DNA of 64,000 bases from Betaproteobacteria bacterium (GTDB lineage: Bacteria > Pseudomonadota > Gammaproteobacteria > Burkholderiales > Rhodocyclaceae): NCBI GenBank assembly GCA_028065725.1, contig JAPTVL010000094.1:1-64000 (forward strand). Direction: 5' to 3'. The position numbers and the translations under genes were made by a program. The notes under the pieces are model-generated. The model was given only the letters and a program-made list of their open reading frames with translations, was not told where the DNA came from and ran no database searches. Of the stretch, positions 1 to 64,000 are shown one piece after another. Each line of letters begins with the position of its first letter. Position 1 is the first letter of the stretch.

Positions 1-353
1 GCTGTTCGCCATTTAAAGTGGTACGTGAGCTGGGTTTAAAACGTCGTGAGACAGTTTGGTCCCTATCTGCCGTGGGCGCTGGAAATTTGAGGGGGCCTGC
101 TCCTAGTACGAGAGGACCGGAGTGGACGGATCTCTGGTGTACCGGTTGTCACGCCAGTGGCATCGCCGGGTAGCTAAATCCGGAAGAGATAAACGCTGAA
201 AGCATCTAAGCGTGAAACTCGCCTCAAGATGAGATTTCCCGGGGGTTCAACCCCCCTGAAGGGTCGTCCAAGACCAGGACGTTGATAGGTCGGGTGTGGA
301 AGCGCAGCAATGCGTTAAGCTAACCGATACTAATTGCCCGTGCGGCTTGACCC
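1..353 (+). rRNA. 23S ribosomal RNA, 3' end (partial)
   Basis: The sequence holds the conserved end of bacterial 23S rRNA, including the sarcin-ricin loop region (CCTAGTACGAGAGGACCGG near 102-120), and finishes at the terminal GCGGCTTGACC helix strand near 342-352. The 5' part lies outside the window. The 3' boundary is judged by similarity to other 23S genes and may be off by a few bases. It is co-transcribed with the 5S gene downstream. Confidence 0.96.
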
Positions 354-445
354 TATAACAGTGAGCTTCAGTAACCCAAGCCCTGTATAGATAGAAACAA
401 CCAAAGTCATACAATCACCTCCTATCCTTACTTCTTTCGAATCAT

Positions 446-485
446 GTGCGACGACTCAAGGCCCTCAGGGCTCCACCCGTCGCAC
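446..485 (+). other. Hairpin in the 23S-5S spacer
   Basis: An 8-bp perfect stem (GTGCGACG at 446-453 with CGTCGCAC at 478-485) encloses a second small stem (GCCC/GGGC). It lies just upstream of 5S and could be a processing signal for the rRNA precursor. The role is inferred and only the pairing is seen. No tRNA gene was found in the 354-494 spacer. Confidence 0.45.
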
Positions 486-494
486 CCCCTTCAA

Positions 495-610
495 GTCTGG
501 TGTCCATAGCGTCTTGGTCCCACCCCTTCCCATCCCGAACAGGACCGTGAAACGAGACCGCGCCGATGATATTGCACTTCACCGTGTGAGAAAGTAGGTC
601 AACGCCAGAC
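495..610 (+). rRNA. 5S ribosomal RNA
   Basis: About 116 nt long. The terminal stem is formed by GTCTGGTG at the start and CGCCAGAC at the end, and the conserved CCCATCCCGAAC and loop-E-like segments are present. It follows the 23S gene after a spacer of about 140 nt and precedes a strong terminator, as expected for the end of an rRNA operon. Confidence 0.95.
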
Positions 611-619
611 TCCCCCTCC

Positions 620-655
620 AAAAACCCCCTCCGGATCGCCGGTAGGGGGTTTTTA
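620..655 (+). terminator. Rho-independent terminator of the rRNA operon
   Basis: AAAAACCCCCT and AGGGGGTTTTT pair around a small GC loop (CCGGATCGCCGG) and are followed by a T run. It lies 10 nt after the 5S gene. Confidence 0.85.
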
Positions 656-755
656 ACTTTGGGGCGCAGGGAATTTCCTCGGCTATATGCGACCTGCGAA
701 CCGGCAATCCTTTGCCCGGCAACTCGATCCGGTGGCTGGCTGTTAAAATGCCTCC

Positions 756-1724
756 ATGAAAACAAGCTTTCTGGAATTTGAACAGCCGATCGCAGAACTC
801 GAGGCGAAGATCGAGCAACTGCGTTTCGTTCAAGACGATTCAGCCGTGGATATTTCGGAAGAAATTTCCCGTCTCGATGCCAAGAGTCAGACGCTGACCA
901 AGGAAATTTACGCCAAGCTCACTCCCTGGCAGTGCGCGCTGGTTGCCCGCCACCCGCAGAGGCCATATACCCTCGACTATCTGGAACTGGTGTTCACCGA
1001 TTTCGAAGAGCTCCACGGCGACCGCAATTATGCAGATGACAACGCCATCGTGGGGGGGCTCGCCAGATTCAACGGCCAGTCGTGCATGGTGATCGGGCAC
1101 CAAAAAGGGCGCGACACGAAGGAAAAGATCCAGCGCAATTTCGGGATGCCGCGCCCCGAGGGTTACCGAAAAGCCCTGCGCCTGATGCGCCTGGCCGAAA
1201 AATTCGGCATTCCGGTGTTCACCTTTGTCGATACTCCAGGCGCCTATCCCGGGATAGATGCGGAAGAACGAGGGCAATCGGAGGCGATCGGTCGCAATCT
1301 GGCGGTCATGACCGAACTGAAAGTGCCACTGATCGCCACGGTCATTGGCGAAGGTGGATCGGGCGGTGCATTGGCGATCGCGGTTGCCGACGTCGTGGCG
1401 ATGCTCCAGTATTCGACCTATTCCGTCATCTCGCCTGAGGGCTGCGCGTCCATTCTTTGGAAAAGCGCAGAGCGTGCCGGCGATGCTGCCGAGACCATGG
1501 GCATAACGGCGCCGCGACTCAAGTCCTTGGGGTTGATCGACCGCATCATCACTGAACCGGTCGGTGGTGCTCACCGTGATCATCGCGCGATCGCGCAAAG
1601 TGTCAAGAAGGCTCTGCAGGAGGCCGTCAAGCAGCTTGCCGGCCTGTCATCCAGCGAGCTCATCGAGCGGCGCTTCGAGCGCCTGATGAGTTATGGCCGA
1701 TTCAAGGAACAAGTCATCCACTGA
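756..1724 (+). CDS. accA: Acetyl-CoA carboxylase carboxyltransferase subunit alpha
   Basis: The 322-residue protein has full family length (E. coli AccA is 319). AccA pairs with AccD to move the carboxyl group from carboxybiotin to acetyl-CoA, giving malonyl-CoA for fatty acid synthesis in the cytosol. The crotonase-fold signatures are visible: the [11 protein letters not shown] region near residue 114, DTPGAYPG at 159-166 and GEGGSGGA at 198-205. The N-terminal helical segment typical of proteobacterial AccA is present. The ATG at 756 has no strong Shine-Dalgarno sequence. The stop overlaps the start of tilS by 32 nt, so the two are very likely co-transcribed. Confidence 0.97.
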
Positions 1725-2661
1725 GCTTGTGGTGGAAGGCATTGCGGCCTGTCTTTCCCGCCATGTCCGGGCGGGGCAGTCCGTTTTGGTAGGCTATTCC
1801 GGCGGCCTCGATTCCACCGTCCTGCTTCATGCGACAAGCCGACTGGCGCAAGAGGCGGATATTGTCCTTTCTGCGCTGCATGTCCACCATGGCTTGAGCA
1901 GTCACGCCGACGACTGGGCGCGGACCTGCGCGGAAACTTGTCAGGGCCTCGGCATCCCGCTGAGCATACGCCGGGTGGCTGTTCCAACAGACACCGGCGA
2001 AGGTCTCGAGTCGGCGGCGCGCAGCGTGCGCCACCAGGCGCTTGCAGATTGCCCTGCGGACTGGATTGTTCTTGGACATCACGCCGACGACCAGGCGGAA
2101 ACCGTTCTGCACAATTTGTTGCGTGGTGCCGGGATTCGCGGGGCGGCCGGGATACCCTCGGTGCGGGGAGGCATCCTGCGGCCCTTGTTGGGCGTGTCGC
2201 GCGACAAGCTGTTGACCTATGCCCAAGAGCATCAGCTGGCCTGGGTAGAAGATGAAAGCAATTCTGACATCCATTACACGCGCAATTTTTTGCGGCGGGA
2301 GATTCTGCCGCTGATGGTCTCGCGCTTTCCAAGGGCACGCGATCAGCTTGCTGCCGCTGCTGCCCGCTTCAGTGAAGCCGAGTCGCTGCTTGATGATCTG
2401 GCCATCGTCGATCTGGGGGGCGGTTCCCGCGACTTTCCCGTACCGATGACTCTGCTGCGCAATTTGTCCGACGCTCGCGCCAGAAACCTCCTGCGGGCAA
2501 TGCTCGCCTGGCATCGGGTGCAGCCACCTGACGAGCGTCGCCTGAAAGAGTTCGTGCGGCAACTGCGGATGGTTGGCAATGACCGGCATCCGCGCATCGA
2601 TCTGGCAAACTATTCGCTTTGGTGCGAAGCGGGACTGCTCCAGTTCAAGCGCACGCCCTAG
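1693..2661 (+). CDS. tilS: tRNA(Ile)-lysidine synthase, short form
   Basis: TilS attaches lysine to C34 of the CAU-anticodon tRNA-Ile so that it reads AUA. The ATP-pyrophosphatase P-loop SGGLDS is at residues 36-41, followed by the HHADDQAET block and the [10 protein letters not shown] block. A helical substrate-binding domain ([12 protein letters not shown] onward) closes the protein at 322 residues. Most proteobacterial TilS proteins exceed 420 residues because of an extra TilS_C domain that is absent here. The reading frame ends right against the convergent response-regulator gene, so no room remains for the domain. The start lies inside the accA end, a normal arrangement. Function is inferred from the intact catalytic half. 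Confidence 0.93.
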
Positions 2662-3272
2662 CCGTTTGCCCTGTTTCCCAGCACGCTGAGTACCTGCGAC
2701 AATTCGACGGCGGAGCGAACCTGCATTTTTTCGAATATATGCGAACGGTGGACCTCGACGGTACGCATGGCGATGTCGAGTTCATCGGCGATCACCTTGT
2801 TCAGCTTGCCGGCCAGAATCAACTGCATTACTTCATGCTCGCGCTGACTGAGCAGCGCTAGTCGTTGCTGCAACGACTGGATTGAGTTCTCCCTGGCGCA
2901 GCGTTTGCTGTCGTGCTCGATCGCCGCCAGCACCTTGTCCACCAGTGCATTGTCATCGTAGGGCTTTTCGATAAAGTCGAACGCACCGTCCTTGAGGGCC
3001 TGGACGGCCATCGGTACATCGCCGTGACCAGTCAGGAAGATGACCGGAAGCCGGCATTCCATGGCTCGCAGCCGGTCAAAAAGTTCTATCCCGCTCATCC
3101 CCGGCATGCGCACATCGAGCAGCAGGCAGCCGCAGAGATCACGATGCGCGGATGCAAGGAAGCCCTCTGCGGAATCCCATGTCTCCGAGGCGACTCCGCG
3201 CGACTGCAACAGCCATTGCAGGGCATCGCGTACCGCCGGGTCGTCGTCGACAATCTGCGTTATGGCGCTCAT
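2658..3272 (-). CDS. dctR: FixJ/DctR-type response regulator of the C4-dicarboxylate TRAP system
   Basis: The 204-residue protein has a receiver domain with acidic pocket D9-D11, phospho-acceptor D53, T81 and K103, then a LuxR/GerE-type helix-turn-helix (SQREHEVMQLILAGKLNKVI onward, about residues 140-198). It lacks a sigma-54 AAA domain, so it belongs to the FixJ/TodT/Rhodobacter-DctR class and not to NtrC-like DctD. Its ATG overlaps the stop of the upstream kinase (ATGA), which shows translational coupling. The pair is divergent from dctPQM and most likely switches that transporter on in response to dicarboxylates. The symbol is inferred from context. The 3' end overlaps tilS by 4 nt, convergently. 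Confidence 0.9.
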   Translation of the reverse strand: MSAITQIVDDDPAVRDALQWLLQSRGVASETWDSAEGFLASAHRDLCGCLLLDVRMPGMSGIELFDRLRAMECRLPVIFLTGHGDVPMAVQALKDGAFDFIEKPYDDNALVDKVLAAIEHDSKRCARENSIQSLQQRLALLSQREHEVMQLILAGKLNKVIADELDIAMRTVEVHRSHIFEKMQVRSAVELSQVLSVLGNRANG

Positions 3273-5236
3273 TGCGGCGACAATGGCAACAGAATGCGAA
3301 ACACCGTTCCTCCTTCGGGATTGGCCTCAAATGAGAGCCGTCCGCGGTGATTCTCCATCACCGAGCGGCAGATTGCCAGCCCCATGCCCATGCCTTCGGG
3401 TTTGGTCGTGAACAGCGGGTCGAAGAGTTTATCGGCCACGTTTTCATCGATTCCGCAGCCGCGATCGGCAATCGTGAGCAGAGCGTAGTTTTCGACACGA
3501 CCGAGGGCGACGACGACCTGCCTCTGTTCCAGAGCAGTATCCCGCATAGACTCGACGGCATTGCGCAAGATATTGAACAAGGCCTGTTCGAGCAGTACCG
3601 GATCGCCATCGACCACGGCTGGCCGCGAGAGATCAAGTGAGACGCGGATTCCGTTCTGCCGGATGTCGCTTTCCATCAATGCCAGCGCCGCGGTGACGCG
3701 CTCGCCGAGGTCGACCCGCTCGAAGCGGCTTTCACTCGGCCTGGCGAGACTGTATATGCGGCGGATAACCTGGCCCGCGCGGCGTGCCTGCTCGACAGCC
3801 TTGTCCAGCGCGGGCAATACATCCGCTGCGGATGTCTGGCTGCGCAGCAGATTGGCGGCGGCGGTGCAGTAGCTGGAAATGGCCGCCAGCGGCTGGTTCA
3901 GTTCGTGCGCGATGCTCGATGCCATTTCCCCCACGGCAACCAGCCGCGCAGTGGATTGCAGGCGGTCCTGCTGCCGTCGCGCACGCTCCTCGGCCTGTTT
4001 CCGCTCGGTAATATCCACCATCGATCCCATCCAGCCGGAGTGTCGTCCGTGGGCATCGATCAGCGGCGCTTCATGGATCAACACGTCGATGACTTCTCCG
4101 TTACGGCGCTTGAACTTCAGCTCGAAGCCTTCTTCTGGCCCCTCGCCGGCGAGAACCCGATCATGCATGGCGCGGGTTTCATCGAGATAGTCATCAGCCC
4201 AATAGGGCATCGGTGGCCGACGTCCGATCAATTCGGCAGCCGACAAGCCGACCATGCGACAAAAGGCCGGATTGACGTAGATGATTTCACCGTCGAGATT
4301 GCGCGCCCGCATTCCGGTGTCGAATGAATCTTCCATCGCCTTGCGGAACGCATGTTCCTGCTGCAACTGCTCCTCCACGGCCTGCCGCCGCAGTACGTGG
4401 CGACGCAGAATCCAGAGGCTCCACAATACGATCAACGCCAGGATGACCAGACTGGCGGACAGCAGCACGCTGGCAAGGGGACGTGGTGCATGGTAGGGCA
4501 CCGCGTGCAGGGCCAGCCCCCACCCGGGAGGATCAAAGTCGACCTGATAGCCCTCGTCGGTGACCGAGGACTCTATCTTGGAGCGGGTTCCTATAACCTT
4601 GCCGGAACTATCGATGATACTGATGCGATAGCGCTCTGCCAGCCACCAGGGAACGCTGTCGCCAAGAATGCTGCGAATTCGGTAAATACCGACCGCGACG
4701 CCGACAATTTGTCCCTCGCGCGAAACCGGGACGTGCACTTCGAACTGCCAGTCGTTGGTGAAAAAAGGGTAGGCCGGGCTATAGACCGGCCTGCCCAGGG
4801 ACTTGGCTAAACGAAAGCTTTGCAGCGATGGCGAAACCTCCATGATTTCGCCGACCAGGCTGGGGTTAATGATGGTCGGATGGGCTAGTCTCATCCGGCC
4901 GTCCGCATCGAGCCAGATCAGTTGCCGCAGGCCGCTTTCAAATCCAAACAGGGTGCGGACAAATGATTCGAAAGCTTTGGGGCTGGCGGTATGAGCCAGG
5001 TCAATGCGTCCGAGAAGTTCCTCGTTGCGTGTCAGGTGGAAGCGGAGGTTCTGCTCCAGCCACAGCATGTCGCTGATGAGCGTCGCGCGCCGTTCCTCCT
5101 TGTCGGCGCGATCGGACATCCAGAGCAGTAGAGCGACACCCCCGACAAAGAGTATGAAAGCCAGGCGCGGCAGAATCCACAGCCAGCGTCCGCGGCGGGT
5201 ACGCTCGGAAGCAGGCGCTTGAGTTGCAGGTTCCAT
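3269..5236 (-). CDS. dctS: DctS-type membrane sensor histidine kinase (PAS domain)
   Basis: A 655-residue membrane kinase. A first transmembrane helix (about 20-42), a large periplasmic sensing domain and a second helix (about 255-280) are followed by a PAS domain with the WMGSMVDITERK PAC ending. A HisKA dimerisation helix with the phospho-acceptor in SIAHELNQPLAA comes next, then an HATPase domain with N box (NILRNAVESM), G1 (DRGCGID) and G2 (GMGMGLAI). This layout matches DctS of Rhodobacter-type dicarboxylate systems. It is the first gene of a two-gene operon with the response regulator and is divergent from dctP (146 nt between starts). The ligand is inferred to be C4-dicarboxylates from the neighbours. 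Confidence 0.9.
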   Translation of the reverse strand: MEPATQAPASERTRRGRWLWILPRLAFILFVGGVALLLWMSDRADKEERRATLISDMLWLEQNLRFHLTRNEELLGRIDLAHTASPKAFESFVRTLFGFESGLRQLIWLDADGRMRLAHPTIINPSLVGEIMEVSPSLQSFRLAKSLGRPVYSPAYPFFTNDWQFEVHVPVSREGQIVGVAVGIYRIRSILGDSVPWWLAERYRISIIDSSGKVIGTRSKIESSVTDEGYQVDFDPPGWGLALHAVPYHAPRPLASVLLSASLVILALIVLWSLWILRRHVLRRQAVEEQLQQEHAFRKAMEDSFDTGMRARNLDGEIIYVNPAFCRMVGLSAAELIGRRPPMPYWADDYLDETRAMHDRVLAGEGPEEGFELKFKRRNGEVIDVLIHEAPLIDAHGRHSGWMGSMVDITERKQAEERARRQQDRLQSTARLVAVGEMASSIAHELNQPLAAISSYCTAAANLLRSQTSAADVLPALDKAVEQARRAGQVIRRIYSLARPSESRFERVDLGERVTAALALMESDIRQNGIRVSLDLSRPAVVDGDPVLLEQALFNILRNAVESMRDTALEQRQVVVALGRVENYALLTIADRGCGIDENVADKLFDPLFTTKPEGMGMGLAICRSVMENHRGRLSFEANPEGGTVFRILLPLSPQ

Positions 5237-5382
5237 TGCGTGATGTTAGCGCGCCTCTTCGCCGTGGGTGCATGTTTGCGGAAATCCACAATAGCCACGG
5301 GACTGCGAGCCGCGGAAAATTCGCGACGCCGCAGCGTGCGGAGTGGTAACCTTTTGCGCACTATATCTAGGAGGATGAAAAA

Positions 5383-6387
5383 ATGAAGATTCGCACAGTA
5401 CTCGTTGGCCTGGTCGCCGCCACTTTCTCGATGATTGCGATGGCCCAGGCGCCGATCGTGATCAAGTTCAGCCACGTCGTTGCGGCCGATACGCCGAAGG
5501 GCAAGGCCTCGGAGTTCTTCGCCAAGCGGGCGGCGGAACTGACCAAGGGCAAGGCCAAGGTCGAGGTCTATGCCAACAGCGCCTTGTACAAGGACAAGGA
5601 GGAGATGGAGGCCTTGCAACTGGGGGCCGTGCAGATGCTCGCGCCGTCGCTGGCGAAGTTCGGCCCGCTCGGCGTCAAGGAATTCGAGGCCTTCGATTTC
5701 CCTTATATTTTTGACGATACGGCTGACCTTCACAAAATCACCCAGGGTCCGATCGGGGCCGCCATGCTGGCCAAACTGGAGCCCAAGGGCATCAAGGGTC
5801 TGGCCTTCTGGGACAACGGCTTCAAGTCCTTCTCGGCCAATACGCCGATCAAGGTGCCGGCCGACCTCAAGGGCAAGAAGATGCGCATCCAGTCGTCCAA
5901 GGTGCTCGAAGAGCAGATTCGTTCAATCGGCGGCTTGCCCCAGGTAATGGCCTTCTCGGAGGTTTACCAGGCATTGCAGACCGGCGTGGTGGATGGTACC
6001 GAGAACCCGATCTCCAACCTGTACACGCAGAAGATGCACGAAGTGCAGAAGCATCTGACTCTGACCAATCACGGTTATCTCGGCTATGCGGTGATCGTTA
6101 ACAAAAAGTTCTGGGAGGGTCTGCCCGCTGACGTTCGCGGCCAACTGGAACAGGCCATGAAGGAAGCCACCGCCTATGCCAACAAGATCGCCCAGGATGA
6201 AAACGACCAAGCACTCGAAGGCGTGAAGAAGAGCGGCAAGACAACCGTCTACGTACCCACCAAGGAAGAGAAGCTGGCATTCAAGAAGGCCATGGCGCCG
6301 GTGCATGTCAAGATGGCTGACCGTGTCGGCAAGGACTTGCTGCAATCCATCTACAAAGAGACCGGCTTCGATCCGACCAAGCTGTAA
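5383..6387 (+). CDS. dctP: TRAP transporter substrate-binding protein (DctP)
   Basis: The 334-residue periplasmic binding protein begins with a signal peptide (cleavage expected after AMA near residue 22) and then the IKFSHVV opening of DctP-family proteins. The SEVYQALQTGVVDGTENP segment is the family signature containing substrate-contact residues. A textbook AGGAGG Shine-Dalgarno at 5369-5374 fixes the ATG at 5383. It captures C4-dicarboxylates such as succinate, malate or fumarate for the DctQM permease encoded downstream. The substrate comes from family resemblance and the adjacent DctSR-like regulators. Confidence 0.93.
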   Translation: MKIRTVLVGLVAATFSMIAMAQAPIVIKFSHVVAADTPKGKASEFFAKRAAELTKGKAKVEVYANSALYKDKEEMEALQLGAVQMLAPSLAKFGPLGVKEFEAFDFPYIFDDTADLHKITQGPIGAAMLAKLEPKGIKGLAFWDNGFKSFSANTPIKVPADLKGKKMRIQSSKVLEEQIRSIGGLPQVMAFSEVYQALQTGVVDGTENPISNLYTQKMHEVQKHLTLTNHGYLGYAVIVNKKFWEGLPADVRGQLEQAMKEATAYANKIAQDENDQALEGVKKSGKTTVYVPTKEEKLAFKKAMAPVHVKMADRVGKDLLQSIYKETGFDPTKL

Positions 6388-6485
6388 GTCTTAACGTAAT
6401 ACACCGCCGGCGCGAGAAGCGCCGGCGGCCCTTGTCCCCGACATTTCGCCCAGTAGACCTGCTGCCAACCCCGGGAGAGTCTTTC

Positions 6486-7226
6486 ATGAAATATCTTGAT
6501 CACCTTGAGGAATGGATCATCACCTTCCTCATGGCTGCAGCGACGCTGATCATATTCGTCGCCGTGGTCCATCGCTACGCAGCCAGTGCGAACATTCCCG
6601 GTCTGCAGGACTGGCTGCTGACGATTCACCTGAGTTGGGCTCAGGAACTGACCATCATCATGTTCGTCTGGATGGCCAAGTTCGGCGCCGCCTACGGTGT
6701 GCGTACCGGCATCCACGTCGGCGTCGATGTGCTGATCAATCGACTCGATGACAAAATGCGGCGCAAGTTTATCGTTTTTGGCTTGCTCTCCGGAGCGCTG
6801 TTCACCGGCATCGTGGGAACGCTGGGGGCCTACTTCGTCTGGGAAAACGGTGCTCACCATGCGTTTCTGACACTGACTGGAATGCCGGTCGGCGATATAC
6901 CCGAAGGGCCGACGACACCGGACCTCGAATGGCCGACATGGATGGTGTATTCGGCGATTCCGCTGGGCACCAGCCTGATGTGTTTTCGCTTTCTGCAAGT
7001 GCTGGTTGTCTTCCTCAAGACCGGCGAACTGCCGCATCACAATCATGGTCACGTCGATGGTCTCGAAGACGAGACGCCGCCGGTTGATGTCGATGTCTAC
7101 GGCTTGGATGACAATCTGCACATGCGCGATCTCAAACATACGATGGTCGGCACGGACCGCCGCAAGGAGAATGTGCCGACCGATCCCGACCGCCGCAAGA
7201 CCGACCTCGGAGGCGAGTCGAAATGA
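6486..7226 (+). CDS. dctQ: TRAP transporter small permease subunit (DctQ)
   Basis: This is the small four-helix membrane subunit of the C4-dicarboxylate TRAP transporter. The ATG at 6486 (MKYLDHLEEW) is preferred over an in-frame upstream start because CGGGAGAG lies 8-15 nt before it. The resulting 246-residue protein is longer than usual for DctQ. The extra length is a soluble, highly charged His/Asp-rich C-terminal tail (HHNHGHVDGLEDE, then a stretch rich in Asp-Arg-Arg) after the last membrane helix near residue 180. The stop overlaps the dctM ATG by 4 nt, which indicates coupled translation. Confidence 0.9.
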   Translation: MKYLDHLEEWIITFLMAAATLIIFVAVVHRYAASANIPGLQDWLLTIHLSWAQELTIIMFVWMAKFGAAYGVRTGIHVGVDVLINRLDDKMRRKFIVFGLLSGALFTGIVGTLGAYFVWENGAHHAFLTLTGMPVGDIPEGPTTPDLEWPTWMVYSAIPLGTSLMCFRFLQVLVVFLKTGELPHHNHGHVDGLEDETPPVDVDVYGLDDNLHMRDLKHTMVGTDRRKENVPTDPDRRKTDLGGESK

Positions 7227-8506
7227 ATGCTGTCATCATATTCTCGCTGCTGCTGGTCCTGATGCTGACGGGCATGCCAATCTCGATCTCGCTCGGCCTG
7301 ACGGTGCTCAGCTTCCTGTTCTTGTTCACGCATGTACCGCTGGAGTCGGTGGCGCTGAAGTTGTTCACCGGCATCGAGAAGTTCGAGATCATGGCCATCC
7401 CGTTCTTCATCCTGGCCGGCAACTTCCTGACCCACGGCGGGGTGGCGAAACGCATGATTCGATTCGCCTCGTCGATGGTCGGGCACTGGTACGGCGGTCT
7501 CGGCTTGTCCGGCGTGCTGGCCTGTGCCTTGTTCGCGGCGATTTCCGGCTCGTCGCCGGCGACGGTGGTGGCGATTGGTTCAATCCTGCTGCCGGCCATG
7601 GTCAAGGCGGGGTTCCCCAACAAGTTCGGCGCCGGCGTGATCACCACCTCGGGCGCGCTGGGTATCCTGATTCCGCCGTCGATCGTGATGGTGATGTACT
7701 CGGTGGCGACCAATACATCGGTCGGCGCCTTGTTCATGGCGGGTGTCGTGCCCGGCATCGGCTTGGCGCTGGTTCTGGGCGGGGTGACCTATTACCGCGC
7801 GAAGAAGTTCGACTATCCGCGCCTGCAAAAAGCAAGCTGGACCGAGCGCCTGAAGACTTTCCGCGAGTCGGCCTGGGGGCTGTTGTTGATCGTCATCGTG
7901 ATGGGCGGCATCTATTCCGGGATGTTTACCCCGACCGAAGCGGCGGCGATGAGCGCGGTCTATGCTTTCTTCGTTGCGGTCTTCGTTTACAAGGATCTGG
8001 GTCTCAAGGACGTGCCGCGGGTGCTGCTCAATTCGGCCAACATGTCGGCGATGCTGCTCTACATCATCACCAACGCCGTATTGTTTTCCTTCATCATGAC
8101 CAACGAGAACATTCCGCAGGCGCTGGCGGACTGGATGCTGGGCCACGGTCTCGGCATGATCACTTTCCTGCTCGCCTGCAACATCATTCTCCTGCTGGCC
8201 GGCAACTTCATGGAACCGTCCTCGATTGTGCTCATCTTCGCGCCGATCCTGTTTCCTGTGGCGGTCAAACTGGGTATCGATCCGGTGCACTTCGGCATAA
8301 TGATGGTGGTGAATATGGAAGTTGGCATGTGCCATCCACCGGTCGGCCTCAACCTCTATGTGGCATCGGGCATCACCAAGATGGGAATTACCGAACTGAC
8401 GGTGGCGGTCTGGCCTTGGTTGCTTGCCATGCTTTGCTATCTTGGTGTCGTGACCTATTGGCCTGGCTTGTCGCTCTGGTTCCCAAGGTATCTCGGGATG
8501 ATGTAG
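7223..8506 (+). CDS. dctM: TRAP transporter large permease subunit (DctM)
   Basis: The 427-residue polytopic membrane protein has about 12 hydrophobic segments and DctM signatures (GMPISISLGL near the start, GSSPATVVAIGSI, GILIPPSIVMVMY and EVGMCHPPVGLN). It forms the Na+-coupled translocation unit together with DctQ. Its length is typical for DctM. The ATG overlaps the dctQ stop (ATGA), and a terminator follows 20 nt after the stop, so dctPQM is a complete three-gene operon. Confidence 0.95.
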   Translation: MNAVIIFSLLLVLMLTGMPISISLGLTVLSFLFLFTHVPLESVALKLFTGIEKFEIMAIPFFILAGNFLTHGGVAKRMIRFASSMVGHWYGGLGLSGVLACALFAAISGSSPATVVAIGSILLPAMVKAGFPNKFGAGVITTSGALGILIPPSIVMVMYSVATNTSVGALFMAGVVPGIGLALVLGGVTYYRAKKFDYPRLQKASWTERLKTFRESAWGLLLIVIVMGGIYSGMFTPTEAAAMSAVYAFFVAVFVYKDLGLKDVPRVLLNSANMSAMLLYIITNAVLFSFIMTNENIPQALADWMLGHGLGMITFLLACNIILLLAGNFMEPSSIVLIFAPILFPVAVKLGIDPVHFGIMMVVNMEVGMCHPPVGLNLYVASGITKMGITELTVAVWPWLLAMLCYLGVVTYWPGLSLWFPRYLGMM

Positions 8507-8526
8507 CGTTTGCCAGTTTTTGCGAC

Positions 8527-8559
8527 AAAGGCCCGGCGATGCCCGGGCCTTTGTTTTTG
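8527..8559 (+). terminator. Terminator after dctPQM
   Basis: AAAGGCCCGG and CCGGGCCTTT form a GC-rich stem around a short loop and run into GTTTTT. It lies 20 nt after the dctM stop. Confidence 0.8.
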
Positions 8560-8666
8560 TGGCCAGACCCTGTCCTTGCGCGGTTTCGGGCAAGAAACTG
8601 AGTTAAAATATCTAGTTAGCTTTTAAGCCCCAAAATACTGTAATTCAACCTGTTCTGGAGAAAGTA

Positions 8667-9092
8667 ATGGCTGTCGAACGCACCCTGTCGATCATCAAGC
8701 CCGATGCAGTTGCAAAGAACGTGATCGGCAAGATTTATTCCCGCTTCGAGACCAACGGTCTCAAGATCGTTGCCGCGCGCATGATTCATTTGTCACGCCA
8801 GGAGGCCGAGGGTTTCTACGCGGTGCACAAAGCGCGGCCGTTCTTCAAGGATCTGGTCGAGTTCATGATTTCCGGCCCGGTCATGGTCCAGGTGCTGGAA
8901 GGCGAGGGCGCCATCGCCAAAAACCGCGACCTGATGGGCGCCACCGATCCGAAAAAGGCCGAGGCCGGCACGATTCGCGCGGATTTCGCTGACAGCATCG
9001 ATGCCAACGCGGTGCACGGTTCGGATGCCGCCGAAACCGCCGCCGTCGAGATTGCCTATTTCTTCCCGGCGCTGAACGTCTATTCGCGTTAA
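8667..9092 (+). CDS. ndk: Nucleoside diphosphate kinase
   Basis: The 141-residue cytosolic enzyme transfers the gamma-phosphate of ATP to other NDPs by a phosphohistidine intermediate. The N-terminal [12 protein letters not shown] motif and the active-site loop NAVHGSDA with the catalytic histidine are present at full family length. A GGAGAAAG Shine-Dalgarno precedes the ATG. It stands just upstream of rlmN, a common betaproteobacterial order, with only 6 nt between the genes. Confidence 0.97.
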
Positions 9093-9098
9093 GAGCCG

Positions 9099-10232
9099 AT
9101 GGCCGTCAATCTCCTCGATTTCGATGCGGAAGGCCTGAGCGCCTGGTTCGCGCAGCAGGGCGAGAAGCCCTTCCGCGCGCGCCAGGTGTTGCGCTGGATG
9201 CATCAACGCGGGGAGAGTGATTTCAATGCGATGACCGATGTCGCCAAGTCGCTGCGCGAGAAGCTCGGCACCTTGGCCACCGTGTCGCCACCGCCGACTG
9301 TCAGCGACAAGCTGTCCGACGACGGCACGCGCAAGTTTCTGTTCGACGTCGGCAATCGCAATGCGGTGGAAACCGTCTTCATCCCCGAGGACGACCGCGG
9401 CACGCTGTGCGTTTCCTCGCAGGCCGGCTGTGCGCTCGAATGCGCGTTTTGTTCGACCGGCCGCCAGGGCTTCAACCGGAACCTGGGCACGGCCGAAATC
9501 ATCGGCCAGCTCTGGCAGGCCAATCGCGCCCTGAAGCATGACCTGGAACCCGGCCAGTCTGATGAGCGGGTCATCAGCAATGTGGTGCTGATGGGCATGG
9601 GCGAGCCGCTGGCCAACTTCGACAATCTGGTGCCGGCGCTGCGTCTGATGCTCGACGACAATGCCTACGGCCTGTCGCGGCGGCGCGTCACGGTATCGAC
9701 CTCGGGCATCGTGCCGGCCATGGACCGGCTGGCCGAGGCCTGCCCGGTAGCCCTCGCGGTATCGCTGCACGCGCCGACCGACGGCCTGCGCGACAAGCTG
9801 GTGCCGATCAACCGCAAGTATCCGCTGGCCGACCTGATGGCCGCCTGTCAGCGCTATCTGATCCATGCGCCGCGCGATTTCATCACCTTCGAATACGTGA
9901 TGCTGGATGGCGTCAACGACAGCGATGCCGATGCGCGGGCGCTGCTGCACCTGGTGCGCGACGTGCCCTGCAAGTTCAATCTGATTCCGTTCAACCCCTT
10001 CCCGGCTTCCGGCTTCCATCGATCCCCGGCGGAGCGGGTCCGACGCTTTGCCTCGATCCTGATCAATGGCGGTATCGTCACCACGACGCGCAAGACGCGC
10101 GGCGACGACATCGATGCCGCCTGCGGACAACTGGCAGGCAAGGTGCAGGATAAATCGCGGCGCGTTTCGCGCAGCGCTGGTTTCACCATCGCGTCGGCCG
10201 GTATTCCTCCAGGAGTGGAACTGCACTTATGA
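9099..10232 (+). CDS. rlmN: Dual-specificity 23S rRNA/tRNA adenine C2-methyltransferase RlmN
   Basis: The 377-residue radical-SAM enzyme methylates C2 of A2503 in 23S rRNA and A37 in a subset of tRNAs. The CxxxCxxC cluster ligands are C111, C115 and C118, followed by GMGEPLAN. The C-terminal cysteine in DAACGQLAG is the expected methyl-carrying residue near 355. The stop overlaps the pilF ATG by 4 nt. The rlmN-pilF-rodZ-ispG-hisS order is widespread in beta- and gammaproteobacteria. Confidence 0.97.
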
Positions 10233-11014
10233 ACAAGACCATCGTCGCGCTTTCAATGGTGCTGTTGACCGGTTGTACGGCGACCGGTTCCGGTTCCGGG
10301 CAGGGAGCGCAGCAGGCCGTTTCGGCGCAGCCGGCGGCAAGCGAGCAGCAGCAGCGGGCCAAGGTGCATACCGAACTCGGGTCGCTGTACATGCTCGACG
10401 GCCGTTTCGCGATTGCGCTTGAGGAAGCGCGCATTGCGCTTGCGGCGGATTCGGGCTATGCACCAGCCTATACCCTGCTCGCCCTGACCCACATGATGAT
10501 GGGCGAAAATTCGCTGGCGGAGGAGAACTTTCAACAGGCCTTGCGCCTGGCGCCGGGCGATCCCGAGATCAGCAACAACTATGGCTGGTTTCTTTGCCAG
10601 ACCGGCCGCGAGCAGCTTTCGATCAATCACTTCATGGCGGCGGCGAAGAACCCGCTGTACACGACGCCGACCAAGCCGTTCACCAACGCGGGCATTTGTT
10701 CGGTGCGCCTGAAGAACGACAAGGCCGCCGAAGACTATCTGCTGACGGCATTGCGCCTGTCGCCGACCAATACCCAGGCGCTGTACTTTCTGGCGGACAT
10801 TGCCTATCGCAAGGGCCGCTATTCCGAGGCGCGCCAGTGGGCCACCGATATTGAAAAAATGATCGAGCCCACCGCCGAAGTGATCTGGCTGGCATTGCGC
10901 ATCGAGCGCAAACTGGGCAACCGCGAAGCCGAGGCCCGCTATGCGTCGCAGTTGCGGCGCCGCTTCGCCGCCTCCCCGGAACAACGTCTGCTGACGCAGG
11001 GACAGTATGACTGA
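10229..11014 (+). CDS. pilF: Type IV pilus biogenesis TPR lipoprotein PilF/PilW
   Basis: The 261-residue outer-membrane lipoprotein starts with a lipoprotein signal and lipobox LLTGC (C16), followed by a Gly/Ser/Gln-rich spacer and about six tetratricopeptide repeats. It matches the PilF/PilW pilotin that helps assemble the PilQ secretin. It is translationally coupled to rlmN (ATGA overlap) and overlaps the next gene by 8 nt. No other pilus gene is in the window, which is usual for this locus. Confidence 0.9.
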
Positions 11015-11879
11015 CGCACAAATGGCGGCAGGCCCCGAGACCGGATCCGACTATCCTGCTGTGGCTGAGATGACGGAAGGGCTTGCGCCGATCGAGCCGG
11101 ACTCGCCGGGGGCCGTGCTGCGACGTGCGCGGGAAGCGCGCGGCCAGTCGATTGCCGATGCCGTGCAAGTGATCCGTTTCAGCGCACACCAGATCGAGGC
11201 TCTGGAGCGCGATGATTACGCCAGCCTGCCGGGACCCACCTCGGTGCGCGGCCTGGTGCGCAACTATGCCAAGTTCCTCAAGCTCGACGCCACGCCGCTT
11301 CTGGCGCAACTTGAACCGGCGGTGCCGGTTGCCGAGGCCGACGTGCGCCCGCCCACCAATATGGGCGAAGCCGAACAACCGACCATCGTTGAACGGCTGT
11401 CCTTCAGCCTGATTCTGACGGGCATATTCATTGTGGCGCTGGTGCTGGCAGGCTACTGGTATCTCAGCTTGCCCGACCATGATGGCTTGGTTCCGGGTGC
11501 GCGCAGCCCGGGTGATCGCATTCCGGTGGCAGCGCCCAGTCCGCTAGTCGCTCCTGCTGCGGTACCGGTTATTGCGCCGACGCCAGCGGTGGTTGCCGAA
11601 GACCAGCCCGCCAGCGCCGGGGTGGCATCCGTGATGCCGCCTTTCGCCGGCCTGCGCGTCGAATTCGACGATCGCTCATGGATCGAGATCCGCGATGCGA
11701 CGCAAAAGATCGTGTATGTCGGCGAGTATCCGGCCGGTACGCGGCAAAACGTCGAGGGCAAGGCGCCGTTCCAGGTCTGGATCGGCAAGGCCTCCGGCGT
11801 GCGCCTGTTCATGGGTGAGCGCAGTATCGATCTCAAGCCGCATACCCGCGAAGAAGTCGCCCGGTTCAGCCTGGAATGA
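11007..11879 (+). CDS. rodZ: RodZ-like cytoskeletal helix-turn-helix membrane protein
   Basis: The 290-residue protein has the RodZ layout. A cytoplasmic Cro-like HTH (about 30-95, with the [11 protein letters not shown] signature) is followed by one transmembrane helix (about 131-153), a Pro/Ala-rich periplasmic linker and a C-terminal DUF4115-type domain (from about 210). RodZ links MreB to the rod-shape peptidoglycan machinery. The start overlaps pilF by 8 nt and the stop overlaps ispG by 4 nt. The linker is shorter than in E. coli RodZ (337 residues). Confidence 0.88.
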
Positions 11880-13120
11880 GCGAGATGGACAGAGTTTCGC
11901 GGGTCCGGCGTGCCAGCCGGCTCGCCATGGTGGGGAAAGTCGGCGTTGGCGCTACGGCGCCGATCGTTATCCAGTCGATGACCAATACCGATACCGAGGA
12001 TGTGTTTGCCACCTCGATGCAGGTCGCGCAACTGGCGCGCGCCGGTTCGGAACTGGTGCGCATCACGGTCAATACGCGCGAAGCCGCCGCTGCGGTACCG
12101 AAGATTCGCGAACGCTTGGCGCAAATGAACATCGATGTGCCGCTGATCGGCGACTTCCATTTCAACGGCCACAAGTTGCTGGCCGAGCACCCGGCGTGCG
12201 CCGAGGCCCTGGCCAAGCTGCGCATCAATCCGGGCAACGTCGGCAAGGGCGCCAGGCGCGACGAGCAGTTCGCCCAGCTGATCGAAATCGCCTGCCGCTT
12301 CGACAAACCGATTCGCATCGGGGTGAACTGGGGCAGCCTCGATCAGTCGCTGCTCGCGCGCATCATGGACGAAAACGCCCAGCGTGCCGAGCCCAAGGAT
12401 GCCACCGAGATCATGCGCGAAGCGATGGTCACGTCCGCCCTGGAGTCGGCGGCACGGGCCGAGGAACTCGGTCTGGTCGCCAACCGCATCGTGCTTTCGT
12501 GCAAGGTCTCGGGCGTGCAGGACCTCATTGAGATTTATCGTGAACTGGCGGCGCGCTGCGACTACCCCCTGCATCTGGGGCTGACCGAGGCCGGCATGGG
12601 CAGCAAGGGCATCGTCGCCTCGACCGCGGCACTCAGCGTGCTGCTGCAGGAAGGCATCGGCGACACGATACGCGTCTCGCTGACGCCCGAGCCGAACGGC
12701 GACCGTACGCGCGAAGTCATCGTCGCCCAGGAAATCCTGCAGACCATGGGGCTGCGCGCCTTCACGCCGCTCGTGGCGGCCTGTCCCGGTTGCGGCCGCA
12801 CCACCAGCACGGTATTCCAGGAACTGGCGCAGGACATTCAGGGCTATGTGCGCGAGCGCATGCCGGAATGGCGCCTGACGCGCGTCGGCGTCGAGAACAT
12901 GACGCTGGCCGTGATGGGCTGCGTGGTCAATGGCCCCGGCGAAAGCAAGCATGCCAGCATCGGCATCTCGCTGCCCGGCACCGGCGAGGCGCCGGTGGCC
13001 CCGGTCTATGTCGATGGCGAGCGGGTCATCACGCTGCGCGGCGACAACATCGCCGCCGAGTTCCGCCAGATCGTCGACGACTATGTGGCAAGAAAATATC
13101 CGGAAAGAGCGAGTCATTGA
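11876..13120 (+). CDS. ispG: 4-hydroxy-3-methylbut-2-enyl-diphosphate synthase
   Basis: The 414-residue protein is the sixth enzyme of the MEP isoprenoid pathway. It converts 2-C-methyl-erythritol 2,4-cyclodiphosphate to HMBPP using a [4Fe-4S] cluster. Cluster ligands are seen in ACPGCGRT and [10 protein letters not shown]. The [12 protein letters not shown] opening is characteristic. It lies between rodZ-like and hisS, the normal order, with an ATGA overlap at its start and a 45-nt gap to hisS. Confidence 0.97.
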
Positions 13121-13165
13121 TCACGACGGGCACCGAGTCAGCGTGCCTGCCGGGATAACAAAACC

Positions 13166-14473
13166 ATGAGCCAGACACTGCAAGCCATCCGCGGCATGAA
13201 CGACATCCTGCCGGTCGACGCCGAACTCTGGGAGCAGTTCGAGGAGACCGTGCGCGACTGGCTGCGCGCCTATGGCTATCGTCCGATCCGCATGCCGATG
13301 GTCGAGCCGACGCCGCTGTTTGCCCGCGCCATCGGTGAAGTCACCGACATCGTCGAGAAGGAAATGTATTCCTTCGAAGATGCCCTGAACGGCGAAAGCC
13401 TGACGCTGCGTCCGGAAGGCACGGCGTCCTGCGTGCGCGCCGTGCTGCAGCACAATCTGCTTTACGACGGACCCAAGCGCCTGTGGTACATGGGGCCGAT
13501 GTTCCGCCACGAACGGCCGCAGAAAGGCCGTTACCGCCAGTTCCATCAGGTGGGGGTGGAGGCCATGGGCTTTGCCGGCCCCGACATCGATGCCGAGCAG
13601 ATTGCGATGTGCGCGCGCCTGTGGGACGACCTCGGGCTGGAAGGCATCCGGCTCGAAATCAATTCGCTGGGGCAGAGCGAGGAGCGCGCGCGCCATCGCG
13701 CTGACCTGCTCGCCTATCTCGAAGCGCATCGCGACCAGCTCGATGCCGATGCCCAGCGCCGCCTGCACAGCAATCCCCTGCGCATCCTGGACACCAAGAA
13801 CCCGGCGCTGCAGGCACTGGTCGAGGCGGCGCCGAAGCTGATCGACTATCTCGGCGAGGAATCGCTCAAGCATTTCGAGGGCGTGCAGCAACTGCTCAAG
13901 GATGCGGTGGTTCCCTACCGCATCAATCCGCGCCTGGTGCGCGGCCTGGACTACTACAACCTCACCGTATTCGAGTGGGTTACCGATCAGCTCGGCGCGC
14001 AGGGCACGGTCTGCGCCGGCGGCCGCTACGACGGCCTGGTCGCGCAGCTTGGCGGCAAGCCCGCGCCGGCCTGCGGCTTCGCCATGGGCATCGAGCGCCT
14101 GCTGGCGCTGTGGCAGGATCAAGGCCATCGCCACGAAACGCCGGTGCCCGATGCCTATCTGGTGCATCAGGGCGAGGCCGCCGGACGTTTTGCCTTTCGC
14201 GCCGCCGAAGCCCTGCGCAGCGCCGGCTTCGCGATCCATCTGCATTGCGGCGGCGGCAGCTTCAAGTCGCAAATGAAAAAAGCCGACAGCTCCGGCGCGC
14301 CGATTGCGTTGATAGTCGGCGATGACGAGACGGCGGCCAACGAGGTCAGCGTGAAGCTCCTGCGCGCTGGCCTCGACCAGCCGGCCGCGCAGGTGCGTGT
14401 GAGCTTCGACGATCTGGCCGATCATCTCGGCGAAATTCTTTTCCCCCTGGAAGACGACAATGGCAACTTATGA
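13166..14473 (+). CDS. hisS: Histidine-tRNA ligase
   Basis: The 435-residue class II synthetase charges tRNA-His. It opens with [11 protein letters not shown] and shows motif 2 ([20 protein letters not shown]), the histidine-binding blocks [12 protein letters not shown] and CAGGRYDGL, and motif 3 ([10 protein letters not shown]), then the anticodon-binding domain (from about 330). Length is typical. The 3' end overlaps yfgM by 14 nt. Confidence 0.98.
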
Positions 14474-15125
14474 TCTGGAAGAACAGGAACAGCTCGACGA
14501 GCTGAAAACCTGGTGGAAGATGTACGGCAACCTGGTGACCGGAATTCTGGTCGCGGTGGCGCTTGCGGTGGCTGGCTGGCAGGGCTGGAACTGGTGGCAG
14601 CGGCAGCAGGCGGTCAAGGCCTCGGTAGTGTTCTCCGGTCTGCAAACGGCGGCCATGCAGCGCGACGCCAAGCGTGCGCGCGAACTGGCGGGTGAGTTGA
14701 TCGACAAGTACTCCGTTACGGCCTATGCCGGCATGGGGGCGCTGCTCGCGGCGAAGATCCAGGTCGATGCGGGAGACGCGCAGAATGCCCGGGCGCAACT
14801 GGCCTGGGCGGCGGAGAACGCCAAGGATCCCGGCCTGCGTGACCTGGCGCGGCTGCGGCTGGCCACGGTGATGCTCGATGCCAAAGCCTACGACGATGCC
14901 ATGAAGCAGCTTGCCGCCGAACCGGGCGCGACATTTGCGCCACGCTTCGCGGAACTGCGTGGCGACGTGTTTGCCGCCCAGGGCAAATCCGCCGAGGCAC
15001 GCAACGCCTATGACACGGCGATCGCCAAATTCGATGCATTGGCCAAGGACGACGAAACCCGGCAGCGCGCCGGATACAAGGAAGCAGTCCAGGCCAAGCG
15101 CGACTCGCTCGGGGCGGCCAAGTGA
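14460..15125 (+). CDS. yfgM: YfgM-like tetratricopeptide membrane protein
   Basis: The 221-residue protein has a short cytoplasmic segment ([14 protein letters not shown]), one transmembrane helix (about 22-45) and a periplasmic TPR-like helical domain. It matches the YfgM family, an ancillary SecYEG/PpiD-associated chaperone factor. Position between hisS and bamB is the family's conserved place. Start overlaps hisS by 14 nt. The stop overlaps the bamB GTG start (GTGA). Confidence 0.9.
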
Positions 15126-16276
15126 AAATGCGGACCGCACCATGGCTGGCGCTTGGGGCAGGCCTGTTGCTCGCCGGGTGCTCGACCGTGGAAAAACTCA
15201 ATCCATTCAGCTCCAGCGCACCGAAGGTCAAGCCGACGGAACTGGCGGCGATCCAGCCGACGGCCGAGCTGCGGAGCACGTGGCAGGCCAGTGTCGGCAG
15301 CGCCGGTACCTACACCTTGTCGCCCGCCGTGGTGGATGACAGTGTCTATGCGGCGGCCAGAGACGGCACCGTGGCCCGCTTCGATGGCGGCCGCCAGGTT
15401 TGGCGCATCGCCGCCGGCCAGCCGATCTCCGGCGGCGTTGGCAGTGACGGCAAGCTCGTCGTGGTGGGGACGCCCAAGGGCGAAGTGCTGGCCTTCGATG
15501 CAGCCACCGGTCGCGAGACATGGAAGGCCCGCGTGAGCTCGGAAGTACTCGCCGCGCCGGCGGTGGCCGACGGTCTGGCGATCGTGCGCTCCGGAGACTC
15601 GCGCATCTTCGGCTTCGACGCCGTGGATGGCAAGCGGCGCTGGGTGTATCAGCGCAGCACACCGACGTTGTCGCTGCGCTCCAACGTCGGCGTGCTGCCG
15701 GCCGGAAAAGTCACGCTGGCCGGTTTTCCCGGCGGCAAACTGGTGGCGATCGCCAACAACAACGGTGCCGCCGTATGGGAAGTGACGGTCGCCCTGCCCA
15801 AGGGGGCCACCGAACTGGAGCGCGTCGCCGATGTCACCAGTTCGCCGGTGATCAGCGGTACGACCGTCTGTGCCGCGGCCTTCCAGGGGCGCGCCGCCTG
15901 CTTCGACAGCAACAGCGGCAACACGCTTTGGTCGCGCGACATGTCGTCCAGCGCTGGCCTCGACATCGATACCCGCTACGTTTACGTCACCGATGACAAG
16001 GGTGCGGTGCACGCGCTGGACCGCAACAGCGGCGCCAGTGTCTGGAAGCAGGACAAGCTGGCCCTGCGCGGACTTTCGCGCCCCCTGGCGATTGGCGGCC
16101 AGGTGGCGGTCGCCGACTATCAGGGCGTGGTGCATCTGCTGCGTCACGAGGATGGAGCGTTTGCCGCGCGCGCCACGACCGACGGCAGCCCGGTGCGGGC
16201 CGATCCGGTACGCTTCGGTGCCGGCCTGCTGGTGCAGACCGCGAATGGCGGGCTGTATGCGCTGGAAGCCCGGTAG
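15122..16276 (+). CDS. bamB: Outer membrane assembly lipoprotein BamB
   Basis: The 384-residue protein has a lipoprotein signal with lipobox LLAGC (C20) and an eight-bladed beta-propeller built from PQQ-like repeats (for example LAFDAATGRETWKARV and ALDRNSGASVWKQD). BamB is part of the BAM complex that inserts beta-barrel proteins into the outer membrane. The GTG at 15122 sits in a GTGA overlap with yfgM. An ATG two codons later is an alternative start. Confidence 0.94.
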   Translation: MKMRTAPWLALGAGLLLAGCSTVEKLNPFSSSAPKVKPTELAAIQPTAELRSTWQASVGSAGTYTLSPAVVDDSVYAAARDGTVARFDGGRQVWRIAAGQPISGGVGSDGKLVVVGTPKGEVLAFDAATGRETWKARVSSEVLAAPAVADGLAIVRSGDSRIFGFDAVDGKRRWVYQRSTPTLSLRSNVGVLPAGKVTLAGFPGGKLVAIANNNGAAVWEVTVALPKGATELERVADVTSSPVISGTTVCAAAFQGRAACFDSNSGNTLWSRDMSSSAGLDIDTRYVYVTDDKGAVHALDRNSGASVWKQDKLALRGLSRPLAIGGQVAVADYQGVVHLLRHEDGAFAARATTDGSPVRADPVRFGAGLLVQTANGGLYALEAR

Positions 16277-16324
16277 CCGTTCGATGATCCGTTTTGCAGT
16301 CAGGGCCGCGGGTGTCGGCCTAGC

Positions 16325-17683
16325 ATGAAACCTACTCTGGTGATCGTCGGCCGGCCCAACGTCGGCAAGTCGACCCTGTTCAACCGTCTTACGCGCTCGC
16401 GCGATGCGTTGGTGGCCGACCAGCCGGGCCTGACCCGGGATCGCCATTACGGACACGGCCGGCTGGGGAACAAACCCTATCTGGTGGTCGATACCGGCGG
16501 CTTCGAGCCGCAGGCCAAAGAAGGCATCGTGCACGAAATGGCGCGCCAGGCCGAGGCCGCGATTGCCGAGGCCGACGTATTGATCTTCGTGGTCGATGTG
16601 CGCAACGGTCTGGTGCCGCAGGACAAAGTCATCGCCGAGCTGCTGCGTCGCAGCGGGCGCCCGGTGCTGCTTGCCGCCAACAAGGGCGAGGGCATGGACC
16701 GCGCGGTGGTCGCTGCGGAGTTCTTCGAGCTTGGTTGCGGGGCACCCTGCGTGATTTCGTCGGCGCATGGCGAAGGCGTGCGCGAGCTGGTCGAGCTTGC
16801 GCTGGAGCCGTTTCCCGAGCACAGCGAGGCCGATGATGATGCAGCGGGACCGAGGGTGGCGATTGCCGGCCGGCCCAATGTCGGCAAGAGCACCCTGATC
16901 AATACCCTGCTCGGCGAAGAGCGTGTGATCGCCTTCGACATGCCGGGCACCACGCGCGATGCGATCGAGGTGCCGTTCGAACGCAACGGCCGCGCCTACA
17001 CGCTGATCGATACGGCGGGCCTGCGGCGCAAGGGACGGGTATTCGAGACCATCGAGAAATTTTCGGTGATCAAGACCCTGCAGGCCGTCGAGGAAGCCAA
17101 CGTGGTGGTGCTGATGGTCGACGCCACCCAGGAAATTTCCGATCAGGATGCGCACATCGCCGGCTTCATCATCGAGGCCGGGCGCGCGCTGGTGGTCGCC
17201 GTGAACAAGTGGGATGCGGTGGACGCCTATCGCCGCGAGCGCGTCAAGGAAGACATCACGCGCAAGCTGAACTTTCTCGGATTCGCCCGTGTGCATTACG
17301 TTTCGGCGCTCAAGGGGCAGGGCATCGCGGGCATTCTGTCTTCGGTGGATAAGGCCTATGCCGCTGCGATGGCAAAGATGTCCACGCCCAAGCTGACCCG
17401 CGTGCTGATCGCTGCCCAGGAAAAGCAGACGCCGCCGCGTCACGGGGCCTTCCGTCCCAAGCTGCGCTATGCCCATCAAGGCGGCAGCAATCCGCCGATC
17501 ATCGTGATTCACGGCAACGCCCTGGACCATGTGCCGGATTCATACACCCGCTATCTCGAGCGCTATTTCCTCGAGGCCTTCAAGCTGCAAGGCACGCCGC
17601 TGCGGATTCAGTACAAGACCAGCAAGAATCCCTTTGCCAACGAAGATCGGCCGGCAAAGAAAAAGCTGCGGCGCGAAAAGTGA
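16325..17683 (+). CDS. der: Ribosome biogenesis GTPase Der (EngA)
   Basis: The 452-residue protein has two tandem GTPase domains, with P-loops GRPNVGKST at residues 9-17 and 182-190. Both domains carry DTGG/DTAG switch motifs and (N/V)NKWD-like base-recognition motifs (AANKGEG in the first, VNKWD in the second). A KH-like C-terminal domain ends in a basic tail (KKKLRREK). Der acts in 50S subunit maturation. It follows bamB after 48 nt and precedes hfq after 82 nt. Confidence 0.97.
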
Positions 17684-17765
17684 AAGTCGGCGCCGGTGGC
17701 ACGGCGCCACAAAATCGATTACAGTATTTGACTGAAAAACCAGCAATCCTCAAAGGATCACCAAC

Positions 17766-18002
17766 ATGAGTAATAAAGGGCAAATGCTACAAGACCCGTT
17801 TCTGAACACGCTGCGTCGTGAACACGTTCCGGTTTCCATCTACCTGGTCAATGGCATCAAGTTGCAGGGGCAGATCGAATCTTTCGACCAGTATGTGGTT
17901 CTGCTCAAGAATACGGTGACCCAGATGGTGTACAAGCACGCGATTTCCACCGTCGTTCCCGCGCGTCCGGTCAATTTTGCCCAGGAAGCCGACGCCGATT
18001 GA
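17766..18002 (+). CDS. hfq: RNA chaperone Hfq
   Basis: The 78-residue Sm-like protein forms a hexamer that pairs small RNAs with mRNAs. The Sm1 ([20 protein letters not shown]) and Sm2 ([10 protein letters not shown]) motifs are intact, including the Q and F residues of the proximal face. An AAAGGA Shine-Dalgarno lies about 8 nt before the ATG. Neighbours der upstream and hflX downstream are the classic order. Confidence 0.98.
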
Positions 18003-18047
18003 CCGCCCCGTGCCGCGGTCGGCGATCGCCATGAGGCGCTCGCCCTG

Positions 18048-19163
18048 ATGTTCGAGCGTCCCGCCAGTGGCGAAAATGCGGTTCTGGTGCAGCTCGATTT
18101 CGGTGAAGGCGACTTCGCCGAGCGTCTTTCCGAGTTCAACCTGCTGGTCGGCAGCGCCGGCGCGCGGCCACTGGCCGTGATTTCCGGCAAACGGGCGCGA
18201 CCGGATCCGGCGCTGTTCGCCGGCAAGGGCAAGGTGGCCGAGATCGGCGAGGCGGTGCGTCTGCATGCAGCGGATGTCGTGGTGTTCAACCATGAATTGG
18301 CGCCGGGCCAGCAACGCAACCTGGAACGCACCCTGGAATGCCGCGTCGTCGATCGCAGCAGCCTGATTCTGGATATCTTCGCCTTGCGCGCCAAGAGCCA
18401 TGAAGGCAAGCTGCAGGTCGAGCTGGCCCAACTGCAGCATCTGGCCACCCGCCTGGTGCGCGGCTGGACCCACCTCGAGCGGCAAAAGGGCGGTATCGGC
18501 TTGCGCGGCCCGGGTGAAAAGCAGCTCGAGACCGACCGGCGTCTGCTCGGCAAGCGCGTGTCCCTGCTCAAGGATCGCCTGAAACAGCTCGAACGACAGC
18601 GTGCCGTGCGCAGGCGCGCGCGTACGCGCGGCGAGGTGCTGGCGATTTCCCTGGTCGGCTATACCAACGCCGGCAAGAGCACCCTGTTCAACGCCCTGAC
18701 CAAGGCCGGCGCCTATGCCGCCGACCAGTTGTTCGCCACCCTGGATACCACCTCGCGCCGGTTGTTTGTCGAAGCCGCCGGTCCGATCGTGATTTCCGAT
18801 ACGGTCGGCTTCATTCGCGATCTGCCGCATGCGCTGGTGGCGGCATTTCAGGCCACGCTGGAAGAGACCGCGCAAGCCGATCTGCTGCTGCACGTGGTCG
18901 ATTCCGCGAGCCCCGACCGCGATCAGCAGATTCAGGCCGTCGATGCGGTGCTGCAGGAGATCGGTGCGCGCGAGGTGCCGCAGATTCTGGTGTGGAACAA
19001 GATCGATCTGACGGCGGCCGGCCCGGCAATCGAGCGTGACGACTGTGGTAACATTTCCGCCGTTCGACTCAGTGCCCGCAGCGGAGCGGGGCTGTCCATG
19101 CTGCGCGAGGCATTGGCCGAGGTGGCAAGCCGGCATCATGACCTTCCCGCTGCCGCCGCCTGA
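18048..19163 (+). CDS. hflX: Ribosome-associated GTPase HflX
   Basis: The 371-residue protein has the N-terminal HflX subdomain with the glycine-rich linker (KGGIGLRGPGEKQLETDRR) and then a GTPase domain with P-loop GYTNAGKST at residues 204-212, DTVGF and VWNKID. HflX splits stalled ribosomes, notably after heat stress. The start follows hfq by 45 nt in the usual hfq-hflX-hflK-hflC cluster. Confidence 0.96.
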   Translation: MFERPASGENAVLVQLDFGEGDFAERLSEFNLLVGSAGARPLAVISGKRARPDPALFAGKGKVAEIGEAVRLHAADVVVFNHELAPGQQRNLERTLECRVVDRSSLILDIFALRAKSHEGKLQVELAQLQHLATRLVRGWTHLERQKGGIGLRGPGEKQLETDRRLLGKRVSLLKDRLKQLERQRAVRRRARTRGEVLAISLVGYTNAGKSTLFNALTKAGAYAADQLFATLDTTSRRLFVEAAGPIVISDTVGFIRDLPHALVAAFQATLEETAQADLLLHVVDSASPDRDQQIQAVDAVLQEIGAREVPQILVWNKIDLTAAGPAIERDDCGNISAVRLSARSGAGLSMLREALAEVASRHHDLPAAAA

Positions 19164-19229
19164 GAAATCTCTTACCGTTTCCCCTTCTTCTACTACCCAA
19201 ACCATATACACGTGATAGCCGGAATCCTC

Positions 19230-20507
19230 ATGTCTCTCAACGACCACGGCTGGGGCAATCAGCCCGGTGGCGGCAAGCGCGGTGGCGGCAATCAAGGCCC
19301 TCCCGATCTCGAAGAACTCTGGCGCGATTTCAATCGCCGCCTGTCCGGCCTGCTTGGCAAGAAGGGCGGCAACGGCGGTGACAGCGGCGGAGGCGACGGC
19401 GGGAACCGTATGCCCACGCTCAGCCCGAGGCAGTTCGGCGGCGGCATCGGCATTATCCTGATGCTGGTCGCCGTGGTTTGGCTGGGCAGCAGCTTCTACA
19501 TCGTCGATGCCTCGCAGCGTGGTGTGGTGCTCCAGTTTGGCCGGTTCAAGGAGACTACCGAACCCGGATTGCGCTGGCGCCTGCCGTGGCCGATCCAGAG
19601 CCACGAGATCGTCAACCTGACGGGAGTGCGCACGGTCGAAGTCGGCTACCGCGGTGCGGACAAGAACAAGGTTCTCAAAGAAGCCTTGATGCTGACCGAT
19701 GACGAGAACATCGTCATGGTGCAGTTCGCGGTACAGTACCTGCTCCGGGATCCCAAGGCCTATCTGTTCAACAACCGTCATCCCGATGATGCAGTCATGC
19801 AGGCGGCGGAGACGGCGATTCGCGAGGTGGTGGGCAAGAACAAGATGGACTTCGTGCTCTATGAGGGACGCGACCAGATCGCCGCGAACACGCAGAAGCT
19901 GATCCAGGAAATTCTCGATCGCTACGACACGGGGATTCAGGTGCGCTCGGTCAACATGCAAAGCACCCAGCCGCCGGAACAGGTGCAGGCCGCCTTCGAC
20001 GATGCCGTCAAGGCCGGACAGGATCGCGAGCGGCAGAAGAACGAAGGCCAGGCCTACGCCAACGACGTGATTCCCCGCGCGCGCGGCGCCGCCTCGCGCT
20101 TGATGGAAGAGGCCACCGGCTATCGGCAGCGCATCATCGTGACTGCCGAAGGCGATGCCTCGCGCTTCAAGCAGATCCTGACCGAATACAGCAAGGCGCC
20201 GGAAGTGACGCGCAGCCGCATGTACCTCGAAACCGTGCAACAGATCTATGCCAACACCAGCAAAGTGATGCTCGACGCCAAGGGATCGGGCAATCTGCTT
20301 TACTTGCCGCTCGACAAGCTGATGCAGGCGGCCGGGGCACCTATGGCCGTACCGGCGGCAACCGAAGCGGCGCTGGTGCCGCAGCGTAGCCCGCTATCCG
20401 GATCTGCGGCTGCCGCGCTGGATGCACCGCCACAGACAGAGCGTTCGGCACCGGGTGACGCGCGCTCGCGCGGCAACCTGGGCTCGCGCGAGCGGGGAGA
20501 ACGATAA
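19230..20507 (+). CDS. hflK: Membrane protease modulator HflK
   Basis: A 425-residue type II membrane protein of the SPFH/prohibitin family that, with HflC, surrounds and restrains FtsH. It has a Gly-rich cytoplasmic N-terminus, one membrane helix (about 70-92), an SPFH domain and a coiled region. An in-frame GTG 18 nt upstream exists, but the ATG at 19230 (MSLNDHGWG) gives the normal family start. The stop codon shares one base with the hflC ATG (TAATG). Confidence 0.96.
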   Translation: MSLNDHGWGNQPGGGKRGGGNQGPPDLEELWRDFNRRLSGLLGKKGGNGGDSGGGDGGNRMPTLSPRQFGGGIGIILMLVAVVWLGSSFYIVDASQRGVVLQFGRFKETTEPGLRWRLPWPIQSHEIVNLTGVRTVEVGYRGADKNKVLKEALMLTDDENIVMVQFAVQYLLRDPKAYLFNNRHPDDAVMQAAETAIREVVGKNKMDFVLYEGRDQIAANTQKLIQEILDRYDTGIQVRSVNMQSTQPPEQVQAAFDDAVKAGQDRERQKNEGQAYANDVIPRARGAASRLMEEATGYRQRIIVTAEGDASRFKQILTEYSKAPEVTRSRMYLETVQQIYANTSKVMLDAKGSGNLLYLPLDKLMQAAGAPMAVPAATEAALVPQRSPLSGSAAAALDAPPQTERSAPGDARSRGNLGSRERGER

Positions 20508-21382
20508 TGCAGCGCCATATGTCTTTCGTCGCCTCGTTCATCTTCGGCCTTCTGGCGCTGTTCGCGATGACGATCTTTACCGTGGACCAGCGTCAGTTCG
20601 CGATCATTTTCCAGCTCGGCGAGATCAAGGAGGTCGTGTCCGAGCCAGGCCTGGCATTCAAATGGCCGTTGATCCAGAACGTGCGCATATTCGACAGGCG
20701 CATTCTGACTATGGATACCCCCGAACCGGAGCGTTTCCTAACCGCAGAGAAGAAGCCGGTGCTGGTGGACTCCTTCGTCAAGTGGCGCATCCATGACGTC
20801 AGGCAGTATTACATCTCGGTTGGTGGCGATGAAACCCTGGCCAGGACGCGCCTTTCGCAGACGGTCAATGCCGGCTTGCGCGAAGAATTCGGCCGGCGCA
20901 CGGTGCATGACGTGGTCTCCGGTGCGCGCGATGACATCATGGTCGTGGTGAAGAAAAAGGCTGACGCGGACATGCGCGCGATCGGCGTCGAAATTGTCGA
21001 CGTGCGCCTGAAGCGTGTCGATCTGCCGCCGGAAGTGTCCGAGTCGGTCTATCGGCGCATGGAAACCGAGCGCAAGCGCGTGGCCAGCGAACTGCGCGCC
21101 GAGGGTGCTGCGGAAGCCGAGAAGATCAAGGCCAACGCCGACCGTCAGCGCGAGGTGATTCTGGCCGAGGCCTATCGCGATGCGCAGAAGATCAAGGGCG
21201 AGGGCGACGCCAGGGGCGCCGCGATCTACGGGCGCGCCTTCGGCGAAAACCCGGAGTTCTATGCCTTCTATCGCAGCCTCGAAGCCTATCGCGGCAGCTT
21301 CAAGAACAAGGGCGACCTCATGGTCATCGAACCCAATTCCGAATTCTTCAAGTACTTGAAGAACAGCGGCAAGGGAAAGTGA
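20507..21382 (+). CDS. hflC: Membrane protease modulator HflC
   Basis: The 291-residue SPFH-domain partner of HflK has an N-terminal membrane helix (about 7-27) and the QRQFAIIFQLGEIKEV opening of the SPFH domain. A coiled segment rich in AEAEKIKANADRQ follows, then the typical end with the GDLMVIEPNSEFFKYL block. It is translationally coupled to hflK. Confidence 0.97.
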   Translation: MQRHMSFVASFIFGLLALFAMTIFTVDQRQFAIIFQLGEIKEVVSEPGLAFKWPLIQNVRIFDRRILTMDTPEPERFLTAEKKPVLVDSFVKWRIHDVRQYYISVGGDETLARTRLSQTVNAGLREEFGRRTVHDVVSGARDDIMVVVKKKADADMRAIGVEIVDVRLKRVDLPPEVSESVYRRMETERKRVASELRAEGAAEAEKIKANADRQREVILAEAYRDAQKIKGEGDARGAAIYGRAFGENPEFYAFYRSLEAYRGSFKNKGDLMVIEPNSEFFKYLKNSGKGK

Positions 21383-21404
21383 TTCGGATCGGTGCCAGTT
21401 CGAG

Positions 21405-21590
21405 ATGGTGACTACCCTGCTGCTGGCCTTCGCTCTGATGCTGGTCATTGAAGGTTTGATGCCCTTTCTTGCGCCAAGGGTATGGCGCGAGACCTTTCGC
21501 CGCGTGACCGAACTGAGCGATGGTCAGATTCGCTTCATCGGTCTGTCCTCGATGCTGGTTGGCGTTGTCCTGCTGACCGTGTTCCGCTGA
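21405..21590 (+). CDS. Small membrane protein of the DUF2065 (YjeT) family
   Basis: A 61-residue protein with two hydrophobic helices (about 2-22 and 43-60) and the DUF2065 pattern [26 protein letters not shown] and G-S-MLVGV. It lies between hflC and hisZ, the conserved location of yjeT-like genes, spaced 22 nt from hflC and 5 nt from hisZ. The function is not known. Confidence 0.87.
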
Positions 21591-21595
21591 ACGTC

Positions 21596-24074
<2,479 letters not shown>

Positions 24075-24152
24075 GGGGCTTGGCGCGGCCCGGATGGAAG
24101 GGCGCATATGCCCCAGGGCATTCGGTTCCCGCTTCCAGCGGAGACATAAAAG

Positions 24153-24184
24153 AAAAGGCCGCCAGAAATCCTGGCGGCCTTTGC
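24153..24184 (+). terminator. Terminator after purA
   Basis: AAAAGGCCGCCAG and CTGGCGGCCTTT pair around AAATC and end in a short T-rich stretch. On the opposite strand it can also serve the tRNA-Leu gene. Confidence 0.8.
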
Positions 24185-24210
24185 TCATTTCTTTTTTCGC
24201 GTACCATGCT

Positions 24211-24295
<85 letters not shown>

Positions 24296-24315
24296 AGGCG
24301 CGAAACGAGGCGCGA

Positions 24316-24343
24316 ATTCTAAAGGAAAAAACCAGATTGTCAA
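24316..24343 (-). promoter_or_regulatory. Sigma-70 promoter of tRNA-Leu, overlapping the rnr start
   Basis: On the minus strand TTGACA (24338-24343), a 16-nt spacer and TAGAAT (24316-24321) form a near-consensus promoter. The predicted start is about 15 nt before the tRNA. The -35 box covers the TTG start codon of rnr on the other strand. Confidence 0.65.
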
Positions 24344-26574
24344 ACAAGCCGCATAGCACCCCCAAACTTTCGAAGATTCGCCGCGCCGATCCGCAGTTCG
24401 AGCGCGAAAAGGCGCAGTACGAGCATCCCCTGCCGAGCCGCGAGTACATTCTGCAAACGCTGACGGCGCAAGGGGCGCCACTGGAATTCGGGCGCCTGGT
24501 GGAGCTGCTCGACGTGCATCCGTCTGAGCTTGAGCCGTTCCAGCGCCGGCTGGGCGCCATGGCGCGCGATGCGCAACTGATGCAGAACCGGCGCGGCGAC
24601 TGGCTGATTCCGGACAAGGCCGATTTGGTGCGCGGCCGCGTCACCGGTCACCCGGACGGCTTCGGTTTCCTGATTCCCGAGGAAGAGGGTCCTGACCTGT
24701 TCCTGTCGCCCAAGGAAATGGACAAGGTGCTGCATGGCGACAAGGCCATCGCCAGGGTCATCGGCATCGATCGCAAGGGGCGGCCGGAAGGCAAGATCGT
24801 CGAAGTGACCGAGCGCGCAAACCGGTTCGTGGTGGGGCGTGTGGTCGAAGAGCACGGCGTGCGCTTTGTGGTCGCCGAGAACAAGCGCATCAGTCAGGAC
24901 ATCTTGCTGGCTCCGCCCGAGAAGGGTGCAAAGAAGGCGCTCAAGGCCCAGTCCGGCCAGGTGGTGATGATCGAACTGATCGAGCAGCCGAGCAAGCATG
25001 GTCAGCCCATCGGCCGCCTGGTCGAGGTGCTCGGCAACTATGCCGATCCCGGCATGGAAATCGAGATCGCGTTGCGCAAGCACGAACTGCCTTACGAGTT
25101 TTCGACCGCCGCGCTGGCCGAAACCAAAAAACTGCCGGAGGCCGTACGCAAGTCGGACTGGAAGGGGCGCGAAGACGTGACTCGCCTGCCGCTGGTGACC
25201 ATCGACAGCGAAACGGCACGGGACTTCGACGACGCGGTGTATTGCGAACGCCAGGGCAAGGGTTTTCGCCTTGTCGTGGCCATTGCCGATGTTTCGCACT
25301 ATGTGACCGCGGGCGGTGCGCTGGACCGGGACGCCTATGCCCGTGGCAACTCGGTTTACTTTCCGCGGCGCGTGATTCCGATGCTGCCGGAGAAACTGTC
25401 GAATGGCCTGTGCTCGCTTAATCCGCAGGTGGAGCGCCTGTGCATGGTGTGCGACATGGCGATCAACGCCCACGGCGCGATCAGCCGCTATCGCTTCTAT
25501 CCGGCAGTGATGTTCTCGCATGCAAGGCTGACTTACACCGAGGTCGCCGCCGCCCTGTATGACAAGGACGGTCCGACTCGCAAGCGCCTGGCCTCCTTGC
25601 TGCCGCATCTGGAGGTACTGGACACGCTGTACAGGCAACTTGCGAAGGAACGCGTCAAGCGCGGCGCCATTGATTTTGAGACTACCGAAACGCGGATGGT
25701 TTTCGATGATCACGGCAAGATCGAGCGCATCGAGCCCTATGAGCGCAACGAAGCGCATCGCCTGATCGAGGAATGCATGCTGGCGGCCAATGTCTGCGCC
25801 TCGGAATTTCTGCGCGAACGGGAGCATCCCTCGCTCTATCGCATCCATGAGGGGCCGACGCCGGAACGCCTGATCAAGCTGCGTGACTTCATCGGCACCT
25901 TTGGCTTCCAGCTGGGGGGCGGCGACGCACCCAAGGCGCAGGATTATGCCAAACTGCTGGAAAAAATCGGCCAGCGCCCCGACCGGCAGTTGCTGCAGAC
26001 GGTGATGTTGCGATCATTGCGCCAAGCCATCTACAGCCCGGACAACGTCGGCCATTTCGGCCTGGCTTACGAGAGCTATACACACTTCACTTCGCCGATC
26101 CGCCGCTATCCCGACCTGCTGGTGCATCGCGCCATAAAGTCGGCGCTGGCGGCACGGCGCTATGAGCCTGCGGGAGGGGTAACTACGTGGGAGGAGATCG
26201 GCCTGCATTGCTCGATGACCGAGCGCCGTGCTGACGAGGCGACGCGCGACGTCGAGGCGTGGCTCAAGTGCTTCTACATGAAGGACCGCGTCGGCGAGGT
26301 CTTCGAGGGCAGCATTTCTTCGGTGGTGCCTTTCGGCATCTTCGTCGCACTCGATGGTGTGTTTGTCGAAGGCCTGGTGCATGTTTCCGAACTCGGTCAG
26401 GACTATTTCCATTTCGACGAGAAGTCGCATGCCATGGTCGGCGAGCGCAGCGGTCGGCGTTTTCGCCTGGCCGATCGGGTGCGCGTGCAATTGACCCGGG
26501 TCGACATGGAAGCCAACAAGATCGACTTCCGGCTTGCAGAGGAGGTTCCGTCGCGCGCCAGGACAAGGCGTTGA
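24337..26574 (+). CDS. rnr: Ribonuclease R
   Basis: The 745-residue processive 3'-5' exoribonuclease degrades structured RNA and takes part in rRNA quality control. In order there are an N-terminal winged helix (from about residue 28), cold-shock OB domains, the RNB catalytic domain with aspartates in SETARDFDDAVY, and a C-terminal S1 domain (VGEVFEGSISSVVPFGIFV). The start is taken as TTG 24337 with AAAGGA about 10 nt upstream. Earlier in-frame ATG codons fall inside the tRNA gene. The basic C-terminal tail is shorter than in E. coli (813 residues). Confidence 0.94.
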   Translation: MSNKPHSTPKLSKIRRADPQFEREKAQYEHPLPSREYILQTLTAQGAPLEFGRLVELLDVHPSELEPFQRRLGAMARDAQLMQNRRGDWLIPDKADLVRGRVTGHPDGFGFLIPEEEGPDLFLSPKEMDKVLHGDKAIARVIGIDRKGRPEGKIVEVTERANRFVVGRVVEEHGVRFVVAENKRISQDILLAPPEKGAKKALKAQSGQVVMIELIEQPSKHGQPIGRLVEVLGNYADPGMEIEIALRKHELPYEFSTAALAETKKLPEAVRKSDWKGREDVTRLPLVTIDSETARDFDDAVYCERQGKGFRLVVAIADVSHYVTAGGALDRDAYARGNSVYFPRRVIPMLPEKLSNGLCSLNPQVERLCMVCDMAINAHGAISRYRFYPAVMFSHARLTYTEVAAALYDKDGPTRKRLASLLPHLEVLDTLYRQLAKERVKRGAIDFETTETRMVFDDHGKIERIEPYERNEAHRLIEECMLAANVCASEFLREREHPSLYRIHEGPTPERLIKLRDFIGTFGFQLGGGDAPKAQDYAKLLEKIGQRPDRQLLQTVMLRSLRQAIYSPDNVGHFGLAYESYTHFTSPIRRYPDLLVHRAIKSALAARRYEPAGGVTTWEEIGLHCSMTERRADEATRDVEAWLKCFYMKDRVGEVFEGSISSVVPFGIFVALDGVFVEGLVHVSELGQDYFHFDEKSHAMVGERSGRRFRLADRVRVQLTRVDMEANKIDFRLAEEVPSRARTRR

Positions 26575-26627
26575 TATGGAGCCATGCTTGGATTTCGGAT
26601 ACAGTTTTCCTTGCGGGTAATTTCGTC

Positions 26628-27791
26628 ATGTATGCCGGACTTGTTGATCTTCCCTGGTGGGGCTATGTGCTGGTGGCGCTGGGTCTGACCCATGTCACGA
26701 TCGCCGCAGTCACCATCTTCCTGCACCGCCACCAGGCGCATCGCGCGCTGGATCTGGGTCCCGTGCCGAGTCATTTTTTCCGCTTGTGGCTCTGGCTGAC
26801 GACCGGCATGGTTACCGGGGAATGGGCGGCGATACACCGCAAACACCACGCCAAGTGCGAGACGCCGGAGGATCCGCACAGCCCGCAGGTGGTCGGCCTC
26901 AATCGCGTGCTGTGGACCGGGGTGTTCCTTTACGTGAAGGAGTCACGCAACGCGGACACCATCGCGCGCTATGGGCACGGCACGCCTGACGACTGGCTGG
27001 AACGGAAAATCTATTCGCCGCAGCACAAGCTGGGCATCGTTGTCATGCTGGGCATCGATGTCGCGCTATTCGGCATCTGGCCGGGGCTGCTGATCTGGGG
27101 TGTGCAAATGATCTGGATCCCCTTCTGGGCGGCGGGTGTGGTCAATGGCATCGGCCATTTCTGGGGTTACCGGAATTTCGCCTGCGCGGATGCATCGACC
27201 AACTTCTTTCCGCTGGGCATCCTGATCGGCGGCGAGGAGTTGCACAACAATCATCACGCCTTCGCCACCTCGGCCAAGCTGTCGAACAAATGGTACGAGT
27301 TCGACATCGGCTGGCTGTACATCCGCCTGATGGAAATGCTGGGTCTGGCCCGCGTGAAGAAGGTGGCTCCGATTCCCCGTCTTGGCGCGTTGCGTGCAGC
27401 CATTGACTTGGACATGCTGCAGGCTGTGATGACGCATCGTTACGACGTGCTGGCGCGATACCTCAAGACCCTGCGCCAGCTTGCCGCCGAGGACTTCAAG
27501 CAGTTGCGGATCGATGCGCGCGAGGGCCGCAGCATGAAACGTCTGCTGGGCGAGGACGGCGCGGCCTTGCCGGCTTCGCAGAAGGAGCGTCTGACGGCAC
27601 TGCTTGACCGCAGCGAGCGTCTGGCCAAGGTCTATGCCATGCGTGCCGATCTGGAGGCGCTATGGGCCCGTTCCTCGGCTTCGCACGACCAGCTGGTGAC
27701 CCAGTTGCAGGACTGGGTGGCACGCGCCGAACAAAGCGGGATCCGTCAGCTGGAGGAATTTTCTCGGCGTCTACGTTCCTACGCGGTTTGA
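26628..27791 (+). CDS. Fatty acid (acyl-CoA type) desaturase with helical C-terminal extension
   Basis: The 387-residue membrane di-iron desaturase has three histidine boxes: HRHQAH (33-38), HRKHH (70-74) and HNNHH (206-210). Hydrophobic segments between them fit the delta-9 desaturase fold. It should introduce a double bond into membrane acyl chains. From about residue 262 a charged helical tail follows that is not part of the catalytic fold and resembles the end of ISL3-type transposases (LERSERLAKVYAMR-like, then RLRSYA). The ATG at 26628 has only a weak Shine-Dalgarno. It lies 53 nt after rnr and is followed by a terminator. Confidence 0.88.
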   Translation: MYAGLVDLPWWGYVLVALGLTHVTIAAVTIFLHRHQAHRALDLGPVPSHFFRLWLWLTTGMVTGEWAAIHRKHHAKCETPEDPHSPQVVGLNRVLWTGVFLYVKESRNADTIARYGHGTPDDWLERKIYSPQHKLGIVVMLGIDVALFGIWPGLLIWGVQMIWIPFWAAGVVNGIGHFWGYRNFACADASTNFFPLGILIGGEELHNNHHAFATSAKLSNKWYEFDIGWLYIRLMEMLGLARVKKVAPIPRLGALRAAIDLDMLQAVMTHRYDVLARYLKTLRQLAAEDFKQLRIDAREGRSMKRLLGEDGAALPASQKERLTALLDRSERLAKVYAMRADLEALWARSSASHDQLVTQLQDWVARAEQSGIRQLEEFSRRLRSYAV

Positions 27792-27805
27792 GACGGAAGC
27801 AAATG

Positions 27806-27843
27806 AAAAAGCCCGCCGCGGCAGTACCGGGCGGGCTTTTTTG
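27806..27843. terminator. Bidirectional terminator between the desaturase gene and rpmG
   Basis: AAAAAGCCCGCC and GGGCGGGCTTTTTT pair around an 11-nt loop. A-tract and T-tract flanks allow function in both directions, which suits the convergent genes. Confidence 0.8.
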
Positions 27844-27856
27844 GGTGATGCGGAGA

Positions 27857-28024
27857 TTACTTCAGCTTCACTTCCTTGTAGGCGACATGCTTGCGCGCCT
27901 TCGGGTCATATTTCAGAAACTCCAGCTTTTCCGGCGTGGTCTTCTTGTTTTTCGTAGTCGTGTAGAAGTGTCCCGTACCGGCTGTGGATTCCAGCTTGAT
28001 CTTTTCGCGTCCGCCCTTGGCCAT
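27857..28024 (-). CDS. rpmG: 50S ribosomal protein L33
   Basis: The 55-residue protein [13 protein letters not shown]... ends in [11 protein letters not shown], full length for bacterial L33 of the cysteine-free type. It is second in the rpmB-rpmG operon, 14 nt after rpmB. An AGGAGAAAG-type Shine-Dalgarno precedes the ATG. The missing zinc cysteines mark it as the C-minus form. Confidence 0.95.
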
Positions 28025-28038
28025 GATGCTTTCTCCTG

Positions 28039-28275
28039 TTAGACGCGCTCGCCGCGCTCACGCAGCTCGGCGAGGACAACGTCGATACCCTTCTTGTCGA
28101 TGGTGCGCAGACCGGCGTTTGACACGCGCAGGCTGACCCAGCGGTTTTCGGTTTCGATCCAGAAGCGGCGGCTGTGCAGGTTAGGCAGAAAGCGACGCTT
28201 GGTCTTGTTGTTGGCATGGGACACATTGTTCCCTACCATCGGGGCCTTGCCCGTCACTTGACATACGCGAGACAT
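28039..28275 (-). CDS. rpmB: 50S ribosomal protein L28
   Basis: The 78-residue protein ([29 protein letters not shown]...) has the usual length and pattern. The ATG at 28275 is chosen over an in-frame start 30 nt upstream because an AGGAG sequence precedes it. It is transcribed leftward together with rpmG. Confidence 0.97.
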
Positions 28276-28313
28276 GTGTAGTGCTCCTGAATGCTGATTT
28301 CGCAAAGCTCGCT

Positions 28314-28343
28314 AGTTTACCAAACAATCACCTAAAAACTCAA
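28314..28343 (-). promoter_or_regulatory. Predicted promoter of rpmB-rpmG
   Basis: Minus strand TTGAGT (28338-28343), an 18-nt spacer and TAAACT (28314-28319) lie about 40 nt before the rpmB start and just downstream of radC. Confidence 0.4.
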
Positions 28344-28351
28344 TCCTTTTG

Positions 28352-29032
28352 TCAAATCAGTCCGCGTTCGGCGAAGGACAAGGGATTGGCGCTTCCGGTG
28401 ACGATGAAATGGTCCAGAAGCTTGACGTCTATCAGGGCCAGGGCCTGCTTCAGCGATGAAGTGAGCACTTCGTCCGCACGCGATGGCTCGGCAAGACCGG
28501 ACGGGTGGTTGTGAGCGAGGATCACGGCGCCGGCATTGTGCGCCAGAGCCCGTTTGACGACTTCGCGCGGATAAACACTGGTTTGCGTCAGCGTTCCGCG
28601 GAACAACTCCTCGCTGGCGATCAGGCGGTTCTGGGCATCCAGCCACAGCGCGATGAAAACCTCGTGTGGCAGGTTGCCCAGCGACAGGCGCAGCCAGTCG
28701 CGAACCGCCTGCGGTGACGCCAGCGCATCCCTGGTTTTCAGCGGGTCGACGAGCGCACGGCGCGCAAGTTCCAGTGCGGCGGCGAGCTGCGCGGCTTTGG
28801 CCGGGCCGATACCCGGCAGGCGGGCAAGTTCCCGGGTGCTGGCGGCGGCGAGATCCGCCAGGCTGCCTTGAAAATTCGCCAGCAGTTCGCGCGCCAAATC
28901 CACCGCACTTTTGCCGCGAATCCCGACGCGCAAGAAAATCGCCAGCAGCTCTGCATCCGAAAGCGCGGCCGCACCCTGCTGGGCAAGCCGTTCGCGCGGA
29001 CGTTCCGCCGCGGGCCAATCGCGTATGGCCAT
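28352..29032 (-). CDS. radC: RadC family JAB-domain protein
   Basis: The 226-residue protein has an N-terminal helix-hairpin-helix region ([13 protein letters not shown] near 75) and a C-terminal JAB/MPN-like domain with the metal motif HNHPSG and a following Asp (SRAD). A DNA repair role was once proposed for RadC but the molecular activity is not settled. It is divergent from coaBC, with 46 nt between starts, and upstream of rpmB on the same strand. Confidence 0.93.
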
Positions 29033-29078
29033 GGTTTAGAATCTCCGCTTGGTTGCCGATCGACTGGATTTTAATGTC

Positions 29079-30281
29079 ATGAACGAATTTCAGGGCAAAC
29101 GCATTGTGTTGGGGGTGACTGGCGGCATCGCGGCCTACAAGGCGGCGGAACTGGTGCGCCTGCTGGTCAAGGCCGGCGCCGAAGTGGACGTTGTCCTGAC
29201 CGAGGCCGGTGCGCAATTCGTCGGCCCCGCCACTTTCCAGGCGCTCACTGGGCGCCGCGTGTGGCAGGCGCTGTGGGACCCGCGCCTGGATAACGGCATG
29301 GCGCACATCGACCTTACGCGCGGCGCCGCAGCCTTGCTGGTGGCCCCGGCGACGGCAGACTTTTTGGCCAAGTTGGCCCATGGTTTTGCCGATGACCTGC
29401 TTTCCACGCTTTGCTTGGCGCGGGATTGCCCTCTGCTGGTTGCTCCGGCCATGAACCGCCAGATGTGGGGGAACCCGGCGACCCAGCGCAACGTGGCCCA
29501 GCTGCGCGCCGACGGGGTGAGCATTCTCGGCCCCGCGCATGGCGAGCAAGCCTGTGGCGAGGTGGGTGCCGGCCGCATGCTGGAAGCCGTTGAACTGTTC
29601 GATGATCTGCATGCCTCGCTGCAGGTGAAATACTTGGCAGGCAAGCGTGTCCTGTTAACTGCCGGTCCGACCTTCGAGGCGCTTGATCCGGTACGCGGGC
29701 TTACCAATTCAAGTTCCGGAAAGATGGGTTTTTCCCTCGCCCGCGCCTGTGCTGTGGCGGGCGCCGAGGTGATGCTGGTCGCCGGACCGGTCGCGCTGGC
29801 GACCCCGCGCGGCGTGCAGCGGATCGATGTCCAGAGCGCGTTGCAAATGCACGAGGCGGTAATGCGGGCTTTGCCAGGGCAGGATGTGTTCATCGGTGTC
29901 GCGGCGGTGGCCGACTATCGGCCGCGTCAGGCGGCTGCGCACAAGCTGAAGAAACATGCCGGCAGCTTGACGCTGGAACTGGATGCCAATCCCGATATCC
30001 TCGCCGAAGTGGCGGCGCGACCCGATGCGCCTTTCTGTGTCGGTTTCGCCGCCGAGAGCCGGGATCTGGCGAACTATGCGGAAGGCAAACGCGTGGCAAA
30101 GAAGCTCGCGCTGGTGGTGGGCAATCTGGTGCAGGATGGGCTGGGCGGCGACACCAATGCGGTGACCCTGTTCGATGCGGCCGGGGCGCATGCTCTGCCG
30201 CCAGCCGACAAGTCCGAAGTGGCGCGCGGAATCGTCGCGCATATCGCCAGCCTGATGGAGAAGTCACGTGGCCAGCATTGA
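29079..30281 (+). CDS. coaBC: Bifunctional phosphopantothenoylcysteine decarboxylase / phosphopantothenate-cysteine ligase
   Basis: The 400-residue protein makes 4'-phosphopantetheine precursors of coenzyme A. The N-terminal CoaC flavoprotein half carries [10 protein letters not shown] and APAMNRQMW. The C-terminal CoaB half carries [13 protein letters not shown] and the NSSSGKMG motif. The start is ATG 29079 ([12 protein letters not shown]). An in-frame start 30 nt upstream gives residues not seen in the family. It overlaps dut by 14 nt. The coaBC-dut pairing is conserved in proteobacteria. Confidence 0.96.
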
Positions 30282-30723
30282 CCTGAAAATACTCGATGCG
30301 CGCCTGAAGGACGATCGCTATGCGCCGCAATACGCCACACCGGGCGCGGCCGGAATCGATCTGCGCGCCTGTATCGAAATGGCAATAAAAATTCACCCCG
30401 GAGAGACCATCCTGATTCCGACCGGCATTGCCATACATTTGTCCGATCCGGGTCTGGCGGCGATGATCCTGCCGCGTTCCGGCCTGGGTCACAAGCACGG
30501 CATCGTGCTCGGCAATCTGGTCGGGCTGATCGATTCGGACTATCAGGGCGAAATATTCGTGTCTACCTGGAATCGGGGCCACGACACCTTTACCCTGAAT
30601 CCGCTGGATCGCCTGGCACAACTGGTCGTGGTGCCGGTGGTGCAAGTGGCCTTCAACGTGGTGGACGAGTTTCCCCTGAGCGAGCGCGGTGCGGGAGGAT
30701 TCGGCAGTACCGGGCATCATTAG
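30268..30723 (+). CDS. dut: dUTP diphosphatase
   Basis: The 151-residue trimeric enzyme hydrolyses dUTP to dUMP, keeping uracil out of DNA and feeding thymidylate synthesis. Motifs seen are [10 protein letters not shown] (I), [11 protein letters not shown] (II), [11 protein letters not shown] (III) and the C-terminal [10 protein letters not shown] (V). The start codon is GTG, 14 nt inside coaBC. Confidence 0.97.
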
Positions 30724-30749
30724 GATAGCGCGGCAAGGGCCCGCAGAAA

Positions 30750-30782
30750 AACAAACCCCGCCAGTTGGCGGGGTTTGTTTTT
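30750..30782. terminator. Bidirectional terminator between dut and fccB
   Basis: AACAAACCCCGCC and GGCGGGGTTTGTT pair around AGTT and are flanked by A and T tracts. It serves the two convergent genes. Confidence 0.85.
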
Positions 30783-30797
30783 GAGGCTGACAACTGG

Positions 30798-32078
30798 TCA
30801 GGTCGACATTTCGGTCAGGATGTTCCGCAACCAGCTTTCGGCGTAGATCGCTTCCAGCTTTGCGGCCGAGAAATCAGCGGGAGATACACCGCCGGAGTTG
30901 GGCACGGCAACAATCTTGCCTTCCTTGACCGCATACACCGAGGCGACACTGACGGCATCCTTGTCGGTGATGTAGCTGTAGCAGGTGTTGATGCCCGACA
31001 GGTCGGTGATTTCCTTGCCATTCATCAGCGCCACGATGTTGGTGGCGCAGACTTTTGCTTCGGAATTGGCCGAGTAGCCGGACTTCGGCATGGCGCCGGC
31101 AACGCAGGCATCGCCGATGACATGAATGCCGGCTTGCTTGGTTGACTCGAACGTCGTCGCGTTGACCGGACACCAGTTCTTGTCGTCGCCGACGAGTCCG
31201 GCGGCAACCGCGATCTGTCCGGCGCGCTGCGGCGGAATCACGTTGATGACGTCACCCTTTACTTCCTCGATGCCCTCGACCATCACGGACATGGCTTGGG
31301 CATTGACCTCGGTAACCTTCTTTGCCGGACGATAGTTGATGATGCCTTCGTAGTTGTCCTTCCAGCCCTTCTTGAACAGACCGCCCTTGGACGTGATGTC
31401 CGGGTTGGCGTCGAGCACGATCAGCTTCGACTTCGGCTTGTTCTTCTTCAGGTAATGGGCAACCATGCTGGCGCGCTCGTAGGGTCCGGGCGGGCAGCGG
31501 TAGGGCGCCAGCGGCACGGCCATCACCATGTTGCCGCCGTCCTTCATCGCCTCCAGCTGCTTGCGCAGCAGAACGGTCTGCGGGCCGGCCTTCCAGGCGT
31601 GAGGCATTTTTTCCATGGCCGCGGCATCATAGCCCTTCATCTCCTCCAGACGGAAGTCGATGCCGGGAGAAACGATCAGGCGATCATAACTGACGGTGCC
31701 CTTCGAGGTCGTCACGACCTTGGCGGCCGGGTCGATTGCCGTGACCTCGGCCTGTACGACCTTGACGCCGTGATTCGAGGCCAGCTTGTCGTACTTGATG
31801 GTCAGCGGCGTAAGATCCTTGAGGATGCCGCCGATGTAGAGATTGCTGAAGGGGCAGGAGACGAAATGATCGTTGCGCTCGATCATCACCACTTCGATGC
31901 TCTTGTCCATCATGCGGATGTACTTGGCAGCGATGGTGCCGCCGTAACCGCCGCCGATCACTACCACACGCTTGGCGCCCTTGGGCATCAACTCGGCGGC
32001 ACGGCCGATCATCGGCAGTCCTGCGGCGCCGGCTCCTGCGCCAACCAGTTTCAGAAAGCTTCTGCGATCCAGTGTCAT
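30798..32078 (-). CDS. fccB: Flavocytochrome c sulfide dehydrogenase, flavoprotein subunit
   Basis: The 426-residue FAD protein begins with a twin-arginine signal (RRSFLKLVG at 5-13), so it folds before export to the periplasm. The Rossmann motif VVVIGGGYGG starts at 38. Three cysteines match FCSD: C75 (VSCPFSN, expected covalent 8-alpha-cysteinyl FAD), and C195 (YRCPPGPYE) with C366 (NTCYSYI), the redox pair that takes sulfur from sulfide. The family oxidises sulfide to sulfur or polysulfide and passes electrons to cytochrome c. It is the last gene of a three-gene leftward operon after the dihaem cytochrome (14 nt gap). No sox genes are nearby. A different sulfur substrate cannot be excluded. 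Confidence 0.88.
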   Translation of the reverse strand: MTLDRRSFLKLVGAGAGAAGLPMIGRAAELMPKGAKRVVVIGGGYGGTIAAKYIRMMDKSIEVVMIERNDHFVSCPFSNLYIGGILKDLTPLTIKYDKLASNHGVKVVQAEVTAIDPAAKVVTTSKGTVSYDRLIVSPGIDFRLEEMKGYDAAAMEKMPHAWKAGPQTVLLRKQLEAMKDGGNMVMAVPLAPYRCPPGPYERASMVAHYLKKNKPKSKLIVLDANPDITSKGGLFKKGWKDNYEGIINYRPAKKVTEVNAQAMSVMVEGIEEVKGDVINVIPPQRAGQIAVAAGLVGDDKNWCPVNATTFESTKQAGIHVIGDACVAGAMPKSGYSANSEAKVCATNIVALMNGKEITDLSGINTCYSYITDKDAVSVASVYAVKEGKIVAVPNSGGVSPADFSAAKLEAIYAESWLRNILTEMST

Positions 32079-32092
32079 GTCATGTCTCCCCG

Positions 32093-32671
32093 TTATTTAA
32101 CGCTGGCGTAGAAGTGCAAGAGGGCGTCGATATCTTCTTTGGACATCGGGTCGACCTTCTCCTTCATTTTTTCTGGCATCTTGCGCTTGCCCGACAGATA
32201 GTCGGCCATCTGCAGCTGCATGTAGGACAGCCACTGGCTGGCCATCACCGGGGTATCGTCCTTGCCTTCCTTGCCGTCCTCGATATGGCAGCGGCCGCAG
32301 TTGGATTCCTGCAGGCTGGCACCCTTGGCGATTTTCGCCTTGTCGAGGGTCTGCGTCGTGACGTGGAGCTTCTGCTTGGAGAAGAACTCGGCCATGGCGG
32401 TGATTTCGGCATCGCTATAAGCTTTCGCCAAGCGGCCCATGATCGATGAAGGCCTTTCCCCGCTCTTGAACTTCTTCATGGCGGCTTCAATGGCTTCCTT
32501 GGACTGGCTGGCCAGGCTGGGCATGGTCGGACCTGCGCTGCCACCGTTGGTGCCGTGACAGCCGGCGCAAGCGTTGGACAACATGGCCGGCGAAGGCGGT
32601 GCGGCCTGCGCCAGCGCGGATATTGTCAGGACGCCAGCGGCCAGCGTCCATCCTTTCCACTTCATCGTCAT
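32093..32671 (-). CDS. fccA: Dihaem c-type cytochrome, FccA-like partner of the flavoprotein
   Basis: The 192-residue periplasmic cytochrome has a signal peptide (cleavage near AQA, residue 23) and two CxxCH sites at 35-39 (CAGCH) and 125-129 (CGRCH), giving the two-domain layout of class I dihaem cytochromes c4/FccA. Two candidate axial methionines (TMPS near 50 and TPVMA near 142) are visible. A strong AGGAGGAG Shine-Dalgarno supports the ATG at 32671. It lies between the multihaem cytochrome fusion and fccB and should accept electrons from the flavoprotein. Confidence 0.85.
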
Positions 32672-32719
32672 TCTTGTCTCCTCCTTGGTAATGATGAAAA
32701 TGCTGCTCGCGAAAATATC

Positions 32720-34444
32720 TTATTGCTTTTGTACGTCTATGTAGTTCTTGACGCCGGGATTGGGCTTGTCGAGACCGAACTGGTAGCCCAGCGACACATA
32801 GTGGAAGCGGGCGTTGGTGAAGTCCTCGTGAATCGCGAAGCCGAAGTTATACACCTTATCGCCAGTAATGGCATGGTCTCCCTTGCCCCCTCCGGCCAGG
32901 TTGCGCTCGAAGATCACGACCCACTTGTTGCTTTCTTTTTTGCCTTCGGCCCTGAGCTGGCTCTTGCCACCCTGCATATGGCGTTCGCTGTCGACCCAGC
33001 CGTCGACCGGGCCTTGGCCCTTGCCGCTGCGGAACTGGATCAGGTCCATGAACTTCCCCGCAGCAAGGTCGGCGTCCTTGATGTACTTCGTCTTCTTGTC
33101 GTCCTTGGCGTCCTTCATGGTGCGCAGGTCGGTATGGCAGGTGGCCCAGCAACCATTCAGTTCGCTGCCATCGACGGTGCCGCCGCCGTCGAACATCATG
33201 GTCAGCTTGACCTCGTTCTTCGGATCCAGCTTCTTGTCGCCGTTTTTCGGCGGTACCCATTCGAAGCGGAAATAGATCTTGTTGTCGTCATGGGTTGACT
33301 GGAAAGTCACCGGAATAAAGCCGACTTTGCCAGCGGGCGGGTTTGGCTCCATCACGGTCTTGGAAACACCCACCGGCTTGCCGGCCACGATAGCGGCGCC
33401 GACTTCGTTGGCGTCGCCTTCGTGGCACTTGGCGCAGGCGCGCTTCTTCTCGATGATGTCTGCTGCGGATGAGTGGTCAGCTTTGTTCATCACCCACTCC
33501 AGACCAGCCTGACCGGGGTAGAAGACCTTGATCTGGCGTGCCGGGACCTTGCTCCAGTCCAGTGCAGTGACCGTTCCCCCGGTTGCTGCGGCCGGAGCAG
33601 CGGCACTCGCCGCCTCGGCTTTGACAGCTTCAGTCTTTGCCACATCGGCCTTCGCTGCCGGCTTGGCCGTTTCAGCGGACACGGCGGCAGGTGCAGCGGG
33701 CAATGCGACGGCGGTTGTCGGACCGGTTGCGACTTGGGCAGGTTTGTCCTCGGGTTTGGGTGCCGCGGTTGCTTCGGTTTGTGCCGGCGGCGTGGGTGCG
33801 CCTTCCTTGGAAGCAACGGCCTGACCCTGCTCCTTTTCGAGCAAATGGTGCACCGGCTTGTGGGCGATGCCCTTGTGGCAGTCGATGCAGGTCTTGCCGT
33901 CCATGACGGCGCCTTCGTGCTTGACGACGGAACGGTCCTTCTGTTTCGTCGTGTCCATCTTGTCGAACTTGTGGCAGTTGCGACATTCCTTGGAATCCGT
34001 CTCCTTCATGTGCGCCCAGACTCGCTTGGCCATGGTCAAGCGATAGGCCTCGAACTTTTCCGGCGTGTCGATGGTGCCCAGGATTTGACCGATCACATCC
34101 TTGGAGGCGAAGACTTTCTGCGTCAGCTTGCGCGCATAATCGAAAGGATCCTTGCTGCTGGCGACGTGGCAGTCGGCACAGCCGACGCTGGTGCCGGTGC
34201 GGTTGCTGTAATGCACCGTCTTCTTGAGTTCCTCGTAAGGCGTTTGCATGGTGTGGCAGGAGAGGCAGAACTCGGTGCGGTTGGTGAATTCGACGCCGGT
34301 GTTGAGCCCACCCCATATGATGATGCCCCCGATCACGCCGATAACTATCATGCGCAGCATCGAGCACTGGGGAGGGCGCTTGAGCCAACCAAAGAGGCCT
34401 TTCCCCGCCTGTGGAGGCATGCCGTCGGGTGAGTTGTCTGCCAT
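32720..34444 (-). CDS. NapC/NirT-type tetrahaem cytochrome fused to an ethylbenzene-dehydrogenase-gamma-like haem domain
   Basis: A 574-residue membrane-anchored periplasmic multihaem protein. A signal-anchor helix (about 29-46) precedes four CxxCH sites at 60, 89, 154 and 186, the NapC/NirT/NrfH arrangement that exchanges electrons with the quinone pool. A Pro/Ala/Lys-rich linker runs from about 211 to 292. The C-terminal half has a fifth CxxCH (CAKCH at 337) and an unusual C-x3-CH (CWATCH at 432-437), followed by a beta-rich region like the DMSO-reductase/EBDH gamma haem-binding family (PF09459-type). The ATG at 34444 is preferred, with GGGAAGA just upstream. It is first in the operon with fccA and fccB, so it probably links that flavocytochrome to quinone or another membrane carrier. 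Substrate and direction of electron flow are unknown. Confidence 0.82.
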   Translation of the reverse strand: MADNSPDGMPPQAGKGLFGWLKRPPQCSMLRMIVIGVIGGIIIWGGLNTGVEFTNRTEFCLSCHTMQTPYEELKKTVHYSNRTGTSVGCADCHVASSKDPFDYARKLTQKVFASKDVIGQILGTIDTPEKFEAYRLTMAKRVWAHMKETDSKECRNCHKFDKMDTTKQKDRSVVKHEGAVMDGKTCIDCHKGIAHKPVHHLLEKEQGQAVASKEGAPTPPAQTEATAAPKPEDKPAQVATGPTTAVALPAAPAAVSAETAKPAAKADVAKTEAVKAEAASAAAPAAATGGTVTALDWSKVPARQIKVFYPGQAGLEWVMNKADHSSAADIIEKKRACAKCHEGDANEVGAAIVAGKPVGVSKTVMEPNPPAGKVGFIPVTFQSTHDDNKIYFRFEWVPPKNGDKKLDPKNEVKLTMMFDGGGTVDGSELNGCWATCHTDLRTMKDAKDDKKTKYIKDADLAAGKFMDLIQFRSGKGQGPVDGWVDSERHMQGGKSQLRAEGKKESNKWVVIFERNLAGGGKGDHAITGDKVYNFGFAIHEDFTNARFHYVSLGYQFGLDKPNPGVKNYIDVQKQ

Positions 34445-34501
34445 TTGTCTTCCCAATTAATACGATATTACGAGTGGCCGGAGCGAACATCCGGCTGCTA
34501 T

Positions 34502-34515
34502 GTCTTATAAAAGAC
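34502..34515. promoter_or_regulatory. Operator-like palindrome upstream of the cytochrome/flavocytochrome operon
   Basis: GTCTTATAAAAGAC has inverted GTCTT/AAGAC half-sites separated by 4 nt. It lies 58-71 nt before the ATG of the leftward multihaem cytochrome gene. The same half-sites occur twice before aceA (39905-39922 and 40016-40029). A GntR-like dimer is a plausible binder, by inference. Confidence 0.5.
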
Positions 34516-34784
34516 TGCTTCGTTCACTACGAGATCGGACCGGCGCTGCGCGTAGGCAATGCGACGGCGCGAGTTTCGCCAGTGTGCTGCAGAGGATCTC
34601 CCCGAATTGTCCGGTTTTGGACTATGGTTTTTCGCGCGATTATTGCAGGACCGTCGATTCCCGTAAAATGATTATTGTGATTAGTGGATCAAGCTGGCTT
34701 TTAACAGGAAGCGCTAATCCAGCACACGGCTTCAAGCCTGTTTTTGCAGGCATTCGAACTCAGGCAAAGCGTCCTTCAGAAACA

Positions 34785-34841
34785 GGAACGGCGCTCCGCA
34801 GAGCGCCGTTCCGCCGGCGCCGACTATGCGGCCGGCGCCGG
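34785..34841 (-). terminator. Two tandem GC-rich hairpins downstream of aceB
   Basis: GGAACGGCGCTC/GAGCGCCGTTCC pair around CGCA (34785-34812), directly followed by CCGGCGCCG/CGGCGCCGG around a 10-nt loop (34814-34841). They start about 20 nt past the aceB stop on its strand. Neither has a convincing T run, so they may be a weak or Rho-assisted terminator or an RNA-stabilising element. Confidence 0.45.
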
Positions 34842-34861
34842 GATGAGTTCCGTGTGAAAAC

Positions 34862-36454
34862 TTACTCCATTGCTTCGTACAGAGGCAGGGTAAGGAATTC
34901 CGGGTATTCCGGGGTCAGGCTCATCTTGTCGAAGATCACCGCGGCCTGGTCATAGGTTTCGGTTTTTTCGCCTTGTGCGCTTACCGTCGCCTTCACCTTG
35001 GCAAGTTCCTCGGCGATCATCGGCCGCACCATCTCGGCGGTCACCTTGCGGCCATCGTCCAGCTTGCCCTTGGGGCTGACGACCCACTGCCATACCTGCG
35101 AGCGGGAGATCTCGGCGGTGGCGGCGTCTTCCATCAGGTTGTGGATCGGGACGCAACCGTTGCCGGCCAGCCAGGAGCCGAGGTAGTGGATGCCGACGTT
35201 GATATTGTTGCGCAGTCCGGCTTCGGTGATGGGTTGCTCGGGCTGGAAGTTGAGCCAGTCCTTGGGGCCGAACGTGCCGCTGACCTGCTTTCCCCACTGG
35301 TTGGGGCGGTCGCCCAGCACCTTCTGGAATTCCTCGGCAGCGATGGAGACGAGGCCGGGGTGGGCCACCCAGCCGCCGTCGAAGCCGTCGTTGGCGTCGC
35401 GGGTCTTGTCGTGGCGGATGCCGGCGAGAGCTTTTTCATTGGCCACCGGGTCGCCCTTGATCGGGATCAGGGCGCTCATGCCGCCCATCGCGGGGGCACC
35501 GCGCTTGTGGCAGGCCTGCACCAGGGCCAGTGCATAGCTGCGCATGAAGGGCACTTCCATGGTGATGGCACCACGTTGGGCCAGGCAGAAATCCTTGTTT
35601 TTCTTGAACTTCTTGATGCAGGAGAAGATGTAGTCCCAGCGCCCGGCGTTGAGACCGGCGCTGTGATTGCGCAGTTCATACAGGATTTCTTCGAGTTCGA
35701 AAGTGGCGAGGATGGTCTCGACCAGCACGGTGGCCTTGATGGTGCCTTGCGGCAGGCCGATGTGGTCCTGCGCCATGACGAAGATGTCGTTCCATAAACG
35801 GGCTTCGAGGTGGCTTTCCATCTTCGGCAGATAGAAGAAGGGGCCGGCGCCGCGAGCGATCTGCTCCTTGGCATTATGGAAGAGGAACAGGCCAAAATCG
35901 AAAATGCCGCCGGAAACGCGTTGGCCGTCGATCAACACATGCTTTTCATCGAGGTGCCAGCCGCGCGGACGCACTTGCAGCGTGGCGATCTTGTCGTTCA
36001 GCTTGTATTCCTTGCCGGCTTCGTTCTTGAAGCTGAGTTCGCGGCGAATGGCCTTGTAGAGATTGACCTGGCCCTGGATCTGGTTGTCCCACTTCGGACT
36101 GTTGGAGTCCTCGAAGTCGGTCATGTAGCTGTCAGCACCCGAGTTGTAGGCGTTGATGATCATCTTGGCCTCGACCGGGCCGGTGATTTCGACGCGACGG
36201 TTTTCCAGGGCCTTCGGCAGCGGGGCAATCTTCCAGTCGCCCTCGCGCACATGCTTGGTTTCCGGCAGGAAATCGGGCATCTCGCCGGCATCGATGCGGG
36301 CCTGGCGGGCGACGCGGGCCTTGAGCAGTTCCTGACGGCGCGGCTCGAAGGCGCGATGCAACTTGGCGACTAGCTCTAGCGCTTCGGGGGTGAGAATCTT
36401 GGCGTAGTCGGCGGTGACGGGGGCATTGATCTGAATGCCGGCGGGCAGGTTCAT
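34862..36454 (-). CDS. aceB: Malate synthase A
   Basis: The 530-residue enzyme condenses glyoxylate with acetyl-CoA to malate, the second step of the glyoxylate shunt. Signatures include NAYNSGADSYMTDFEDSNSP, RPRGWHL with the catalytic Arg, and PKMESHLEARLW. Length fits the A isoform (E. coli AceB is 533), not the longer GlcB. AGGAGT lies before the ATG. It is divergent from a LysR-type gene (107 nt between starts) that may control it, and it is not adjacent to aceA, which is 2 kb further along. Confidence 0.97.
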   Translation of the reverse strand: MNLPAGIQINAPVTADYAKILTPEALELVAKLHRAFEPRRQELLKARVARQARIDAGEMPDFLPETKHVREGDWKIAPLPKALENRRVEITGPVEAKMIINAYNSGADSYMTDFEDSNSPKWDNQIQGQVNLYKAIRRELSFKNEAGKEYKLNDKIATLQVRPRGWHLDEKHVLIDGQRVSGGIFDFGLFLFHNAKEQIARGAGPFFYLPKMESHLEARLWNDIFVMAQDHIGLPQGTIKATVLVETILATFELEEILYELRNHSAGLNAGRWDYIFSCIKKFKKNKDFCLAQRGAITMEVPFMRSYALALVQACHKRGAPAMGGMSALIPIKGDPVANEKALAGIRHDKTRDANDGFDGGWVAHPGLVSIAAEEFQKVLGDRPNQWGKQVSGTFGPKDWLNFQPEQPITEAGLRNNINVGIHYLGSWLAGNGCVPIHNLMEDAATAEISRSQVWQWVVSPKGKLDDGRKVTAEMVRPMIAEELAKVKATVSAQGEKTETYDQAAVIFDKMSLTPEYPEFLTLPLYEAME

Positions 36455-36527
36455 GTTTGGGACTCCTTGATGAGGGGTGCGACGATGATGGAATTCTATT
36501 CTTGCCTGTTTCAGGATAGAAGCTATG

Positions 36528-36553
36528 ATTCGATCAATTGATTTTGGACGAAT
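36528..36553. promoter_or_regulatory. Inverted repeat in the aceB/LysR intergenic region
   Basis: ATTCG (36528-36532) and CGAAT (36549-36553) flank a perfect ATCAATTGAT palindrome (36533-36542). The location just before the LysR ATG suits an autoregulatory operator. This is pattern recognition only. Confidence 0.3.
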
Positions 36554-36561
36554 AGTAATAA

Positions 36562-37467
36562 ATGGATCACTTCAAGCAAATTTCTGCCTTTGTCGGAGTC
36601 GCAAGTCGCGGCAACATGTCGGCTACGGCCCGAGCCGAGGGCGTGACGCCGGCTATCATCGGCCGGCGGCTCGATGCCCTGGAAGAACGGCTCGGGGTCA
36701 AGCTGTTGTTGCGCACCACGCGGCGGATTTCATTGACGTTCGAGGGCGCCGCCTTCCTCGAGGATTGCCAGCGCATCCTGCGCGAGATGGCTGATGCGGA
36801 AGCGGCGGTGAGTCTGGGCGGCATCCGTCCCGGCGGCCATTTGAAGGTTTCGGCGCCCGCGGGATTCGGTCGGCGTCATGTGGCGCCGTTGCTGAGGCGT
36901 TTCGTCGAGAGCAATCCGGATGTCACGGTCCGACTGGATCTGTCGGATCGCCTGGTCGACCTGGTGGAAGAGAATGTCGACTGCGCGATTCGCATTGGCG
37001 ATCTGGCGGATTCCAGTCTGATCAGCATTCGCCTGGGAGAGATGCGGCGTGTGGTCGTCGCCAGCCCGCACTACGTTGCGGAATTCGGCGTGCCGCCAGC
37101 GTCGACTGCGCTGTTCGAGCACAACTGCCTGTCATTGCGCCAGCAACGCGGCTGGACGCTGTATGTCGATGGCGAAGTACGGGTGGTAAAAGTGAGCGGC
37201 AACTTCGAATGCAACGATGGCGCCGTATTGCACGACTGGGCGCTTGCCGGGAAGGGGCTGGCCTGGCGCTCGCTGTGGGAGGTTGGCGCCGATATCGAGG
37301 CAGGCAGGCTGGTAACGGTACTCGATCAATTTGCCGCGCCGCCGGTGGGTATCCACGCCGTGGTGCCCCAGCGCCGGCATCTGCCGCTGCGCGTCAGGCT
37401 GTTCGTAGATCTGCTGAAGGCAAACTGGCGCGATCCGGCTTATTGGGCCGAATCGGCAGGTGCCTGA
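36562..37467 (+). CDS. LysR-family transcriptional regulator
   Basis: The 301-residue protein has an N-terminal winged HTH (about 1-60; FVGVASRGNMSATARAEGVTPAIIGRRLDALE contains the recognition helix) and a periplasmic-binding-protein-like effector domain (about 90-295). It is transcribed away from aceB across 107 nt. In LysR systems the divergent neighbour is often the target, so control of malate synthase is a reasonable inference. The intergenic DNA has an ATCAATTGAT palindrome at 36533-36542 inside a wider ATTCG/CGAAT inverted repeat (36528-36553). The effector is unknown. Confidence 0.88.
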   Translation: MDHFKQISAFVGVASRGNMSATARAEGVTPAIIGRRLDALEERLGVKLLLRTTRRISLTFEGAAFLEDCQRILREMADAEAAVSLGGIRPGGHLKVSAPAGFGRRHVAPLLRRFVESNPDVTVRLDLSDRLVDLVEENVDCAIRIGDLADSSLISIRLGEMRRVVVASPHYVAEFGVPPASTALFEHNCLSLRQQRGWTLYVDGEVRVVKVSGNFECNDGAVLHDWALAGKGLAWRSLWEVGADIEAGRLVTVLDQFAAPPVGIHAVVPQRRHLPLRVRLFVDLLKANWRDPAYWAESAGA

Positions 37468-37488
37468 GAGTGGCCCAATGCTGGCTGG

Positions 37489-38346
37489 TTATGGCAAGGT
37501 TTGCCGCAGAAACCCGTCGAGCTGCCTGACCCAGTCTTCCCGGCCAAAGACGAAACCTTCATTGTGGCCACCCTCGATCTCCAGGAACTGTTTCGGCGGG
37601 CGGGCTGCGGCGAACAGCCGCTGGCCATGGGTGTAGGGAATGATGTCGTCGTTGCGACTATGGATAACCAATAGCGGGCGGTTGATTTGAGCAAGACGCG
37701 CCAGGCTGTCATAGCGGATGTGAGCCAGCAGCCGTATCGGCAGCAGCGGATACAACTCGGCGCCGATGTCCGGTACCGAGGTAAAGGTCGAGGCCAGCAC
37801 CAGCGCCGCAGGGCGATTTTTCGTAGCCAGATGCACCGCTACCGCACCGCCCAGCGATTCGCCGAAGATGACAATCCGGCTGGCGGGAAAACCAAGCACT
37901 TGCGTGGCATGGCGCCAGGCAGCGTCGGCATCCAGGTAGGTGCCTTCCTCCGACGGACGGCCGCTGCTGAGACCGTAGCCACGGTAGTCGATGATCAGGG
38001 TCGCCAGGCCAAGATCATGGAACATGCGCAGATAGTCGAGCCGATGCGCAATATTGCCGGCATTGCCGTGAAAGAACACCACCAGGCCGCGCGCCTCGCG
38101 TTGCGTGCCGGGCGGCACAAACCAGCCGTCGAGGGTTTCGCCATCGGTGGTAGCCAGTTTCAGCGGAGTGAATGACAGGCCGATGGCCGCCGGGCTGGCG
38201 CGGAACCCGCGATCCATTTCGGGCAGGAATACCAGAGAGGACTGCTTGAAGTAGATCAGGGCCATCAGGCCCAGATAGACCAGCAGAAGAATCTGGAGCG
38301 CCGACCAGAGCATGGAAAAGCCTTTAGATGAACGTCGCGTAGCCAT
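37489..38346 (-). CDS. Alpha/beta hydrolase, YfhR/ABHD13 (Bem46) type
   Basis: The 285-residue protein has an N-terminal membrane anchor (about 13-33) and an alpha/beta-hydrolase domain. The oxyanion strand FFHGNAGN, the nucleophile elbow GESLGG, an aspartate in SRNDDIIP and the final histidine in EGGHNEGF complete a catalytic triad. The active site would face the periplasm or the membrane. The substrate is unknown for this family. A second in-frame start (MLWSALQ, 38313) is possible. It ends 21 nt from the LysR gene, convergently. Confidence 0.85.
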   Translation of the reverse strand: MATRRSSKGFSMLWSALQILLLVYLGLMALIYFKQSSLVFLPEMDRGFRASPAAIGLSFTPLKLATTDGETLDGWFVPPGTQREARGLVVFFHGNAGNIAHRLDYLRMFHDLGLATLIIDYRGYGLSSGRPSEEGTYLDADAAWRHATQVLGFPASRIVIFGESLGGAVAVHLATKNRPAALVLASTFTSVPDIGAELYPLLPIRLLAHIRYDSLARLAQINRPLLVIHSRNDDIIPYTHGQRLFAAARPPKQFLEIEGGHNEGFVFGREDWVRQLDGFLRQTLP

Positions 38347-38446
38347 CAGTAGGATGCCGCTGGCAAAAGGTTCGAAGGCAGTTTGTGTGGCGATACTTTA
38401 GTCCACATCGCCGGGATACCGTCCTCGCCCAGAGGGACTCGGACAT

Positions 38447-38483
38447 AAAAAATGCCGCACCGGTTTCCCGGTACGGCATTTTT
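38447..38483 (-). terminator. Terminator after aceA
   Basis: AAAAAATGCCG and CGGCATTTTT pair with an inner ACCGG/CCGGT stem. On the minus strand it lies about 22 nt past the aceA stop. Confidence 0.8.
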
Positions 38484-38505
38484 GCGAACGTCAGGCGATT
38501 GCTGC

Positions 38506-39816
38506 TTAGTGGAACTGTTCTTCCTCGGTCGAGCCAGTCAGCGCCTTGACGCTGGACGACCCGCCCTGGATCACGGTGGTGACGTCGTCGAAGTAGCCGA
38601 CGCCGACCTCCTGCTGGTGCGAGACGAAGGTGTAGCCCTTGTCGCGTGCGGCGAATTCCGGCTCCTGCACCATGTTCACATAGTGCTTCATGCCTTCGCC
38701 GCGGGCGTAGGCGTGGGCGAACTGGAAGGTGTTGAACCAGTTGATGTGGATGCCGGCCAGGGTGATGAACTGGTACTTGTAGCCCAGCGCCGAGAGTTCT
38801 TCCTGGAAGGAGGCGATTTGCGAGTCGGACAGGTTCTTCTTCCAGTTGAAGGACGGCGAGCAGTTGTACGACAGCAGCTTGCCGGGGCAGGCGGCGAGCA
38901 CGGCCTGGGCAAATTCGCGGGCGAAGCCGATATCCGGCACGCCGGTTTCACACCACACCAGGTCGGCGTAGGGAGCGTAGGCAATGCCGCGGCTGATCGA
39001 CTGTTCGAGACCGTTCTTGACGCGGTAGAAACCTTCCTGCGTGCGTTCGCCGGTGATGAAGGGCTTGTCATTGTCGTCGTAGTCGCTGGTGATCAGGTTC
39101 GCGGCTTCGGCATCGGTACGGGCCAGGATGATGGTCGGCACGCCCATGGTGTCGGCGGCGAAGCGGGCGGAGATCAGCTTTTCAACGGCTTCGCGGGTGG
39201 GTACCAGCACCTTGCCGCCCATGTGGCCGCACTTCTTCACGGCAGCCAGCTGGTCTTCGAAGTGCACGCCGGCAGCACCGGCGGTGATCATGTTCTTCAT
39301 CAGTTCGAAGGCGTTGAGCACGCCGCCGAAACCGGCCTCGGCGTCTGCCACGATGGGCAGGAAGAAGTCGATGTATTCCTTGTCGCCCGGATTGATGCCA
39401 CGGCTCCACTGGATTTCGTCGGCGCGCTTGAAGGTGTTGTTGATGCGGCGAACCATGGTCGGCACGGAGTCGTAGGCGTAAAGCGACTGATCCGGATACA
39501 TGGTTTCCGACGTATTACCGTCGGCAGCGACCTGCCAGCCCGACAGATAGACGGCCTCAAGGCCAGCCTTGGCCTGCTGCATGGCTTGACCGGCGCTGAT
39601 GGCGCCGAAGGCATTGACGTAGCCCTTTTTGGCACCGCCATTGACCTTGGCCCACAGGGTTTCCGCACCGCGCTTGGCCAGCGTGTACTCGATCGGGAAG
39701 GAGCCGCGCAAACGCACGACGTCCTCAGCGCTGTAACCGCGCTTGACGCCTTTCCAGCGGGGATTCTCTTTCCAGTCCTTTTCCAGGGCTGCTACTTGTG
39801 CTTTGCGGTCGGTCAT
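38506..39816 (-). CDS. aceA: Isocitrate lyase
   Basis: The 436-residue enzyme splits isocitrate to succinate and glyoxylate, the entry to the glyoxylate shunt. The catalytic loop KKCGHMGGK with the active-site cysteine is present, as are the [12 protein letters not shown] and SPSFNWKK blocks. The ATG at 39816 ([11 protein letters not shown]) has AGAGGA upstream. An in-frame extension of 14 residues to 39858 is not family-like. A strong promoter and two palindromes precede it. Confidence 0.97.
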
Positions 39817-39875
39817 GTTCAATCCTCTGAAGGGTCGTTGTCGAAGGGGCTGCTCCAAACAGGAGCGGAATCGAC

Positions 39876-39904
39876 AGTATAAAGAGGATTTTGCGTTGCA
39901 GCAA
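39876..39904 (-). promoter_or_regulatory. Predicted aceA promoter
   Basis: Minus strand TTGCTG (39899-39904), 17 nt, TATACT (39876-39881). The start would be about 53 nt before the ATG. The palindrome at 39905-39922 abuts the -35 box. Confidence 0.55.
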
Positions 39905-39922
39905 TAGTCTTATATAAGACTA
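39905..39922. promoter_or_regulatory. Perfect 18-bp palindrome at the aceA promoter
   Basis: TAGTCTTATATAAGACTA is fully self-complementary and touches the -35 box of the predicted aceA promoter. It shares GTCTT-N4-AAGAC half-sites with 40016-40029 and 34502-34515. A dimeric regulator is expected. Confidence 0.6.
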
Positions 39923-39986
39923 GTAGATAATTTTTATTATTATTTAACAGTGTGTTGGGTGATTATTTTTATAATACGAAATGCTG

Positions 39987-40014
39987 TTTGTTATCGTGAA
40001 ACTGCGATAACAAA
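39987..40014. other. 10-bp inverted repeat between rraA and aceA
   Basis: TTTGTTATCG (39987-39996) and CGATAACAAA (40005-40014) are perfect inverted copies 8 nt apart. It sits between two copies of the GTCTT palindrome and 22 nt past the rraA stop. It could be a second operator or an RNA hairpin ending rraA. There is no T run. Confidence 0.45.
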
Positions 40015-40015
40015 T

Positions 40016-40029
40016 ATCTTATATAAGAC
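40016..40029. promoter_or_regulatory. Second operator-like palindrome upstream of aceA
   Basis: ATCTTATATAAGAC matches the aceA-proximal palindrome except at one outer base. It lies about 107 nt upstream of it, just past the rraA stop codon, a distance that would allow looping. Confidence 0.5.
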
Positions 40030-40035
40030 TTGGTG

Positions 40036-40515
40036 CTAATGTAGGGCAGCGGTGCTTAGTATTACGCCATCCTCGTCCGCGTAAAGCCATTCACCAGGTG
40101 TGAATGTGACGCCACCGAAAGTTACCGGTACGTTCGCCTCGCCGACATTTTTCTTCACTGTCTTCATCGGATGCGTGTCGATCGCCAATACGCCAATGTC
40201 CATTTCACCGATGGCGCGGGAATCGCGGATGCAGCCATATACGACGACGCCCACCCAGCCGTTCTTGACTCCGAGCGCAGCTAGTTGATCGCCGACCAGG
40301 GCCCGGCGCAGGCTGCCGCCGCCGTCGATGACCAGCACGCGGCCTTCGCCGGGGGATTCCAGCGCTTTTCTGACCAGCGAGTTGTCTTCAAAAAGCTTAA
40401 GCGTGGCAATCCGGCCAAAAAAAGCTGCACGGCCGCCAAAACTGCTGAACATGGGTTCGACGACGCGCACCTTGTCTTCATGCGCGTCGCAAAGGTCGGT
40501 GGTAAGCAAATCCAT
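40036..40515 (-). CDS. rraA: RraA-family protein (RNase E regulator / 4-hydroxy-4-methyl-2-oxoglutarate aldolase family)
   Basis: The 159-residue protein matches the trimeric RraA fold: [15 protein letters not shown] near the start, [20 protein letters not shown] in the middle and [17 protein letters not shown]. coli RraA binds and inhibits RNase E, while related proteins are class II aldolases. The sequence keeps the metal-site-like GxxRD motif, so aldolase activity is possible. The ATG at 40515 is preferred over an in-frame TTG two codons earlier. It follows clpA by 62 nt on the same strand. Confidence 0.88.
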
Positions 40516-40577
40516 GGGCAATTGAAATCCGAAAAGGCCGAAGCTCCAGTTCCGTGTCAGGTGGCGGTGAGTCCGGC

Positions 40578-42848
40578 CTAGATTGGCGACGTAATGGCTG
40601 GAGAACTGGCGACCTCTTCGAAACTGAGCGTGATCTTTTCGTGCTCGTCGACGTCGATGATGACGTGACCGCCGTGCACCAGTTTGCCGAACAGCAGTTC
40701 ATCCGCAAGGGCAGAGCGGATCGTGTCCTGGATCAGGCGGGCCATCGGCCGCGCTCCCATCAGGGGATCGAAACCCTTTTCAGCCAGCCAGGCGCGCAGG
40801 CTATCGGTGAAGATGACCTCGACCTTCTTCTCGTGCAATTGGCCTTCAAGCTGCATGAGGAATTTATCCACCACGCGCAGGATGATCTCGGCATCGAGCG
40901 CGCGGAAGGAAATGATGGCATCGAGCCGGTTGCGGAACTCCGGTGTAAACATGCGCTTGATATCGGCCATTTCATCGCCCTGGCCCTTGTTGGCGGTGAA
41001 TCCGATGCTGGTTTTCTGCAAAGCCTCGGCCCCGGCATTGGTCGTCATGACAATCACCACATTGCGGAAATCCGCCTTGCGGCCATTGTTGTCGGTCAGG
41101 GTGCCATGGTCCATGACCTGGAGCAGGATATTGAACACCTCGGGATGAGCCTTCTCGATCTCGTCCAGCAACAGCACGGCGTGGGGCTTCTTGGTCACCG
41201 CCTCGGTGAGCAGTCCGCCCTGATCGAAACCGACATAGCCGGGAGGGGCGCCAATCAGCCTGCTGACGGCATGGCGCTCCATGTATTCCGACATGTCGAA
41301 GCGGATCAACTCGATGCCCATACCGTAGGCCAGTTGACGTGCCACCTCGGTCTTTCCGACGCCCGTCGGCCCCGAAAAAAGGAAACAGCCGATAGGCTTC
41401 TGCGGATCGCCGAGTCCCGAGCGCGACATCTTGATCGCCTTGGCCAGCGCGTCAATGGCGGCTTCCTGGCCGAAGACCATGTTCTTCAGGTCGCGGTCGA
41501 GATTCCTCAAGGCCGATCGGTCGTCGGCGGAAACGTGCTGCGGCGGGATGCGCGCAATCTTGGCGACGATATCCTCGATCTCGAGCTTGCCGATGGTCTT
41601 CTTTTGCCTGGATTTCGGCAGGATGCGTTGGGCGGCACCGGCTTCGTCGATAACGTCGATCGCCTTGTCCGGGAGGTGACGATCATTTATGTACTTGGCG
41701 GCCAGTTCGGCCGCGCTGGAGATTGCGGCGGCAGAATACTTGACACCGTGATGCTCCTCGAAGCGGGACTTGAGGCCGCGCAGAATCGAGACGGTTTCAT
41801 CCACCGACGGCTCATTCACATCGACCTTCTGGAAGCGCCGCGACAAGGCATGGTCCTTTTCGAACACGCCGCGAAACTCGGTATAGGTGGTGGCGCCTAT
41901 GCACTTGAGTGCACCGGACGACAAGGCGGGCTTGAGCAGGTTCGAGGCATCCATCGTTCCACCTGAGGCCGCGCCGGCTCCGATCAGGGTGTGAATTTCA
42001 TCGATGAACAGGATTGCATTCGGATTGTCCGCCAGTTGCTTGAGAACGCCTTTCAGGCGCTGCTCGAAGTCGCCCCGGTACTTGGTTCCGGCGAGAAGTG
42101 CACCCATGTCCAGGCAATACACGGTGGCATTGGCCAGAATTTCGGGAACGCGTCCTTCGACAATGTGACGGGCCAGGCCTTCCGCGATTGCCGTCTTGCC
42201 CACGCCGGCTTCGCCGACCAGCAAGGGATTGTTTTTACGGCGCCGACACAGCGTCTGGATGACCCGCTCCAGTTCCCTGTCGCGGCCGATCAGCGGATCG
42301 ATCTTGCCCGTCAGCGCCAACTGGTTGAGATTCTGGGTAAAGCTCTCGAGCGCACCACCCTTTTCCTGCGATTCGACCTCGGTTTCGGCCGGTTCTTCCT
42401 TGCCTTTGGTTTGCGGCGTCTTGGTGATGCCATGGGAAATGAAGTTCACCACGTCCAGCCGCGTGACGTTCTGGCGTTGCAGGTAGAACACCGCATGGGA
42501 GTCCTTCTCGCCAAAAATGGCAACCAGTACGTTGGCACCGGTAACTTCCTTCTTCCCGGACGACTGCACGTGCAGGATCGCGCGCTGAATCACCCGTTGA
42601 AAGCCGAGCGTTGGCTGGGTATCGATTTCGTCGCTGCCAGCGACGGTAGGCGTGTGCTCGTTGATGAAGGTCAGCAGCTCCTTGCGCAAGGCTTCGATGT
42701 CTACTGCGCAGGCGCGCAGGACTTCCGCCGCCGAAGGGTTGTCGAGCAGCGCCAGCAGCAGATGCTCGACGGTAATGAACTCGTGGCGCTTCTGCCGCGC
42801 CTCGACAAAGGCCATGTGCAAGCTGACTTCCAGTTCCTGGGCGATCAT
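40578..42848 (-). CDS. clpA: ATP-dependent Clp protease ATP-binding subunit ClpA
   Basis: The 756-residue AAA+ unfoldase feeds substrates to ClpP. It has an N-terminal double Clp-N repeat (to about 145), a first AAA module with Walker A GEAGVGKT and a second with GPTGVGKTE, ending in the usual basic/acidic tail. The start ATG 42848 overlaps the clpS stop by one base (TGATG) and has GGAGG upstream, so translation is coupled to its adaptor. No clpP lies in the window. Confidence 0.97.
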
Positions 42849-43168
42849 CAGTTTTCCTCCATCACGCAAGCCAGCGGATGCTGGTGTCGGCGCGCATACT
42901 CGCTTACCTGTTCAACCTTTGTCGCGGCGACATCGCGAGGGTACACTCCGCAGGCGCCTTTTCCTTCGCGATGCACCTTCAGCATGACTTGCGTCGACTG
43001 TTCGCGCGACAAACCAAAAAACTTCTCCAGCACGACCACTACGAAATCCATCGGCGTGAAATCGTCGTTGAGCAGTAGCACCTTGAACATGGGTGGCGGC
43101 TTGGTGCGGCTCTGCTCTGGCGCCAATGCAGCGCCGCCCTCCGGTCCGACTTGCTTGCGTGTAGCCAT
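42848..43168 (-). CDS. clpS: ATP-dependent Clp protease adaptor ClpS
   Basis: The 106-residue adaptor brings N-end-rule substrates to ClpA. Conserved blocks [15 protein letters not shown] and [20 protein letters not shown] contain the N-degron pocket and ClpA-contact residues. The first gene of the clpS-clpA pair, divergent from cspA. Confidence 0.96.
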
Positions 43169-43304
43169 GATTCGATTCTAATGTGATTCCGGCACAGTTC
43201 AACACCTCGAAAAGGAGGGGAATACGGCGCCCGACTTGAAGGTATTTTGGGATGGTCGACCAATATGCAAGTGGTCGCGATGTGCGATGCAGCATAGAAA
43301 GTTG

Positions 43305-43333
43305 TTGACGCTGCTTGACAATGTGCGTAAAAC
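43305..43333 (+). promoter_or_regulatory. Predicted cspA promoter with a long leader
   Basis: TTGACG (43305-43310), 17 nt, TAAAAC (43328-43333). A second TTGACA lies at 43315-43320 without a good -10. This would leave a leader of about 190 nt before the cspA ATG, the size class of cold-shock mRNA leaders. The rest of the 365-nt gap (43169-43533) shows no gene. Confidence 0.4.
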
Positions 43334-43533
43334 GCGAAACGTGTTTAGTTCAAAATCCCCCGCAGTGACCTACGGTCGTCTCTCAGCCTGTCAAATAGCA
43401 GCTCCTCTGAATCGCCGCTTGGCCCCCTCTGCTCGTCCGACTTTGAAACTCAAACATGCCCCGGCCGGGGTGCGGTGTTTTGCAGCCCGCAGCGGTGGCC
43501 GATTCGTTCGTTTTTGATTAAGGATAAAGTTAC

Positions 43534-43737
43534 ATGGCAACTGGTACTGTTAAGTGGTTCAACGACGCCAAGGGTTTTGGTTTCATCACCCCGGATGACG
43601 GTAGCGAAGATCTTTTCGCACATTTCTCGGCTATCAACATGGCCGGCTTCAAGTCGCTGAAGGAAGGCGACAAGGTAACGTTTGACGTGGTGCAAGGCCC
43701 CAAAGGCAAGCAGGCGTCGAATATTCAGAAGCCCTGA
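43534..43737 (+). CDS. cspA: Cold-shock domain protein (CspA family)
   Basis: The 67-residue single-domain nucleic-acid chaperone has RNP1 (KGFGFITP) and RNP2 (DLFAHFS) motifs. The start [12 protein letters not shown] is canonical. It melts RNA secondary structure at low temperature or in normal growth. The long upstream gap suggests a structured leader. A terminator follows 42 nt after the stop. Confidence 0.96.
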
Positions 43738-43779
43738 TGTTGAGTTTATCGGCGGCCGGGTAAACCGGCCCCGAAAGAA

Positions 43780-43820
43780 CAAAGCCCGCCAGATGCAACT
43801 CAGGCGGGCTTTGTTTTTGT
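43780..43820. terminator. Bidirectional terminator between cspA and icd
   Basis: CAAAGCCCGCC and GGCGGGCTTTG pair around a loop of about 13 nt and are followed by TTTTTG. It separates convergent genes. Confidence 0.8.
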
Positions 43821-43838
43821 TGCGACCGGGTTTGCGAA

Positions 43839-45068
43839 TTACATGCGGTCGATCATGGCCTGGCCGAAGGCCGAGCATTTGACTTCCTTGGCACCTTCCA
43901 TCAGGCGCGCAAAGTCGTAAGTCACAACCTTGTCGCCAATCGCGGCTTCCATCGATTTGATGATGAGGTCCGCCGCTTCGGTCCAGCCCATGTGACGCAG
44001 CATCATCTCCGCAGAAAGGATCAACGATCCAGGATTCACGTAGTCCTTGCCCGCATATTTGGGCGCAGTACCATGGGTCGCTTCGAAACAGGCGTAGAGA
44101 TCCGAAATGTTGGCCCCCGGGGCAATGCCGATGCCGCCCACCTGGGCAGCCAGTGCATCGGAGATATAGTCGCCGTTCAGGTTGAGTGTGGCGATGACGT
44201 CATACTCGGCCGGGCGCAAAAGAATCTGCTGCAGGAAAGCGTCGGCAATGGCGTCCTTGACGACGATACCGTTGGGCAGCTTGAGCCAGGGGCCACCGTC
44301 GATTTCCGTGCCGCCGAATTCGTTCTTCGCCAGGGCGTAGGCCCAGTCACGGAAGCCGCCTTCCGTGTATTTCATGATGTTGCCCTTGTGTACGATCGTC
44401 ACCGACTTGCGCTTGTTGGCAATCGCGTAGTTGACGGCGGCCCGCATCAGTCGTTCGGTTCCTTCGCGGGAGACCGGCTTGATGCCGATGCCCGAGGTGT
44501 TCGGGAAACGGATCTTGCTGACCCCCATCTCTTCCTGCAGAAACTTGATGAGCTTTTTCGCCGGCGCCGATTCGGCCTGCCACTCGATGCCGCAGTAAAT
44601 GTCTTCCGTGTTCTCGCGAAAAATCACCATGTCGGTCTTGCTCGGATCCTTCAGCGGCGAGGGGATGCCCTTGAAATAGCGTACCGGGCGCACGCACTGA
44701 TACAGATCCATTTCCTGCCGCAAGGCGACGTTGAGGGAACGAATGCCCCCCCCTACCGGCGTCGTCAGCGGTCCCTTGATGGAAACCGAATAATCCTTGC
44801 AGGCCGTGATCGTTTCGGCGGGCAGCCAGACATCGGGTCCGTAGAGCCGGGTCGCTTTTTCTCCGGCATAGACCTCCATCCAGGAAATCTTGCGCTTGCC
44901 ACCGTAGGATTTCTGGACGGCAGCATCTACCACTTTCTGCATCACCGGCGTGATGTCCACGCCAATGCCATCGCCCTCGATGAAGGGAATGACAGGATTG
45001 TCGGGAATCGGTTGGCCAGGAATAATTTTCTGGCCCTGTGCGGGAACCTTGATAAGGGAAGTGCTCAT
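43839..45068 (-). CDS. icd: Isocitrate dehydrogenase (NADP+)
   Basis: The 409-residue TCA-cycle enzyme makes 2-oxoglutarate. The regulatory serine S111 sits in [13 protein letters not shown], the site phosphorylated by AceK, whose gene is divergent 162 nt away. The NADP signature ([20 protein letters not shown]) and isocitrate-binding residues (RENTEDIY) are present. The ATG at 45068 ([11 protein letters not shown]) is preferred over an 11-residue extension. Confidence 0.97.
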
Positions 45069-45194
45069 GCCTGCTCCGATATTGAGTGTGTGGAAAGCCA
45101 AGAGAAATGTGGGAAGAATCGCAGTGAATTATCCTCCAAAAAGCCACCGGGCTCCAGTTGCGCCCCGCGCTCAGTGGCGGTGGAGCCCGCTGGT

Positions 45195-45225
45195 AGAATC
45201 CCGCCGGTGAAGCTACCGGGATTCT
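45195..45225 (+). promoter_or_regulatory. Hairpin directly before the aceK start codon
   Basis: AGAATCCCG (45195-45203) pairs with CGGGATTCT (45217-45225), with an inner CCGGT/ACCGG extension. The aceK ATG is 5 nt further and no Shine-Dalgarno is visible, so the structure could limit translation. Confidence 0.5.
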
Positions 45226-45230
45226 GCGAC

Positions 45231-47003
45231 ATGAATGCTGGCCCCACTGATGACCTGATCGCCGCATCCATCGCCAGGGTTCTGGTCGATGGTTTCAACA
45301 GGCACTACCACCTGTTTCACGAGAGTTCGGCACTCGCCAAGCAGCGCTTCGATGAGGCGCGTTGGCAGGACGTTCAGCAGGCGGTGCGCGACCGTATTCA
45401 GTTCTATGATGATCGTGTCCGGGAAACCACCGAGCGACTGCATCGCGAGTTTCATGCCGACAACCTGGGCGATGCCGTATGGCGACAGGCAAAGCTGCAG
45501 TACATAGATTTGCTGACGAACCACAAGCAGCCCGAGCTTGCCGAGACTTTCTTCAATTCGGTGTTCTGCCAGATCCTGCACCGCACCTATTTCCACAATG
45601 ATTTCATCTTTGTGCGACCGGCGGTCTCAACCGAATATATCGAGTCGGATCCTCCGACCTATCGTTGTTACTACCCCAACGAATCAGGCTTTCGCGCATC
45701 GATTCGCCAGGTGTTTGTCGATTTCGGCTGGACGCGGGAGTTCGACGATCTGGATCGTGACGTCGACTTCATTGTGCGCAGCATCAAGGCTCATCTCGGC
45801 GCCATTCCGGCCCGTGAAGCAAACCTGCAGATACAGGTGCTGAACTCGGCCTTCTATCGCAACAAGGGTGCGTACGTGATCGGCAAGGCGGTAAATGGCG
45901 CTCAGGAGTATCCCTTTACGGTCCCCGTGTTGCATACGCCGGAAGGTAAGCTCCACCTGGATACGATCATCCTCGATGCTTGGCGGATTGCGGTGCTGTT
46001 TTCCCTGTCACGCGCCTATTTCATGGTGGACATGGAAGTGCCTTCTGGCTATGTCCAGTTCCTGCGCTCCATCATGCCCAACAAGCCGCGCTCCGAGCTT
46101 TACACCATGCTGGGACTGGGCAAGCAGGGCAAGACCATGTTCTTCCGCGACCTTATTTTTCATCTTCATCACTCGGCGGACCAGTTCATCATTGCACCGG
46201 GGATTCCGGGTCTGGTCATGCTGGTGTTTACGCTGCCGTCCTACCCTTATGTATTCAAGGTCATCAAGGATGTTTTCGGAGCGTCGAAGGAGGTCGATCA
46301 CGAAACCGTGCGACGCAAATATCAGTTGGTAAAGCAGGTGGATCGGGTCGGCCGCATGGCCGATACGCTCGAATTCTCCAAGGTTGCCCTGCCTCGCAAG
46401 CGATTTTCCCAAGAGCTGATTGATGCGCTGTACAAGGAGGTTCCGTCGCTGATGGAAGAGGACGGCGGCGACCTGATCATCAAGCATCTGTACATCGAAA
46501 GACGCATGGAGCCGCTCAACCTTTATCTGGAAAAAGCTGAAAAGGCGGGGCGTAGCGATCTGGTGGAACATGCCGTCAGCGAATACGGCAACGCCATTCG
46601 GGAGCTTGCCATCGCCAATATCTTCCCTGGCGACATGCTTTGGAAGAATTTCGGCGTCACTCGCTACGGTCGCGTGGTGTTTTACGATTACGATGAAATC
46701 GAATACATGACCGACTGCAAGTTTCGGCGCATTCCGCCACCGCCGAATTTCGAGGCCGAGATGTCAGGGGAGGTCTGGTACTCGGTGTCGCGGCTCGATG
46801 TGTTTCCGGAAGAGTTCGAAACCTTTCTGCTGGTGTCGGACAGGATTCGAGATGCTTTCATGCGCTACCACCCGGATCTGTTCGATGTTGCGTTCTGGCA
46901 GAACACCCAGGAGCAGATTCGCAATGGTGCAGTGCAAGATTTCTTCCCCTACCCGGAATCGCAACGCTTCTGTAACCTCTTTGGCAACGGTTGTCCCGCT
47001 TGA
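45231..47003 (+). CDS. aceK: Isocitrate dehydrogenase kinase/phosphatase
   Basis: The 590-residue bifunctional enzyme phosphorylates or dephosphorylates Icd and so decides between the TCA cycle and glyoxylate shunt. Typical blocks are [24 protein letters not shown] (ATP-binding part with Lys), [15 protein letters not shown], and [13 protein letters not shown] with catalytic Asp residues. The start is the ATG at 45231, and longer in-frame extensions run through the icd antisense strand. Start lies behind a hairpin. The stop overlaps the rluE start region. Confidence 0.96.
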
Positions 47004-47629
47004 GTCGTCTCATATTGTTCAACAAGCCCTATGGCGTGCTCACCCAGTTCACGGACGCGGAAGGGCGGCCGACCCTTGCCGACTACATTCCGGTCCCCAA
47101 GGTCTATGCCGCCGGCCGACTGGATGCCGATTCCGAGGGATTGGTCGTATTGACCGACGATGGAGTCTTGCAGGCAAGGATTGCCGACCCCGGCCACAAG
47201 TTGCCCAAGCGCTACTACGCGCAGGTTGAGGGTGTAGCTGCGGATGATGCCCTGCTGAAACTCGCCGCCGGAGTCGATCTGGGCGATTTCGTCACGCGAC
47301 CCTGCAAAGTGCGCCGGATTGCCGAACCGGAGAATCTTTGGGAACGGAAGCCGCCTATCCGCCATCGGCAGCTGATCCCGACCAGCTGGCTGGAACTGGT
47401 GCTGGCCGAGGGCAAGAATCGTCAAGTCAGGCGCATGACGGCACGCGTCGGATTCCCGACGCTAAGGCTGATTCGCTGGGCGGTAGGGGATTGGACGCTG
47501 GAGGGGCTTGCGCCGGGCCAGTGGCGCGAGCTTCAAATCCAAGGTCAACCAGATGTAAGGCGGCGCGTTAATTCATCTAACGCCGCGAAACGTCGTGACG
47601 TTCATAACAATCCATCTACTCGAAAATGA
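46991..47629 (+). CDS. rluE: 23S rRNA pseudouridine synthase RluE type
   Basis: The 212-residue RsuA-family enzyme, most like RluE, modifies a uridine in 23S rRNA (U2457 in E. coli). The catalytic aspartate is in [14 protein letters not shown]. The [23 protein letters not shown] block is the second signature. It lacks an S4 domain, as RluE does. Start codon is TTG: either 46991 or 47000, the latter overlapping the aceK stop (TTGA). Symbol assigned by resemblance within the RsuA/RluB/E/F group. Confidence 0.88.
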
Positions 47630-47640
47630 AAGGAAATACC

Positions 47641-47940
47641 TTGAACAAGCTACTCGTGACCCTGGTTGCCGGCCTGATCGCCACCTCCGCTTTTGCTGCT
47701 GACGCGCCGAAGGCTGCCACTCCGGCAACTCCCGCTACCCCGGCAACTCCGGCTGCCAAGGCTGCTCCGGCTGCTGCTCCGGCTGCTGCTCCCGCCGCCG
47801 CTCCGGCTGCTGCTCCCGCCGCTGCTGCCAAGGCCGACGCGCCGAAGGCTGATGCCGCCCCGGCCGCTGAAAAGAAGGGCAAGGGCAAGGCCAAGGCCAA
47901 GGCCAAGGGCAAGGCCAAGAAGGCTGAAGCCGCCAAGTAA
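47641..47940 (+). CDS. Small exported Ala/Pro-rich protein with a Lys-rich tail
   Basis: A 99-residue protein starting at TTG 47641 with AAAGGA 6 nt upstream. An ATG at 47626 overlaps that ribosome site and is less likely. A clear signal peptide (LLVTLVAGLIATSAFAA) is followed by repeats of ATP and APAA and a tail of alternating KGKAK that resembles histone H1-like proteins. The combination of export signal and polycationic tail suggests an envelope or extracellular role, but no function is known. Internal DNA repeats make length variation likely. Confidence 0.75.
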   Translation: MNKLLVTLVAGLIATSAFAADAPKAATPATPATPATPAAKAAPAAAPAAAPAAAPAAAPAAAAKADAPKADAAPAAEKKGKGKAKAKAKGKAKKAEAAK

Positions 47941-47959
47941 TTCCCGCAGTCCGGGATGG

Positions 47960-47989
47960 AAAATGGCAGGGAAACCTGCCATTTTTTTG
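47960..47989 (+). terminator. Terminator after the Ala/Pro/Lys-rich gene
   Basis: AAATGGCAGG and CCTGCCATTT pair around GAAA and run into a T tract. Confidence 0.85.
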
Positions 47990-48127
47990 TCCGTGATTTC
48001 GGGGTTATCAATTAGGATTTTGATTCACTTTGAATCAATACCTTGCACTAAGGCCTGCATTATGGTGGTTCATGCCTGATTGGAGTGTCCCGCGATCCCG
48101 CGGCGGTGAGCTTGGCGAAGGAGGTTC

Positions 48128-48577
48128 ATGATGTTGTTGAAAGCAGTGTTGTTGGCGCTGCCGCTGATCTTTTCCATGTCGGGGTGGGCACAGCAGCCGC
48201 AACTGCCGATACTCGAATTGTTTGCCGGCATGCACCGCATCGAAGCCGAGGTCGCCGCCACTCCTGCCAGCCGTCAGACCGGGATGATGTTACGCACCTT
48301 CATGGCGCCCCAGCGCGGCATGCTGTTCGTATTCCCCGAGGCCGCAGAACACTGCATGTGGATGCGCAACACGCTGGTGCCGCTGTCGGTGGCCTTCCTC
48401 GACGAGAAGGGGAGGATCATCAACGTCGAAGACATGAAGCCCAGGTCGGAGGACAACCATTGTTCCCTCAAGCCGGCGCGCTATGCGCTCGAGATGAACC
48501 TGGGCTGGTTCAGGAGCCGCGGTCTCGGTGCCGGATTCAGCATCGGCGGGATCGACAAGGCGCCCTCCGGCCGCTGA
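48128..48577 (+). CDS. Exported DUF192 family protein
   Basis: A 149-residue protein with a signal peptide (to about residue 21, GWAQ) and a DUF192 domain. Characteristic pieces are RQTGMMLRTFMAP, GMLFVFPEAAEHCMWMRNTLVPLSVAFLD and the ending that returns to an alanine-rich Leu-Gly strand. A GGAGG-like site precedes ATG 48128, with 48131 as an alternative. The family has a known structure but no proven function. Confidence 0.85.
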   Translation: MMLLKAVLLALPLIFSMSGWAQQPQLPILELFAGMHRIEAEVAATPASRQTGMMLRTFMAPQRGMLFVFPEAAEHCMWMRNTLVPLSVAFLDEKGRIINVEDMKPRSEDNHCSLKPARYALEMNLGWFRSRGLGAGFSIGGIDKAPSGR

Positions 48578-48655
48578 CAAAGCCCGGAGGCGGGCGGCCT
48601 GCGCCTTGCGGCACCAAATAATGCATGGCACCATTCGGCAATGCCGCGCGTCGAT

Positions 48656-48856
48656 TCAGTAATGCGGAGGGATCTCGTCGCGCAGATTGCGCGGTTCGCC
48701 GGGTTCCGCCGCCTGCATTATTCGGTAGAGCTCCCGAATCTGCTCCTGTAGCAGATCGATCTGCTGCTGTTGACGAAACACCGTGCGATTCAGTTCTTCG
48801 AGATGATCCTCGCTGAGATTGAGCTTGAGTTCGAGCTCGGCAATTCTCGATTCCAT
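48656..48856 (-). CDS. slyX: SlyX family protein
   Basis: The 66-residue protein is almost wholly a coiled coil with the SlyX pattern (ESRIAELELKLNLSEDHLEELN, QQQQIDLLQEQIRELY) and the typical PPHY ending. The function is unknown. It is on the same strand as sodB and ends near a gap with the DUF192 gene. Confidence 0.9.
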   Translation of the reverse strand: MESRIAELELKLNLSEDHLEELNRTVFRQQQQIDLLQEQIRELYRIMQAAEPGEPRNLRDEIPPHY

Positions 48857-48880
48857 TCGATTTCCCGGTCATCCAGCGGC

Positions 48881-48904
48881 AAAGGGCGCCTCAGTGGCGC
48901 CCTT
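48881..48904 (-). terminator. Weak hairpin between sodB and slyX
   Basis: AAGGGCGCC and GGCGCCCTT pair around TCAGT. No T tract follows on the sodB strand, so it is at best a weak terminator. Confidence 0.45.
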
Positions 48905-48940
48905 CGTTGATTCAATTCAATCCTGTGACACGGTACTCGA

Positions 48941-49525
48941 TCAGGCGAAATTCTTGGCCGCGAAATCCCAGTTTGCCAATGCAGCAAGGAAGGTTTCGAC
49001 AAACTTGGGGCGTGCATTGCGGTAGTCGATGTAGTACGCGTGTTCCCAGACATCGATAGTCAGCAGCGCCTTGTTATCGGTGTTCAGCGGCGTGCCGGCG
49101 CCCGAAGTATTGACGATATCCACCGAGCCATCCGGCTTCTTCACCAGCCAGGTCCAGCCGGAGCCGAAATTGCCGACGGCCGAGGTCTGGAAGGCTTTCT
49201 TGAACTCGTCGAAGCTGCCCCATTTCTTGTTGATTGCATCAGCCAGGGCACCGGTCGGCGTACCGCCACCGCCGACTTTCATGCTGTTCCAGAAGAAGCT
49301 GTGGTTCCAGACTTGTGCCGAATTGTTGAAAATGCCTCCGGCGGGAGCCTTCTTGACGATGGCCTCGAGGTCGAGGTTCTCGTACTCGGTTCCCTTGATC
49401 AGGTTATTGAGATTGGTGGCATACGCTTGATGGTGCTTGCCATAGTGATATTCGAAGGTTTCCTTCGAGATATGCGGAGCGAGCGCGTCCATCGCGTAGG
49501 GCAGGGGCGGGAGGGTATGTTCCAT
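48941..49525 (-). CDS. sodB: Superoxide dismutase [Fe]
   Basis: The 194-residue cytosolic enzyme converts superoxide to H2O2 and O2. Metal ligands are His27 (EYHYGKHH), a second His in VWNHSFFW, and Asp and His in DVWEHAYY. The Gln in NNSAQVWNH, placed before the second His, is the iron-type position. AGGAG precedes the ATG. The promoter carries an IscR-like operator, tying expression to iron-sulfur status. Confidence 0.97.
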
Positions 49526-49559
49526 TTTGATTCTCCTGTTGCGGTGAAGTGAAGTGCGA

Positions 49560-49584
49560 GAAGTTGACTATTATAGTCAAGAAT
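49560..49584 (-). promoter_or_regulatory. IscR type-1-like operator over the sodB promoter
   Basis: TTGACTATTATAGTCAA (49564-49580) is an inverted repeat with 8-bp arms and matches the core of the IscR type-1 consensus (YYGACTRWWWYAGTCRRS) at every position. On the minus strand the -10 TATAAT (49570-49575) lies inside it, with the -35 TTGCCG at 49593-49598 and a 17-nt spacer. Binding would block the promoter. Confidence 0.6.
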
Positions 49585-49598
49585 AATTCAAACGGCAA

Positions 49599-50933
49599 TT
49601 AATTCGGAGGTGTGGCGCAGGTGACAATGCTGGCTTCAGCGCTGCCACGCGCCAGATGCAGGTTGACGGACTGGCCGGCATGCAGCGTGGCGGCGTCGGT
49701 GATCAGGCGTCCGCCGGTATCCCGAACGATGGAATAACCGCGCGCCAGCGTCGCTTCGGGATTCAGGTGATTGAGCGCGACGGCAACATTCTCGAGTGCG
49801 TTCATGCGTCGCTGCTGCTGATCGCGCAGCGCCGTGCCCAGCCGCTGGGATAGCAGCCCGAGCTGTCCTCGGCGGCGCTCGGTGCGCGGAATGTTGCGGC
49901 CGAGAGCAAGGGCCGCATGGTTTAGCCGGTCCCGATGCCGACGCAGGCCGTAAGCCAGCGTGGCATCCAGACGCGAACCCAGCAGTGCAAGCCTGTCTCG
50001 CGCCTGCGCCAGGCGTGTTGCCGGGTGCACCAGGCGCAACGCGATGCGATCCAGCTGTTCTTGCTGCCGGCCCAGGCGATATTGTATTGCCCGACCCAGG
50101 GCGGCACCCAGATCCCGAATTTCCTCTGCCGCTTCGTACCATCCCTGGGTTGCGATCTCGGCGGCGGCAGTAGGCGTTGCGCCGCGCAGGTCTGCAACAA
50201 AGTCGGCGATGGTGGTGTCGGTCTCGTGGCCCACTCCGCTGATCACCGGTACTGGACAGGCCACTATGGCGCGGGCGACGGCCTCTTCATTGAAGGCCCA
50301 CAGATCTTCGATGCTGCCTCCGCCGCGCACGATCAGCAGCAAGTCGCATTCATGGCGCCGGCCAGCCGCTTCCAATGCTCCGGCAATGTTCGTGGCAGCC
50401 TCCTCGCCCTGTACCAGGGTCGGGTAGATGATCGCTGCGAGATGGGGTGCCCGGCGCTTCAAGGCCACCAATACGTCACGCAAGGCCGCGGCACGCGGTG
50501 AGCTGACGATCCCGATGCAATGCGGAAAGCGCGGCAAGGCGCGTTTGCGCTCGGCAGCAAACAGTCCCTCGGCCTGCAGGCGTTCCTTGAGTCGGGCAAA
50601 GGCTTCGAACAGCCGCCCGAGGCCTGCACGACGCAAGGTTTCGATGTTCAGCTGGAATTCACCGCGGGCTTCGTAGAGGGAGACCAGCGCTCGTGCTTCC
50701 ACTTGCTGTCCGTTTTCCAGCCGCCAGGGAATGGATTGCGCGCGCACGCGAAACATCACGCAACGCGCCTGTGCGCTCTGGTCCTTGAGCGAGAAATAAA
50801 CGTGACCGGACACGGCTTTGGTCAGGTTGGAGATTTCTCCGGCCACCCACAGCAGCGGGAACGCGCGTTCCAGGCTCTGGCGGGCCAGTCGATTGAGCTC
50901 GCTGATGCTGATGACGGTGGCAGGATCGAGCAT
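49599..50933 (-). CDS. xseA: Exodeoxyribonuclease VII large subunit
   Basis: The 444-residue nuclease subunit has an N-terminal OB domain (LWVAGEISNLTKAVSGHVYFSLKD) and the catalytic core with GIVSSPRAAALRDV, RGGGSIEDLWAFN and GVGHETDTTIADFVAD. A coiled-coil region and a short C-terminal segment follow. The start is ATG 50933 (MLDPATVISISELN). A 52-residue extension upstream would run through the DnaA-box repeat region and is not family-like. Together with XseB (not here) it degrades single-stranded DNA. Confidence 0.96.
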   Translation of the reverse strand: MLDPATVISISELNRLARQSLERAFPLLWVAGEISNLTKAVSGHVYFSLKDQSAQARCVMFRVRAQSIPWRLENGQQVEARALVSLYEARGEFQLNIETLRRAGLGRLFEAFARLKERLQAEGLFAAERKRALPRFPHCIGIVSSPRAAALRDVLVALKRRAPHLAAIIYPTLVQGEEAATNIAGALEAAGRRHECDLLLIVRGGGSIEDLWAFNEEAVARAIVACPVPVISGVGHETDTTIADFVADLRGATPTAAAEIATQGWYEAAEEIRDLGAALGRAIQYRLGRQQEQLDRIALRLVHPATRLAQARDRLALLGSRLDATLAYGLRRHRDRLNHAALALGRNIPRTERRRGQLGLLSQRLGTALRDQQQRRMNALENVAVALNHLNPEATLARGYSIVRDTGGRLITDAATLHAGQSVNLHLARGSAEASIVTCATPPN

Positions 50934-51104
50934 TGGGCAGTGGGATTGATGCAGGACGGATTCACAGTATAGACACCTGCCAGGCCAGGCGGCGTAGATC
51001 CCATGGTCATGGGCAGGGGCAGGTCGCACGAAACGCCGGATCTGGCGTTGAGCAAAAAATGGCAACAAGCCGCGACGGGCCGGCTGCACGAAAAACTCAC
51101 AAGG

Positions 51105-51146
51105 TGATCCACAGGCTTATCCACAGATCTTGTGGATAAGCCTGTG
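51105..51146. promoter_or_regulatory. DnaA-box cluster: perfect inverted repeat
   Basis: CACAGGCTTATCCACA (51110-51125) and its exact reverse complement (51131-51146) flank GATCT. Each arm carries a perfect DnaA box TTATCCACA (51117-51125 plus strand; 51131-51139 minus strand). A third box with one mismatch, TGATCCACA, is at 51105-51113. It lies in the gap between xseA and exbB. The rest of the 395-nt gap holds the exbB promoter. Confidence 0.6.
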
Positions 51147-51267
51147 CCCTGTGCTTCATTCTGGATAATTCCGCGTCTGATGCCCGGGCGTTCGGTAGTG
51201 GCGTGCTTTCTGGTGTAACGAATATTCCTGGAGCGGCAGCGCTATTCGCTTGCATCCGCACTTTGTG

Positions 51268-51296
51268 TTGCCGAATCTGTCCACTCGGGCTAAAGT
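51268..51296 (+). promoter_or_regulatory. Predicted exbB promoter
   Basis: TTGCCG (51268-51273), 17 nt, TAAAGT (51291-51296). The start would fall about 25 nt before the GTG start of exbB, which supports that start choice. Confidence 0.45.
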
Positions 51297-51328
51297 TCGC
51301 GCTTTCCCGCTTACCGGAGTTGCTCCTC

Positions 51329-51934
51329 GTGTTTTCCATCATTCAGGCTGCCGGCTGGCCGATCTGGCCGCTGCTGTTCGCGTCCGTCATCGCTGTTGCG
51401 CTGATCATCGAGCGCGCTGCGGCGCTGCGTCGCCCCAAAATCGTTCCGCTTGGCTTGCTGCAAAGCACGGTCGCCGACTATCGTCAAAACGGAGTCTCGG
51501 ACGCGCAACTGGCACGGCTCGAAGCGCATTCGCCGCTGGGCAGAGTGCTTGCCGCCGGCGTGCGCAATGCCAGGAGCTCGCGCGAGATCATGAAAGAGGC
51601 CATCGAAGAAGCGGGGCGCGGCGTGGCGCACGAACTCGAACGCTTCCTCACCACGCTGGGCACCATCGCCTCGATTGCGCCCTTGATGGGCTTGTTTGGC
51701 ACCGTCGTCGGCATGATCGAAATCTTCGGTTCGCCGACCTCGTCCGGCACCAATCCCCAGGCCTTGGCGCATGGCATCTCGGTGGCGCTCTACAACACCG
51801 GATTCGGTTTGATCATCGCCATTCCGAGCATGATCTTCTACCGCCACTTTCGGGCGCTGGTGGATGGCTTTCTGGTCGAAATGGAGCAGGAAGCCGTCAA
51901 GCTGGTCGAAATCATCCAAGGCGAGCGGAAGTAG
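51329..51934 (+). CDS. exbB: ExbB/TolQ/MotA-family proton channel
   Basis: The 201-residue inner membrane protein has three transmembrane helices (about 8-28, 110-132 and 155-178) and the MotA/TolQ/ExbB signature (TLGTIASIAPLMGLFGTVVGMI, ALYNTGFGLIIAIP). With ExbD it energises TonB-dependent uptake or, in this locus, an undefined envelope process. GTG 51329 with GGAG 9 nt upstream is the preferred start. A longer in-frame reading from 51203 is Cys-rich and not family-like. No tonB is adjacent. Confidence 0.9.
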   Translation: MFSIIQAAGWPIWPLLFASVIAVALIIERAAALRRPKIVPLGLLQSTVADYRQNGVSDAQLARLEAHSPLGRVLAAGVRNARSSREIMKEAIEEAGRGVAHELERFLTTLGTIASIAPLMGLFGTVVGMIEIFGSPTSSGTNPQALAHGISVALYNTGFGLIIAIPSMIFYRHFRALVDGFLVEMEQEAVKLVEIIQGERK

Positions 51935-51946
51935 GAGCCGGATACC

Positions 51947-52366
51947 ATGAACTTTCAGCGGGGTCGGGTGCGCGAAGAACCGGAGATCAATCTGATCGCG
52001 ATGATCGATGTGTTGCTGGTGATCCTGATTTTTCTGATGATCAGCACCACGTATTCCAAGTTTTCCGGGCTGGAGATCAATCTGCCCACCGCCGACGCGC
52101 CGCCGAACAAGGAGCAGCCGAACGAAATCAACGTGGTCGTTACGGCTGCCGGAGAAGTCCTGGTGAACAAGGCGCCGATCGGTGCGCGCGACATTTCGTC
52201 GATTGCGGCGGCGATGACGCGTTTCACGGGTAGCGGCAAGGAGCCGGTGGTCATCATCAATGCCGACGCCAAGGCCGTGCATCAGAGCGTCATCGATGTC
52301 ATGCAGGCCGCGCAGCAGGCCGGGCTGTCGCATATTTCCTTTGCCACCCAGCAGGCGCAACGCTGA
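51947..52366 (+). CDS. exbD: ExbD/TolR-family biopolymer transport protein
   Basis: The 139-residue protein has one transmembrane helix (about 17-34) containing the functional aspartate in LIAMIDVLLVILIFLM, then a periplasmic domain. It follows exbB by 12 nt. It precedes lpxK and overlaps its likely start region, the common betaproteobacterial order exbB-exbD-lpxK-ycaR-kdsB-adk. Confidence 0.94.
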   Translation: MNFQRGRVREEPEINLIAMIDVLLVILIFLMISTTYSKFSGLEINLPTADAPPNKEQPNEINVVVTAAGEVLVNKAPIGARDISSIAAAMTRFTGSGKEPVVIINADAKAVHQSVIDVMQAAQQAGLSHISFATQQAQR

Positions 52367-53366
52367 CGGCGGTTTTGCCGCCCTGTGGCGGCGGCGCGGC
52401 CCGCTGGCCTGCCTGTTGTTTCCATTTTCATTGCTGTTCCGGGCTCTGGTCGCCCTGCGGCGGGGGCTTTACCGCAGCGGGCTTTTGCGCAGCGAACGCC
52501 TGCCGGTGCCCGTGGTGGTGGTCGGCAACATCACTGTCGGCGGCAGCGGCAAGACGCCGCTGGTGATCCATCTGGGATTGGGCCTGCGCAAGCTTGGACG
52601 CCGCCCCGGGATTGTCAGTCGCGGCTATCGCGGCGGTGGCACGGAGGTGGCCGAAGTGCTGCCGGGCAGCGATCCCGCGGTGTTCGGCGACGAACCCGTG
52701 CTGCTGGCACGGCGCAGCGGCTGCCCGGTGTTTGTCGGCAGGGACCGCCCGGCCGCCGCCCGCGCCCTGATTGCCACCCATCCGGAATGTGACCTGATCC
52801 TCGCCGACGATGGCTTGCAGCACTATCGTCTGCAACGCGACATCGAGCTTGCGGTGTTCGACCGGCGGGGAGTGATGAACGGCTGGTGCCTGCCTGCCGG
52901 GCCGCTGCGTGAGCCGGTTTGGCGCCTGTCGCAGGTGGATGCCGTGGTGATCAACGGCAGCGCCGTGGCGCCAGCGCCGACTGTTGACTGCCCGCTGTTC
53001 CGGATGAACTTGCTGGGCGAGAAATTCCACAGGCTCGACAACCCGCAAATCGAGTACAGCCCTGCCGATCTGGCAGGCAGGAACTTGCATGCGGTCGCCG
53101 GCATCGGTGCGCCCGAGCGCTTTTTTGAACAGTTGCGGACCATGGGCCTGAACTTCATCGCGCATTCCTTCCCTGATCACCACGATTTCTGCCCCGCCGA
53201 TCTCGACTATGCCGGCGACGCCATCCTGACGACGGAGAAGGATGCCGTAAAATTGGCGCAAATTTCCTTGCCTCTGCCGGTCTGGGTCCTGCCCGTGACG
53301 GCCGAGGTTAGCCCCGACCTTGCTGCATTCGTTCTGGAGAAGCTCAATGGACGCCCGCCTGCTTGA
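52296..53366 (+). CDS. lpxK: Tetraacyldisaccharide 4'-kinase
   Basis: LpxK phosphorylates the 4' position of the lipid A disaccharide at the inner membrane. The Walker A motif [13 protein letters not shown] and the [12 protein letters not shown] block are clear. The family-like protein begins around nt 52383 ([14 protein letters not shown], membrane helix, about 327 residues), but the only codon there is CTG. The nearest in-frame ATG codons are 52296 and 52260, inside exbD. The start given here is therefore uncertain by up to 30 residues. It overlaps the Trm112-like gene by 20 nt. Confidence 0.88.
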
Positions 53367-53523
53367 AATACTCGTTTGCCCTGTCTGCAAGGGACCGCTG
53401 GAGAACCGCAAGGCGGCCGCCGAACTGGTGTGCAAGGCTTGCAGGCTGGCCTATCCGGTCAAGGACGACATTCCGGTGATGCTTGAGGACGAGGCGCGGC
53501 AACTGGGTGCAGAAGAAGCCTGA
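53347..53523 (+). CDS. Trm112/YcaR-like zinc-ribbon protein
   Basis: A 58-residue protein of the UPF0434/Trm112 family. Zinc ligands are CPVC and CKAC, followed by the [11 protein letters not shown] motif. GGAGAAG precedes the ATG at 53347. In eukaryotes the relatives activate methyltransferases. The bacterial role is not established. The stop overlaps kdsB by one base (TGATG). Confidence 0.9.
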
Positions 53524-54296
53524 TGGGATTCATGGTCGTCATTCCGGCACGTTATGCCTCGACGCGACTGCCGGGAAAGCCCTTGGCCGACATCGCCGGC
53601 CAGCCGATGATCGTACGCGTGGCAGCCGCAGCCAGGCGCTCCAGCGCGGAAGGCGTATGGGTGGCCACCGATGACGAGCGGATTGTCAGTGCTGCCCGGC
53701 AGCATGGCTTCGATGCCGTGATGACAGACGCAAATCATGTCAGCGGCACCGACCGTATCGCTGAAGTGGCCGACCGGCTGAAGTGGGATGACACTGAGAT
53801 AGTGGTCAATGTCCAAGGCGATGAGCCGCTGCTGGCCCCCGGCCTGATCGATCTGGTCGCCGGTGCACTGCGCAGCGACCCGGATGCCGCAATGGCGACT
53901 GCGGCGCATCCCTTGGCCGCGGCCGCCGACTTTTTCAATCCCAACGTGGTCAAGGTGATCTGCGACGCACGCGGCCGGGCGCTGTACTTCAGCCGTGCAC
54001 CGATTCCATGGGACAGGGATCGATTCGCCGACAGGCGCGATGCGCTGCCGGCCGATCTTCCGGCGCAGCGGCACATCGGCCTCTATGCTTATCGGGTGAG
54101 CTTTCTGCGTCGCTTCGGACAACTCGCTGCCTCGCCACTGGAGCGCTGTGAATCTCTCGAGCAATTGCGTGCCCTCTGGCACGGTTATTCGATTCAAGTC
54201 GTCAGTATCGAACATCCCCCGGCCGCTGGCGTCGATACGCCCGAGGATCTCGAAAGGGTGCGCCGAATGTTTGACGCCGATAAGGATTCGGAGTAA
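53523..54296 (+). CDS. kdsB: 3-deoxy-manno-octulosonate cytidylyltransferase
   Basis: The 257-residue enzyme activates Kdo as CMP-Kdo for LPS inner core synthesis. The nucleotide-binding opening [17 protein letters not shown], the ATDDERI motif and NVQGDEPL are all present. It is translationally coupled to the Trm112-like gene. A second ATG lies three codons in. Confidence 0.97.
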
Positions 54297-54346
54297 GTTT
54301 TGCTCGGCTAAAAATTTATAAAAATACTTTTAAATCATTGGGATAA

Positions 54347-55021
<675 letters not shown>

Positions 55022-55058
55022 TGGATTCCTGAGTCCCATCGCCAAAGCGGAGGTTGCC

Positions 55059-56168
55059 ATGACCGGCCATATCCGACGCATCGCTGTGTGCACCGGCGGG
55101 GGCGATGCCCCGGGACTGAATGCCGTGATTCGGGCCGTGGTGATCGCCGCCGCCAACCGGGGCTGGGAGTGCTACGGGATTCGCGACGGATTCAACGGCA
55201 TCCTGTTCCCGGAGCGCTACGCCGAAGGCGGCGTGTCGCGCCTTACCCGGGAACGGGTGCGCGGCATCGGGCATCTGGGCGGTACCATTCTCGGCACCAC
55301 CAACAAGGGCAATCCGCTGCATTTCCCGATGAAAATGCAGGACGGCACGACCAAGGACGTGGACCTGTCGGGGGAAATTCTCGAGTATTTCGCCAGGAAG
55401 GAAATCGATGCCCTGGTTTCCATCGGCGGCGACGGATCGCTCACCATCGCCAACGCCCTGCACAAGAAGGGGCTGCGTGTCGTCGGAGTGCCCAAGACGA
55501 TCGACAACGACCTCGACAAGACCTTCACCACTTTCGGCTTCGATACGGCAGTCGCATTTGCCACCGAGTGCCTGGACCGTCTGCACAGCACGGCCGAAAG
55601 CCATCAGCGGGTGATGGTGGTCGAGGTCATGGGCCGTTATGCCGGATGGATCGCACTGCATGCCGGCATTGCCGGCAGTGCCCACGCCATCCTGATTCCG
55701 GAAATTCCCTTCGACGTGGACAAGGTCGCGGCAAAGATTCGTGACCGGGATGCCGAAGGGCGCATGTATTCGCTGGTCATGGTCGCCGAGGGAGCCGAGC
55801 CCATCGACGGTCATCGGGAAGTGCTGGCCCCCGCCGAGATCGGCCATGCCGAGCGGCTGGGCGGCGTCGGCGAACAAGTGGCCCGGATCCTCGCCGACCG
55901 TACCGGCAAGGATGTCAGGGTCGTGGTGCTGGGCCACCTGCTGCGCGGCGGCAGCCCCACTTCGTTCGATCGCCTCGCCGCCATGCGCTTTGGCACTGCC
56001 GCGGTCAGGGCCCTGGACGAAGGGCAGTCCGGCATCATGGTGGCGCTCGGCTTCCCCAACGTGAATTACGTGGCGCTGGAGGAGGTCGCCGGCCGCATGA
56101 AGGCGGTTCCACGCGACAGCGACACCCTGCAAACCGGCAGGGACGTGGGAATCTGCTTCGGCGATTGA
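55059..56168 (+). CDS. pfkA: 6-phosphofructokinase, mixed-signature type
   Basis: The 369-residue PfkA-superfamily enzyme phosphorylates fructose 6-phosphate. The donor-site signature is GGDGS (123-127), an ATP-type glycine at G126, but the second key motif is PKTIDND (145-151) with lysine K146, typical of pyrophosphate-dependent enzymes. This G/K pairing occurs in some actinobacterial PPi-PFKs, so the phosphoryl donor cannot be read off with confidence. It follows adk by 37 nt and ends 47 nt from the convergent PPi-PFK gene. Confidence 0.9.
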   Translation: MTGHIRRIAVCTGGGDAPGLNAVIRAVVIAAANRGWECYGIRDGFNGILFPERYAEGGVSRLTRERVRGIGHLGGTILGTTNKGNPLHFPMKMQDGTTKDVDLSGEILEYFARKEIDALVSIGGDGSLTIANALHKKGLRVVGVPKTIDNDLDKTFTTFGFDTAVAFATECLDRLHSTAESHQRVMVVEVMGRYAGWIALHAGIAGSAHAILIPEIPFDVDKVAAKIRDRDAEGRMYSLVMVAEGAEPIDGHREVLAPAEIGHAERLGGVGEQVARILADRTGKDVRVVVLGHLLRGGSPTSFDRLAAMRFGTAAVRALDEGQSGIMVALGFPNVNYVALEEVAGRMKAVPRDSDTLQTGRDVGICFGD

Positions 56169-56215
56169 AGCCCGAGCCGTCCGGCTCGGGATCTGCATTA
56201 TCGCTGCAGGCAGGT

Positions 56216-57436
56216 TTATTTCCCCGGGTTCAGTATCTTGTCGACCTTGTTGAGTCGCAGCCGATAGGCGTCCGGCATGCCGGATCCCAGCAGGGGGCGC
56301 AGATACAGCCGGAAGGCGTCGGTGACGTCGGTACCGTTGGCAGCGATGAATTCGTCTTCCATGACACGGGTCTTGCCTGCCACGCTGTCGAGCGGGACCA
56401 GCTGGTAATCGACGGAGTAAAAGCCGGTGCGCTTGATCGCGACGGATCCGTCGCGGTCGCCCCACATGGCGTATTGCACGGCCTTCTCGCCGACCTCGCG
56501 CGCCTCGCGCTGATCGACGTCCGATACGCAGCCCATGAACGAGCGCTGCAGGTAGCCGAAGGTGTCGCCCCGCACCCGCTTGATGCCGAGCTTGCCCTTG
56601 ATTTCGTCGCACAGCAGGTCGGCCAGCGCCCCGGTACCCGAGAGCTGGACGTTGCCATGGGCATCGTGCTCGACCTGGGTGGCCAGCTGGGTGATGATGG
56701 GCGTGCCCTTGTCGTCATGGATGCCTTCCGATGCGGCGATCACGCAGCGGCCGTACTTGTCATAGGTGGCCTTGACGTCCGTCAGGAATTTTCCGACGTT
56801 GAAGGTGCGCTCGGGAAGATAGATCAGGTGCGGACCATCGTCGGGGAATTTCTTCCCCAGTGCCGACGCCGCGGTCAGGAAGCCGGCGTGGCGGCCCATC
56901 ACCACGGCCAGATAGACCCCGGTCAGCGCAGCATTGTCCAGATTGGCGCCCATGAAGGCCTGGGCGACAAAGCGGGCCGCCGACGGAAAGCCCGGCGTAT
57001 GGTCGTTGCCGACCAGATCATTGTCGATGGTTTTCGGAATGTGGATGCAGCGCAGGGCGTAGTTGGCCCGTCGCGCTTCCTCGCTGACGATCCGCACCGT
57101 GTCCGAAGAGTCGTTGCCGCCGATGTAGAAGAAATAACCGATGCCGTGCGCCTTGAGCACCTTGAATATCTCCTGACAATATTTCAGGTCAGGCTTGTCG
57201 CGCGTGGAACCGAGCGCGGAGGATGGCGTATTGGCCACCATTTCGATGTTGTGGCTGGTCTCCTGGGTAAGGTCGAGGAACTCCTCGTTGATGATGCCCG
57301 ATACCCCGTGATAAGCGCCATACACCAGCTCGACATTGCGAAACTTGCGGGCTTCGAGCACGACTCCGGCCATCGACTGATTGATGACGGCGGTCGGACC
57401 ACCTCCCTGCGCGACCAATACTTTCCCCTGCGGCAT
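56216..57436 (-). CDS. pfp: Pyrophosphate-fructose 6-phosphate 1-phosphotransferase
   Basis: The 406-residue enzyme reversibly converts fructose 6-phosphate and PPi to fructose 1,6-bisphosphate and Pi. GGNDS (106-110) places an aspartate at the position that excludes ATP, and PKTIDND (134-140) carries the PPi-type lysine. VMGRHAGFL is the substrate-binding block. It is divergent from hppA (305-nt gap), which consumes PPi, so the two share one substrate. Codon use and length look native. Confidence 0.93.
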   Translation of the reverse strand: MPQGKVLVAQGGGPTAVINQSMAGVVLEARKFRNVELVYGAYHGVSGIINEEFLDLTQETSHNIEMVANTPSSALGSTRDKPDLKYCQEIFKVLKAHGIGYFFYIGGNDSSDTVRIVSEEARRANYALRCIHIPKTIDNDLVGNDHTPGFPSAARFVAQAFMGANLDNAALTGVYLAVVMGRHAGFLTAASALGKKFPDDGPHLIYLPERTFNVGKFLTDVKATYDKYGRCVIAASEGIHDDKGTPIITQLATQVEHDAHGNVQLSGTGALADLLCDEIKGKLGIKRVRGDTFGYLQRSFMGCVSDVDQREAREVGEKAVQYAMWGDRDGSVAIKRTGFYSVDYQLVPLDSVAGKTRVMEDEFIAANGTDVTDAFRLYLRPLLGSGMPDAYRLRLNKVDKILNPGK

Positions 57437-57741
57437 ATTCGAGTTTCCTTTCGTTTGACCGGATCGATGATTCGCGACGCGAATCAGCCAACATTCAGGT
57501 TGCGACTATATCCCCGAACTTGTGGACACAGCATCCATCAGGCCGATTCGTCCATTAACGAGTTTTAGACACAAAAGAAAGGCAAGGAGGAGAATGCATC
57601 AGGCATCCGAACCGGTAGCCCCTGAGCCTGGGAAATACTTAATCCTGAAGCAAGAAAAGTTGTGCGGGCTGTGGCCGAGCGATTCGAATGCCGTGATAAA
57701 ATTATCAATTGAGTTCATCAATCATATCGGGGGGGGAGTTT

Positions 57742-59843
<2,102 letters not shown>

Positions 59844-59847
<4 letters not shown>

Positions 59848-61676
59848 TTCTTCGCATGTTCGATCGAACGGGCAGCCTGCGGGCTGCCCGTTTTACCTTG
59901 GCGCTGGCGATCCTGGCGAGCGCTGCGAGCGCTGCGAGGGCTTGGGGACAGGCCGGGCAGCCGGAAGCCGGCAGCGGCTTCGCGTCGCGTCCGGCGTCAG
60001 CCGGCACTGGTTTCATGGCCGTCACCGCGAATCCCTACGCCACCGATGCCGCCGTCGAAATCCTCCAGCTTGGCGGCAATGCACTGGATGCAGCGATCGC
60101 TGCCCAATGGGTATTGAATCTGGTCGAGCCTCAATCGTCAGGCATCGGCGGCGGTGGTTTCCTGCTGCATTGGGACCAGGGAAACCGTCAGGTGTTAGCC
60201 TGGGATGGTCGCGAGACGGCTCCCCGTGGTGCCAGCGCCGACTTTGCACGAAATTCTGACGGTACGCCGGCGACGTTTTCCGAAATTCTGGCGACCGGCA
60301 AGGCAGTCGGCGTGCCCGGTTTGCTGTCGATGCTCGAAGCGGCGCATCGGCGCCATGGCAAGCTGAACTGGGAGCGGCTGTTTCGTCCGGCAATCCGGCT
60401 TGCCGAAAATGGCTTCGCGGTTTCGCCGCGTCTGCATCTGCTGTTGCGCAACGACAGTTTGCTGAAAGACGACGCCGAGGCGCGAGCGCTGTATTTTGAC
60501 GAGAGTGGCGACGCCAGGAGGATCGGCGCGATCCTGCGCAATCCGAAACTGGCGGAGACCTTCAGGGCGATCGCCAGCGTCGGTGCGCAAGCTTTGCGGC
60601 GAGGCGAACTCGCAGCGAGCATTGCCGGCGCGGTCGGCCAACGCGGCGGCAGCCTGAAGGCAGCCGACCTGGAACAGTATCAGCCGAGGGCGCGCCGCGC
60701 GGTTTGCGGTCCATATCGTCAGTGGCGCATTTGCGGCATGCCACCGCCCTTGTCCGGAGGCATCGGCGTGCTGCAGCTGCTGGGTTTGCTGGAACGCGTT
60801 GAATCGGTGGCGCACGACCCGGCATCGGCTGATTCCTCACACCTGTTTGCCGAGGCCGGGCGGCTGGTCTATGCCGATCGGGCACGTTATCTGGCCGATA
60901 CCGATTTTGTCGCCGTGCCACAGGCGGGCCTGCTCGACCTCGCGTATCTGGACAAACGTGCGCGCCTCATCGATCCGCTGCGCAGTATGGGCGTTGCGGC
61001 GCCCGGCGAACTCCCGGCCGGCCATGCGCAGGCCGACGACGATGCTCCCGAACTGCCGGCGACCACCCATGTTTCCATTGTCGATCGGGCCGGCAATGCG
61101 GTGGCTCTGACCAGTTCCATCGAAAGCGCTTTCGGCAGCCGGATCCAGGTCGGCGGTTTTCTGCTCAACAACCAGCTCACCGATTTCGAGCTGACGCCGG
61201 AACTCGACGGCAAGCCGGTCGCCAACCGGCTGCAGCCCGGCAAGCGGCCCTTGTCGTCGATGGCCCCGACCCTGGTCTTCGACCGCCACGGACGCTTGCA
61301 TGCGGTGTTGGGATCGCCCGGCGGCGGCCGCATCATCAACTATGTCGCATGGACTCTCGCCGCATTGCTCGATGGCAGGCAGTCGGCGACTGCTGCGGTT
61401 TCCCAGCCGTATCTGGGTAACCGCAACGGGGCTACGGAGGTGGAGCGCGGCCGCGTATCGGAGCGACTGGTGAGCGAGCTCGAACAGCGCGGGCATGTCG
61501 TGCAGCGTGTCGAACATGACCAGCGGTCTGCATCTGATCGTGCGCGTCGGCGAACAATGGGTCGGCACGGTCGATCCGCGCCGCGAAGGCGTCGCTCGCG
61601 GCGACTGATCGATCAGGCCGCTTGCCGGCGAAAATCGCGCAAGCGGAAGCCAAGCAGCCAAAGCGTGGCGAAGTAG
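59844..61676 (+). CDS. ggt: Gamma-glutamyltransferase with a frameshifted C-terminus
   Basis: As read, a 610-residue protein. An exported precursor (signal ending near RAWGQA) self-cleaves at Thr407 in ATTHVSIVD to give two subunits, transferring gamma-glutamyl groups of glutathione. [10 protein letters not shown] and GSPGGGRI are present. After codon 557 the frame turns into an Arg-rich tail that overlaps murJ. The family-like ending ([16 protein letters not shown]... to GVARGD) is found in the +1 frame at 61516-61608, 4 nt before murJ. One extra C at 61515 would explain it. GTG 59844 overlaps hppA; ATG 59856 is an alternative. Confidence 0.85.
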
Positions 61677-63148
61677 CTGGCGATGCCCCCCAGCACGACC
61701 GCCGACAGCTGCAGCATGCGCTGGCCGCCGCTCATGGCCAGCCAGGCCGCATCTGCGGCGCTGGCAAACCGCAGCACGCTGCCCAGAACGACCAGGGCCG
61801 CCAGCAGCTTCAGCATGAATAGTCCCCAGCCGGCTTGCGGCAGGTACACCCCGCGCCGGCGCAAGCCGCGCCACAGCATGCCGGCATTGAAGCAGGAGGC
61901 CAGTCCGATCGACAGGGCAAGACCGGCATGCTTGAGCCAGCCGATGAAGGCGAAGTTCATGAGTTGCGTCAGTGCCAGCGTGACCAGGGCGATTTTGACC
62001 GGGGTACGGATGTCCTGCCGGGCGTAGAAGCCCGGTGCCAGCACCTTGACCAGGATCAGGCCGGTAAGGCCGATCGAATACGCGACGAGGGCTTCGCGGG
62101 TACGCAGGACGTCGCTGGCGGCAAAGGCGCCATACTGGAACAGGGTCGCCAGCAGCGGCACGGCCAGCATCGCCAGCGCCAGCGATGCCGGCAGGGTCAG
62201 CATCAGCGTCAGACGCAGGCCCCAGTCGAGCAGCGCCGAAAACTCCTCGCTCTTGCGGTTGGCATGGCTCTTGGCCAGGCTGGGCAACAGGATGGTGCCC
62301 AACGCGGCGCCCAGCAATCCGGCGGGGAACTCCATGAGCCGGTCTGCATAGTAGAGCCAGGAGACGCTGCCGGTTTCGAGAAAGGAAGCGAACACGGTGT
62401 TGATCAACAGGCTGATCTGCGCCACCGAAACTCCGAGCACGGCCGGCGCCATGAGTTTGAGCACGCGTTGCACGCCCTCGTCGCGCCAGACCGGGTCGAA
62501 GCGCGGCAGCATGCCGATTTTTGCCAGGGCCGGCAGCTGGATTCCCAGCTGCAGTGCGCCGCCCAGAAACACCGCCCAGGCCAGCGCCAGCACCGGCGGA
62601 TTGAACCAGGGTGCGGCGAACAGGGCCATGCCGATGAAGGACAGGTTCAGCAGCACCGGCGTAACGGCGGGCAGGGCAAAGCGGCTCCAGGTGTTGAGGA
62701 TGCCCGCCGCGAGCGCCACCAGGGACATGAACAGGATGTAGGGAAAGGTGATCCGGGTCAGCTCGACGGTCAGCTGGAACTTTTCGGCATCGGCGCTGAA
62801 ACCCGGCGCGGTCACGGCGATCAGTAAAGGTGCGGCGACCGCGCCCAGCGCGCTGACCACGACGAGGGCGAGGAACAGGATGCTGGCGACGCGATCGACC
62901 AGGGTTTTGGTTTCATGCTCTCCGCGGCGGTTGCGATATTCGGCAAGAATCGGGACGAAGGCCTGCGAGAATGCGCCCTCGGCAAACAGGCGGCGCAGCA
63001 GGTTGGGCAGGCGGAAGGCGACGAAGAAGGCGTCGGTCATCATTCCGGCGCCGAAGGTCTTGGCAATCACGAAATCACGGACAAATCCCAGAATGCGGGA
63101 TAGCAGGGTCATCCCGCTGACGGTGGCCAGGGCGCGGAGCAGATTCAT
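61613..63148 (-). CDS. murJ: Lipid II flippase MurJ
   Basis: The 511-residue MOP-superfamily protein has about 14 membrane helices and moves lipid II across the inner membrane for peptidoglycan synthesis. The opening [25 protein letters not shown] is canonical, and [17 protein letters not shown] follows. The ATG at 63148 is preferred over a 15-residue extension. It is divergent from rpsT, a classic neighbour pair. Confidence 0.96.
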
Positions 63149-63186
63149 GAAGGCTATGGTATCCGGGATGGTGCAGACAGAAGCCG

Positions 63187-63215
63187 CTTGCAAAGGGCCG
63201 AAGACCCCCCTATAA
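63187..63215 (+). promoter_or_regulatory. rpsT promoter
   Basis: TTGCAA (63187-63192), 17 nt, TATAAT (63210-63215), with a leader of about 28 nt before the rpsT ATG. Confidence 0.65.
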
Positions 63216-63249
63216 TCCCGCGCTTTCCCCAGTTATACCGGATAACGAA

Positions 63250-63510
63250 ATGGCCAATACCGTCCAAGCCCGCAAACGCGCCCGTCAAGCCACCGAGCAG
63301 CGCGCTCACAACATGAGCCTGCGCTCCACGCTGCGTACCGCCATCAAGAAGGTACGCAAGGCGATCGACGCTGGCGACAAGACTGCGGCACAGGCTGTCT
63401 TCAAGGAATCGCAGCCCGTGATCGACTCGATCGCCGACAAGAACATCGTGCACAAGAACCTCGCTGCGCGCCAGAAGAGCCGCCTCTCGGCTGCCATCAA
63501 GGCGCTCTAA
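63250..63510 (+). CDS. rpsT: 30S ribosomal protein S20
   Basis: The 86-residue basic helical protein [21 protein letters not shown]... ends in [11 protein letters not shown], full length for S20. A strong sigma-70-type promoter precedes it and a terminator follows. It is divergent from murJ. Confidence 0.97.
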
Positions 63511-63547
63511 GCAACAAACCGCTGCCCCGCTTCAGGCGCAGCACGCG

Positions 63548-63580
63548 AAAGGCTGCCTCCAATCGGAGGGCAGCCTTTTT
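63548..63580 (+). terminator. Terminator after rpsT
   Basis: AAAGGCTGCCTCC and GGAGGGCAGCCTTTTT pair around AATC and are followed by further T residues. Confidence 0.85.
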
Positions 63581-63719
63581 GTTTTGGGTTTCGCTCTGCG
63601 CACGCGTCGTCGCTGGACCAGGTCCGCGCCTCAACGTCGCGCCCTGTTCGTGGGCGCTGGTCGGCAGCGACCAACGGCATAGCCCTTTCTGAAATGTTGT
63701 TCTAGATTAGAGAAATAGG

Positions 63720-63748
63720 TTGAGTTTGCTGAAATCACTGCATATAAT
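63720..63748 (+). promoter_or_regulatory. Promoter of the terminal small ORF
   Basis: TTGAGT (63720-63725), 17 nt, TATAAT (63743-63748), about 25 nt before the AAGGGG ribosome site and ATG 63780. Confidence 0.6.
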
Positions 63749-63779
63749 AATCAGACTTCCTTGAAGTGAAAGGGGTTTT

Positions 63780-64000
63780 ATGCAATCCCATCAGTTCAAA
63801 AAATATGCGTTCCGGATTCGTACGCGCCTCGGGGTGGTGGTCGATAATTTGATGATCCATGGCCGCGACGAGTTCGAGGCCCAGCACAAGTTGCGGCAGG
63901 TCTACCACGGCTGCCAGATCGTCGAATGCGTATGCCACCACGGCACGGTTCGCGTCCCGGTGGCCAGCTTCGAGGAAGTCGCCAACCTGATCGTTCGCTG
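63780..64000 (+). CDS. Uncharacterised small protein (runs to the window edge)
   Basis: The ATG at 63780 follows GAAAGGGG with good spacing and a near-consensus promoter. The visible 73 codons encode MQSHQFKKYAFRIRTRLGVV..., a mixed charged protein with two nearby cysteines in IVECVCHHG. The last bases are TG, so the frame may stop (TGA/TAG-like) right at the boundary or continue. No family was recognised. Confidence 0.55.
   Translation, partial: MQSHQFKKYAFRIRTRLGVVVDNLMIHGRDEFEAQHKLRQVYHGCQIVECVCHHGTVRVPVASFEEVANLIVR

What the first reader, a model, noticed from the sequence alone, without database searches (positions are those of the whole stretch)
32720..34444. NapC/NirT tetrahaem module fused to an EBDH-gamma-like haem domain
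One polypeptide joins a membrane-anchored four-haem quinone-interacting domain (CxxCH at 60, 89, 154, 186) through a Pro/Ala/Lys-rich linker (about 211-292) to a second periplasmic domain with two more haem-type motifs and a beta-rich fold like the DMSO-reductase/ethylbenzene-dehydrogenase gamma family. NapC proteins normally stand alone. I do not recognise a characterised protein with this layout, so it may be a new electron conduit.
Basis: partly seen in the sequence, partly recalled or inferred. Interest (0 to 1): 0.72.

Follow-up and report, generated by a model that had tools for sequence, protein, structure and literature searches.

The report
Fused NirT–NirB cytochrome wired to FccAB
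A membrane cytochrome that usually helps denitrifying bacteria has its two parts joined in one protein here, and its gene sits in an operon with a sulfide-oxidising enzyme, so it probably carries electrons between sulfide and the membrane's quinone pool.

Summary
In detail: one intact 574-aa ORF joins a NapC/NirT tetrahaem module to an EB_dh domain with a CxxCH and a CX3CH motif and the EBDH-gamma/NXR fold. The layout is not new: it is NirT fused to the dihaem cytochrome NirB, and 'fused NirTB' is in print (PMC13086519, passages). Relatives with this fusion sit directly behind nirS. Of 51 related loci 48 keep this order; 3 run off their contigs. NirT and NirB are separate adjacent genes in 32 of the 51, fused in 17, undecided in 2. 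fcc-linked copies form one clade apart from nir-linked ones. One 3.8 Mb contig carries both kinds, 1.57 Mb apart. Best reading: an fcc-specialised NirTB linking FCSD to the quinone pool, probably reducing quinone. The genetic link is strong; direction is inferred. Four literature searches in an open-licence library found no NirTB–FCSD pairing.

The parts
32720..34444 (-). nirT-nirB fusion gene, 574 aa (ATG at 34444; stop included)
33851..34366 (-). NapC/NirT domain (residues 27-198), four CxxCH, N-terminal hydrophobic anchor; Met66, Lys110, Asp116 conserved
   Evidence: Pfam E 3.1e-63; conservation; alignment to NrfH
33566..33826 (-). Ala/Pro/Thr/Lys-rich linker (residues 207-293)
32792..33559 (-). 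EB_dh / NirB (cytochrome c-552) domain (residues 296-551), CAKCH at 337 and CX3CH CWATCH at 432
   Evidence: Pfam E 1.8e-27; fold; motifs
32093..32671 (-). fccA: dihaem cytochrome subunit of flavocytochrome c sulfide dehydrogenase, 192 aa
   Evidence: best solved relatives are FCSD haem subunits 3vrd_A (3e-41) and 1fcd_C (1.9e-37), ahead of 1h1o_A cytochrome c-552 (6.1e-17) and cytochrome c4 6q2u_A (4.3e-12)
30798..32078 (-). fccB: FCSD flavoprotein, 426 aa, with a TAT-type start; flavin-link Cys75 and redox pair Cys195/Cys366 (roles recalled from Allochromatium FCSD)
   Evidence: Pfam FCSD_central 9.1e-47 and FCSD-flav_bind 1.6e-19; 5n1t_A 5e-125, 1fcd_A 3.6e-109; TAT model; cysteines
34445..34861 (-). 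intergenic region between the malate synthase gene and the operon: terminator-like hairpin 34812-34785, promoter-like site 34667-34639
   Evidence: consensus scan only; 2 promoter-like and 8 terminator-like sites in the stretch scanned against 1.1 and 5.7 expected, so near chance

Best explanation
The protein is a hexahaem NirTB: a membrane-anchored, quinone-interacting NirT (tetrahaem) fused by a flexible linker to the periplasmic dihaem cytochrome NirB (EB_dh fold). It belongs to a branch of NirTB that is encoded not with nitrite reductase NirS but with flavocytochrome c sulfide dehydrogenase, FccAB, in one operon. Proposed route: sulfide reduces the FAD of FccB; electrons pass to the FccA haems, to the NirB domain tethered near the membrane, through the four NirT haems, and onto the quinone pool. 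FCSD would then act as a periplasmic sulfide:quinone reductase, not only as a sulfide:cytochrome c reductase. Shown here: domains, haem motifs, conserved catalytic and quinol-site residues, operon, the clade and its separation from nir-linked copies. Inferred: haem occupancy, physical partnership with FccAB, order of haems and direction of flow.
For: Of 51 loci with NirT-NirB sequence, 48 have fccA and fccB next downstream and 3 end at a contig edge. fcc-linked EB domains are one clade (57 rows, SH-aLRT 100), and the NirT domains too need only one context change, so both halves moved together. FccB keeps the flavin-link Cys and both redox Cys in 56 of 57 aligned rows, the other having gaps there. 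NirT keeps Met66 and Lys110 in 49 of 49 rows and Asp/Glu116 (47 D, 2 E); Lys110 and Asp116 fall on NrfH Lys82 and Asp89 (quinol-site role recalled). Of 9 carrier genomes whose nir cluster I read, 6 have their own NirT and NirB there and 3 a NirB alone, and so does G477 with both; 8 of 47 carriers have no Cytochrom_D1 match better than 1e-9. So the fcc-linked copy is not simply the nir copy. Carriers look like sulfur oxidisers by gene content: dsrA in 39 of 47, soxB in 44 of 47. In a family sample 47 of 199 genomes have dsrA and 27 of those 47 are carriers, against about 62 of 395 in the family. Precedents for NapC-family quinone reduction: CymA has intrinsic quinone reductase activity (PMC6295460, passages); cM552 'a ubiquinone reductase' (title in the reference list of PMC3772326).
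Against: No biochemistry. NapC-family proteins usually oxidise quinol. FCSD is commoner than NirTB-FccAB (FCSD_central in 257 of 395 family genomes; fcc-type NirB by score in 61 of 395), so FCSD does not need NirTB. In 11 of 47 carriers the fcc-linked NirB is the only match, and five of these (G008, G012, G026, G042, G043) have strong Cytochrom_D1 matches: there the fcc-linked copy could also serve nitrite reduction. Operon linkage does not fix direction. Many carriers are incomplete MAGs.
Confidence: 0.6

Rival explanations
1. Quinol-oxidising direction: NirTB takes electrons from quinol (bypassing bc1) and hands them to FccA as a periplasmic hub, or to NirS or oxidases, as the annotation 'denitrification system component' implies. 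FccB feeds the same hub from sulfide.
For: NirT is needed for nitrite reduction in strain ZoBell, and NirTB is nirS-linked in other clades (PMC13086519, passages). 42 of 47 carriers have a Cytochrom_D1 match, though that profile also catches NirN and NirF. Five carriers with strong Cytochrom_D1 matches have no second NirB, and three nir clusters read have NirB without NirT.
Against: 6 of 9 nir clusters read in carriers, and G477, have their own NirT and NirB. Eight carriers lack a Cytochrom_D1 match better than 1e-9. FCSD haem potential (about +15 mV, recalled) lies below ubiquinone (about +90 to +110 mV, recalled), which favours flow towards quinone.
Confidence: 0.25
2. The complex runs backwards: quinol electrons pass through NirTB and FccA to FccB, which reduces sulfur or polysulfide.
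For: The chain is a set of redox carriers in one operon and redox carriers are reversible in principle.
Against: Carriers hold dsrA and soxB as sulfur oxidisers do (whether the dsrA is of the oxidative type was not tested). Sulfur/sulfide (about -270 mV, recalled) is far below quinone.
Confidence: 0.07
3. It is a gamma subunit of an unrecognised molybdenum enzyme of the ethylbenzene/DMS dehydrogenase type, tethered to a NapC module.
For: EB_dh Pfam match and 2ivf_C among the two top folds.
Against: Two haem-c-type motifs (EBDH gamma has haem b and none, recalled); the operon partners are FccA and FccB; the relatives are nirS- or fcc-linked.
Confidence: 0.03
4. Two genes joined by a sequencing or assembly error.
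For: Many relatives are split (32 of 51).
Against: 17 of 51 loci are fused in frame, linkers of the fcc-linked fusions read vary from 47 to 92 aa, and one fusion lies in a single 3.8 Mb contig.
Confidence: 0.01

Closest known systems
NirT + NirB (cytochrome c-552) of nirSTB clusters, and fused NirTB (Stutzerimonas; Halomonas sp. 2A; PMC13086519, passages)
   Same: Same two modules in the same order, tetrahaem plus dihaem, split or fused; in P. stutzeri RCH2 Psest_0817, two locus numbers after NirS, is labelled 'Ethylbenzene dehydrogenase' (PMC5554334, passages)
   Different: Known ones follow nirS; this one precedes fccA-fccB and falls in a separate clade. No P. stutzeri NirB sequence was compared here
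Flavocytochrome c sulfide dehydrogenase FccAB (1fcd, 3vrd)
   Same: Both subunits present, with the three key cysteines of FccB and two CxxCH in FccA
   Different: The classical fcc operon (recalled) has no NapC-type quinone partner
TorC/DorC pentahaem cytochromes
   Same: NapC-like tetrahaem module with a C-terminal haem extension (recalled)
   Different: NCBIfam torC matches only the NapC part, 211.1 bits against a cut-off of 478.2; the C-terminal domain is EB_dh
Ethylbenzene dehydrogenase gamma subunit (2ivf_C) and Kuenenia NXR subunit (7b04_C)
   Different: No molybdoenzyme gene in the operon; two haem-c-type motifs
HAO/c554/cM552 route of ammonia oxidisers
   Same: Works like: periplasmic dehydrogenase, then c-type cytochrome, then NapC-family quinone reductase (PMC3772326, passages; route partly recalled)
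   Different: Different dehydrogenase and intermediate cytochrome; analogy only

Membership tests
NapC/NirT family | Cytochrom_NNT domain with four CxxCH | tested here: met
   PF03264 E 3.1e-63; four CxxCH
NapC/NirT family | N-terminal membrane anchor | tested here: inconclusive
   hydrophobic stretch seen by eye and helix 29-61 in a low-confidence model; no topology prediction run
NapC/NirT family | quinol-site residues (NrfH Lys82, Asp89; roles recalled) | tested here: met
   Lys110 49 of 49; residue 116 47 Asp and 2 Glu of 49; aligned
NirB / cytochrome c-552 (EB_dh) | EB_dh domain over the Pfam cut-off | tested here: met
   97.3 bits, cut-off 33.3; nir-linked and split relatives P0240, P0241, P0130 also match
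NirB / cytochrome c-552 (EB_dh) | two haem-attachment motifs | tested here: met
   CxxCH and CX3CH both in 102 of 103 tree rows; L129 is cut by its contig end. Haem attachment at CX3CH untested
NirTB of nirS clusters | gene directly downstream of nirS | tested here: not met
   neighbours are fccA, fccB and malate synthase; none of 15 nir/nor/nap-cluster query proteins hits the 64 kb at E 1e-4
NirTB of nirS clusters | falls inside the nir-linked clade | tested here: not met
   fcc clade of 57 rows, SH-aLRT 100; one context change
Flavocytochrome c sulfide dehydrogenase (neighbour genes) | FccB flavin-link Cys and redox Cys pair; dihaem FccA | tested here: met
   FccA two CxxCH in 57 of 57 rows
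Flavocytochrome c sulfide dehydrogenase (neighbour genes) | sulfide oxidation activity | not testable with these tools
   needs protein
EBDH/DMSDH gamma subunit | partner molybdoenzyme alpha/beta subunits in the operon | tested here: not met
   operon is fusion-fccA-fccB; the next genes, dut and coaBC by Pfam, run the other way
TorC pentahaem cytochrome | full-length torC model match | tested here: not met
   residues 23-196 only, 211.1 bits against 478.2

The most novel reading that the evidence does not exclude
A conserved NirTB-FccAB module is a second kind of periplasmic sulfide:quinone oxidoreductase: NirTB, shared with denitrification clusters, turns cytochrome-c-linked FCSD into an enzyme that feeds the quinone pool, gaining a bc1 coupling site and easing reverse electron flow in sulfur-oxidising Rhodocyclales and their kin.
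Probability: 0.45. Interest if true: 0.72.

Novelty: new variant of a known kind. Interest (0 to 1): 0.5.

Why it matters
Why bacteria keep FCSD beside SQR, and where its electrons go, is an old question (recalled). A fixed operon with a quinone-interacting partner gives a concrete, testable answer for one lineage. It shows NirTB as a portable conduit used outside nir clusters, which bears on the puzzle of NirB in Rhodocyclus species that lack nitrite reductase ('deserves further study', PMC8954225, passages). It also warns that automatic annotation as a denitrification component may mislead for this clade.

Tried and rejected
Full-length AlphaFold model (A3, 15 close sequences): mean pLDDT 40.5, not used for fold searches. 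Sequence search of the C-terminal half against PDB: no hit up to E 10. FNR-type box near the operon: none in its upstream region; 3 one-mismatch sites in the window, and 18 of the 100 shuffles reach that. A single origin of all fusions: AU p 0.049, so two origins are favoured only marginally; the NirT tree does not hold the fcc fusions together (6 changes). A text-pattern count of FccB cysteines (56, 55 and 34 of 57) was too narrow and was replaced by the alignment. Idea that NirB of photosynthetic genomes sits in an fcc operon: 14 of 395 family genomes have Photo_RC, 4 of these match A1 at 1e-40; three of the four (L115-L119) have NirT+NirB with no fcc or nir gene found within 12 kb, the fourth, G037, carries the fcc-linked copy (L039). 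Early reading that the downstream ORFs of 276 and 426 aa belong to the operon: rejected, no family; they lie opposite dut and coaBC.

Papers: passages only of PMC13086519, PMC5554334, PMC8954225, PMC5845722, PMC5728499, PMC6295460, PMC3772326, PMC4288042 and PMC10305379. The papers listed and PMC5953540 were seen as listings only.

Rows left out before the tree: fragments L029, L030, L036, L050, L051; loci without an EB domain L052-L056 and L059; nirS-only loci L060-L067; duplicate or short loci L068, L100, L108-L114. L131-L133 were fetched later.

Full report
Observation. The reported gene is real and intact. It reads as one frame of 574 aa from ATG 34444 to 32720 on the minus strand. It has a NapC/NirT domain at 27-198 and an EB_dh domain at 296-551, both over Pfam's cut-offs. 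Haem motifs are CxxCH at 60, 89, 154, 186 and 337 and CX3CH (CWATCH) at 432. In the EB domain both motifs are kept in 53 of 54 rows (L036 is a fragment) and in 102 of 103 rows of the tree set (L129 is cut by its contig).

Split and fused. The genome collection returned 56 loci; 51 (L001-L051) hold the NirB part and five only a NapC-type domain. Of the 51, 17 are fused, 32 have NirT and NirB as adjacent genes in the same order, and 2 start inside the NirB part. The pair corresponds to nirT-nirB: in Stutzerimonas NirT is a tetrahaem and NirB a dihaem cytochrome whose genes lie immediately downstream of nirS, and fused NirTB is reported for Halomonas sp. 2A (PMC13086519, passages). In P. stutzeri RCH2, Psest_0815 is NirS and Psest_0817 is labelled ethylbenzene dehydrogenase (PMC5554334, passages). 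In the class of the nearest relative's genome, 40 of 369 genomes match the EB profile at E 1e-10. Of the 29 loci fetched from them besides G001's (L069-L097), 22 are NapC-EB fusions, 4 are split and 3 show no NirT in the stretch held; 19 of the 22 fusions have a nirS piece just upstream and the other three (L083, L086, L088) begin at a contig edge. Plasmid records of Azospirillum and Ruegeria show the fusion after a cytochrome D1 protein. So the layout itself is known.

The operon. In the window the fusion is followed after 48 bp by a dihaem cytochrome and after a further 14 bp by an FCSD flavoprotein. Their best solved relatives are the FCSD haem subunit (3vrd_A 3e-41) and flavin subunit (5n1t_A 5e-125; 1fcd_A 3.6e-109). 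Of the 51 loci, 48 have both genes next downstream; L029, L036 and L050 run off their contigs. The three key FccB cysteines are kept in 56 of 57 aligned rows, one row having gaps there. Outside lie housekeeping genes: malate synthase upstream, dut and coaBC convergent downstream, a setting shared by a good part of the relatives, by clustering of mechanical ORFs (coaBC cluster in 31 and dut cluster in 23 of the 57 stretches compared).

Two NirTB systems in one cell. Ten regions of nine carrier genomes were fetched around nirS. All nine nir clusters hold a NirB-type gene, six with an adjacent NirT and three (L102, L104, L107) without. In G477, one contig of 3,802,648 bases (the contig length given for the S. 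hydrogenivorans proteins P0015 and P0036), the fused gene with fccAB lies at 1.10 Mb (L128) and split nirS-nirT-nirB-azurin-nirF at 2.68 Mb. Whole-genome searches covered 47 genomes that hold 48 of the 51 loci. Cytochrom_D1 is matched in 42 of 47, but in three of these only at 7e-10 to 1e-6 (G041, G046, G047), so 8 of 47 show nothing better than 1e-9; the profile also catches NirN and NirF, so true nirS carriers may be fewer than 39. Against a clean division of labour, 11 of 47 have no second NirB match, five of them with strong Cytochrom_D1 matches. MAG gaps may explain part of both.

Trees. In a quick ML tree of 103 EB domains (SH-aLRT only; the tool flags several long branches) the fcc-linked ones are one clade (57 rows, SH-aLRT 100) holding the window; context needs one change, 12 'other' rows not counted, and fusion two. 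Twenty fcc fusions form one group (94), apart from the nir fusions. Holding all 44 fusions together costs 66 log units, but AU p is 0.049, so independent fusion is favoured, not proven. The NirT tree also needs one context change but does not recover the fcc fusions as a group.

Biology of carriers. soxB is matched in 44 of 47 (42 over the cut-off) and dsrA in 39 of 47 (37 over the cut-off) carrier genomes; no background for soxB was measured. In a 199-genome family sample 47 have dsrA; 27 of those 47 are carriers, 26 by score (61 of 395 genomes with at least 405 bits) and G566 by its locus L129. At least one carrier in the sample, G019, has no dsrA. Kinship among carriers inflates the contrast. 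FCSD itself is commoner (257 of 395). fcc-type was assigned by score except for loci read.

Mechanism. NirT keeps Met66 (next to the first CxxCH) and the Lys110/Asp116 pair that aligns with NrfH Lys82/Asp89. With FccAB complete, the economical model is sulfide, FccB FAD, FccA, NirB domain, NirT, quinone. Direction rests on recalled potentials and on precedents: CymA with intrinsic quinone reductase activity (PMC6295460, passages), cM552 'a ubiquinone reductase' (title in the reference list of PMC3772326). Fusion would tether NirB at the membrane; the frequent split form shows it is not essential.

Novelty. The fused architecture is known. The FCSD-linked clade was not found in four searches of an open-licence library: one search returned no paper, and the passages read's three papers treat FCSD and NapC/NirT apart; the other hits were seen as listings. 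Subscription papers are missing. I therefore file it as a new variant of a known kind.

Noticed in passing
L070, L077, L081, L083, L086: Proteins with two tandem EB_dh domains after one NapC domain (L070 with part of a third): eight haem motifs in the three read whole (L070, L077, L081), which have nirS upstream; L083 and L086 are cut by contig edges.
   Followed up: no
L115-L119: Three Photo_RC-bearing genomes carry NirT+NirB pairs with no nir or fcc gene found within the 12 kb held; NirT's first haem motif is CX3CH instead of CxxCH.
   Followed up: partly
L102, L104, L107: nirS clusters with a NirB-type gene but no adjacent NirT; the same genomes have the fcc-linked NirT, which might serve both.
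   Followed up: no
L040:5536-7354, L050:94-1631, L034:11821-12942, L026:11712-12926: Second fccA/fccB set divergent from the operon (L040, L050) or an extra FccB-like gene downstream (L034, L026).
   Followed up: no
EB domain of the family; window residue 432: Second haem motif is CX3CH (CWxxCH with one more residue, e.g. CWATCH) in 102 of 103 rows, an unusual spacing whose haem attachment is untested.
   Followed up: partly
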